Origin: Luteolibacter sp.
GTDB taxonomy: Bacteria > Verrucomicrobiota > Verrucomicrobiia > Verrucomicrobiales > Akkermansiaceae
Reading direction: 5' to 3'
DNA: 37,506 nucleotides
Assembly (NCBI GenBank): GCA_030828305.1
Contig: JAURCU010000015.1
Span: forward strand, 1 to 37,506
This document shows, piece by piece, positions 1 to 37,506 of this stretch. A program made the translations under genes and the position numbers. How positions within the stretch are numbered: the first letter of the stretch is position 1; each line of letters begins with the position of its first letter. The notes beneath the pieces were generated by a model. That model saw only the letters and a program-made list of their open reading frames with translations. It did not search any database and was not told where the DNA came from.

Positions 1-16
1 CAAGAAACGAAAAGCA

Positions 17-46
17 AGCGGGGTTTGGCAATTGCCAAACCCCGCT
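17..46 (-). terminator. Rho-independent terminator of nrdA
   Basis: A perfect 15+15 bp inverted repeat lies 30 bases past the nrdA stop codon. Read on the minus strand it is followed by a T-rich tract (TGCTTTTCGTTTCTTG). The GC-rich base of the stem and the T tract on the minus side fit an intrinsic terminator for the nrdB-nrdA transcript. Confidence 0.85.
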
Positions 47-76
47 CTTGTGATGAGTTCTCGAGCAGACAGGCTC

Positions 77-3000
77 TTATTGGCAAGCTTCGCATTCGCC
101 ACCGTTCATCATGGCTTCGAGCGAGCAGGCGTTCTTCTCAGCTTCGGTGAATTGCTTCTTCTCGACACCATCGTTCATGTGTCCGCGCATCTCTTTTTTG
201 ACATTGATGGTCGATTTTTCGATGTTGGAAGCCTGCAGGGTGCGTAGGTAGTAGGTCGTTTTGAGGCCCTTGTCCCATGCACGGCGGTACATGTGCGACA
301 GGGTTTTGAGGTCGGGCGTCTTGAGGAACAGGTTGACCGATTGGGATTGATCGATCCACTTCTGGCGGCGGGCGGCCGCATCAATGATGTATTCGAAGTC
401 AATGCCGAAGACCGTCTTGTGCTTCTCCTTGATGGCATCGGGGATGTCGTCGATGTCCTCGAGTTCACCATCGAAATACTTGAGTTGGTCGAGCATTTCC
501 TGGTTCCATAAGCCGGCTTGCTTAAGGTCTTGTACCAATGTTCCGTTAAGCACGATGAAGTCGCCCGAGAGGTTGGACTTCACGTAGAGGTTCTTGTAGT
601 TGGGCTCGATGCAAGGGGTGGTACCCATGATGTTGGAGATGGTTGCAGTCGGAGCAATGGCAAGCACGTTGGAGTTGCGCATGCCGTGCTTCTTGATTTT
701 GTCGCGAACCACCGACCAGTCCATTTTCTCGCCACGCGGGACATCGACCGGGCGGCCACGCTCGTCCTCAAGGAGGTCGAGCGTGTCCTGGGGCATCAGG
801 CCGCGGTCCCACTTGGAACCCTTGTAGGTCGAGTAGGTGCCGAGTTCCTCGGCGAGGTCGGAGGAGGCGTTGTAGGCGTAGTAGGCCACGGCTTCCATGA
901 TTTCGTCGTTGAATTCAACGGCCGAGTCAGAAGCGAAATTGATGCCGCGCTTGTAGAGGGCGTTCTGCAGACCCATCACCCCCATGCCGATGGGGCGGTG
1001 GCGTGAGTTGGCGGTCTTGGCTGCTTGCGTCGGGTAGAAGTTGATGTCGATGACATTATCGAGGGCGCGGATGGCCACGGTGATGGTCTCCTTTAGCATC
1101 TCGTGGTCAATCGCTCCATCTTTGGTGATGTGGGAATCCAGCACCACGGAGCCGAGGTTGCAGACGGCGGTTTCCTCTTCCGAGGTGTTGAGCGTGATCT
1201 CGGTGCAGAGGTTGGAGGAGTGGATGACACCACAGTGATCCTGGGGCGAGCGCAGGTTGCAGGGATCCTTGAAGGTGATCCAGGGGTGGCCGGTTTCAAA
1301 GAGCATCTTTAGCATGCCCTTCCACAGGTCGATGGCGGGAAGCTCACGCGACCAGATCTTGCCTTCCTTGGCCAGTGCCTCGTATTGCTCGTAGCGCTGC
1401 TCGAAAGCCTTGCCGTAGAGATCGTGGAGATCAGGCACTTCGTTGGCGCGGAACAGGGTCCAATGGGAGCGGTCTTCCATGCGCTTCATGAACAGGTCGG
1501 GAATCCAGTTCGCCGTGTTCATGTCGTGGCAGCGGCGACGCTCGTCTCCGGTGTTCTTGCGCAGCTCGAGGAAGTCCTCGATATCGTTGTGCCAGGTCTC
1601 GAGGTAGGCACAACCGGAGCCACGGCGTTTTCCACCTTGGTTGACGGCCACCAACTGGTCGTTGTGCAGCTTAAGGAAGGGGATGATGCCCTGGGACTCG
1701 CCGTTGGTGCCTTGAATATAGCCACCGGTTCCGCGCACCGCGGTCCAGGAACCACCGAGACCACCTGCCCATTTGCTGAGGAATGCATTCTCGGCGACTC
1801 CCCGGATCATGATGGACTCGATGGAGTCATCGACCTTGTAGAGGTAACAAGAAGACAGCTGCGAGTGCAGGGTTCCGGAGTTGAACAAGGTTGGCGTGGA
1901 GGAGCAGAAGCGACGGCCCTTGTATAGGTTGTAGAGGCGGATGACCCAGTTCTCGGCATTCTTCTTCTCGTGCTTGAAAAGGCCCATGGCCACGCGCATC
2001 CAGAAGAATTGAGGGGTCTCAACGCGCTTCGGTTTGGCGCCGGTCTTGTCGACCACGAGGTAGCGGTCATACAAGGTCTGGATGCCCAGGTAGTCGAAGT
2101 CGAGGTCGGCAGTTGGATCGAAGGCCTCAGAGAGTTGATCAAGGTCGTAGCTGTCGAGGAGTTCGGGATGTAAGCGCTTGATGGCCACGCCGTGTTTGAG
2201 GTAGCTCTTGAAGGCCGTTTGGTGAGCACTCTTGAGTTTTTCGATGCCGTCTTCAGCGATGCTCCAATCGAGCACTTCCTCGTAAATGTAGCTAAGCAGG
2301 ATGCGTCCGGCGAACTTGGCGAAGTCGGCATCTTTCTCGATCAGGGCCTTGGCGTTCAGGATGATGGTGTTCTTGAGATCCTTGGCAGTGATTTCGGAAC
2401 CAACCGAGCGTCGCAGTTCGCGCTCGATATCGATTTCGGCCATGTCGAGATTGAGGCCGATGGTTGCGTAGGCGATGCGCTTCTTGAGGTCGACGCCATC
2501 CCAGAAAGATGAAGTGCCATCGTCCTGGGTGACGGTCACCATGAACTCCTGATTGGGATCCTCGGCGTTTTCTTCTTCCTCGATACGCAGGCGCGCACGC
2601 TGGGCGCGGTAGAGAATGTAGTGCTCAGCGGCCTTGAAATGGCCCTGACGCATGAGCTCTTCCTGCACCATGTCCTGCACGTCCTCGATGTGGACGAAGG
2701 ACTGGTCGCCACGGCGGATGCGTTCGGTGACACCCTTGGCGATGTCAATCGCAGGCTCCGGGTTTTCCTTGATGGTCAGGAAGGCCTTGCGCACCGCGAT
2801 TTCAATCTTGGTCTCGGACCAGGGCACCACATTGCCGTTTCGGCGGATCAGGCGCACGGGAAGGGTATGCGGCTCCACGTTTGTGTCCACGCTACCGTTC
2901 TTCTCCATGGAGCGGCGAAAAGCCAGCGACTTGGCAACATCATACGCTTCGTTCTCAAGCAGGGCCTTTTCAATGAGCAGGTATAGATCGGCTTCCGAGA

Positions 3001-3349
3001 GACGAAGTCGGCCGCCATCATCGAGAGATTTCATCAGGGAATTGGCAACCGAGAAGGCCACATCCGAAACGAAGCGGCGATTTTCGTCAGAAAAGATGCT
3101 GTCCTCCTGTTCGCTGCGGGCGATCAGAAGATCGGTCAGCGAGTTGCCAATTGCATCAGCTACGTCCTCAAGGGAGAAGTGCGATTCGTCGTTGCCACGG
3201 GTGACGATGATGTCGGTGATCGGGTTGCGTTGATCCTGAGTGAGGACCTCTCGCCAGCTGAAGCCGCGGTCGGCAGGTTCGAGCTGGAAACGATCGGTGA
3301 TGACCTGTTTGAGGATTAGGTCTTCGTCTGGGTTGACGGAACGGTACAT
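77..3349 (-). CDS. nrdA: Ribonucleoside-diphosphate reductase, alpha (large) subunit
   Basis: The catalytic subunit of class I ribonucleotide reductase reduces ribonucleoside diphosphates to deoxyribonucleotides in the cytoplasm. At 1090 residues it is a long form, close to chlamydial NrdA (about 1,050). Residues about 165-260 form an ATP-cone allosteric domain, and the 120 residues before it look like a second, more diverged cone. Active-site features are visible: CSSTPTLFNSG around residue 482, the NLCTE radical/catalytic motif near 712, the radical-transfer tyrosine pair in TTYYLRT near 1032, and a C-terminal redox pair in GECEACQ. It follows nrdB by 208 bp on the same strand and ends in a strong terminator, so the two are probably one transcript. 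The ATG at 3349 has no Shine-Dalgarno. The fold and motifs leave little doubt about function. Confidence 0.97.
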   Translation of the reverse strand: MYRSVNPDEDLILKQVITDRFQLEPADRGFSWREVLTQDQRNPITDIIVTRGNDESHFSLEDVADAIGNSLTDLLIARSEQEDSIFSDENRRFVSDVAFSVANSLMKSLDDGGRLRLSEADLYLLIEKALLENEAYDVAKSLAFRRSMEKNGSVDTNVEPHTLPVRLIRRNGNVVPWSETKIEIAVRKAFLTIKENPEPAIDIAKGVTERIRRGDQSFVHIEDVQDMVQEELMRQGHFKAAEHYILYRAQRARLRIEEEENAEDPNQEFMVTVTQDDGTSSFWDGVDLKKRIAYATIGLNLDMAEIDIERELRRSVGSEITAKDLKNTIILNAKALIEKDADFAKFAGRILLSYIYEEVLDWSIAEDGIEKLKSAHQTAFKSYLKHGVAIKRLHPELLDSYDLDQLSEAFDPTADLDFDYLGIQTLYDRYLVVDKTGAKPKRVETPQFFWMRVAMGLFKHEKKNAENWVIRLYNLYKGRRFCSSTPTLFNSGTLHSQLSSCYLYKVDDSIESIMIRGVAENAFLSKWAGGLGGSWTAVRGTGGYIQGTNGESQGIIPFLKLHNDQLVAVNQGGKRRGSGCAYLETWHNDIEDFLELRKNTGDERRRCHDMNTANWIPDLFMKRMEDRSHWTLFRANEVPDLHDLYGKAFEQRYEQYEALAKEGKIWSRELPAIDLWKGMLKMLFETGHPWITFKDPCNLRSPQDHCGVIHSSNLCTEITLNTSEEETAVCNLGSVVLDSHITKDGAIDHEMLKETITVAIRALDNVIDINFYPTQAAKTANSRHRPIGMGVMGLQNALYKRGINFASDSAVEFNDEIMEAVAYYAYNASSDLAEELGTYSTYKGSKWDRGLMPQDTLDLLEDERGRPVDVPRGEKMDWSVVRDKIKKHGMRNSNVLAIAPTATISNIMGTTPCIEPNYKNLYVKSNLSGDFIVLNGTLVQDLKQAGLWNQEMLDQLKYFDGELEDIDDIPDAIKEKHKTVFGIDFEYIIDAAARRQKWIDQSQSVNLFLKTPDLKTLSHMYRRAWDKGLKTTYYLRTLQASNIEKSTINVKKEMRGHMNDGVEKKQFTEAEKNACSLEAMMNGGECEACQ

Positions 3350-3557
3350 GAATTTTGGGGCGTATGGGGTGTTTATTGGGTAGGCTGTAGCCTATGATGT
3401 TGATGGGTGCGGTGACCCTTGATGCATGGGCTGAGCCCGGTATGGATGGGGAAGGCCTTGGGAGGGGTGTCAGGGAAATCTTGGCAGCCAAGGGCCATGT
3501 TTCGGCGTCAGCAAGCTGTCCGGTATGAAAAGGAAAGCCGAAATGCGGCAGCGCGAA

Positions 3558-4649
<1,092 letters not shown>

Positions 4650-4883
4650 GATGAGGTGATTTAGGGTCGGGGTTGAAGGAGTGTGGTGAGAGCCGAGGGG
4701 TGGCGTTAGCTGCGTTTGGCAGCGTTTGGCAGTGAGATGGAACGGATGGGCAATATGAGTCGATTGAGGGTTGCTGATGCGGCGGCCCAAAAGAGCTATC
4801 GGATAGGGTAGATCGAGGGATTGGGGTGCACGGAGCAGCGTTGGAAATACTGATCGGTTCAGTCTTTAGGGTCAACACGTTTT

Positions 4884-4930
4884 TGCTCATATGGTATACA
4901 CAAATTATTCACAATACAATATATAGTGGT
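4884..4930 (-). promoter_or_regulatory. Probable nrdBA promoter with NrdR-like box
   Basis: On the minus strand, 4930-4915 reads ACCACTATATATTGTA, close to the known NrdR box ACACWATATATWGTGT. A weaker, partly matching site (TGTGTATACCATATG) is centred about 31 bp away, roughly three helical turns, the usual NrdR box spacing. A TATACC/CATAT stretch there could also be a -10 element. NrdR represses nrd genes in many bacteria, and the position upstream of nrdB fits. The first box is reasonably good; the second is tentative. Confidence 0.5.
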
Positions 4931-5157
4931 TTAAACATTGTATGTGCATTGTAAATCATACTTAAAATCAAGGGCTTTCTGATGCGACTCCACCAACGAG
5001 CCTCTGGATATAGGGGCTAGAAAAAATTTCATCTGTTAGATAACGAACCCAGGCCCGGCGGAATTTGAAAAAATTCCTTAAGAAATCCGAAATACATGCA
5101 TGGTAAGCCCACGATTCCGCGCGACTGCGTTCAAGCCACTCTCAAAATTTTATCTAG
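4931..5157. other. AT-rich intergenic stretch without a gene
   Basis: The full gap between nrdB and the M42 peptidase gene is about 560 bp. Besides the NrdR-like region it contains an inverted repeat at 5060-5077 (GGAATTT, GAAA loop, AAATTCC). I see no open frame with protein-like composition. The 5' leader of nrdB, about 235 bases if transcription starts near 4885, is also free of a convincing ORF. Confidence 0.5.
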
Positions 5158-5176
5158 TCATGAGCGCTGCTCATGA
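5158..5176 (-). terminator. Triloop hairpin downstream of the M42 peptidase gene
   Basis: An 8-bp stem (TCATGAGC / GCTCATGA) closes a three-base loop 32 bases past the peptidase stop codon. On the minus strand it is followed by an AT-rich tract (TAGATAAAATTTT) that could act as a weak terminator. It resembles the gene-end triloop hairpins found elsewhere in this window but has no 7-bp array after it. Confidence 0.4.
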
Positions 5177-5208
5177 ATCAGGCAAATCTGGTCCTTTCCG
5201 ATGCAAAT

Positions 5209-6267
5209 TCAGAACTTCCAATCACCCTTGTCGAGCTCACACACACAGGCAGCCAGTAACTTGATGCATGCTTCAAGATCCTTTTTGTGGCAGCTCTCGA
5301 TGGTCTGGTGAATGTGGCGTGTGGGAATGGATACCGCGCCAGCGATGGAGCCCCCGGCCGCCATGCGCTGCAGGGGCGCGGTGTCGGTGCCGCCGGCAGC
5401 CAGGATTTCGGTCTGCCACTTGATCTTCTTGCTTTTGGCCACCTTCTTCATAAAGGCGATCATTCGGTAGTCGCAGATCACCGAGGAATCCATCAACTTG
5501 ATGGCGGCTCCCTCACCCAGAGAGGTGCAGCGCTCCTGGGGGCTGGAACCTGGCACGTCGTAAGCGATGGTGGTGTCCAGGCCGAAGCTGAAATCGGGTT
5601 GGATTTCGATGGTGGCAACCTGGGCGCCGCGCAGGCCAACTTCCTCCTGCACGGTGAAGACCGCATACAAGTCATAGGCGGGCTTGGTGCGACTGGTTTT
5701 CAGGGTGCGCAGGGCCTCGATGAGTAGAAAGACCGACGCGCGATTGTCGAGGCTCTTGACGTTGATGCAATCGCCCAACTCCATCAGTGAAGAATAGCGC
5801 GTGATGAAGTCACCCACTTGCACCTGTTTGGTGAGAGCGGCCTTGCTCATGCCGGTATCAATGAAGAAGTCGCTGATATTAACAGCCTTGTTGCGCTCTT
5901 CGGGCTTCATGATGTGAATGGGCTTGGAGCCCATCACCCCAACCACGTCTTTCTTGCCGTGAATGATGACACGCTGTGAGGTCAGTGTTTTTGGATCGAA
6001 GCCGCCCACGGGGTTGAAGCGGACAAAACCCTTGTCGTCGATATGGGTTACGATAAAGCCAATCTCATCCATGTGGGCGGCGGCCATGCACTTCTTCTTG
6101 TCGGAACGGCCTTTCTTGAGGGCGACCACATTGCCCATGTTGTCGACGCGGACTTCATCAGCGAGTCCGTCCAGTTCCTTGAGCACCAGTTCGCGGATCT
6201 TTCTCTCATAGCCGGGCGCACCCGGGGCTTCACAAATGCGGGCAAGTAGGTCGATGTTAATGGCCAT
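5209..6267 (-). CDS. M42 family metallopeptidase (glutamyl aminopeptidase/endoglucanase M type)
   Basis: A cytosolic, co-catalytic metal aminopeptidase that trims N-terminal residues from peptides; family members form tetrahedral dodecamers. From ATG 6267 (MAINIDLLARICEAPGAPGYE) it is 352 residues, a normal M42 length; an upstream extension to 6678 is out of character and overlaps the divergent gene. Metal-site motifs are in order: AAHMDEIG (His and Asp, about residue 62), SLDNRA (bridging Asp), QEEVGLRGA (catalytic Glu and metal Glu), GLDTT (Asp) and the C-terminal PTRHIHQTIE (His). No signal peptide or membrane segment is seen. It is divergent from the YceD gene with an 84-bp gap. The exact substrate cannot be told from sequence. 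Confidence 0.93.
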   Translation of the reverse strand: MAINIDLLARICEAPGAPGYERKIRELVLKELDGLADEVRVDNMGNVVALKKGRSDKKKCMAAAHMDEIGFIVTHIDDKGFVRFNPVGGFDPKTLTSQRVIIHGKKDVVGVMGSKPIHIMKPEERNKAVNISDFFIDTGMSKAALTKQVQVGDFITRYSSLMELGDCINVKSLDNRASVFLLIEALRTLKTSRTKPAYDLYAVFTVQEEVGLRGAQVATIEIQPDFSFGLDTTIAYDVPGSSPQERCTSLGEGAAIKLMDSSVICDYRMIAFMKKVAKSKKIKWQTEILAAGGTDTAPLQRMAAGGSIAGAVSIPTRHIHQTIESCHKKDLEACIKLLAACVCELDKGDWKF

Positions 6268-6351
6268 GAAGGCAAGATAGTGGGGGAGTGTCCTCTGACG
6301 AGCGGAAATTCTCCACTTGGATCTGGCGGCGCAGCGATTACCTTGCTTGGC

Positions 6352-6855
6352 ATGCCAGCGAAGCTGCTCATCGATCTGGAAGTGCTCCCCGAAGAGGGAA
6401 TGGTTCTGTGTGGGGAACTGTCGTCGGATCTCTTTGATCTGCCGAAAGGCGACGCACGGCCGGTGGGTCCTCTTGGCTACGATCTCTGGGTTCAGCGCTT
6501 CGGCCCGGAATTGCTTCTGACTGGAAGTCTCTCGGCTCCCTTTGAATTTACCTGCGTGCGGACGCTCGAACCCTTCATTCAGACCATCTGTCTGAAAGGG
6601 GCAGCCATCTCGCTGGAAATCGGAAAATTCAGTGAAATCGAGGTCTCCGAGGCCTTGCGGGAGGAGATTCTTATCCAATTTCCCGCCAACCCACGTGCCG
6701 ATCAGGCCGATGAGCCTCGCGAATGTGATGTCGATTCCCCGTATTTATCAGTGGACAAACTGGGCGATGATGGGCTAATCACCCCGCCCCGCCCCGAAGG
6801 CGACGACCGCTGGTCCGCCCTCGACGATCTAAAGGACCTCAAGGACCAACCCTAA
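6352..6855 (+). CDS. YceD/DUF177 family protein
   Basis: A 167-residue protein of the DUF177 (YceD) family, typically encoded immediately before rpmF in bacteria. YceD has been linked to 23S rRNA/ribosome accumulation. Visible features are the N-terminal beta-rich segment (LLIDLEVLPEEG), a central stretch with FEFTCVRTLEPF where the family usually has a Cys-containing strand, and an acidic C-terminal tail (WSALDDLKDLKDQP). ATG 6352 is chosen because the conserved region begins there; an in-frame ATG at 6280 adds 24 unconserved residues. It ends 15 bp before rpmF. Context and pattern together support the call; sequence alone would be weaker. Confidence 0.8.
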   Translation: MPAKLLIDLEVLPEEGMVLCGELSSDLFDLPKGDARPVGPLGYDLWVQRFGPELLLTGSLSAPFEFTCVRTLEPFIQTICLKGAAISLEIGKFSEIEVSEALREEILIQFPANPRADQADEPRECDVDSPYLSVDKLGDDGLITPPRPEGDDRWSALDDLKDLKDQP

Positions 6856-6870
6856 ACTACACATTTCATC

Positions 6871-7053
6871 ATGGCTGTTCCAAAGCGACGCTCTTCCAAA
6901 AGCCGGCAAAAGAAACGCCGTGGCGCCAACCGTTGGTCGGCCCCGGTTCTCAAGGACTGCCCGGAATGCGGCAGCAAAGTGCCTTCGCACATCGCCTGCC
7001 CTTCCTGCGGTTACTACCGCGATCGTCAGGTTCTTGATGTCGAGGCGCTGTGA
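6871..7053 (+). CDS. rpmF: 50S ribosomal protein L32
   Basis: A 60-residue basic protein starting MAVPKRRSSKSRQKKRR, the standard L32 N-terminus. It has a CPECG ... CPSCGYY zinc-ribbon, so this is the zinc-binding (C+) form. It lies between the YceD gene and plsX, the conserved bacterial order YceD-rpmF-plsX-fabH. A 122-bp gap to plsX contains no gene. Confidence 0.97.
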   Translation: MAVPKRRSSKSRQKKRRGANRWSAPVLKDCPECGSKVPSHIACPSCGYYRDRQVLDVEAL

Positions 7054-7175
7054 TCACTCCTCCTTTGAGATAATTCGTTGATCGCCGCCCCGTGGCTCCG
7101 GAGCGGTGATTTTTCGTATCCAGACTTGGCGAACCCTCCCTTTCCAACTCTCCAATCAGCGATTCCCTGTATCCG

Positions 7176-8204
7176 ATGAAAGTAGCACTCGATGCCATGG
7201 GCGGCGACAATGCCCCCGGAGTCAACATCGGCGGGGCCATCGATGCCCTTCGATCTTACTCCAAGATTGAGCACATCTATCTCGTTGGTGACGAGGCCAT
7301 ACTGCTCGAGGAGTGCAAGCAGCAAGGGCTTCCATTAAATGACCCGCGGGTGAGCATCGTGCATGCTCCCGAGGCCGTTGAAATGGGCGAATCCGGTGCC
7401 AAGGCCGTGCGCCGCAAGAAGCAGTCATCCATCAATGTGGCCATGAACATGGTCAAGGAAGGCCAGGCGGATGCTTTCGTTTCGGCTGGCAATACCGGTG
7501 CGGTGGTTGCTTGCGCCACCATCAAGTTGCGAACCCTCCCCGAAGTGGACCGTGCCGGCATCGCCACCGCGATCCCCAACGAGCATGGCCTTTGCCACAT
7601 CCTGGACGCCGGTGCGAACCCCGAGGCCAAACCCGAGCATCTGGTGGCCTATGCGGTCATGGGATCCGCATACGTGCGCGGCGTGATGGGTGAGCAGGAC
7701 CCCAAGGTGGGCTTGATGTCCAATGGTGAGGAGGATGAAAAGGGCACGACTTTCACCAAGGAAACCTTCAAGCGTCTCAAGGAGACCCCCGGCATCAATT
7801 TTGTTGGTAACGTCGAGGGTCGTGATCTGTTCGAAAAGGATCTCGATGTCGTCCTCTGTGACGGCTTTGTGGGCAACATCATGCTCAAGACTGTCGAGGC
7901 CACCGCAAAAGCCGTTTCCAAGTGGCTCAAGACCGAAATCAAGGGCAACCCGCTGCGCCTGGCCGGTGCGGTGCTTGCCAAGGGCGCTTTCCAGGCCATG
8001 AAGGACAAGGGCAACTACGAGACCTACGGCGGCAGTCCGCTGTTGGGGGTCAATGGTGTGGTGATCATCGCCCATGGCTCCTCGAGTGCCTTGGCCATCC
8101 GCAACGCGATTCGTGTAGCCAACGAAAGCGTGGAGAACAGGATCAATGAGAAGATCGAGGCCCTGCTTGAGGAAATCACGGCGACTTCCTCCATACTCGA
8201 CTGA
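7176..8204 (+). CDS. plsX: Phosphate acyltransferase PlsX
   Basis: PlsX converts acyl-ACP to acyl-phosphate, the acyl donor for PlsY in phosphatidic acid synthesis; it acts as a peripheral membrane enzyme. The 342-residue protein begins MKVALDAMGGDNAPG, the family's signature start. Other family blocks are SAGNTGAVVA near residue 100, LDAGAN, NVEGRD near 210 and CDGFVGNIMLKTVE. It follows rpmF and precedes fabH by 54 bp, matching the conserved lipid-synthesis cluster. ATG 7176 has no Shine-Dalgarno. Length is normal. Confidence 0.97.
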   Translation: MKVALDAMGGDNAPGVNIGGAIDALRSYSKIEHIYLVGDEAILLEECKQQGLPLNDPRVSIVHAPEAVEMGESGAKAVRRKKQSSINVAMNMVKEGQADAFVSAGNTGAVVACATIKLRTLPEVDRAGIATAIPNEHGLCHILDAGANPEAKPEHLVAYAVMGSAYVRGVMGEQDPKVGLMSNGEEDEKGTTFTKETFKRLKETPGINFVGNVEGRDLFEKDLDVVLCDGFVGNIMLKTVEATAKAVSKWLKTEIKGNPLRLAGAVLAKGAFQAMKDKGNYETYGGSPLLGVNGVVIIAHGSSSALAIRNAIRVANESVENRINEKIEALLEEITATSSILD

Positions 8205-8258
8205 TTCATCAACTTCGCACTTGTGGCGGAGAAACCCTGATTCCACTCTCTGTCCAGC

Positions 8259-9260
8259 ATGACTGAGTCAAATTCCTCCTCGGGAGTCTTTGTGGCGGGC
8301 ACGGGCAGTTACGTGCCGGAGAAAGTCCTGACCAACGACGAGTTGGCAACCTTGGTCGATACCAGCGATGAATGGATTGTCACGCGCACGGGCATCAAGG
8401 AGCGCCGGATTGCGCGTGATGACGAATTCACCTCGCACATGGCCAGTGCGGCAGCCAGGAAAGCGCTCGAACAATCCGGCACCTCCGCTGAAGAAATTGA
8501 TCTCATCATCGTCGCCACTATCACTCCCGATACCCCAACTCCGGCGACCGCCTGTCATGTGCAGCAACAACTCGGTGCCACCAAAGCAGTGGCCTTCGAT
8601 ATTTCGGCCGCCTGCTCCGGCTTCCTCTATGCGATGAAGATCGCCAAGCGCATGATTGCTGCCGGTGCGTTTGAGAACGCGCTCATCATAGGTGCCGAAA
8701 AACTCTCCGCAGTCACCAACTGGAGTGACCGCACTACTTGTGTGCTCTTTGGTGATGGTGCCGGTGCTGCCGTGCTCAAGAAGTCTGGTGAGGGCGATGG
8801 CGACATTGTGGCCACCGAGATGGGTAGCGATGGCACGCTCACCCATCTGCTCAACATTCCCGGTGGAGGAACTGCCTGCCCGATCAACAGCGAAAACGTC
8901 GACAAGAACCTGCAAACCCTGAGCATGCTCGGCAAGGAGGTCTTCAAACATGCGGTCACCCGCATGAAGCAAGCCTCCGAGGCGGTCATCGAGCGCGCCG
9001 GCTGGAGCCCTGAGGACATTGCCTGTGTGATTCCCCACCAAGCCAATTTGCGCATCATCGATGCGATTGCCGATCGATTGGCGGTTCCCAACGAGAAGGT
9101 CTTCGTCAACCTTCACAAATATGGGAATACTTCAGCCGCTGCCGTTGCAATCGCCCTGGACGAGGCCCACCGTGAAGGCAAGTTCAAGCGTGGGGACAAG
9201 ATAGTGCTCGTCGTGTTCGGCGCTGGCCTGACTTGGGCCGCCGCGGCAATTGAGTGGTGA
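8259..9260 (+). CDS. fabH: 3-oxoacyl-ACP synthase III (KAS III)
   Basis: FabH starts fatty acid synthesis by condensing an acyl-CoA primer, usually acetyl-CoA, with malonyl-ACP. The 333-residue protein has the catalytic triad in the expected order: Cys119 in DISAACSGF, His260 in IPHQAN, and Asn290 in GNTSAA. GDGAGAAVL near residue 165 and the C-terminal FGAGLTWAAA are also typical. It is last in the YceD-rpmF-plsX-fabH cluster. Its TGA stop lies inside the left arm of a 9-bp triloop hairpin that begins a 7-bp repeat array, one of several gene ends in this window with that structure. Confidence 0.97.
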   Translation: MTESNSSSGVFVAGTGSYVPEKVLTNDELATLVDTSDEWIVTRTGIKERRIARDDEFTSHMASAAARKALEQSGTSAEEIDLIIVATITPDTPTPATACHVQQQLGATKAVAFDISAACSGFLYAMKIAKRMIAAGAFENALIIGAEKLSAVTNWSDRTTCVLFGDGAGAAVLKKSGEGDGDIVATEMGSDGTLTHLLNIPGGGTACPINSENVDKNLQTLSMLGKEVFKHAVTRMKQASEAVIERAGWSPEDIACVIPHQANLRIIDAIADRLAVPNEKVFVNLHKYGNTSAAAVAIALDEAHREGKFKRGDKIVLVVFGAGLTWAAAAIEW

Positions 9261-9308
9261 GCGCGGAGCGCTCACCGTTCCTGGTTCCCGGTTCTTAGTT
9301 CCTGGTTG
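9256..9308 (+). repeat. Triloop hairpin plus 7-bp array (copy at fabH end)
   Basis: The hairpin has a 9-bp stem GGTGAGCGC / GCGCTCACC and loop GGA (9256-9276), and includes the fabH stop. It is followed without a gap by 7-bp units GTTCCTG, GTTCCCG, GTTCTTA, GTTCCTG and a partial GTTG. Same layout as the other copies in this window. Confidence 0.85.
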
Positions 9309-9344
9309 TGATCAGCAGTGCTGTCGCGCCGGCAAACGACAAAA

Positions 9345-9370
9345 AACCCCGACCGTTTCCGATCGGGGTT
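9345..9370 (-). terminator. Intrinsic terminator between fabH and a PEP-CTERM gene
   Basis: An 8-bp stem (AACCCCGA / TCGGGGTT) with a 10-base loop. On the minus strand it runs into six T residues, so it best serves the minus-strand PEP-CTERM gene ending at 9422. It may also stop read-through from fabH. Confidence 0.75.
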
Positions 9371-9421
9371 AAAAGTTGAGAGGTTTTTGGCGAAGTGTGG
9401 GATAGTAATGGAGCTCTGGCG

Positions 9422-10135
9422 TCATGCGCGTCGGCGGCGCAGCAGCACAACTAAACCAAATCCGCCGAGTAGCAGAGTAGAGGGCTCGGGGATGGCGCTG
9501 ATGTCGCCCTCCAGGCTCAATGCATCCAGTGCCTTGTGGTGTCCGAAGCCGGTGCCGAGTGCGCTGATGTTGATGGTGTAAGACTCGGATGTGTCCAGCG
9601 TTGGCAGAGCGCTAAGGTCCAACACGCGTGTGTAGTCGACGGTTGGATAGCTCGAGTTTCCCGGATCGATGGTTCCCAGCACACCGCTGCTGCTACCGAC
9701 GAGTTCCAGCGTCATGCGTCCGGATTTACTGCCGGTGGTTTGGCTGGCTCCGCTGCCGTTGGTCAGGCGCATGTCCAAACTGATGCTGGTTAGATCAATA
9801 CTGGAGGTGGATCCGTCGAGAACCAGATTGATGGAAGTTCTCCAACCTCCGCTGGTCATGTTGTAGTTGACGTCAATCATTCCAGGATTTGCCGCGTTGT
9901 TGTGAAAGCTGAGTTCGCTACCGTCATCGATTGAAGCCGCGGTATCACCGGCGGTGACGAAAGTGAGGCTGCTGGCGGGTGTGTTGATTCCGGACACCGT
10001 GTTCCATGATCCAAAAGTGGCGGGGCTGGATGTCTTGACGGCATCGCCGAAGTCATCAGCAAGAATCACGGCCGCATGAGAGCTGGCAGCAAGATGCCAT
10101 AAAGTGAATGTCAAATTGAAGACGTGTTTTTTCAC
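9422..10135 (-). CDS. PEP-CTERM sorting domain protein (secreted)
   Basis: A secreted protein of unknown function, about 237 residues from a GTG at 10135 (VKKHVFNL...); a TTG at 10153 is the alternative. The N-terminus is a signal peptide (KK, hydrophobic stretch, cleavage near SSHA). The body is Ser/Thr/Gly/Asp-rich and likely beta-sandwich. The C-terminus is a PEP-CTERM tag: IPEPSTLLLGG, a hydrophobic helix, then RRRRA. Known systems cut such tags with an exosortase and link the protein to extracellular polymer or the cell surface. An exosortase gene occurs at 36.6 kb. The gene follows another PEP-CTERM gene almost without a gap, so the two are probably co-transcribed. Confidence 0.85.
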   Translation of the reverse strand: MKKHVFNLTFTLWHLAASSHAAVILADDFGDAVKTSSPATFGSWNTVSGINTPASSLTFVTAGDTAASIDDGSELSFHNNAANPGMIDVNYNMTSGGWRTSINLVLDGSTSSIDLTSISLDMRLTNGSGASQTTGSKSGRMTLELVGSSSGVLGTIDPGNSSYPTVDYTRVLDLSALPTLDTSESYTINISALGTGFGHHKALDALSLEGDISAIPEPSTLLLGGFGLVVLLRRRRA

Positions 10136-10158
10136 GGACCTAGAGGATGACAACTGGG

Positions 10159-10845
10159 TTATCGATTAGGGCGACGGCGCAGCAGGAGCAGGGCACCGAG
10201 ACTGCCGAGAAGGGCGGCGGAAGTTTCGGGGATCACAACCGGAGTGATGGTGAAGCTGTAAAGAAGATCTCCACCATTTGCCCCACCGAAGGCTCCGAAG
10301 CCGATTTCTGTTCCAGCTTCCACGTTGGAAACTCCGGCACTGGTGAAGTCGTAAATTTGACCATTGCTGAGTGAGAAGATGCCGATCGTGCCATCACTAC
10401 TGAAACTCCAACCCGTTCCAGACGCATTGGCGTCGTCCTTCCACGCCACGGAACGCAGTGAGTAGGAGTTTTCGTTCACCGCGAAGTCCAACCCATCGAA
10501 GCTGATGGTGCGATCCAAGGTGAAAGTCCAGTTCTGGTTGGAGCCCCATTTTTCATTGCCCATGCCCATCGTGCCGTTGGCCATGAACAGATTGCTGGGA
10601 GCGGCATCAACCGTGTTGAAGGTAATGGCACCACCGCCATCGTCGGCGCTCAGCGTGAGAACCGTGCTGTCGCCATCGGTATCCAGATGCAAGCCGTCAT
10701 TGTCGGTGCCATTAGTAAGGCCAGTGCCGGCGTCGCCCTCGTTGGAAGCCAGCGTCTTCGGGCTTAAGTTGGTAATGAAAGTCGTTGCCGCATGACCACT
10801 GGCGGCAATACACAAGCTGAGTAGGGGGGAAATCAGGACTCTCAT
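10159..10845 (-). CDS. PEP-CTERM-like sorting domain protein (secreted)
   Basis: A 228-residue secreted protein starting at ATG 10845. Residues 1-19 form a signal peptide (MRVLISPLLSLCIAASGHA). The middle is Asn/Asp/Gly/Thr-rich with repeating beta-strand character and no recognised enzymatic motif. The C-terminus is a sorting tag variant: VIPETSAALLGS, a hydrophobic segment, then RRRPNR. The motif is PET instead of PEP, a common variation. It ends 23 bp before the GTG start proposed for the next PEP-CTERM gene, suggesting a two-gene unit. Function is unknown; both are likely exosortase substrates. Confidence 0.83.
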   Translation of the reverse strand: MRVLISPLLSLCIAASGHAATTFITNLSPKTLASNEGDAGTGLTNGTDNDGLHLDTDGDSTVLTLSADDGGGAITFNTVDAAPSNLFMANGTMGMGNEKWGSNQNWTFTLDRTISFDGLDFAVNENSYSLRSVAWKDDANASGTGWSFSSDGTIGIFSLSNGQIYDFTSAGVSNVEAGTEIGFGAFGGANGGDLLYSFTITPVVIPETSAALLGSLGALLLLRRRPNR

Positions 10846-10970
10846 CAGGAAAAGTTTAAATTCTGTTCCTAAACCGCCAGCTGTGGAATGACAACCCCTA
10901 ATGTGGGTATTCAGGCCTTTTCCTGCTTGTTAAGTGGCCAGGTTGGTCCTCATCAACCTGATCTTATCAA

Positions 10971-12977
10971 CTAAGAATCAGCCGCTTCGGCCGGCCCAAG
11001 CACCAGTGCGCTTCGGCTTGGGGTGTAGATTTTCATCTCGTGCGCCATGGCATCGACGGGGTAGGTGACTTTCGGGTCCACGCGGCCGTGGCCACCGAAG
11101 GCGTGGGCGTCCGTGTTGAGGAGCAGCTTGTGCTCTCCGTGACCGGGAATGCCAAAGGTGTAGTCGGGAATCGAGCGGTCGGCCGAGAAGTTGAAGACGA
11201 AGATCAGGTTGGCGCGCTCGAGAATCAGCACCCGGTTGTCGTCGTCGACCTTGAGGCATTGCGCGGGGGCGGCCCCTAGCAGTTTGAAATCTTCGGATAT
11301 TTTCATCAGTTCGCGGTCGAAGTCGGCGAGCCAATGGTATTTCAGCTCCGGATTGTCGACCAGTGACCACTGACGGCGGCAGTAGTGGTAGGACCAGTCG
11401 TTGCCCTCGCGTGGAAAGTCGAGCCATTCGGGATGACCAAACTCGTTGCCCATGAAGTTGAGCCAGCCCTCGCCACCGGCGACCAGGGTCACCAAGCGGA
11501 TCATCTTGTGCAGGGCGATGCCACGCTCAATGACGCAATGATCATCGCCCTTTGCCATGTGATCATACATCTCCTTGTCCATGAGGCGGAAGGCGATGGT
11601 TTTGTCGCCGACCAGCGCCTGGTCGTGGCTTTCAACGTAGGCGATAGTTGCTTCACCAATGCGACGGTTGGCCAAAGTGCCCCAGAGTTCATCGATATTC
11701 CAATCTTCATCGCGCTGATCCTTGAGCAGCTTGATCCAGTAATCGGGAATGCCCATGGCGAGGCGGTGGGTGAAACCAATGCCGCCTTCACTTACCGGGC
11801 GGCAGAGCCCGGGCATGCCCGACATGTCTTCGGCAATCAAGAGTGCGCCGGGCCTCAGTTCCCGGGAGAGGGTGGTGGCCAACTGCAGATACAGGATGGC
11901 GTCGGCATCGGCGTCGGGGCCGAAGTAGTCGTCGTAGCTGCTGAAGGCGCGGACGCCGCGCGAGTGGTAGAGCATGGAGGTGATGCCATCGAAGCGGAAG
12001 CCATCGAAGCGAAATTCCTCCAACCAGTAGCGGACGTTGGAGAGCAGAAAGCAGCGGACCTCGGGCCGACCATAGTCGAAGCACTTGGAATCCCACTGTG
12101 GATGCTCGCCGCGCCCACCTTCGTGGAAATACTGGTGACCGGAGCCATCGAAGTTGTTGATTCCCTCAGCCAAGTTCTTGACTGCGTGGGAGTGGACGAT
12201 GTCCAGCAGCACGGCGATGCCAAGGCCGTGGGCGGTGTCGATGAGGTATTTGAGATCTTCTGGAGTGCCGAAGCGGGAACTGGGTGCAAAGAACGAACTG
12301 ACATGGTAACCAAAGGAGCCGTAGTAGGGGTGTTCCTGCACGGCCATCAGCTGCAGAGTGTTGTAGCCGGCCTTGGCGACACGGGGCAGGACTTCATGCG
12401 CAAAGTTCCGGTAGCTGTGGATCTGTGGCTCCTCACCAGCCATGCCGACGTGGCCCTCGTAGATGCGGGGCGAGTCAATGGTCTTGGGGTCGAAGTCATG
12501 CTGCCATGGGTAATCGGACTCAGGTTGCCAGATCTGGGCGCAGAAGTCGTTGCTCCGGGGGTCCTGGACGACGCGCCGAATGCAGGCGGGGATGCGGTCG
12601 CGTTTGGAACCGTCCGCTCCGACCACGTGGAGTTTGATCTTTTCCTTGTGCTTGAGGGTATCCGCCGGCAGCTCGAGCTCCCAGATTCCGCCGGCGCTGA
12701 GCTGCAGCGGGTGTCGGTCGCGTTGCCAGTCGTTGAACTCACCGATCAGGCTGACTGCCTTGGCTTGGGGTGCCCATTCGCGGATCACCCAGACATTGGC
12801 CGCAATGTCGAGTTGGATGCCGAATTGAAGGTGTGCGTTGGCTATCGAGCTCAGGGAGCAGCCCCGGGCGGCGATCGCCTTGCGCTCCTGCTCAAAGCGC
12901 TGCATGCGGCCCACGATCGCGGCCTCATGGCCTTCGAGCCAGGGGTCATCTATGATGAGCTGAGGGCGGGCGGGCAT
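10971..12977 (-). CDS. glgB: 1,4-alpha-glucan branching enzyme, GH13_8-like
   Basis: The enzyme makes alpha-1,6 branches in glycogen. At 668 residues it has an N-terminal CBM48-like domain (about 60-170), the GH13 barrel (about 190-540) and a C-terminal all-beta domain. Catalytic residues are visible: the nucleophile in FRFDGITSMLY near 329, the acid/base Glu in LIAEDMSG near 383, and the transition-state Asp in VESHDQALVGDKT near 452. The barrel (SFGYHVSSFFA, GTPEDLKYLID, IVHSHAVKN) resembles the eukaryotic/GH13_8 subfamily more than E. coli GlgB (GH13_9). No other glycogen genes are nearby. The last codons and TAG lie in a degenerate piece of the 7-bp repeat. Start is ATG 12977. Confidence 0.93.
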   Translation of the reverse strand: MPARPQLIIDDPWLEGHEAAIVGRMQRFEQERKAIAARGCSLSSIANAHLQFGIQLDIAANVWVIREWAPQAKAVSLIGEFNDWQRDRHPLQLSAGGIWELELPADTLKHKEKIKLHVVGADGSKRDRIPACIRRVVQDPRSNDFCAQIWQPESDYPWQHDFDPKTIDSPRIYEGHVGMAGEEPQIHSYRNFAHEVLPRVAKAGYNTLQLMAVQEHPYYGSFGYHVSSFFAPSSRFGTPEDLKYLIDTAHGLGIAVLLDIVHSHAVKNLAEGINNFDGSGHQYFHEGGRGEHPQWDSKCFDYGRPEVRCFLLSNVRYWLEEFRFDGFRFDGITSMLYHSRGVRAFSSYDDYFGPDADADAILYLQLATTLSRELRPGALLIAEDMSGMPGLCRPVSEGGIGFTHRLAMGIPDYWIKLLKDQRDEDWNIDELWGTLANRRIGEATIAYVESHDQALVGDKTIAFRLMDKEMYDHMAKGDDHCVIERGIALHKMIRLVTLVAGGEGWLNFMGNEFGHPEWLDFPREGNDWSYHYCRRQWSLVDNPELKYHWLADFDRELMKISEDFKLLGAAPAQCLKVDDDNRVLILERANLIFVFNFSADRSIPDYTFGIPGHGEHKLLLNTDAHAFGGHGRVDPKVTYPVDAMAHEMKIYTPSRSALVLGPAEAADS

Positions 12978-13128
12978 GGGTGATTCAGGGGTAGACGGGC
13001 ATCTACGGGGAGGGTGGCTGCTGGTCCATGGCAGGGAAAGATGAATTTGGACCAGAGCCTAGCAGTGTTCGTTCCACTCATTGGTTCTTGGAACCATTTC
13101 ACAAATCCGTAGTATCGGAACCGTTCTT

Positions 13129-14751
13129 ATGTCAGGCATCGAGGAATTTTTTACCATTTGGGATTGGGCCGTGCTCTTCGGCTATCTCCTGCTGACGACC
13201 TGGGTGGGCCATGCGATGCGGGGTCATCAAGCCAGCATCAAGGATTTCTTCGCTGGCGGGCGCTCGTTGCCCTGGCCGGCGGTCAGTGGCTCCATGATCG
13301 CCACCGAAATCAGCGGGGTAACCTTCATTGGAGTGCCCGGAGGGGTCATGGCGGCCCAGGGCGACTTTACCTATCTGATCTGGGGGCTGGGCTCCATCAT
13401 GGGCCGGGTGGTGGTCGGCACGGTCTTTACCAAGGTCTTCTATGAGGACAACATTTACAGCCCATACGACTACATGGGGCGGCGCATCAAACCGGGCCTC
13501 AAGACCCTCGCCACGGTTTTTTTCACCATCGGTTCCATCCTCGCCCAGAGTGTGCGGGTGCTTGTTGCGGCCCTGCCCTTGATGATTGTCACCGGGCTGA
13601 GCTTCGAGGCCTGCATCTTCATCATCGGTGTCTTCGCCATCGCCTGGACCCTGATGGGGGGCATGCGTACGGTGATCTGGACCGATGTCATGCAGTTTTT
13701 CCTCTTCACGATCGGCGGTCTGTTGACCGTATTCTGGATTGCGGGGCACCTCGACGGGGGCATCGGCCAGATCTTCAGCCAAGCGGGTGAGGCCGGCAAA
13801 ACCCGATGGCTCAATTTCGACTTCGGCCTCGGCGGTGCCTTCCAGTTCACCTTTTGGGTGGCCATCATCGCAGTACCCTTCCAGAACGTCGGTGCCTTCG
13901 GGGTCGATCAACTCAACGCCCAGCGGATGTTCTGCTGCAAGAATGCCCACGAGGCCTCCAAGGCGATCATCTGGAGCTCAGTGGGGCAGGGCATCACCTA
14001 TTTGATGTTGGTGGTCGGAGCCGCCCTCTTCGTCTGGTATGCCAACCACCCGCCCGAGGGGGTGGTTGCCGACACCTTCAATTGGCAGGCAGAGGAGGGC
14101 GTGCCAGGTCCAGGAAGGGGTGATTTTGTTTTTCCGACCTGGATTGTCACCCAGTTGCCGCCCGGTCTTAGCGGGCTGATTCTTGGAGGGGTGTTCGCGG
14201 CGGCGATCTCGAGCCTTGATTCCATCCTCGCCGCCCTCAGTCAGACGACGATTTCGGTATTCTACCACCCGGAGCAGCACACCGGTGAGCAAGACCAGAA
14301 GAAGTTGGTTCGTCTCTCCCGAATGTGGGTCATTATCTGGGGCGTCTTCCTGACCGTCTTCACCCTGCTGATGCGCTGGATGAAGGATGAGGCCCAGATT
14401 CCCATCATCCCGCTCGCCTTTGGCATGACGGCTTATACCATGGGACCTCTCTTGGGAATGTTCCTGTGCGCTCTGATTGGCAAGGGAACTCTGCGGGGTT
14501 TGGTTGTCGGCTCGGCGCTTTCCTTTTTGCTCGTGCTCTTCCTGCGCGCCGACGTGTGGATCCTGCTGCACTTTGCCGGCATGCCGTATGAGTGGCTCGA
14601 CGCGTTGCCAAGCTATTCGGTGGTGGGTAGCGGAGAGGGTGCTTCGCTCGATACTTTGGTCGGCTTTCATTGGGCATGGCCGATGACCACCGCCATCACC
14701 TTTCTGTGTGGACGCTACCTCTTTCGGTCACCAGGTAATGGCGAAGCATGA
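13129..14751 (+). CDS. Sodium:solute symporter (SSS family)
   Basis: An inner-membrane Na+-coupled symporter of about 540 residues from ATG 13129. It has about 13 hydrophobic segments. Family features include DFFAGGRSLPW near residue 40, the Ser/Thr-rich TEISGVTFIGVPG, the segment GGMRTVIWTDVMQFF near 185, and AAAISSLDSILAALSQTT near 365 with the conserved Ser/Asp of the Na+ site. Eukaryotic SMVT/SGLT-like relatives carry vitamins, sugars or sialic acid; the substrate here cannot be read. It stands alone, divergent from glgB. An upstream in-frame ATG at 13081 is less likely. Confidence 0.9.
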   Translation: MSGIEEFFTIWDWAVLFGYLLLTTWVGHAMRGHQASIKDFFAGGRSLPWPAVSGSMIATEISGVTFIGVPGGVMAAQGDFTYLIWGLGSIMGRVVVGTVFTKVFYEDNIYSPYDYMGRRIKPGLKTLATVFFTIGSILAQSVRVLVAALPLMIVTGLSFEACIFIIGVFAIAWTLMGGMRTVIWTDVMQFFLFTIGGLLTVFWIAGHLDGGIGQIFSQAGEAGKTRWLNFDFGLGGAFQFTFWVAIIAVPFQNVGAFGVDQLNAQRMFCCKNAHEASKAIIWSSVGQGITYLMLVVGAALFVWYANHPPEGVVADTFNWQAEEGVPGPGRGDFVFPTWIVTQLPPGLSGLILGGVFAAAISSLDSILAALSQTTISVFYHPEQHTGEQDQKKLVRLSRMWVIIWGVFLTVFTLLMRWMKDEAQIPIIPLAFGMTAYTMGPLLGMFLCALIGKGTLRGLVVGSALSFLLVLFLRADVWILLHFAGMPYEWLDALPSYSVVGSGEGASLDTLVGFHWAWPMTTAITFLCGRYLFRSPGNGEA

Positions 14752-15201
14752 GTGGCTCTCATTGAGGGTTTCCAGTCAGATGCTCTCGGGCTTTTGCCGT
14801 GGAACATTCCGAGCTTAGCGTAAAAAAAATCACTCGCTGCGCGCTTGTTGGCAAGAGTAAGAGCAGGTCCTTGTAAAAGGTCTCCACATTGTGAAATATT
14901 TGTCACTTATGCCGATCGATGTAACTGCAACTTTTTCAATCAAATGCGTCATTTCAACTATTGTAAGAGCGATGATTGCTTCGGAAAATTGAAACAATTT
15001 CGGCGTCAAGTTTTTAAAAAAATAGAGCGTGGAACCCTTGAAAAACAGAGCTCCGAGGGAATATCTGTTAGATGGGTTCCGAATTCTTTTCACAGCGAAG
15101 CCAAGGCTGTCGCACATTCCCCCCCTCGGTCGTGGTGGCTGCTCAATGGGGAGCAGGATCTGGCGACTTGAAAAGCTCACATATCTTATCGTCAAACTAC
15201 A
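14752..15201. other. 450-bp non-coding region upstream of dnaA
   Basis: No protein-like frame is seen on either strand. The region is more AT-rich than its neighbours and contains A/T tracts near 14821 and 15010. I looked for DnaA boxes (TTATCCACA) and found only poor matches, for example GTCTCCACA at 14880 with two mismatches. It must hold the dnaA promoter. A role as replication origin is possible but not shown. Confidence 0.45.
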
Positions 15202-16632
15202 ATGGAACCAGTGGAAGTGAAGTCGCATGGTGAGGTGGATGCGAAAGAGGAAGTGTCACAGGAGGAACATGCCTGGAGTGTTGTGTGTGAGACCTTGCGT
15301 GAGCACGTCGGCGTCGATGCTTTTCAGCGTTGGTTCAACGCCGCCAGCTGGTCGGGTGAGGATTCGGGTGTCGCCACCATCACTGTTCCCGGCGAGATGC
15401 ATCAGGTTTGGATCGAAACCAATTACATGCCCGAGCTGACACTCGCGGTGAACAGCCTTTATCAAGACGTGCACGAGGTCAAAATTGCCGTTGCGGATGT
15501 CCCAGGAAGCTCGTTTCAAGGCCAACTTGCCATTGATGCCGATGCCAAGCCAAGTCAGCGCGCCTCGATGCCGGCTCTGGATGGGGAAGCGCTTGAGCGC
15601 CGCATTAAAAGCACGGGCCTCAACACGGCCTACACTTTCGATAGTTTCGTGGTCGGCTCCAACAGTCAGTTTGCCCACGCCGCCTGCATGGCAGTGTCCA
15701 AAAAGCTGGCAGTTGGCTACAATCCGCTCTTCATCCACGGTGGTCCAGGCCTCGGCAAGACCCACCTGATGCAGGCCATCGGCCAGGAAATCCTTTCTCG
15801 TCGCCCCGGCGCCAGGGTGGTGTATCTGACTTGCGAAAAATTTACCAACGAGTTCATCGATGCCGTGCGCAAGGGTGACCTCGAGAAATTCCGCCGCCGC
15901 TATCGCAGTGCTGATGTGTTACTCATCGACGATGTGCAGTTCATTGCTGGCAAGGAGCGCTCGCAGGAGGAGTTCTTCCATACCTTCAATACCCTGCTGG
16001 ACGGTCGTAACCAGGTGGTGCTGACTTCAGATCGCCCGGCCTGCGAAATCAAGAATCTCGAGCCACGCCTCATATCACGCTTCGAATGCGGACTCACAGT
16101 CGAGATGTCCGTGCCACAGATGGAGACCCGGCTTGCCATTCTGCACAAGAAGTCCATCGACTGGAAGGTGAAGGTTGAGCAATCCATTCTCGATTTCCTT
16201 GCCGAAAAGATCCGCTCCAATGTGCGCCGCCTCGAAGGCGCGCTGATGCGCGTAGCCACCTACTCTTCCCTGGCAGGTGAGAGCGTCACTGTCGAGAAGG
16301 TCGAGCATCTACTGCGCGACCTCCTGCGCGAGGAAGCCAGCCGCCAAGTGAGCATCGATGATATCCAGAAGTTGGTCGCCGAGTTCTACGACGTGCGCCT
16401 GGCCGATATGACCAGCCGCCGGCGCCCTGCAAGCATTGCTTTCCCGCGCCAGATTGCCATGTATCTCAGCCGCAACATGACCAAGAGCTCTCTGGTTGAG
16501 ATCGGCGAGGCCTTTGGAGGTCGGGATCACGGCACCGTGATCCATGCCTGCAAGAAGGTCACCGAGTGCATTGAGGGTGAAGCTGGCCTGCGCGAGACCG
16601 TGGCCCGCATTGAATCCCGCCTCAGACGCTAG
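15202..16632 (+). CDS. dnaA: Chromosomal replication initiator protein DnaA
   Basis: DnaA binds origin boxes and, in its ATP form, opens the duplex and helps load the replicative helicase. The 476-residue protein has domain I (about 20-100), a linker, the AAA+ core and a C-terminal helix-turn-helix. Walker A GGPGLGKTH is at 180-188, Walker B LLIDDVQF near 240, the sensor-type motif RLISRFECGL near 292, and the DNA-binding signature FGGRDHGTVIHACKKV near 438-453. Length and layout are normal. dnaN follows after 275 bp. No recF, gyrB or rpmH is present beside it. Confidence 0.98.
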   Translation: MEPVEVKSHGEVDAKEEVSQEEHAWSVVCETLREHVGVDAFQRWFNAASWSGEDSGVATITVPGEMHQVWIETNYMPELTLAVNSLYQDVHEVKIAVADVPGSSFQGQLAIDADAKPSQRASMPALDGEALERRIKSTGLNTAYTFDSFVVGSNSQFAHAACMAVSKKLAVGYNPLFIHGGPGLGKTHLMQAIGQEILSRRPGARVVYLTCEKFTNEFIDAVRKGDLEKFRRRYRSADVLLIDDVQFIAGKERSQEEFFHTFNTLLDGRNQVVLTSDRPACEIKNLEPRLISRFECGLTVEMSVPQMETRLAILHKKSIDWKVKVEQSILDFLAEKIRSNVRRLEGALMRVATYSSLAGESVTVEKVEHLLRDLLREEASRQVSIDDIQKLVAEFYDVRLADMTSRRRPASIAFPRQIAMYLSRNMTKSSLVEIGEAFGGRDHGTVIHACKKVTECIEGEAGLRETVARIESRLRR

Positions 16633-16671
16633 ACTCATCCCCAGCACTGCGGAAAGACCCTGCTGAGGCTC

Positions 16672-16688
16672 CCCATGAAAATCATGGG
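16672..16688. other. Triloop hairpin after dnaA
   Basis: A 7-bp stem CCCATGA / TCATGGG with loop AAA starts 40 bases past the dnaA stop codon. It has the same triloop design as the gene-end hairpins elsewhere but lacks a 7-bp array and lacks a T tract, so it is not a clear terminator. Confidence 0.45.
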
Positions 16689-16804
16689 TGCATCGGCCTC
16701 ACAGGATAGCGGGATTAACTCCCCCCGCACCGCGAGCCGTATCGCTGTCTTGCCGGCTCCCAATGGGCCACGAATCGCTTATTTAGGGGTTGGATCTCAG
16801 AAGT

Positions 16805-16860
16805 GCCCCATATGTTGTGAAATTAATTTCTATTCCTTAACAACACGCTTGCCATGGGGC
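16805..16860. promoter_or_regulatory. Nested inverted repeats upstream of dnaN
   Basis: Three dyads lie inside each other: GCCCCAT (16805) with ATGGGGC (16854), TGTTGT (16813) with ACAACA (16840), and the perfect 12-bp palindrome GAAATTAATTTC (16819-16830). The core is AT-rich in an otherwise GC-rich area. TTAACAACA at 16837 matches the DnaA box TTATCCACA at seven of nine positions. This could be the dnaN promoter/operator, a dnaA terminator or an origin element; the sequence does not decide. Confidence 0.35.
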
Positions 16861-16906
16861 GGCGAATGCGGAAACTGCTCTAAGTCAATCACACGGCCCC
16901 TGATAC

Positions 16907-18004
16907 ATGAAGTTTCGCATTTCCAAGGAGACCTTTCTCGATGGCCTGCAAAAGGTCCAACACGTGGTGAGCTCCCGCACCACATTGCCCATACTGTCCA
17001 ACGTCCTCTTGGTCGCCAAGGATGGTCGATTGCAGCTTACCACCACAGACCTTGACGTAGGCATCACCGGTTCGGTGGCGGCTGAAATCGAAAAGGAGGG
17101 TGCCACCACGCTGCCCGCCAAGCGCCTGGTCAGCATTGTGCGCGAGCTTCCATCCAGCGAGATTGAGGTATCGGTGGACTCCAAGAACCATGCATCCATC
17201 CGCAGCGGTCCGTCTTTTTTCAAGATCATTGGTCTGGGTGAGGGTGAATTCCCGCCGCTTCCCGACTTTTCAAGCGCCAAGGAGTTCAAGATTCCCCAGG
17301 GCGTGTTGCGCGACGGCCTCAAGAAAACCTCCTACGCCATTTCCACCGACGAAACCCGCTATGTGCTCAACGGTATCTTCACCTCCTTCAAGGATGGCAA
17401 GATGACCCTAGTTGCCACCGACGGGCGCCGTTTGGCCATGGTTGACGCCGATCTCGAATTTCCCGCCTCGCACGAAACCGACGTCATTATCCCATCCAAG
17501 GCTGTGCAGGAACTGCAACGCCTGCTGGGAGATAGTGATGACGTTATCGTCAAACTCAGCGACAGCCAAATCTCCTTTGAGATCGGTGACAGCCTACTTT
17601 GCAGCAAGCTAATCGAGGGCAACTACCCCAACTACCGCCAAGTTATCCCTGGCGACAGCAACGAGCGCGTGGTCATCGGCCGCGATGCACTGCTCGAAAC
17701 CGTGCGTCGCGTTTCGCTACTCTCCTCGGACAAGTCAAACTCGGTCAAGCTGGTCTTTAGTGAGAACAAGATCGAGGTCACCGCCAATTCACCGGATGTC
17801 GGTGAGTCGCAGGAGTCCATGGATGTCTCCTACGGTGGTCCCGATATGCAGATTGCCTTCAATCCCGAGTTCTTGCAGGCCCCCTTGCGCGCCCTGGATG
17901 CCGATGAAGTCTATCTCGACCTGATTGATGAGATGAGCCCCGGCGTGTTACGTATCGAGGGCACTTTCCTCTATGTGCTGATGCCCATGCGGGTGACGAA
18001 CTAA
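16907..18004 (+). CDS. dnaN: DNA polymerase III beta subunit (sliding clamp)
   Basis: The clamp encircles DNA as a dimer and tethers polymerase III and repair enzymes. The 365-residue protein begins MKFRISKETFLDGLQKVQHVVSSRTTLPILSN, typical of the family, and has three similar domains of about 120 residues. YVLNGIFTSFKDGKMTLVATDGRRLAM in domain 2 and the C-terminal LPMRVTN are characteristic: the clamp C-terminus normally ends in a PMR-L/V motif that lines the partner-binding groove. It follows dnaA. Its TAA stop overlaps the first bases of a triloop hairpin and 7-bp array. Confidence 0.98.
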   Translation: MKFRISKETFLDGLQKVQHVVSSRTTLPILSNVLLVAKDGRLQLTTTDLDVGITGSVAAEIEKEGATTLPAKRLVSIVRELPSSEIEVSVDSKNHASIRSGPSFFKIIGLGEGEFPPLPDFSSAKEFKIPQGVLRDGLKKTSYAISTDETRYVLNGIFTSFKDGKMTLVATDGRRLAMVDADLEFPASHETDVIIPSKAVQELQRLLGDSDDVIVKLSDSQISFEIGDSLLCSKLIEGNYPNYRQVIPGDSNERVVIGRDALLETVRRVSLLSSDKSNSVKLVFSENKIEVTANSPDVGESQESMDVSYGGPDMQIAFNPEFLQAPLRALDADEVYLDLIDEMSPGVLRIEGTFLYVLMPMRVTN

Positions 18005-18052
18005 GATCACTTCGTGATCTTGTTCCTCGTCCTTGGTGCTTGGTTATTGGTC
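18003..18052 (+). repeat. Triloop hairpin plus 7-bp array (copy at dnaN end)
   Basis: The hairpin AAGATCAC / GTGATCTT with loop TTC (18003-18021) starts inside the dnaN stop codon. Units follow in 7-bp phase: GTTCCTC, GTCCTTG, GTGCTTG, GTTATTG. This copy is diverged but keeps the phase. A 12-bp palindrome, GGGCTCGAGCCC, lies just beyond (18078-18089), before the end of the convergent kinase gene. Confidence 0.7.
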
Positions 18053-18105
18053 GTCCAGGATCGATACGTCAGACCAAGGGCTCGAGCCCAACTTCGCAGG
18101 CAGGG

Positions 18106-19578
18106 TCAGTTTACCAGCTCCTTGAAAGTGGCATAGGCGCTTTCCCATGCTTCCCCGTCCTTGGGCTCGTAAGTCCTGAACTCAAAAGAGTTTCTAATCA
18201 GCTCTCGGCCGGCCTTGAGGTCGGCGATCGAGCCGGTCGCAATCATTTGCATGATCACGTTGCCGCAGGAGGTGGCCTCCACGGGGCCGGCGATGACCGG
18301 GATGGCCAGTGCGTTGGCAGTGGCCTGGGAAAGTGCGTGGTTCTGGATGCCGCCACCTCCAGCGTGCAGCATCTCGAAACGACGTCCAATGAGCCCGCAG
18401 GCGGACTCGTAGACCATTCGGTATTTCAGGGCCAAGGAGTCGGTGGCAACCCGCAGGATGGTGCCTTTGTCGGTGGGCGCCATCTGGCCGGTCCTCTTGC
18501 ACCAGGCAACGATTTTCTGAGGCATTTCTCCCGGGCTTGCGAAGAGGGCATCGTCGGGATCGATGAGCGCAGAGAAAGGTTCGGCCTCCTCGGCCAGTTT
18601 GGCCATGGCGCCATAGTCCAGCGGTTCTCCCTGCAGATCCCACTCGCGCTTGCATTCCTGCAAGAGCCACAGGCCGCCGATGTTTTTCAGCAAACGCACA
18701 GTGTCGTTGACGCCTAATTCGTTGCAGAAACCGGCGGCCAAGGCATCGGGAGTGGTGACGGCTTCGGCGGACTCAATGCCCATGATGGACCAGGTGCCTG
18801 AGGACAGCCAGAGGTTGCCGCTACCATCCATGGGGATGCCCGCCACGGCAGAAGCGGTGTCGTGACTGGCGGAGGCCACCACAGGAATATCCGCCTTGCC
18901 GATCTGGCGGGCGACCTCACCACGGATGGGTCCAAGAACGGTACCGGGAGCCACGATTTTTCCGAAAATTTCCTTGGGTAGGCCGAGGCCTTTGATGACC
19001 TCCCAAGCCCAGTCACCAGTGCGGGGATCCAGAAGCTGGGAGGTAGAGGCCACCGTGCGTTCCACGGCCTGAACGCCGGTCAGCCAGTAGGCGAGAATGT
19101 CGGGCACGAAGAGCAGGTTCTGGGCATTGGCCAGAGCCGGGTTGCGTCGCACCTCGGCCAACAGATGCAGCGAGCTATTGTAGAAGTTGGTCTTGATGCC
19201 GGTGTGGGCGTAGATGTCGGCCTCGCTCATCAAGCTGTGCATGACATCGGCCATCCCCTCGAAGCGGGGGTCGCGGTACTGGTGGGCCTGACCCAGAAGG
19301 GCGCCCTCTGCTCCGATGAAGCCGTGGTCGCAGCCCCACGTGTCGATGCCGATGGAAACGATGGAATCACCGTGGGCCTCCACCCCCTTGCGCAGTCCCT
19401 CAAGAATGTCGCGGTATAGGCTGATGAGGTTCCAGAACGATCCGCCGGGCAGGTCGGTTCCGGGATTGTCGAAGCGGTGGAGTTCTTCGAGGCTCAGTTT
19501 GCCGCCATCGTGAATGGCTGCCATGACGCGGCCGCTGCCGGCGCCCAGATCGACTGCGAGAAAGGTTTGTTTACTCAT
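18106..19578 (-). CDS. rhaB: FGGY carbohydrate kinase, probably rhamnulokinase
   Basis: An ATP-dependent sugar kinase of 490 residues, the normal FGGY length. The start MSKQTFLAVDLGAGSGRVM carries the N-terminal phosphate-binding loop; GAGSGR fits rhamnulokinase (E. coli VDLGASSGRV) rather than glycerol or xylulose kinases. DTWGCDHGF near residue 97 contains the catalytic-region Asp. ASHDTASAVAGIP near 240 and SSGTWSIMG near 260 are typical of RhaB/FucK. LHAGGGGIQNHALSQ near 400 is the ATP-site block. It would phosphorylate L-rhamnulose or a related ketose. No isomerase or aldolase lies in the window, so the substrate is inferred. It is divergent from the transporter gene. Confidence 0.85.
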   Translation of the reverse strand: MSKQTFLAVDLGAGSGRVMAAIHDGGKLSLEELHRFDNPGTDLPGGSFWNLISLYRDILEGLRKGVEAHGDSIVSIGIDTWGCDHGFIGAEGALLGQAHQYRDPRFEGMADVMHSLMSEADIYAHTGIKTNFYNSSLHLLAEVRRNPALANAQNLLFVPDILAYWLTGVQAVERTVASTSQLLDPRTGDWAWEVIKGLGLPKEIFGKIVAPGTVLGPIRGEVARQIGKADIPVVASASHDTASAVAGIPMDGSGNLWLSSGTWSIMGIESAEAVTTPDALAAGFCNELGVNDTVRLLKNIGGLWLLQECKREWDLQGEPLDYGAMAKLAEEAEPFSALIDPDDALFASPGEMPQKIVAWCKRTGQMAPTDKGTILRVATDSLALKYRMVYESACGLIGRRFEMLHAGGGGIQNHALSQATANALAIPVIAGPVEATSCGNVIMQMIATGSIADLKAGRELIRNSFEFRTYEPKDGEAWESAYATFKELVN

Positions 19579-19625
19579 CGGGCGCGCATTCTTGGGCAGG
19601 ACTGTCCTAATTTCAAGGCAGGTGT

Positions 19626-19675
19626 GGCGCCGATGGCGCCGTTCTTGGTTGTTGATTCTTAGTTCCTAATTATGG
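19626..19675 (+). repeat. Triloop hairpin plus 7-bp array, plus orientation
   Basis: The hairpin GGCGCC / GGCGCC with loop GAT (19626-19640) is followed by GTTCTTG, GTTGTTG, ATTCTTA, GTTCCTA and ATTATGG. It lies in the divergent promoter region of the kinase and transporter genes, not at a gene end, and faces the next copy. Confidence 0.75.
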
Positions 19676-19702
19676 GCCAAATAGCGATTTTCAGTAGATA
19701 TC

Positions 19703-19757
19703 GGAAACAACTAGGAACCAATAATTAGGAACCAGAAACAGGGATGCGAAGCATCCC
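19703..19757 (-). repeat. Triloop hairpin plus 7-bp array, minus orientation
   Basis: On the minus strand a 7-bp stem GGGATGC / GCATCCC with loop TTC (19741-19757) leads into GTTTCTG, GTTCCTA, ATTATTG, GTTCCTA and GTTGTTT. With the copy at 19626 it forms a head-on pair spanning about 130 bp. Confidence 0.85.
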
Positions 19758-19824
19758 TTTACTCTTGCCTCATCAGCGGTCATCGGCCGGAATACCCTTC
19801 TGTTCGGCAACCCACCCATCCACC

Positions 19825-21156
19825 ATGTCCAAATCGAATCCCGCCACCGTCATCAAACTTTCCGTCATGATGTTCCTGCAGTTCTTCGTCTGGGGGGCCT
19901 GGTTCGTGACTCTTTGGCAGATCCTGGTCGCCAACGACTTGGCCGGCATTATTGGCGACTCTTACACAAGCGCGCCAATTGCTGCCATTGCCGCTCCGCT
20001 TTTCCTTGGCTTGGTTGCCGACCGTTTCTTCGCCTCCGAGCGCGTGATGGGCGTGTTGCTGCTGATTGGTGGCGCCTTCATGCTCATGGTGCCGAGCGCG
20101 GTGGCCGCCGGTAACGGAAAATTGGTGGTGTGGCTCTTTATTGGTCACATGCTCTGCTACATGCCAACCCTTGGCCTCGGAAATACCATCGCATTCAGCA
20201 ATCTGCCACGTGACGTGTTTCCCAAGGTTCGGGTCTGGGGAACCATCGGATGGATTGCCGCGGGCTTGGTCGGGGGTTTCCTCGGGTGGTCCGCCTCGCT
20301 GAATCTCTTCTGGATGGCAGGTATTTCATCTCTGGTGTTGGGGGTCTACAGCTTCATGCTGCCTAACACGCCTGCCCCCATGGCCGGTAAGCCCATCGAT
20401 ATCCGTTCACTCTTGATGGCGGACGCCTTCCGCCTTTTGGCAAAGCCTGCTTTCCTTGTCTTCATTCTCTGTTCGACCCTGATCTGCATCCCTCTTGCCT
20501 ACTACTATGCCAATGCCTCCGGCTTCCTCGCAAACATGGGCTTCGAGCAACCGGTATCTGCGATGACCATCGGTCAGATGTCCGAGATCGTCTTCATGCT
20601 GATGATTCCCTTCTTTTTCCGTCGCCTCGGTGTGAAGTGGATGATTCTCATCGGCATGGGCGCTTGGGTGTTGCGCTACCTGCTCTTCTCCATGGGGGCT
20701 GCTGACCAGATCGTGTGGATGATGTTCGCGGGAATCGCCCTGCATGGCATCTGTTACGATTTCTTCTTCGTTACGGGTTTCATGTACACCGACCGGGCAG
20801 CTCCGAAAGAAGTCAAGGGTCAGGCTCAGAGCATGTTGGTCTTCTTCACTCAAGGCATCGGCATGTTCATTGGATTCAAGGTTGCCGCAGCCAAGTTGGC
20901 TCCAGTAACTGAGCCCTCGGGTGCTTTGAGCGCGGCAATTGGCGAGGCGCGAGGAGAGCAGACCCTCAGCTTTGGCCAGCAGTTGGGCCAAATGTTTGCC
21001 GTTGGCTTACCGGAAGGAGTTCCCAAGGACGCCATCTCGGCAGCTGCCGAGGCCTGGAAGGGTTACTGGATGCTACCGGCCATCATGGCGGCAGTCATCG
21101 CAGTCATTTTCTTTGCTGCCTTTTGGGATAAGACCAAGCCCGAGGCTGGCGAGTGA
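19825..21156 (+). CDS. MFS transporter, nucleoside permease (NupG/XapB)-like
   Basis: An inner-membrane transporter of about 443 residues with 12 hydrophobic segments. The N-terminus KLSVMMFLQFFVWGAWFVTLW resembles the nucleoside:H+ symporter family (NupG), as do GNTIAFSNLP near residue 130, FPKVRVWGTIGWIAAG near 140, and YDFFFVTGFMYTDRAAP near 315. Start ATG 19825 is used (MSKSNPATVIKL); a frame extending upstream to 19744 would begin within the repeat. Relatives in Bacteroidetes and Verrucomicrobia are often beside sugar-use genes, and the neighbouring rhamnulokinase-like gene suggests a sugar or nucleoside substrate, but this is inference. Confidence 0.82.
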   Translation: MSKSNPATVIKLSVMMFLQFFVWGAWFVTLWQILVANDLAGIIGDSYTSAPIAAIAAPLFLGLVADRFFASERVMGVLLLIGGAFMLMVPSAVAAGNGKLVVWLFIGHMLCYMPTLGLGNTIAFSNLPRDVFPKVRVWGTIGWIAAGLVGGFLGWSASLNLFWMAGISSLVLGVYSFMLPNTPAPMAGKPIDIRSLLMADAFRLLAKPAFLVFILCSTLICIPLAYYYANASGFLANMGFEQPVSAMTIGQMSEIVFMLMIPFFFRRLGVKWMILIGMGAWVLRYLLFSMGAADQIVWMMFAGIALHGICYDFFFVTGFMYTDRAAPKEVKGQAQSMLVFFTQGIGMFIGFKVAAAKLAPVTEPSGALSAAIGEARGEQTLSFGQQLGQMFAVGLPEGVPKDAISAAAEAWKGYWMLPAIMAAVIAVIFFAAFWDKTKPEAGE

Positions 21157-21179
21157 TTTTCCTGTAGCGGCGCAAGCGA

Positions 21180-21211
21180 CAACCAAGAACTAGAAACCAA
21201 GAACCAAGTCC
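21180..21211 (-). repeat. 7-bp array without a clear hairpin
   Basis: On the minus strand the units GACTTG, GTTCTTG, GTTTCTA, GTTCTTG and a partial GTTG lie between the convergent transporter and aminotransferase genes. Upstream on that strand only a 4-bp dyad (GTTC / GAAC) is seen. On the plus side it abuts a GTAG-containing REP-like scrap (CTGTAGCGGCGCAAGCG). Confidence 0.65.
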
Positions 21212-21245
21212 CAGCTTTCCGTTCTCACGAACAAGCCCACGGCAT

Positions 21246-22328
21246 TCAGGAACGCGCAGTGTGCGTGTTCAGGACTTGATCCATCGCATCAATCAGTTCC
21301 TGCATGGTCTCCTGGGTTTCGTTGCCCATGTTGGAGATGCGGAAGGTCAGACCCTTGATTTTGCCGTAGCCACCATTGATGGCGTAACCGTGATCGGTCT
21401 TGAGGTGTTTGATAAAGGTGGACTGATCGAAGCCCTCGGGAGTCTTGAAGCAGGTCAGCGACTTAGATTGGCGGCCCTCAGGAGCGAAGTTATCGAACCC
21501 GTGCTTGGCACCCCAGTCGTGGATCATCTGGTTGTTTGCCGCGTGGCGTGCGAAGCGGGCTTCCAGGCCTTCCTTTTCGATTTCGCCGAGGATGTATTGG
21601 AGGCCAAAAATGATGGAGATGGATGGGGTGGAAGGGGTATTGTTCTTGGGGGCCGCTTTCTCAAACTCGAGCAAATCGAAGTAGTAGCCGCGGTTGGGCT
21701 GGGTTTCGGCGCGTTTGATGGCGTCTAGCGAGCAGGCGAACACAGCCATGCCGGGAGGGAGGGCGAGGGCCTTCTGCACACCGGCAAGTACGACGTCGAT
21801 GCCGAGCTTGTCCATTTCGATGGGCACGACCGAGAGCGAAGAGACGGTGTCGACCACCAGTTGCACGCCTTCAAATGACTTCACCACTCTGGCGATACCT
21901 TCAAGATCGTTCATCACACCGGTGGAAGTCTCGTTGTGAACGAGGGTTACCAGATCGTAGCCACCCTCCTCGAGTTTTGCCTTCACCGCGGCGGGATCGA
22001 TGGCTTCACCCCATTCAACCTGAATCTTGTCCTGGTCGAGGCCCATGCTCTTGGCCACACCATTCCATTTGTCAGAGAAGGCACCGCAGCAGAGGTTGAG
22101 GACCTTCTTTTGGCAGAGGTTCTTGAGAGCGGCTTCCATGACACCCCAAGCGGAGGAGGTCGAGAGAAAGACCGGACGGCTGGTGCCGATGAGGGCTTGG
22201 AGACCGGGTTGGGTGGAAGCATAAAGGGCTTCAAACTCGGCGCCGCGGTGACCAATCATGGTCTGGCTCATGGCGGCGAAGGTTTCCTTGGAAACGTCGA
22301 TGGGTCCTGGGATGAAGAGTTTGGCCAT
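21246..22328 (-). CDS. Class V aminotransferase (alanine/serine-glyoxylate type)
   Basis: A PLP-dependent fold-type I enzyme of 360 residues. It starts MAKLFIPGPIDVSKETFAAM and has GHRGAEFEALY near residue 27, typical of the alanine-glyoxylate aminotransferase group. NETSTGVMNDLEGI near 132, the PLP-Asp motif VVDTVSS near 158, and the Schiff-base Lys in GVQKALALPPG near 185 are visible. The gene follows dapA by 20 bp and is likely in a dapF-dapA-aminotransferase unit. A class V enzyme is not the usual diaminopimelate aminotransferase (DapL is class I/II), so a lysine-pathway role is uncertain; serine or glycine metabolism is an alternative. Confidence 0.88.
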   Translation of the reverse strand: MAKLFIPGPIDVSKETFAAMSQTMIGHRGAEFEALYASTQPGLQALIGTSRPVFLSTSSAWGVMEAALKNLCQKKVLNLCCGAFSDKWNGVAKSMGLDQDKIQVEWGEAIDPAAVKAKLEEGGYDLVTLVHNETSTGVMNDLEGIARVVKSFEGVQLVVDTVSSLSVVPIEMDKLGIDVVLAGVQKALALPPGMAVFACSLDAIKRAETQPNRGYYFDLLEFEKAAPKNNTPSTPSISIIFGLQYILGEIEKEGLEARFARHAANNQMIHDWGAKHGFDNFAPEGRQSKSLTCFKTPEGFDQSTFIKHLKTDHGYAINGGYGKIKGLTFRISNMGNETQETMQELIDAMDQVLNTHTARS

Positions 22329-22348
22329 GGTGGGTATCTGTTTTCGAA

Positions 22349-23230
22349 TTATAGAAGGTTGAATTCGTCGAGGAGGTTCTTGAGATCCTGAATCTTATCG
22401 TCGGGCATGTTGCAGAGCGGCAAGCGGATTTCAGGAGTGCACATGCCCATGAGGTAGGCGGCGGTCTTGACCGGAACCGGATTGACGTCCAGGGACATCA
22501 GAGCGCGCAGCAGCGGGTAGTATTGCCTCTGGATGGCCAGAGCCTCGTCGTAAGAGCCGTTGAGGCAGGCGCGTACCAACTTGGCCATGACATCGGGAAT
22601 GATGTTTGAGGCCACCGAAACGAGGCCGGTCGCACCGCAGGACATGAAGGGTAGGGTCAGCGGATCGTCACCACTGAGAATGGCAAAGCCATCGGGGCAG
22701 TCCTGGACCAGTTGATTGACCCGGTCGACGGAGCCACCGGCTTCCTTGAGCGCGGTGATGTTTTCGCAGTCATTGGCGAGGCGGGCGACGGTGTCGGTAG
22801 CAATCTCGATCACCGAGCGACCGGGAATGCTGTAGAGCATGATGGGCAAGCTGGTGGCCTGGGCGACGGCCTTGAAGTGGCGGTAAAGGCCTTCCTGGGA
22901 AGGCTTGTTGTAATAAGGACAGACTTGAAGGCTGCCGGTGGCACCCAGGGCCTCGGCTTTCTCGGTAAGTTCGATGGCTTCCAGAGTGGCGTTGGCACCA
23001 GTACCGGCAATGACCTGCGCGCGGCCAGCGGCAAACTCAACGGCAAGACGGATGACCTCCAAATGCTCGTGGCTGTCGAGGGTGGGGGATTCGCCCGTGG
23101 TGCCGACGGGGACGATGCCGTCGACTCCGGCTTCGATCTGACGCTCGATAAGGGCTTGGAAGGCGGGGACGTCTACCACGCCGTCGCGAAACGGGGTGAT
23201 GAGGGCGGTGTAGGTGCCGGAGAAACTCAT
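22349..23230 (-). CDS. dapA: 4-hydroxy-tetrahydrodipicolinate synthase
   Basis: DapA condenses pyruvate with aspartate semialdehyde in the diaminopimelate/lysine pathway. The 293-residue TIM-barrel protein starts MSFSGTYTALITPF. GTTGESPTL near residue 43, the catalytic Tyr in MLYSIPGRS near 134 and the Schiff-base Lys162 in NITALKEAGG are all present. The length equals the family norm. It lies 61 bp after dapF and 20 bp before the aminotransferase gene, suggesting one operon supplying diaminopimelate for cell wall and lysine. Confidence 0.96.
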   Translation of the reverse strand: MSFSGTYTALITPFRDGVVDVPAFQALIERQIEAGVDGIVPVGTTGESPTLDSHEHLEVIRLAVEFAAGRAQVIAGTGANATLEAIELTEKAEALGATGSLQVCPYYNKPSQEGLYRHFKAVAQATSLPIMLYSIPGRSVIEIATDTVARLANDCENITALKEAGGSVDRVNQLVQDCPDGFAILSGDDPLTLPFMSCGATGLVSVASNIIPDVMAKLVRACLNGSYDEALAIQRQYYPLLRALMSLDVNPVPVKTAAYLMGMCTPEIRLPLCNMPDDKIQDLKNLLDEFNLL

Positions 23231-23291
23231 GACTGGCGCAGCATGGATATTCCAGAGCCGGAATCAACGTCGGATTTGGATGCTTCGCCCC

Positions 23292-24113
23292 TCAAATCTC
23301 AATCTCCCCCTCAAAAACAAAATCGGCAGGTCCAGTCAGGGTCACATTCCTAAATGAGCCATCCTCGGTCTTCTCGAAGCCGATCTCGAGGGTGTCGCCT
23401 CCGGCCACATCTACCTGAATGGGAGATTGGGCGTCGGTCAGGAGGTGGTGGACCAGAGCACACGCCACCATGCCGGTGCCGCAGGCGAGGGTTTCGTCCT
23501 CCACGCCTCTCTCATAGGTGCGAATGGCGATGTGGCCGGGCTCGATGACGGCGGCAAAGTTGGCGTTGGTGCCGGCAGGGGCAAAGTCTTCATGTTGGCG
23601 GATGGCGCGGCCATGAGTGAGAACACCAAGCTCTTCGAGTGCGTCGGGGCTATCCATAAAGGCGACCGCATGCGGCACGCCGGTGTTGACCGAGTGGATG
23701 GCCGCATCGAGTCCGTCGACCCGTGTGCTGCGCTCCATTACCAGGTCAAAGGGGTCGGACATGGCGATGCGCACGTTTTCGCCAATCATTTCCGCGGCGA
23801 GGATGCCGGCAATGGTCTCGAAGGTGACTTTTTCGGCCACTCCATCACCCAGGTGGGCGGTAAAGCGGCCAAAACAGCGCGCTCCATTGCCGCACATTTC
23901 GGCCTCACCGCCATCGGCATTGTAGTAGCGGAAACGGTAATCGGCTCCGTGTTGCGCGGGCTCCACGGCAAGCAATCCGTCAGCGCCGATGCCACGGTGG
24001 CGATCACAAAGGCCCTCGATGGTGCGGGCGTCGAGTTGGATGGAGTTGTCTCGGTTGTCGACAACGATGAAGTCGTTGCCGGCACCGTTCATCTTGTAAA
24101 AGTGCAGAAGCAT
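23292..24113 (-). CDS. dapF: Diaminopimelate epimerase
   Basis: DapF interconverts LL- and meso-diaminopimelate without a cofactor. From ATG 24113 (MLLHFYKMNGAGNDFIVVDNRD) the protein has 273 residues, a normal length. The two catalytic cysteines lie in MCGNGARCFGRF near residue 74 and LACGTGMVACA near 210. A 12-codon upstream extension is unconserved and was left out. It is upstream of dapA on the same strand. A terminator for rpsI lies between it and the ribosomal genes, so it probably has its own promoter within 24114-24190. Confidence 0.96.
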   Translation of the reverse strand: MLLHFYKMNGAGNDFIVVDNRDNSIQLDARTIEGLCDRHRGIGADGLLAVEPAQHGADYRFRYYNADGGEAEMCGNGARCFGRFTAHLGDGVAEKVTFETIAGILAAEMIGENVRIAMSDPFDLVMERSTRVDGLDAAIHSVNTGVPHAVAFMDSPDALEELGVLTHGRAIRQHEDFAPAGTNANFAAVIEPGHIAIRTYERGVEDETLACGTGMVACALVHHLLTDAQSPIQVDVAGGDTLEIGFEKTEDGSFRNVTLTGPADFVFEGEIEI

Positions 24114-24156
24114 GGGAGGAGTTAACAAGCTGGGACTGTTGGAAGTCAATTGCAGG

Positions 24157-24187
24157 GGTAGGGACGACCGGCCCGATCGTCCCTACC
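24157..24187. repeat. REP-like inverted repeat with TAGGGAC ends
   Basis: An 11-bp stem GGTAGGGACGA / TCGTCCCTACC with a 9-base loop lies between rpsI and dapF. The GTAGGGAC end is shared with the REP-like element near 30962. It could also take part in ending rpsI transcripts, but it has no T tract. Confidence 0.6.
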
Positions 24188-24190
24188 AAC

Positions 24191-24224
24191 AAAGAAGCCG
24201 CACCCTGAAGGATGCGGCTTCTTT
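24191..24224 (-). terminator. Intrinsic terminator of the rplM-rpsI operon
   Basis: A perfect 12-bp stem AAAGAAGCCGCA / TGCGGCTTCTTT with a 10-base loop lies 22 bases past the rpsI stop codon. On the minus strand the right arm runs into CTTCTTTGTT. Confidence 0.85.
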
Positions 24225-24246
24225 GAAATCGGAAGTTTCCAGCAGA

Positions 24247-24639
24247 TCAACGCTTGGAGAATTGGAAGCGCTTGCGAGCACCCGGTTGGCCAGCCTTTTT
24301 GCGCTCCTTCATGCGGGGGTCGCGGGTCATGAAGCCGAGTGGCTTGAGAGCGGTGCGATGCGCGGCGTCGATCTCGCAGATGGCACGCGAAAGTGCGTGG
24401 CGGATGGCGATCGCCTGGGCGTGCAGGCCGCTGCCTTTGACGCTCACCTTGAGGTCATGCTTGTTGAGTAGGGAGACGGCCTGAAGCGGCGCGAGCACCG
24501 CGTTCTGCAGTTCGATGGTTGGAAGGTATTCTTCAAAGGCACGATCATTGATGGTGATATTGCCGGTGCCTTCGGTCATCCAGATGCGGGCAACCGCGGT
24601 CTTGCGGCGGCCGATGGTATTGAGAGTGGTGGCGGACAT
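24247..24639 (-). CDS. rpsI: 30S ribosomal protein S9
   Basis: A 130-residue basic protein with the S9 hallmarks: NTIGRRKTAVARI near the start, GSGLHAQAIAIRHALSRA in the centre and the C-terminal arm KAGQPGARKRFQFSKR that reaches the decoding site. It follows rplM by 24 bp, the near-universal bacterial L13-S9 operon. It is followed by a strong terminator. Confidence 0.98.
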   Translation of the reverse strand: MSATTLNTIGRRKTAVARIWMTEGTGNITINDRAFEEYLPTIELQNAVLAPLQAVSLLNKHDLKVSVKGSGLHAQAIAIRHALSRAICEIDAAHRTALKPLGFMTRDPRMKERKKAGQPGARKRFQFSKR

Positions 24640-24663
24640 GATGGATAAGGATTTTCTCGGTGA

Positions 24664-25104
24664 TTAGCTGATGGCGTATTCGGCGGGTTGTTGTGCATCG
24701 TGGGGGTGCTCTTCACCGGCGTAGACCTTGAGTTTTCCGAACTGGGCTCTGCCGAGGCGGGTCTTGGGGATCATGCCGTGCACGGCACGCTCAACGAGAA
24801 GCACCGGGCGACGCTCGCGCACCTTGCTGGGGGTTTCGATCTTCTGGCCACCGACATAGCCGGAGAAACGGGTATAGATCTTGGTGTTTTCCTTGGTGCC
24901 GCTGAGTTTCACCTGGTCGGCATTGATCACCACAACGAAATCGCCGGTGTCGATGTGGCTGGTGAAATTGGGCTTGTGCTTGCCACGCAGAAGGCGTGCG
25001 GCTTCAACGGCGACTTTACCAAGGATCTGGTCCTTGGCGTCGATGATGTACCACTTGCGCTCGACTTCGCTCGGTTTGGCGGAAAAAGTCCTGATGGTCT
25101 TCAT
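24664..25104 (-). CDS. rplM: 50S ribosomal protein L13
   Basis: A 146-residue protein from ATG 25104 ([30 protein letters not shown]). The blocks [35 protein letters not shown] and [29 protein letters not shown] are standard for L13. A much longer open frame upstream (to 25581) overlaps the divergent transporter gene and has no family similarity. It leads the rplM-rpsI operon. Confidence 0.98.
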
Positions 25105-25309
25105 GTGCTTGGATGCTGGGGTCTCCGAGGCTGAAGGCCGCCGGAAGGGGGCGCAAACTAGGGGAACGGCCCATGTGGTGTCAACCGGGAAATCAGCCTG
25201 AAACCGCCTATTTTGCCTTATTTTTGACGAGCCTCGGAAGAGCTGCCCGAAAGGCCTTGGAATCCTGTATTTCTTTGGCAAATCGGACCCGATGGGCTTC
25301 CCTGTCTGC

Positions 25310-26641
25310 ATGAAACATCGGATTGCCCTGCATTGGCAGATTCTTGCTGCCCTGATTCTGGCCACGCTCACTGCTCTGGTCCTGCGTTTGATGGTGGCCC
25401 CCAAGGCCACGGGCGTGGGATTGGAGCAGTTTGTAGCCGGCTCTTTGGGCTCCTGCAAATTTGTTGGCGATCTCTTCATGCGGGCTCTCAAGATGCTTAT
25501 TGTGCCGCTGATTGTCACTTCGGTGATCTCTGGCATCGCCAATTTGCAAGGGGTCAAAGGCTTCGCCCGCCTCGGTGGCAAGACCGCGCTCTTCTATGTC
25601 TCCAGCAGTGCCGCCGCCATTCTCATCGGCCTCATCCTGGTCAATCTGATCCAGCCCGGCCTCAAGGACGGACAGCCCAACGCCGTGATTGGCCAAGCGT
25701 TTTCCGAGAGCCGCGACAGGGCCAGTGAGAATGCATTGGCGAAGGTGGCACAGGCCGATGAGCAGGATAATGCGGCGATGTTCGAAGTCTTTCGCTCCAT
25801 GCTGCCCGAAAACGTCTTTTCCGCCGCCACCAACAACGGCCAGATGCTGGGCGTCATTGTCTTCAGCATTTTGTTTGCGGTGGCCTTGACCCGCATTCCC
25901 GGCGAGGAGATGCAGACCATGCGGCACTTCTTCCAGTCTGCCAATGATGCGATGATCATTCTAACTGGTTGGGTCATGGCCTTTGCCCCCATCGGCATCT
26001 ACGTGCTGATATTACCGGTGATTTATGAGACTGGCGTCGATCTCTTCGCCAGCCTCGGCAAGTATTTCTTCACAGTGCTCGCGGCACTGCTGATCCATTT
26101 GTTCGTGGTCTTGCCTCTTGCGCTTCGCTGGGTGGCCAAGATAAGCCCCGTCGAGCACTTCCGCAACATGCGACCGGCATTGATGCTGGCCTTTTCGACG
26201 GCGTCCTCATCTGGAACCTTACCGGTGACCATGCGTTGCATTGAAGATGGAGCCAAGGTCCCCAAAAGGGTCAGCAGCTTTACCCTGCCTCTGGGAGCAA
26301 CCGTGAATATGGATGGCACGGCACTCTACGAGTGTGTGGCAGTGATTTTTGTCGCGCAGGTAATGGGAGTTGAGCTGGGTTTTGTCAGCCAGCTCTTCAT
26401 TGTGGTGGCTGCCCTTCTGACCAGCATTGGCGTGGCCGGTGTTCCCTCCGCCAGTCTGGTTGCCATTCTACTGATTCTCAAAAGCTCGCAAATACCGGGT
26501 GCTGAAGCCGCGGCGCTCGCACTGCTCGCCGTCGACCGCCCCCTCGACATGTTGCGCACTTCGGTCAATGTCTTTAGCGATTCCTGTGCCGCGGTCGTGG
26601 TCGCCAAGTCCGAGCAGAAGCACACGCTCCCTCTGGATTGA
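25310..26641 (+). CDS. Dicarboxylate/amino acid:cation symporter (DAACS family)
   Basis: An inner-membrane symporter of the GltP/GltPh/DctA fold carrying glutamate, aspartate or C4-dicarboxylates with Na+ or H+. From ATG 25310 ([16 protein letters not shown]) it has 443 residues. Key motifs are in order: the Ser-rich hairpin tip [10 protein letters not shown] near residue 297, the Na+-binding [16 protein letters not shown] near 327, the second hairpin [16 protein letters not shown] near 382, and [22 protein letters not shown] near 410. In the last motif an Arg aligned to the acidic-substrate Arg of GltPh is not obvious, so the substrate is left open. The gene stands alone and converges with the exonuclease gene after 66 bp. 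Confidence 0.92.
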
Positions 26642-26654
26642 GAGTACAAAGAGA

Positions 26655-26692
26655 TCAGTCTGTGACCCTCAGCATGAAGGATGGGCGCTCAA
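26655..26692 (+). repeat. Diverged REP-like copy
   Basis: GTCTGTGACC, then CAGCATGA and GGATGGGCGCTCA, matches 30839-30875 (GTCTGCGACC, CAGCATGA, GGATGGGCGCTCA) in the same order and spacing. It lies in the convergent gap between the symporter and the exonuclease-fusion gene. Confidence 0.55.
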
Positions 26693-26707
26693 GGAACGCA
26701 GCTACAA

Positions 26708-28393
26708 TCAATCCACAAGCGGCAGTTGCTCCTCGCTACGCTCACCCTCGGACCACGAGCTGCCATTGCCGGGCTTGAGGCCGTCTGCGCCCGCGGTTTT
26801 GGCAACCACGGCAATTTCGCCCAAGCTCTCGTGACTGCGCGCGGCATCGCGAATGGCTTTCGGGCTGACTTCGAAACAGGAGGCCACCGCTTCTTCGATC
26901 AGTGGGCGGTCAATCTCGCTGCCCAGTTTTCCGGTCAGAATACGCAGTAAGCTCTCGGATTCCGAAGGGTGCAGCGTGATGAGGCGCTCACTGAGTTTGA
27001 GCAGATGGTCGATGGAGGTCGATTGGCTGGCGAATTCCTCGATCAAGGTCTGGATTTTGGCAACGCTGACACCCTCGGGATGGAGGGGGAGCTCCTGCAA
27101 CAAAGTGGTGGCTGCAGTGATGTCGTCCTTGGTGCTTTGCAGCAGTTCGCGGTAACGCTCCTCGCGGCTTCCCGGAATGCTAAGCAAAAGATGGCGAAGC
27201 ATGCGATTGGGAATCAGGTTGGGTGACTTGCGGTTACCAATGGCGAGCCAGTCGGTGGTAATGCGCAAGTCGTCATCGGTATCCAGCGACTTGAAGTAAT
27301 TGGCGATGAACTCGATCTTGCTGGTGCGGCTGCCGGTTTGCTCCAACAGGCGGCAGAGATCCGTAAAGTCGGCGAAGGAGCAAAGCACGCGGTTGTGCCA
27401 GCCCGCGCGGGCTGCAGTGGCGGGTCTTTGGGCCGGTCGGTGAATCGGTAGCTCCAACTGATCGCCACCGGTAGCGCACCAGGCATCAAAACCCTTGGAC
27501 CGAAGTTCGGCCGCGAACTCCTTGGCAAAACCGTGGACCGTGAGAATGCGTTTGGGGCGCACCCTCTGGACGCATTCCATCAGGCCGGGGTGGTCGGCGT
27601 GATCCGAAAACGGCACCATGGCATCCACACCATAGCGAAAACGGGCATTAGGCTGCAGCGCCCAGCCGCTGAGCATGGCGGTGCGCTTGTTTGGGATCTC
27701 GCGGTAGAGTTTGGTCTTCATCGCGTGCGGTGGGGCGATGATCACGTGCCCATCATTGGTCTCGCCGGTGAATTCCACGGCTTCGGGGAGGTCTTTGACT
27801 CCTGCCTCGCGGCAAGCTTCAGTCATGCTTAGCGCTGCCGAGTGCAGAAGGGCGGAAATGTTGTTTTCGGCCAGCACGGCAAGGGCCTCTTGTGTTTTTC
27901 CCAGAGAGTAGGCCAGCAAGATCGGAGTCAGTCCGTCGGCTAGGGTATCGTGGACAAAGCCGAGTAGTTGGGCTTCAGCCTCCATGGGATTTGGGAAGCG
28001 GTAGAAGGGGAGGCCAAAAGTGGTTTCCATTACCAAGGTGTCGGCATTCAGGAAGTGAGCTTCCGGAGTGGTGCGCCCTTTTCGCATCTTGAAGTCTCCG
28101 GTGTAGAGGAGTGTGGCGTTGTCTTTGGTGCGGGTAACATGAAGCATGGCCGAACCAGGGATGTGGCCGGCGGGCAGCATGCGCAGGCGGAAACCATTGA
28201 TTTCGAGCGAGGTGTGGTAGTCCATCGCATCGATCCGGCTTTCGGCGAGGTTGAAGCGCTGGCGCAGCAGGGTGGCAGTGGTTTCCGTGCACAGCACGGA
28301 GTCATGCCGCGCAAAGTGATCGGCGTGTGCGTGGGAGACAAATGCCCGAGAGCGCGCTCCCTGTGGATCGAGCCAGAAATCGATCTCAGGCAA
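26708..28393 (-). CDS. MBL/beta-CASP-like exonuclease fused to a DNA-ligase DNA-binding domain
   Basis: A 561-residue two-part protein. Residues about 1-330 form a metallo-beta-lactamase nuclease of the ligase-associated exonuclease (SNM1/Pso2-like) type: HAHADH at 21-26, GHIPGSAM near 93, TGDF near 113, and VHGFAKEFA near 290. Residues about 345-535 resemble the N-terminal all-helical DNA-binding domain of ATP-dependent DNA ligases: FADFTDLCRLLEQT, the NLIPNRMLRHLLL block and LLRILTGKLGSEIDRPLIEEAV. The nucleotidyltransferase domain with its KxDG motif is absent; after AVVAKTAGADG a polar tail ends the protein. The only usual start is TTG 28393, yet in-frame codons before it encode LIEVRHQRGLYL, which fits the family N-terminus. 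A DNA-repair role is likely. Confidence 0.82.
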   Translation of the reverse strand: MPEIDFWLDPQGARSRAFVSHAHADHFARHDSVLCTETTATLLRQRFNLAESRIDAMDYHTSLEINGFRLRMLPAGHIPGSAMLHVTRTKDNATLLYTGDFKMRKGRTTPEAHFLNADTLVMETTFGLPFYRFPNPMEAEAQLLGFVHDTLADGLTPILLAYSLGKTQEALAVLAENNISALLHSAALSMTEACREAGVKDLPEAVEFTGETNDGHVIIAPPHAMKTKLYREIPNKRTAMLSGWALQPNARFRYGVDAMVPFSDHADHPGLMECVQRVRPKRILTVHGFAKEFAAELRSKGFDAWCATGGDQLELPIHRPAQRPATAARAGWHNRVLCSFADFTDLCRLLEQTGSRTSKIEFIANYFKSLDTDDDLRITTDWLAIGNRKSPNLIPNRMLRHLLLSIPGSREERYRELLQSTKDDITAATTLLQELPLHPEGVSVAKIQTLIEEFASQSTSIDHLLKLSERLITLHPSESESLLRILTGKLGSEIDRPLIEEAVASCFEVSPKAIRDAARSHESLGEIAVVAKTAGADGLKPGNGSSWSEGERSEEQLPLVD

Positions 28394-28512
28394 GTACAGA
28401 CCCCGTTGATGACGTACTTCGATCAGATGGAGTTCATCCTAGCGCGAATCCACAGGTCCCGAAACACAAAATACGGGCATGGGTCCACAATACGCGGGGT
28501 ATGGATGGGCTC

Positions 28513-28547
28513 GTTGCTGGTGGGTGGTTCTTGGTTCTCGGTTTTTG
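28513..28547 (+). repeat. 7-bp array, plus orientation, no hairpin
   Basis: Units GTTGCTG, GTGGGTG, GTTCTTG, GTTCTCG and GTTTTTG run in exact 7-bp phase. No paired stem precedes it. It faces the minus-oriented copy at the end of ssb, 13 bp away, repeating the head-on arrangement seen at 19.6-19.76 kb. Confidence 0.65.
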
Positions 28548-28560
28548 CAGGCCTCAGCAC

Positions 28561-28610
28561 CCCAAACTAGGAACTAAGAACTAGGAACCATGAACAGGCG
28601 ACGAAGTCGC
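28561..28610 (-). repeat. Triloop hairpin plus 7-bp array (copy at ssb end)
   Basis: On the minus strand the hairpin GCGAC / GTCGC with loop TTC (28598-28610) begins two bases after the ssb stop codon. It is followed by GTTCATG, GTTCCTA, GTTCTTA, GTTCCTA and GTTTGGG. Confidence 0.87.
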
Positions 28611-28612
28611 AC

Positions 28613-29068
28613 TTAAAACGGGATGTCGTCCTCGTCTTCTTGGACCGCCGGGCCCGAGTTGGCTTCATGAGCGGAGGCGTTTGATGAGTGTTGGCTACCA
28701 CCACCTGAACTGCTGCCACCGCCTGGAGCACCTTTGCCGTCTGGGAGGAATTGGAGGTTTTCGCCGACCACCTTGAGCTTGCTGCGCTTTTTGCCGGTTT
28801 CCTTGTCATCCCAGGTGTCGAGTTGGAGACGGCCTTCGATGTAGACGCCGCGGCCCTTACCCAGGTATTTCTCGGCTAGTTCGGCCTGACGGCCCCAGAG
28901 AGTGACGTCAACAAAAGTGGTTTCTTCCTGCTTTTGGCCGGCTTCGTTGTTCCAAACGCGGTTGATGGCCAAGCCGACGTCAGCGACGGCAGTGCCTTTG
29001 GGGGTGTAGCGAAGTTCGGGATCTCGGGTGAGATTGCCGATGAGCATGACTTTGTTGAGGTTGGCCAT
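28613..29068 (-). CDS. ssb: Single-stranded DNA-binding protein
   Basis: SSB coats single-stranded DNA in replication and repair and recruits partners by its C-terminal tip. The 151-residue protein has the OB fold at residues 1-105 (MANLNKVMLIGNLTRDPELRYTPKG, TTFVDVTLWGRQAE, YIEGRLQLDTW), a Gly/Ser-rich linker, and an acidic tip ending DEDDIPF. It lies 85 bp after pth. The usual neighbours rpsF and rpsR are absent and the gap is too short to hold them. Confidence 0.97.
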   Translation of the reverse strand: MANLNKVMLIGNLTRDPELRYTPKGTAVADVGLAINRVWNNEAGQKQEETTFVDVTLWGRQAELAEKYLGKGRGVYIEGRLQLDTWDDKETGKKRSKLKVVGENLQFLPDGKGAPGGGSSSGGGSQHSSNASAHEANSGPAVQEDEDDIPF

Positions 29069-29153
29069 AACAGTAGCGAGTGTGTTTTAGTAATGTGGGA
29101 GAGGCAAGAAGAAAGTTGTTCGGGCGAACAGTTGATTTATTTTGCTGAGCCGT

Positions 29154-29783
29154 TCAATCCGATTCGTTCTGTTGCGGCTTCGGGTTCTGCGGATCCATCG
29201 TATTTGAGGAATCTTGAGGAGCCTGCTTTTGGTGGTATTGATTGGCTGCCGTGGCAATGCCCTGTGATCGGGCAAGCTGAACAGCATCCAAAGCCCTTGC
29301 AAGTGTGTTTTCGAGCAGAGTCGCCTCGTCGTCCCTGAATTTGCCAAGCACGTGAGAGCTCATGTCGCCGGGACCCGAGGCTCCTATGCCGATCTTGAGG
29401 CGCGCAAACTCTTGGGTGCCGAGATGCTCGATGATGGATTTGATTCCATTGTGGCCGCCGGCGGAGCCTTTTTCCCGAAATCGCAGTGTGCCCAGATCAA
29501 GGCTGGCGTCGTCGTAAACCACCAATAGGTCCTCGGGCTCCACTTTGAAGAAGTTCATCACCTGCTGGATCGAGCGGCCGCTTAAATTCATGAAGCACTG
29601 TGGCTTGGTGAGCCAACTGCCATCTGCGAGCTTCGCCATGTCTGCCTGAAAGCGCATGACGTGGTTGAACGAAGCGCCTTCGGTATTTACCAGGCGATCC
29701 AACAGCATGAAGCCGATGTTGTGGCGGGTGTTTTCGTATTGTCGACCCGGATTTCCGAGCCCGGCGATGAGTTTGAAGGACAC
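29154..29783 (-). CDS. pth: Peptidyl-tRNA hydrolase
   Basis: Pth frees tRNA from peptidyl-tRNA that falls off ribosomes. The 209-residue protein begins with a GTG start at 29783 (MSFKLIAGLGNPGRQYENTRHNIGF). The catalytic His is in NTRHNIGF near residue 21; the substrate-binding Asn is in FMNLSG near 65; the catalytic Asp is in VVYDDASL near 91. GSAGGHNGIKSI is the other family signature. The last 25 residues (Gln/Pro/Asn-rich) extend past the usual end. It follows rplY, the common rplY-pth pair, but a terminator lies between them. Confidence 0.96.
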   Translation of the reverse strand: MSFKLIAGLGNPGRQYENTRHNIGFMLLDRLVNTEGASFNHVMRFQADMAKLADGSWLTKPQCFMNLSGRSIQQVMNFFKVEPEDLLVVYDDASLDLGTLRFREKGSAGGHNGIKSIIEHLGTQEFARLKIGIGASGPGDMSSHVLGKFRDDEATLLENTLARALDAVQLARSQGIATAANQYHQKQAPQDSSNTMDPQNPKPQQNESD

Positions 29784-29879
29784 GTGGGGATGCTGCGAGG
29801 GCGGTGAGATGGCATAAAGTCTAAAGTGTCCTTGGCCTTTCGTTGATGGTTGGCGGAGAAGCCGCCCCTGCAGAGAATG

Positions 29880-29917
29880 AAAAAAGCCCGGGTCGCGTGA
29901 GCGAACCGGGCTTTTTT
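29880..29917 (-). terminator. Strong intrinsic terminator after rplY
   Basis: An imperfect 17-bp stem (AAAAAAGCCCGG ... CCGGGCTTTTTT) with a GTGA loop has A and T runs on both sides, so it could work in both directions. On the minus strand it lies directly after the 7-bp array at the rplY end, separating rplY from pth. Confidence 0.9.
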
Positions 29918-29918
29918 G

Positions 29919-29961
29919 AAAACTAGGAACTAGGAACTAGGAACAAGTGGCATAGCCACTT
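29919..29961 (-). repeat. Triloop hairpin plus 7-bp array (copy at rplY end)
   Basis: On the minus strand the hairpin AAGTGGC / GCCACTT with loop TAT (29945-29961) uses the last two bases of the rplY TAA stop. It is followed by three identical GTTCCTA units and a partial one. The array then touches the intrinsic terminator, so here the repeat sits between the stop codon and the terminator. Confidence 0.9.
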
Positions 29962-30658
29962 ACTCGGCAGCGGCTTCTTCGGCCTTCTCTTCGGAGGCTT
30001 GCTCGCCACTCTCGGCCGCAGCCTCAGCGCCTTCGGCCTCAGCCTCGGTGCCTTCGGCGGCAGTTTCTGCACCTTCCGCGGGCTCTTCGGTCTGCGCCAC
30101 GGCGGGCTTGCCGATGGTCACCACCAAGACATTTTCGTTCAGGGTGCTGGTGACTCCGCTTGGAAGTTGGACTTCACCAACGAGGATGGACTCGCCGAGT
30201 CCGAGAGGGGAAATATCGATCTGGATGGTTTCCGGGAGATCGCCTGGCAGACAGGTGACTTCCATGGTGTGAATCAGATGGTCAACCACTCCACCTGCCT
30301 TGATACCGGCAGCTGTGCCCGTGAGAACGATGGGGATGTTGGCGGTAATGGTAGTCTTGGAATCAATCGCGCGGAAGTCGGCATGCAGGGCCTGACCGCT
30401 GAGGGCGTCGTATTGAACGTCCTTGAGGAACGCCATTTGCGATTCATTGCCGTCGATTTCCAGATTCACCACGATGCTGTCCGAGCTGCTGTGTGCGAGG
30501 ATGTCGCGGAAGGTCTTCGCGTTGATCTTGAGATTGATGTTTTCGATACCCTTGCCGTAGATCACGGAAGGAAGCAGGCCTTCGCGGCGCAGTTGCTTGA
30601 GCACGCCGGATCCGGAGCGTGTCCGGGTTTCAGCTTGGATAGTGATAGTTTTGGCCAT
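29960..30658 (-). CDS. rplY: 50S ribosomal protein L25/general stress protein Ctc
   Basis: L25 binds 5S rRNA. The 232-residue protein is the long CTC/TL5 form: an N-terminal L25 domain (residues 1-90, with ETRTRSGSGVLKQLRREGLLPSVIYG) and a C-terminal TL5 beta domain (about 95-185, with GIKAGGVVDHLIHTMEV and DISPLGLGESILV). The last 45 residues are almost only Ala, Glu, Gly and Thr, a disordered acidic tail. It lies between prs and pth, as in many bacteria. Start is ATG 30658. Confidence 0.96.
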   Translation of the reverse strand: MAKTITIQAETRTRSGSGVLKQLRREGLLPSVIYGKGIENINLKINAKTFRDILAHSSSDSIVVNLEIDGNESQMAFLKDVQYDALSGQALHADFRAIDSKTTITANIPIVLTGTAAGIKAGGVVDHLIHTMEVTCLPGDLPETIQIDISPLGLGESILVGEVQLPSGVTSTLNENVLVVTIGKPAVAQTEEPAEGAETAAEGTEAEAEGAEAAAESGEQASEEKAEEAAAE

Positions 30659-30756
30659 GGTAAAAAGCAGTGTGTTGGAGGCGCCTGATCACGGAAACCA
30701 GCAACGCGGGGCGGGGTGTTTAGCCCCCGGAGGCCCGCTTGTCAAAAAATTGTTTT

Positions 30757-30806
30757 GGCCCGATTTATCGGGCCTGTTCCTGGTTCTTGGTTCCTGGTTC
30801 CTAGTT
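30757..30806 (+). repeat. Hairpin plus 7-bp array, plus orientation
   Basis: The stem GGCCCGA / TCGGGCC with a four-base loop (30757-30774) is followed by GTTCCTG, GTTCTTG, GTTCCTG, GTTCCTA and a partial unit. It lies between the rplY start and the prs end, with no plus-strand gene before it. A second near-triloop hairpin (GGCACC / GCTGCC, one mismatch, loop GAA) follows at 30808. Confidence 0.8.
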
Positions 30807-30823
30807 GGGCACCGAAGCTGCCT

Positions 30824-30880
30824 TTGTGGACAGGACCGGTCTGCGACCGCCCAGCATGATTGGATGGGCGCTCATGGAGT
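30824..30880 (+). repeat. REP-like element with two stem-loops
   Basis: TTGTGGACAGGAC leads into a hairpin CGGTC / GACCG with loop TGC, then a second stem CGCCCA / TGGGCG with an 11-base loop. The order matches the diverged copy at 26655. The rest of this 389-bp gap holds only repeats and no gene. Confidence 0.6.
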
Positions 30881-30961
30881 GATCTCGCATCTGCTCGATT
30901 CACCATGGCTGCGGCCTCCTCCAAGGCCGATTGGATGATTTTCCATCTCGCAAGGCTCGTT

Positions 30962-30985
30962 GGACCTTCGGTCCTTGTCCCTACA
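30962..30985 (-). repeat. REP-like element next to the prs-end array
   Basis: On the minus strand TGTAGGGACAA is followed by the hairpin GGACC / GGTCC with loop GAA. It directly abuts the outer end of the 7-bp array after prs. The TGTAGG leader matches the two elements at 36.3 kb. Confidence 0.6.
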
Positions 30986-31048
30986 GAAGCACGAGGAACC
31001 AAGAACCAGCAACTAGGAACCTCCCTTGAATGGGCGGCGCAGCCGCCC
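30986..31048 (-). repeat. Triloop hairpin plus 7-bp array (copy at prs end)
   Basis: On the minus strand the hairpin GGGCGGC / GCCGCCC with loop TGC (31032-31048) starts in the last base of the prs TAG stop. After an 11-base spacer come GTTCCTA, GTTGCTG, GTTCTTG, GTTCCTC and GTGCTTC. Confidence 0.85.
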
Positions 31049-31974
31049 TATTCAACGAAAAGCGTGGTAATCGACTCACCGAGGCTGATGCGGCGGATGG
31101 CTTCGGCGAAGAGAGGTGCCGTGCCGACGGCCTGGACCTTGGAGCCAACGGCCTGTGGGGTGGAATCCGTGGTGATGATCTCCTCGATTTCGGATGCGTT
31201 GAGGCGCTCCTCGGCGATATCGCCCAGTATTGCGTGGGAAACTCCTGCAAATATGCGCTGGGCGCCGTGTTTGCGCAGGATGTCTGCCGCCGCGCAGAGG
31301 GTGCCGGCAGTTTCCGTCATGTCGTCCACCAGGAGCACATCGCGGCCTTCGACCTCACCGATCACGTTCATGGCCTCGACTTTGGTCGCGTTGACGCGGT
31401 GCTTGGCAACAATCGCCAGCTCGGTGCCAAGGGCATCGGCGTAGGCGCGGGCCATTTTGGAGCCGCCAACGTCGGGCGATACCACCGTCAAGTTTGAGGT
31501 GTCCGGGTGGCGCTTACGCAGGAAGTCGATGAGCACGGACTTGGCGTAGAGGTGGTCGACGGGGATATCGAAGAAGCCCTGGATCTGAGGGGCGTGAAGA
31601 TCCATGGTCAGCACGCGGTTGACGCCAGCGGAAGTGAGCAGGTTGGCCACCAGCTTGGCGGTGATGGGTACGCGGGGCTGGTCCTTGCGGTCCTGGCGGG
31701 CGTAGCCGAAAAAGGGCATGACGGCGGTAATGCGCTCGGCACTGGCACGGCGGGCGGCGTCTACCATGATCAACAACTCCATGATGTTGTGATTGGTCGG
31801 CGGGCAGCTGGGCTGGATGATGAAGACGTCCTCGCCGCGGATGTTTTCGTCAATTTTGACGAAGGTCTCGCCATCCGGAAAGGCGGTGACCTGAACATCG
31901 GCCAGGGGTTGTTCGAGGCTCTCGGCGATGCGCTCTGCAAGCGCGCGGTGGGCGGATCCGCTGATGACTTTCAT
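31048..31974 (-). CDS. prs: Ribose-phosphate pyrophosphokinase
   Basis: Prs makes PRPP from ribose 5-phosphate and ATP for nucleotide, His and Trp synthesis. The 308-residue protein is of normal length. The N-terminal domain has FPDGETFVKI near residue 33 and the flexible-loop region FFGYARQDRKDQPR near 90. The PRPP-binding motif reads LLVDDMTETAGTL near 215. HRVNATKV near 192 fits the catalytic flexible loop, but the usual catalytic Lys-Arg (KxR) reads KHR here. It leads the prs-rplY-pth-ssb block, though a 389-bp repeat-filled gap separates it from rplY. Start is ATG 31974. Confidence 0.97.
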   Translation of the reverse strand: MKVISGSAHRALAERIAESLEQPLADVQVTAFPDGETFVKIDENIRGEDVFIIQPSCPPTNHNIMELLIMVDAARRASAERITAVMPFFGYARQDRKDQPRVPITAKLVANLLTSAGVNRVLTMDLHAPQIQGFFDIPVDHLYAKSVLIDFLRKRHPDTSNLTVVSPDVGGSKMARAYADALGTELAIVAKHRVNATKVEAMNVIGEVEGRDVLLVDDMTETAGTLCAAADILRKHGAQRIFAGVSHAILGDIAEERLNASEIEEIITTDSTPQAVGSKVQAVGTAPLFAEAIRRISLGESITTLFVE

Positions 31975-32044
31975 GGGCGGGAGTAATGAAAGACGAAATC
32001 GGCGTCAACTGGAACGCATAAATTCCAGATCGCGAAAAAATCTC

Positions 32045-32073
32045 AGGAACTAGGAACAAGCGCGCAGCGCCTA
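32045..32073 (-). repeat. Short triloop hairpin plus two 7-bp units
   Basis: On the minus strand a small stem around GCGC / GCGC with loop TGC (32059-32073) contains the TAG stop of the O-antigen-ligase-like gene. It is followed by GTTCCTA, GTTCCTG and a decayed unit. This is the shortest copy in the window. Confidence 0.7.
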
Positions 32074-34266
32074 TCGTGCCTCAATCCCGATCTCCTTGAG
32101 CCGGCGGATCTGCTCATCCAGCATGCGGACGAACTCGGCGCGTTTCTCGGGGGCGATGTTGGCGGGTAGTTGGCCGCCGGACTTGGCCACGGATTGCTTG
32201 GCCTCCAGAAACAGGCCGAGAGCCTTGGCGGGCTCGCGGGCGAGCAGTTGGCGGTTGGCCAGCTCGGCTTGGAGAAGGGCCGATCGCAAATGCACGCGGC
32301 GGCCGCTACCGTAATGGATGGTGGCCGCGTGGGTGTAGCTCTTCAGGGCTTGCTGCGGCTTGTTGTTCAACTCGTGGGCCAGCCCCAGGGATTCGTGGAT
32401 GTCGATCTCAAGCTGCCGACCCTCGGCATCCCAGAAGTGGGCCAGCTCGATTTGCTCGGCGGCGCGCTCCAGGTGGGCCAAGGCCGATGCAGGGTCTTTT
32501 GCGGCAAAGTTTCGCTGCCCAAGTCCGAAGAGGTGGCCGGCATAAAGATAGTGGCCGCGGAATATTGTTTCCATGCCACCTTGCAGCCGGATGGTATTGG
32601 CGAAGGCCTCTTCGGCCTCGGTGTCGCGGCCGAGTCGGCTCAGTAAAATCGCGCGGTTGATTGCGGGCTCGGGCAGGTAGGGGTGCAACTTCCCGGCGGC
32701 GGCGTAGTCAGCAATGGCCTTTTCCATCAGTAGTCTGCGGGTGGCCTCGTCTTGTGCGGCGTTGGCCAGATCATGGCGGAGGTAGGCACGCTTCAGGTGG
32801 AGCTTGGCCTGAGGCCAGATGTCGAGGCCCTCGTCCAGGGCCCTGCTGCGCTCGGCCGCGCGGGCCTCGCGATCGGGGCTGAGCTGACTCGGCCACATCA
32901 CCATCATCAAGCGCGTGCCCTTCCAAGCCAGCGGGCTTACTACCAAGAGCACCATCAAGGTGACAAAGGCCAATACACCGCGCTGCCCATGTTGCACTGC
33001 CGGCTCGGGCTTGTCCTTGCGATGCCATTGGCAACTTGCTGCCAAGCACATGCCCAAGAGCAGCGAGCCCGGCATGAGGTGAAAGAGGAAACTGAAATTG
33101 GTGTGCGCCAGCGTGCCGAGCAAGGCGGCGAGTCCTGCAAGGCGCAGCACGGGCCGCTCGCTGGTGGATGTGATCTTGGGCTCGAAGCAGACCCGCAGGA
33201 TGGCCGAGATGGCAACAGTCGCCATCAGAGCCAGAACCAGCAGAAAGCCGATCAGACCGTAATCGGTGGCCGCCTGCAGCCATTCGTTGTGCACGAACTC
33301 GGGTTTGGTATAGTAGCCACTGTGCGTGGTGCGGTCCCAGTGCTGAAAACATTCCCAAGAGTAGCTCTGGCTGCCCCCGCCTAGGAGGGTGTGGCCGAGC
33401 ATGGTTGAGACGGCGATCCCCAGATAATTGAGGCGCACCGTGTTGTCCAAGATGCCACTGACATCACCTGATCCATCGTCGCTACGAGCGGCCTGAATCT
33501 CTTGCCAACCACTGATCAGGATTCCCATCAGAATCAGCGCGGCAAAGGGCAAGGCAATCGCGGCAAGGGGAAACCACTTCGCTTTGTTGCGTTTGGCCTC
33601 GATGAGGATCAAGAGACCAAAGCAAGCAAGAGCCACAATGGCCGCCAGCCATCCACCGCGCGACTTCGTCCAGTAGATGGCCACCATCCCCAGCGTGCCC
33701 AGAAGCCCAAGGCCGACTTTCAGCGATCGGCTTTTCCCCTGCCAGGCCTGGCCCAGCAACCAGAGCGAGGACACCAGCAGGTAGTTGGCGGCGTAGTTGT
33801 AATGGCCGAAGAAGCCCGTAATCGTGTCGGGTTTGGGTAATTTGTCGATCAAAGGCGCGTAGCCCGGGTGCATGAGCTGGATGACCATCACTAACAAATT
33901 GGCCACCAGCAGGGCCGCGATGCCACCCGTGAGAACCGCGCTCGCCTTGCGGCATTCCTGAATCGCCAGCACCGACACAAAACCCGCAAAAGCCGTGCCC
34001 AAAAGCAGCAGATCCGCGTGTGCGAGTTCCTCCACCGGCGACTGGATGGCCCGCATCCCAAACCAGACCACCGTTAAGCCGCCCAAAATCACCATTCCCA
34101 CATGCAGCATGCGGCTGGGTTGTTTGATCAGCGCCGCCATCGCCGCCACCATGGCAAGCATCAAGGGCAAGAGCGCCGGCCCCCACGCCCATGCGTTCGT
34201 CTGGGCGCCGAATAAAACGGCCAGGGCGAGGGACAGAACCAGGAAAATAGCGGAAGCAACAGGCAT
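32071..34266 (-). CDS. O-antigen ligase/polymerase-like membrane protein with TPR domain
   Basis: A 731-residue inner-membrane protein. Residues 1-450 contain about 12 hydrophobic segments. The Wzy_C/O-antigen-ligase core includes GFFGHYNYAANYLL near residue 155, TKSRGGWLA near 205, and a large periplasmic loop with GGGSQSYSWECFQHWD and the conserved PEFVHNEWLQAATDYGLIG near 325. Residues about 480-725 are soluble, Ala/Leu-rich and TPR-like (YPLPEPAINRAILLSRLGRDTEAEEAF-type helices). Proteins of this design polymerise or attach polyprenyl-linked glycans. It is near a polyprenyl-phosphate sugar transferase and an exosortase, which supports a role in exopolysaccharide. Exact activity is unknown. 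The ATG at 34266 follows a 7-bp array; on the minus strand the array supplies AGGA upstream of the start. Confidence 0.8.
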   Translation of the reverse strand: MPVASAIFLVLSLALAVLFGAQTNAWAWGPALLPLMLAMVAAMAALIKQPSRMLHVGMVILGGLTVVWFGMRAIQSPVEELAHADLLLLGTAFAGFVSVLAIQECRKASAVLTGGIAALLVANLLVMVIQLMHPGYAPLIDKLPKPDTITGFFGHYNYAANYLLVSSLWLLGQAWQGKSRSLKVGLGLLGTLGMVAIYWTKSRGGWLAAIVALACFGLLILIEAKRNKAKWFPLAAIALPFAALILMGILISGWQEIQAARSDDGSGDVSGILDNTVRLNYLGIAVSTMLGHTLLGGGSQSYSWECFQHWDRTTHSGYYTKPEFVHNEWLQAATDYGLIGFLLVLALMATVAISAILRVCFEPKITSTSERPVLRLAGLAALLGTLAHTNFSFLFHLMPGSLLLGMCLAASCQWHRKDKPEPAVQHGQRGVLAFVTLMVLLVVSPLAWKGTRLMMVMWPSQLSPDREARAAERSRALDEGLDIWPQAKLHLKRAYLRHDLANAAQDEATRRLLMEKAIADYAAAGKLHPYLPEPAINRAILLSRLGRDTEAEEAFANTIRLQGGMETIFRGHYLYAGHLFGLGQRNFAAKDPASALAHLERAAEQIELAHFWDAEGRQLEIDIHESLGLAHELNNKPQQALKSYTHAATIHYGSGRRVHLRSALLQAELANRQLLAREPAKALGLFLEAKQSVAKSGGQLPANIAPEKRAEFVRMLDEQIRRLKEIGIEAR

Positions 34267-34269
34267 TTG

Positions 34270-34355
34270 GTTCCTAGTTCTTAGTTCCTAGTTCCTAGTT
34301 GTTCAAGGGTGGGTTCCTGGTTCTTAGTTCTTAGTTCCTAGTTGTTTAAGGGTGG
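34270..34355 (+). repeat. Two tandem 43-bp copies of the 7-bp array
   Basis: Each 43-bp copy has five 7-bp units (GTTCCTA, GTTCTTA, GTTCCTA, GTTCCTA, GTTGTTC in the first) and then AAGGGTGG. The second copy (34313-34355) differs at three positions. No hairpin is seen on its 5' side. It lies between the O-antigen-ligase-like gene and the four-helix-bundle gene. From 34356 to 34419 the sequence is AT-rich and probably holds the latter's promoter. Confidence 0.9.
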
Positions 34356-34419
34356 AGTGCTTTGGGTGATTGGGGTTTTTGGGTTGATGTAAATTTATAG
34401 ACTAAATATATAACATATT

Positions 34420-34821
34420 ATGAAAATTGAGAGATTTGAGGATATTGAGAGTTGGAAGATGGGGCGTGTAATGACCCGCTTGGTCTATGAGGTTACAGGC
34501 GTGGGCGCGTTTGCCCGGGATTTTGGGCTCAAGGATCAGATTCGAAGAGCCTCTGGTTCAGTGATGCACAATATTGCTGAAGGTTTCGATGGAGGAAGTA
34601 ATCCTGAATTCATCAAATTCCTGAAATACGCTCAGCGTTCCTGTTCCGAGGTCCAAAGCCAGCTCTATGTCGCAATTGATCAGGAATACCTGGGAGATGA
34701 TGATTTTGAGCAAATCTACAATCTTGCTGGAGAGATCCACTCGAAAATCGGCGGATTCATCAAATACCTCCTCAAGTACGAGGAAAGCAGGTCAAAACGC
34801 ACGCGGCGTAGCCGCAACTAA
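34420..34821 (+). CDS. Four-helix bundle protein (23S rRNA IVS / Avd-like family)
   Basis: A 133-residue protein of the four-helix-bundle family, first known from intervening sequences in 23S rRNA genes and related to the accessory protein Avd of diversity-generating retroelements. FEDIESWKMGRVMTRLVYEVT, FGLKDQIRRASGSVMHNIAEGFDGG and FLKYAQRSCSEVQSQLYVAIDQEYL are the family's conserved helices. Function of stand-alone members is unknown. The ORF and its upstream region are more AT-rich than neighbours. The last codons (RRSRN) and the TAA come from a triloop hairpin (GCGGC / GCCGC, loop GTA) and the first 7-bp unit of the array that follows. Arrays in opposite orientation bracket it. No reverse transcriptase or variable repeat is seen. 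Confidence 0.85.
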   Translation: MKIERFEDIESWKMGRVMTRLVYEVTGVGAFARDFGLKDQIRRASGSVMHNIAEGFDGGSNPEFIKFLKYAQRSCSEVQSQLYVAIDQEYLGDDDFEQIYNLAGEIHSKIGGFIKYLLKYEESRSKRTRRSRN

Positions 34822-34869
34822 GAACTAGGAACTAAGAACTAGGAACCCAAATGGCGGAACGTCATTTGG
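34816..34869 (-). repeat. Triloop hairpin plus 7-bp array (end of the sugar transferase gene)
   Basis: On the minus strand a 10-bp stem with one G-T pair and loop TTC (34847-34869) contains the TGA stop of the sugar transferase gene. It is followed by GTTCCTA, GTTCTTA, GTTCCTA, GTTCTTA and a partial unit, which runs into the end of the convergent four-helix-bundle gene. Confidence 0.9.
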
Positions 34870-36268
34870 CGCCGCGTGCAAATATCACCACCGGCACGGT
34901 CTTAAGGAGGATGACAAAATCATGCCACAAGGACCAGTTGTCGATGTATTTGAGGTCGAGTTGTACCCAGTCTTCAAAACCTTTGATGTCATTGCGTCCC
35001 TCAATCTGCCATTCGCAGGTGATTCCGGGCTTCACGCTCAGGCGGCGGCGGTGGGTGTGCTTGGAAAAAGCGGCGACTTCATAGAGGGGTAGGGGGCGCG
35101 GGCCCACGAGGCTCATCTCACCACGTAGCACGTTGATCAACTGGGGCAGCTCATCAATGCTGAACTTGCGCAGGAAGTGGCCGAAGGGAATGATGCGTGG
35201 ATCCTTGCCCAGCTTGAAGACCGGCCCATCCATCTCGTTGCCATGTTCTTGCTTGATCTTGGCCAGTTGGGCCTCGGCATCTGGCACCATGGTGCGAAAC
35301 TTCCACATGCGGAAAGGTATGCCGTAGCGGCCGGCGCGTTGTTGGGAAAAGAGAGCGGGTGCGCCCGGACTGCTGACGCGAATGCCGATGTAGGCGATGA
35401 TCCAAAGCGGCAGAGTGCCAAGGATGATTAGAATGGCCCCCACTTTGTCCATGACGCCCTTGCACATCAGCTCCCAAGATAGGTCCGGGGTGGAGCGCAG
35501 CACCAGCATGGGCTTGTCGCCCAGGGAATCGAAGGCCGGGCGTGCAATCTGGTTGCGGATGAAGGACGCAGCCACCCAGGCTTCTATACCCTGCAGTTCG
35601 CAGGCCTCCACGGCATTGGCCACTTTTTCGAAGCTCACCCCTTTGGGTGCGAATACCGCCCGCTCCACTGAGTGTTCCTTGATCAGGTTGTAGAGATCCT
35701 CGACCGCTTGGGTGTCGGCATTGAAGTGGCTGACCACGTTCCAGGCCCCGGTGATTTCCTCATCGAGCTCTTGCAGGAGTTTCTCAGTTTCCTCCCGGGT
35801 GCCTACCAGCATGATGCGCTCCTTGGTCTCTTGCTTGACGTGGCGTGTGCTGAGGTAGTTTTTGGTAATGCGGTCTCGAATAAAGAGCAAGAGCGCCAAA
35901 TTGCAGAAGCCTATACCCAGCGCCAAGCGGCGCACATCCGTGTATTTGGCAAAGACCGCAAACAGGGCGATGAAGAGCGCCATCACGGCCACGCCCTTGA
36001 AGAGTTGGGCCACCGACCGCGCCGCCGACTTGGCGCGCAGCAAGCGGTAAAAACCAAAGCGCTCCAGCACCAGGGGGGTAAAGGGCACGGCAATGTAAAG
36101 CGTCCAGTAAATGCTGCTGCGTAGCTCTTCGTCGGCTACCTTGCGCCCCAGAAGGCTGAGCACGCCATCGCGAATGTCCCAGGCAAACCAGAAGGCCAGA
36201 AATACCAGAAGAGCATCCAGGAGCTGAAGCGCCTGAATGCGGAATTCTTCGTGGTTGCGAGTTAGCAT
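34862..36268 (-). CDS. Polyprenyl-phosphate glycosyl-1-phosphate transferase (exopolysaccharide initiation)
   Basis: A WbaP/WcaJ-type initiating transferase that places a sugar-1-phosphate on undecaprenyl phosphate. From ATG 36268 (MLTRNHEEFRIQALQLLDALL) it has 468 residues, the usual length. The N-terminal half has about four membrane segments, then a CoA-binding-like cytoplasmic domain (RIMLVGTREETEKLLQEL near 187). The C-terminal Bac_transf domain has a membrane segment and the motifs SPGAPALFSQQRAGRYG near 330, FRMWKFRTM, then IDELPQLINVLRGEMSLVGPRP near 395 and the ITCEWQIEGRNDI end motif. A longer frame to 36373 only translates the REP-like repeats upstream. It shares this region with an O-antigen-ligase-like gene and an exosortase gene. 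Confidence 0.93.
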   Translation of the reverse strand: MLTRNHEEFRIQALQLLDALLVFLAFWFAWDIRDGVLSLLGRKVADEELRSSIYWTLYIAVPFTPLVLERFGFYRLLRAKSAARSVAQLFKGVAVMALFIALFAVFAKYTDVRRLALGIGFCNLALLLFIRDRITKNYLSTRHVKQETKERIMLVGTREETEKLLQELDEEITGAWNVVSHFNADTQAVEDLYNLIKEHSVERAVFAPKGVSFEKVANAVEACELQGIEAWVAASFIRNQIARPAFDSLGDKPMLVLRSTPDLSWELMCKGVMDKVGAILIILGTLPLWIIAYIGIRVSSPGAPALFSQQRAGRYGIPFRMWKFRTMVPDAEAQLAKIKQEHGNEMDGPVFKLGKDPRIIPFGHFLRKFSIDELPQLINVLRGEMSLVGPRPLPLYEVAAFSKHTHRRRLSVKPGITCEWQIEGRNDIKGFEDWVQLDLKYIDNWSLWHDFVILLKTVPVVIFARGAK

Positions 36269-36330
36269 AAATGATGGAGCGAGGTGGGGAGATAAGCCTA
36301 AGCCCAGCCCATGCGCAACCCTCGACATTC

Positions 36331-36365
36331 TGTAGGGGCAGTCCGCCTCAGGCGGATGACCGCCC
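36331..36365 (+). repeat. REP-like element (TGTAGG plus triloop hairpin)
   Basis: TGTAGGGGCAG leads into TCCGCC / GGCGGA with loop TCA, followed by TGACCGCCC. It lies upstream of the sugar transferase start, next to a second copy. The GTAG leader plus hairpin recalls the REP elements known from Pseudomonas. Confidence 0.7.
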
Positions 36366-36372
36366 ATCGCCA

Positions 36373-36397
36373 CTGTAGGAGCGGTCTATGACCGCCC
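36373..36397 (+). repeat. REP-like element (TGTAGGAGCGGTC type)
   Basis: TGTAGGAG leads into the 6-bp stem GCGGTC / GACCGC with loop TAT, then CC. It follows the element at 36331 by a few bases in the same orientation; both end in GACCGCCC. Confidence 0.75.
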
Positions 36398-36447
36398 ACC
36401 ACTTCAAATTTCCACTCCAAACCGCCACCCAAAGCCCATCATTCTCA

Positions 36448-36490
36448 GGACAACTGGGAACTAGGAACTAAGAACGACAGCGAAGCTGTC
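36448..36490 (-). repeat. Triloop hairpin plus 7-bp array, not at a gene end
   Basis: On the minus strand the hairpin GACAGC / GCTGTC with loop TTC (36476-36490) is followed by GTTCTTA, GTTCCTA, GTTCCCA and GTTGTCC. The gap 36269-36568 around it holds this element, the two REP-like elements and otherwise no gene; the array is followed in the plus direction by a run of C residues before the exosortase start. Confidence 0.85.
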
Positions 36491-36568
36491 AGCCCACTTG
36501 ACACCCTCGCCGCTACCCAAGTAGCCTTAGGCTTCCCCCTCAAGCAGTCTCAACATCCCCCCCCCCGC

Positions 36569-37506
36569 ATGAGCCACAAAGTCACCGAGTCTGGCACGCC
36601 ACTTGATCCTCCTCCTGGGGGTTTGCGTGGACATTCTCTCCTGTGGGCTTCGCTCGGGGCCTCGGTGCTGCTGGTGCTTTATTACTTCGGCTTTGTGGAG
36701 CGTTTTGGGCCGGATTACAACCGCCGTTCTGCTCTGGTTTGGCTCTACAGTGCTTGGACCCCAGTCACGGATTACGAGCACGGCAAGCTGGTTCCCTTGG
36801 TCATCATCGGGCTCATCAGTTACCGCCTGAAGGACATCCGCTCCTCCATTGGCGTGGGCAGCTGGTGGGGCCTAATCAGTGTGGCTTTGGGCTGCCTGTT
36901 TTTTGTGGCCGCCTACCGCACCTACCAGCCGCGCATAGCGATTGGCGGCCTGCCCTTCATTCTCTGGGGCGCTTCTCTCTTCTACTGCGGATGGAAGACT
37001 GCCAGACTTCTGATGTTTCCACTCTTTTTTATCTGGATAGCCATTCCATTACCCGCCTTCCAGCAAGCCACCACCCACCTCCAATTGCTAGCCACCCAGA
37101 TGGCCCATCATGGTTCGAGCCTCTTTGGGGTCGAGACCTATACCCAAGGCACCACTGTGCTGCCAGTAGCGGGCGACTGGAAACCCCTGAGCATTGCCCA
37201 TGGCTGCAGTGGTATTCGCTCCCTGATGGCCCTGATCATGATTTCCGCGGCCTGGGCTTACGTGGCCAAAATCGCCCTCTGGAAGAAGGCCCTGCTTTTT
37301 GCCAGTGCGCTTCCGCTGGCCATTGTTGGCAATGCCCTGCGGGTGATTTCCATCTTTGTGATTGCCGAGTATGGCAATGCCGAGTGGGCCGCCACCACCT
37401 GGCACGATTGGTCCGGCCTACTCTTCTTTTATCCCATTTCCCTGGCTGCTATGCTGGCCTTCCACTCTCTACTGGAGGGTGGGCTGCCCTGGAAGTCCAA
37501 GAAACG
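36569..37506 (+). CDS. Exosortase (partial, runs off the window end)
   Basis: An inner-membrane cysteine transpeptidase-like enzyme that recognises PEP-CTERM tags. The ATG at 36569 (MSHKVTESGTPLDPPPGG) opens a frame of 312 complete codons without a stop; the 3' end is missing. About eight hydrophobic segments are present. The exosortase catalytic residues are visible: Cys213 in IAHGCSGIRSL, Arg258 in VGNALRVISI and His279 in TWHDWSGLLFF. LPVAGDWKPLSIAHGCSG is the usual lead-in. The missing part may be only the end of the transmembrane domain or may include an EpsI-type domain, as some exosortases have. Its likely substrates are the two PEP-CTERM proteins at 9.4-10.8 kb. The neighbouring exopolysaccharide genes fit the known link between exosortases and polymer synthesis. 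Confidence 0.9.
   Translation, partial: MSHKVTESGTPLDPPPGGLRGHSLLWASLGASVLLVLYYFGFVERFGPDYNRRSALVWLYSAWTPVTDYEHGKLVPLVIIGLISYRLKDIRSSIGVGSWWGLISVALGCLFFVAAYRTYQPRIAIGGLPFILWGASLFYCGWKTARLLMFPLFFIWIAIPLPAFQQATTHLQLLATQMAHHGSSLFGVETYTQGTTVLPVAGDWKPLSIAHGCSGIRSLMALIMISAAWAYVAKIALWKKALLFASALPLAIVGNALRVISIFVIAEYGNAEWAATTWHDWSGLLFFYPISLAAMLAFHSLLEGGLPWKSKK

Follow-up and report, generated by a model that had tools for sequence, protein, structure and literature searches.

The stretch of Luteolibacter sp. DNA that was analysed, 37,506 nucleotides long and referred to here as the window, is contig 64 of a draft genome (2.39 Mb in 181 contigs, 90.5% complete) labelled G000, the other G numbers being those of the genus genomes with which it was compared. 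On its minus strand, at 26708..28426, is a gene for a 572 aa protein in which an exonuclease is followed by the DNA-binding domain (DBD) of a ligase and by nothing further of a ligase; it is called here the exo-DBD protein. The minus-strand frame 28435-26708 has 575 open codons, with the stop at 26708-26710, and the 572 aa are counted from a probable CTG start at 28424-28426 (the next canonical in-frame start is TTG at 28391-28393). All other Luteolibacter members examined have GTG or TTG at the aligned position and CTG is present in G000 alone, where it is possibly a weakened start or else a base error. Directly upstream on the same strand, after a gap of 186 bp, is ssb (28613..29068, minus strand), and co-transcription of the two is possible, ssb and the nuclease gene being likewise arranged in G016, G091, G080 and G078. 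Downstream, a convergent transporter gene ends at 26641, 66 bp beyond the exo-DBD stop.

The protein ends in a disordered tail (26711..26779, minus strand) whose last residues are EEQLPLVD. Its QLPL (26717-26728) was considered as a clamp motif of the short forms and set aside, as it aligns with, and the tail matches, the LPF linker just ahead of ligase motif I in the full fusions described below, and as its Q is often E. The REP-like scrap which the sequence-only reading placed past the stop did not survive scrutiny: GTCCGAGGGTGAGCGTAGCGAGGAG is within the coding tail and single-copy in the 2.39-Mb genome, and a search for repeats around the stop found none.

The nuclease half, residues 1-320 (27467..28426, minus strand), is an MBL-fold exonuclease, beta-CASP-like and SNM1-related, on Pfam, TIGR04122 and structure matches. 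The Pfam matches are to Lactamase_B_2 at residues 29-137 and to RMMBL at 270-314. Against the TIGR04122 profile it scores 220.9 bits (E 1.9e-65, profile positions 5-316 of 326), below the curated cut-off of 325 bits and, judged on these matches, it is a diverged relative of the ligase-associated DNA damage response exonuclease that bears that number. The MBL metal ligands, HxHxDH (H32, H34, D36, H37), H88, D111, H276 and H298, are invariant in 28 sequences including that from G000. The AlphaFold model of the whole protein has a pLDDT of 87, and a structure search with it matched the nuclease fold to CPSF73/RNase J/SNM1-type structures with Z about 25-31. Since that whole-model search listed the nuclease fold only, the DBD was folded and searched separately.

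That domain, residues 350-549 (26780..27379, minus strand), has 12 helices and was identified by Pfam, AlphaFold and structure search. Its DNA_ligase_A_N (PF04675) match, residues 350-514 with E 1.5e-10, extends over profile positions 1-173 of 174 and so is complete; it is all-helical in the AlphaFold model and, folded alone, has a pLDDT of 92. The isolated model matches the DBDs of Archaeoglobus, Thermococcus, Pyrococcus and human ligases, giving with 3gde a Z of 22.6 (rmsd 2.4, 201 residues aligned) and with 1x9n one of 16.3. The proposal that an MBL exonuclease is here joined to a complete ligase DBD with no catalytic domain, for which structure prediction of the DBD region had been suggested as a check, is upheld by Pfam, AlphaFold and the 3gde match. 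Within the domain the loop GKLGSEIDRP, residues 499-508 (26903..26932, minus strand), aligns to the conserved G-D-L-R-I-G DNA-contact loop and has lost the arginine. Intact fusions have GDLRIG there, G000 has GKLGSE, and G019 and G029 have GDPGRR; R-x-G is lost in these three and retained in G016, G085 and G036. The R-x-G loop of the fusions aligns with the same loop in archaeal ligases, and corresponds to the minor-groove loop of human LIG1.

What, then, of the ligase itself? Nothing follows DNA_ligase_A_N in the protein, both the adenylation domain with its KxDG and the OB domain being absent. As had been pointed out from the letters, no KxDG domain fits downstream with a convergent transporter 66 bp away; the window has no remnant of one, and no catalytic remnant was found downstream in G000, G016, G019, G029 or G036, nor in further short forms. 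A DBD-less ligase acting in trans from elsewhere was also considered and rejected, as a profile search for DNA_ligase_A_M (PF01068) found no match anywhere in the G000 draft, so that the ligase gene without a DBD which had been thought worth seeking elsewhere in this genome is absent from it, an absence that is not final as the draft is about 90% complete. Short stand-alone ATP ligases of 300-333 aa (L104 and L105, with DNA_ligase_A_M and a weak OB_2 match) are present in G019 and G036, both of which are short-form genomes.

Relatives in the genus, and in further families of its order, have proteins of ~900 aa in which this nuclease and DBD are followed by a whole ligase, KYDG and OB domain included; L. 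pohnpeiensis, which is in culture, has such a fusion. The suggested search of related genomes for a full-length fusion is thereby answered. The gene is present in 46 of 73 Luteolibacter genomes, 27 having no strong match to it, and 11 of the 46 have the ligase-less exo-DBD form, which besides G000 recurs in ten other independently assembled genomes. Four other genomes have broken ligases: motif I, KYDG, has become EFVG in G030, KYRG in G033 and ECRG in G075, each without an OB domain and at separate places on the tree, and in G022 the OB domain is lost. In G007, G070 and G073 only the nuclease is left. The arrangement named beforehand as refuting the proposal, a short form neighbouring a complete ligase gene that has a DBD too, was not seen.

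Plant DNA ligase 6 carries an SNM1-like nuclease on the N-terminal side of a ligase from the same superfamily. By description it differs from the exo-DBD protein in keeping the catalytic ligase. Another point of comparison is Opitutus terrae, of the same phylum as Luteolibacter. It has a full RMMBL-LigB nuclease-ligase fusion (Ejaz & Shuman 2018, as cited in PMC10140301), and one is also present in Dry Valley metagenomes (DV-1-1-Nuc-Lig; PMC10140301), so that the sequence-only reading, which cited the plant enzyme, was too narrow in that such fusions are known in bacteria too. The ligase half of the published fusion is active; its nuclease half was insoluble and the activity of that half was reported as undetermined (PMC10140301). 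With these fusions the exo-DBD protein shares the order of nuclease and then DNA_ligase_A_N in a single chain, but it is without their adenylation and OB domains, and the same holds in comparison with the LigB-type ATP-dependent DNA ligase (TIGR04120), of which it has the PF04675 DBD but neither the KxDG adenylation domain nor OB. With the Lhr-MPE-Exo-LigB repair gene cluster (TIGR04120-04123) it has in common the TIGR04122-type exonuclease, and relatives have Lhr and MPE elsewhere in the genome; the differences are that G000 is without Lhr, MPE and ligase, and that its TIGR04122 score of 220.9 falls short of 325. The full fusion is already published; of the ligase-less exo-DBD form no report was found in the literature searched.

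Is its shortness recent? A tree built from the nuclease portion places the exo-DBD protein of G000 in a nine-species clade (support 98/95) of six exo-DBD and three nuclease-only members, none of the nine having a ligase catalytic domain on the gene. A second group, G086, G036, G019 and G029, joins G075 at 97/100, and G072 is unplaced. Because G075, placed with the second clade, still has an adenylation domain, though a dead one, the two groups appear to have undergone their deletions separately, which argues for deletion of the ligase catalytic part in at least two lineages. A single origin of all 11 short forms is rejected (p 2.5e-9) when the short forms alone are tested, a set that omits the nuclease-only rows nested inside the clade; one clade that includes those rows and G075 is compatible with the data (p 0.44). 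The gene order prs-rplY-pth-ssb-exo is found in G000, G016, G091, G080 and G078, pth and ssb precede the gene in G073, and exo-rplM-rpsI is found in G007, G070 and G072 and, with an intervening transporter, in G000 and G078. This sharing of neighbourhood is in accord with vertical descent. On the tree and the clade's sequences, loss of the ligase part is judged to be old and common to the whole clade, rather than a fresh truncation. The idea of a full fusion cut short therefore holds as ancestry, in that ~900-aa fusions exist in the genus and order, but the cut is old and clade-wide and owes nothing to a repeat scrap.

Has the shortened gene been maintained? With a branch codon model omega for the nuclease is 0.064 in the background, 0.082 in the window's clade and 0.089 in the second clade, and for the DBD it is 0.104, 0.200 (p 1e-5 against background) and 0.137 (p 0.055), respectively. 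Omega = 1 is rejected in each short-form clade, with 2dlnL of 238 for the DBD in the window's clade, and in the closest short-form pair, G019 and G029, where changes are unsaturated, dN/dS is 0.048/0.322 for the DBD and 0.025/0.273 for the nuclease. A DBD omega above background yet far below 1 implies a domain on which constraint has eased but persists. On the G000 branch, as on the other longest ones, synonymous sites are saturated, so that its own omega is uncertain. G000 is without the conserved loop arginine and the DBD changes at about double the rate seen in intact fusions, so that its binding to DNA may be weak, and the lack of a DBD in G007, G070 and G073, of the same clade, implies that it is dispensable.

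Where the ligase is lost, its partners, an Lhr-type helicase and MPE, tend to be lost as well. In genomes at least 90% complete both are present in 14 of 17 with an intact ligase and in 2 of 16 that are ligase-dead or ligase-less (Fisher p 9e-5, uncorrected for kinship); in the 90.5% complete G000 draft neither Lhr, MPE nor an ATP ligase is above cut-off. The link is not absolute, as both partners accompany a short form in G072 and G078, and G059 and G082, single-contig genomes, have an intact full fusion and no Lhr or MPE over cut-off. The full fusion can evidently persist without them in the latter two.

At the C-terminus of the exonuclease, in a low-confidence linker, is QLELPI, residues 323-328 (27443..27460, minus strand), a candidate beta-clamp-binding motif which is predicted to be disordered (pLDDT <50 across the stretch). 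The peptide Q[LMI]x[LMFI] ends the nuclease in all 114 unique Verrucomicrobiota sequences, its frequency in background windows being 3.8%, and three proteobacterial members of the exonuclease family lack it; its commonest versions are QLELSI, QLELSL, QLELPI and QLELTL, and it is retained in ligase-less and nuclease-only forms. The beta-clamp consensus is Q-phi-x-[L/M]-x-[F/L] with Ile tolerated at the last position, and the most abundant phage-display clamp peptide cited is LQLELDF (PMC11139829). A clamp client would be expected to carry this sequence, or a pentapeptide version of it, in a flexible segment. QLELPI fits that consensus with I in last place, and for comparison the Pol IV of G080, G091 and G078 ends QLEFFD, QMEFFE and QLDFFG, respectively. 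The nuclease-end peptide, of which no earlier report was found in the literature searched, is a likely targeting peptide and a candidate clamp motif, by which the nuclease may be tethered.

Architecture, tree and constraint show that the gene derives from the fusion. With the same shortened form in ten related species, and still maintained, the exo-DBD protein, a derivative of a known repair fusion, is probably still at work rather than debris. The fuller reading, which we favour with some confidence, is of an old ligase-less derivative of the LigB-type nuclease-ligase fusion of Verrucomicrobiota, working as a nuclease which the clamp tethers and the DBD assists. The protein would act as a stand-alone DNA end-processing nuclease, held on the sliding clamp by QLELPI, and its ligase DBD would help to position the nuclease as an accessory module that docks onto duplex DNA or protein. 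The nick would be sealed by a housekeeping NAD ligase, assumed to be present, which is proposed because no ATP ligase was found in the G000 draft. The earlier suggestion that the domain now serves the nuclease as a DNA clamp is compatible with a DBD that is folded and constrained, but G000 has lost the R-x-G DNA-contact loop.

The main rival is slow decay, i.e., that the ligase pathway has been lost and the gene is disappearing altogether from a small 2.39-Mb genome, with a weakened start, a degraded DBD and a fast branch. The CTG start peculiar to G000 and the length of its branch, 0.38 against a median of 0.09, lend this weight, as do the lost loop arginine, the absence of Lhr and MPE from G000, the 27 genomes of the genus without a strong match and a decay series that the nuclease-only and absent states could form. 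However, the 572-codon frame is open with all metal ligands retained, the G000 DBD is still modelled as folded (pLDDT 92), and the clade's omegas of 0.08 for the nuclease and 0.20 for the DBD both reject 1, so that decay seems unlikely, though as omega is clade-wide a recent onset in G000 alone stays compatible. Ligase DBDs also bind PCNA and Artemis. Might the retained DBD then serve as a scaffold for protein contacts, whether with SSB, the clamp or some other partner, the nuclease alone touching DNA? R-x-G is lost in G000, G019 and G029 while fold and omega <1 persist, the gene adjoins ssb in most of the clade, and a complex of the human LIG4 DBD with an Artemis peptide (PDB 4htp) likewise has a ligase DBD working with an MBL nuclease, although in human they are separate proteins while here they are fused with no catalytic ligase. 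Against this, R-x-G is kept in G016, G085 and G036, where DNA contact may persist in that part of the group, and no partner is identified; a pure scaffold strikes us as rather improbable. That the true gene is a full-length fusion broken in a 181-contig draft is scarcely credible, and for the architecture is refuted, given ten other independently assembled genomes with it and an intact convergent transporter 66 bp downstream with no catalytic remnant nearby.

A wider and more speculative extension, possible but held tentatively, is that the ligase DBD has repeatedly become detached from catalysis and been exapted to give processivity or targeting to a DNA nuclease tethered to the sliding clamp, several Luteolibacter lineages thereby having a ligase-free nuclease. 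Full fusion, dead ligase, ligase deleted and nuclease only are a natural series, which points to the nuclease as the longest-kept part of the poorly understood four-enzyme Lhr-MPE-Exo-Lig pathway, and in it a ligase DBD survives under selection without its ligase. The candidate clamp-binding peptide at the nuclease end suggests a testable means of targeting. Two further arrangements were met in the genus. In G009 (L091, 6578-9204) there is, besides a fused copy, a second copy of the system as a stand-alone nuclease (348 aa) overlapping a stand-alone ligase (569 aa). In G016 (L108, 8424-10736) the exo-DBD frame runs stop-free into a RuvX/YqgF Holliday junction resolvase domain (PF03652, 2.2e-37) to give 771 aa, which is either a fusion or a case of internal start at an in-frame ATG ahead of the PF03652 domain.
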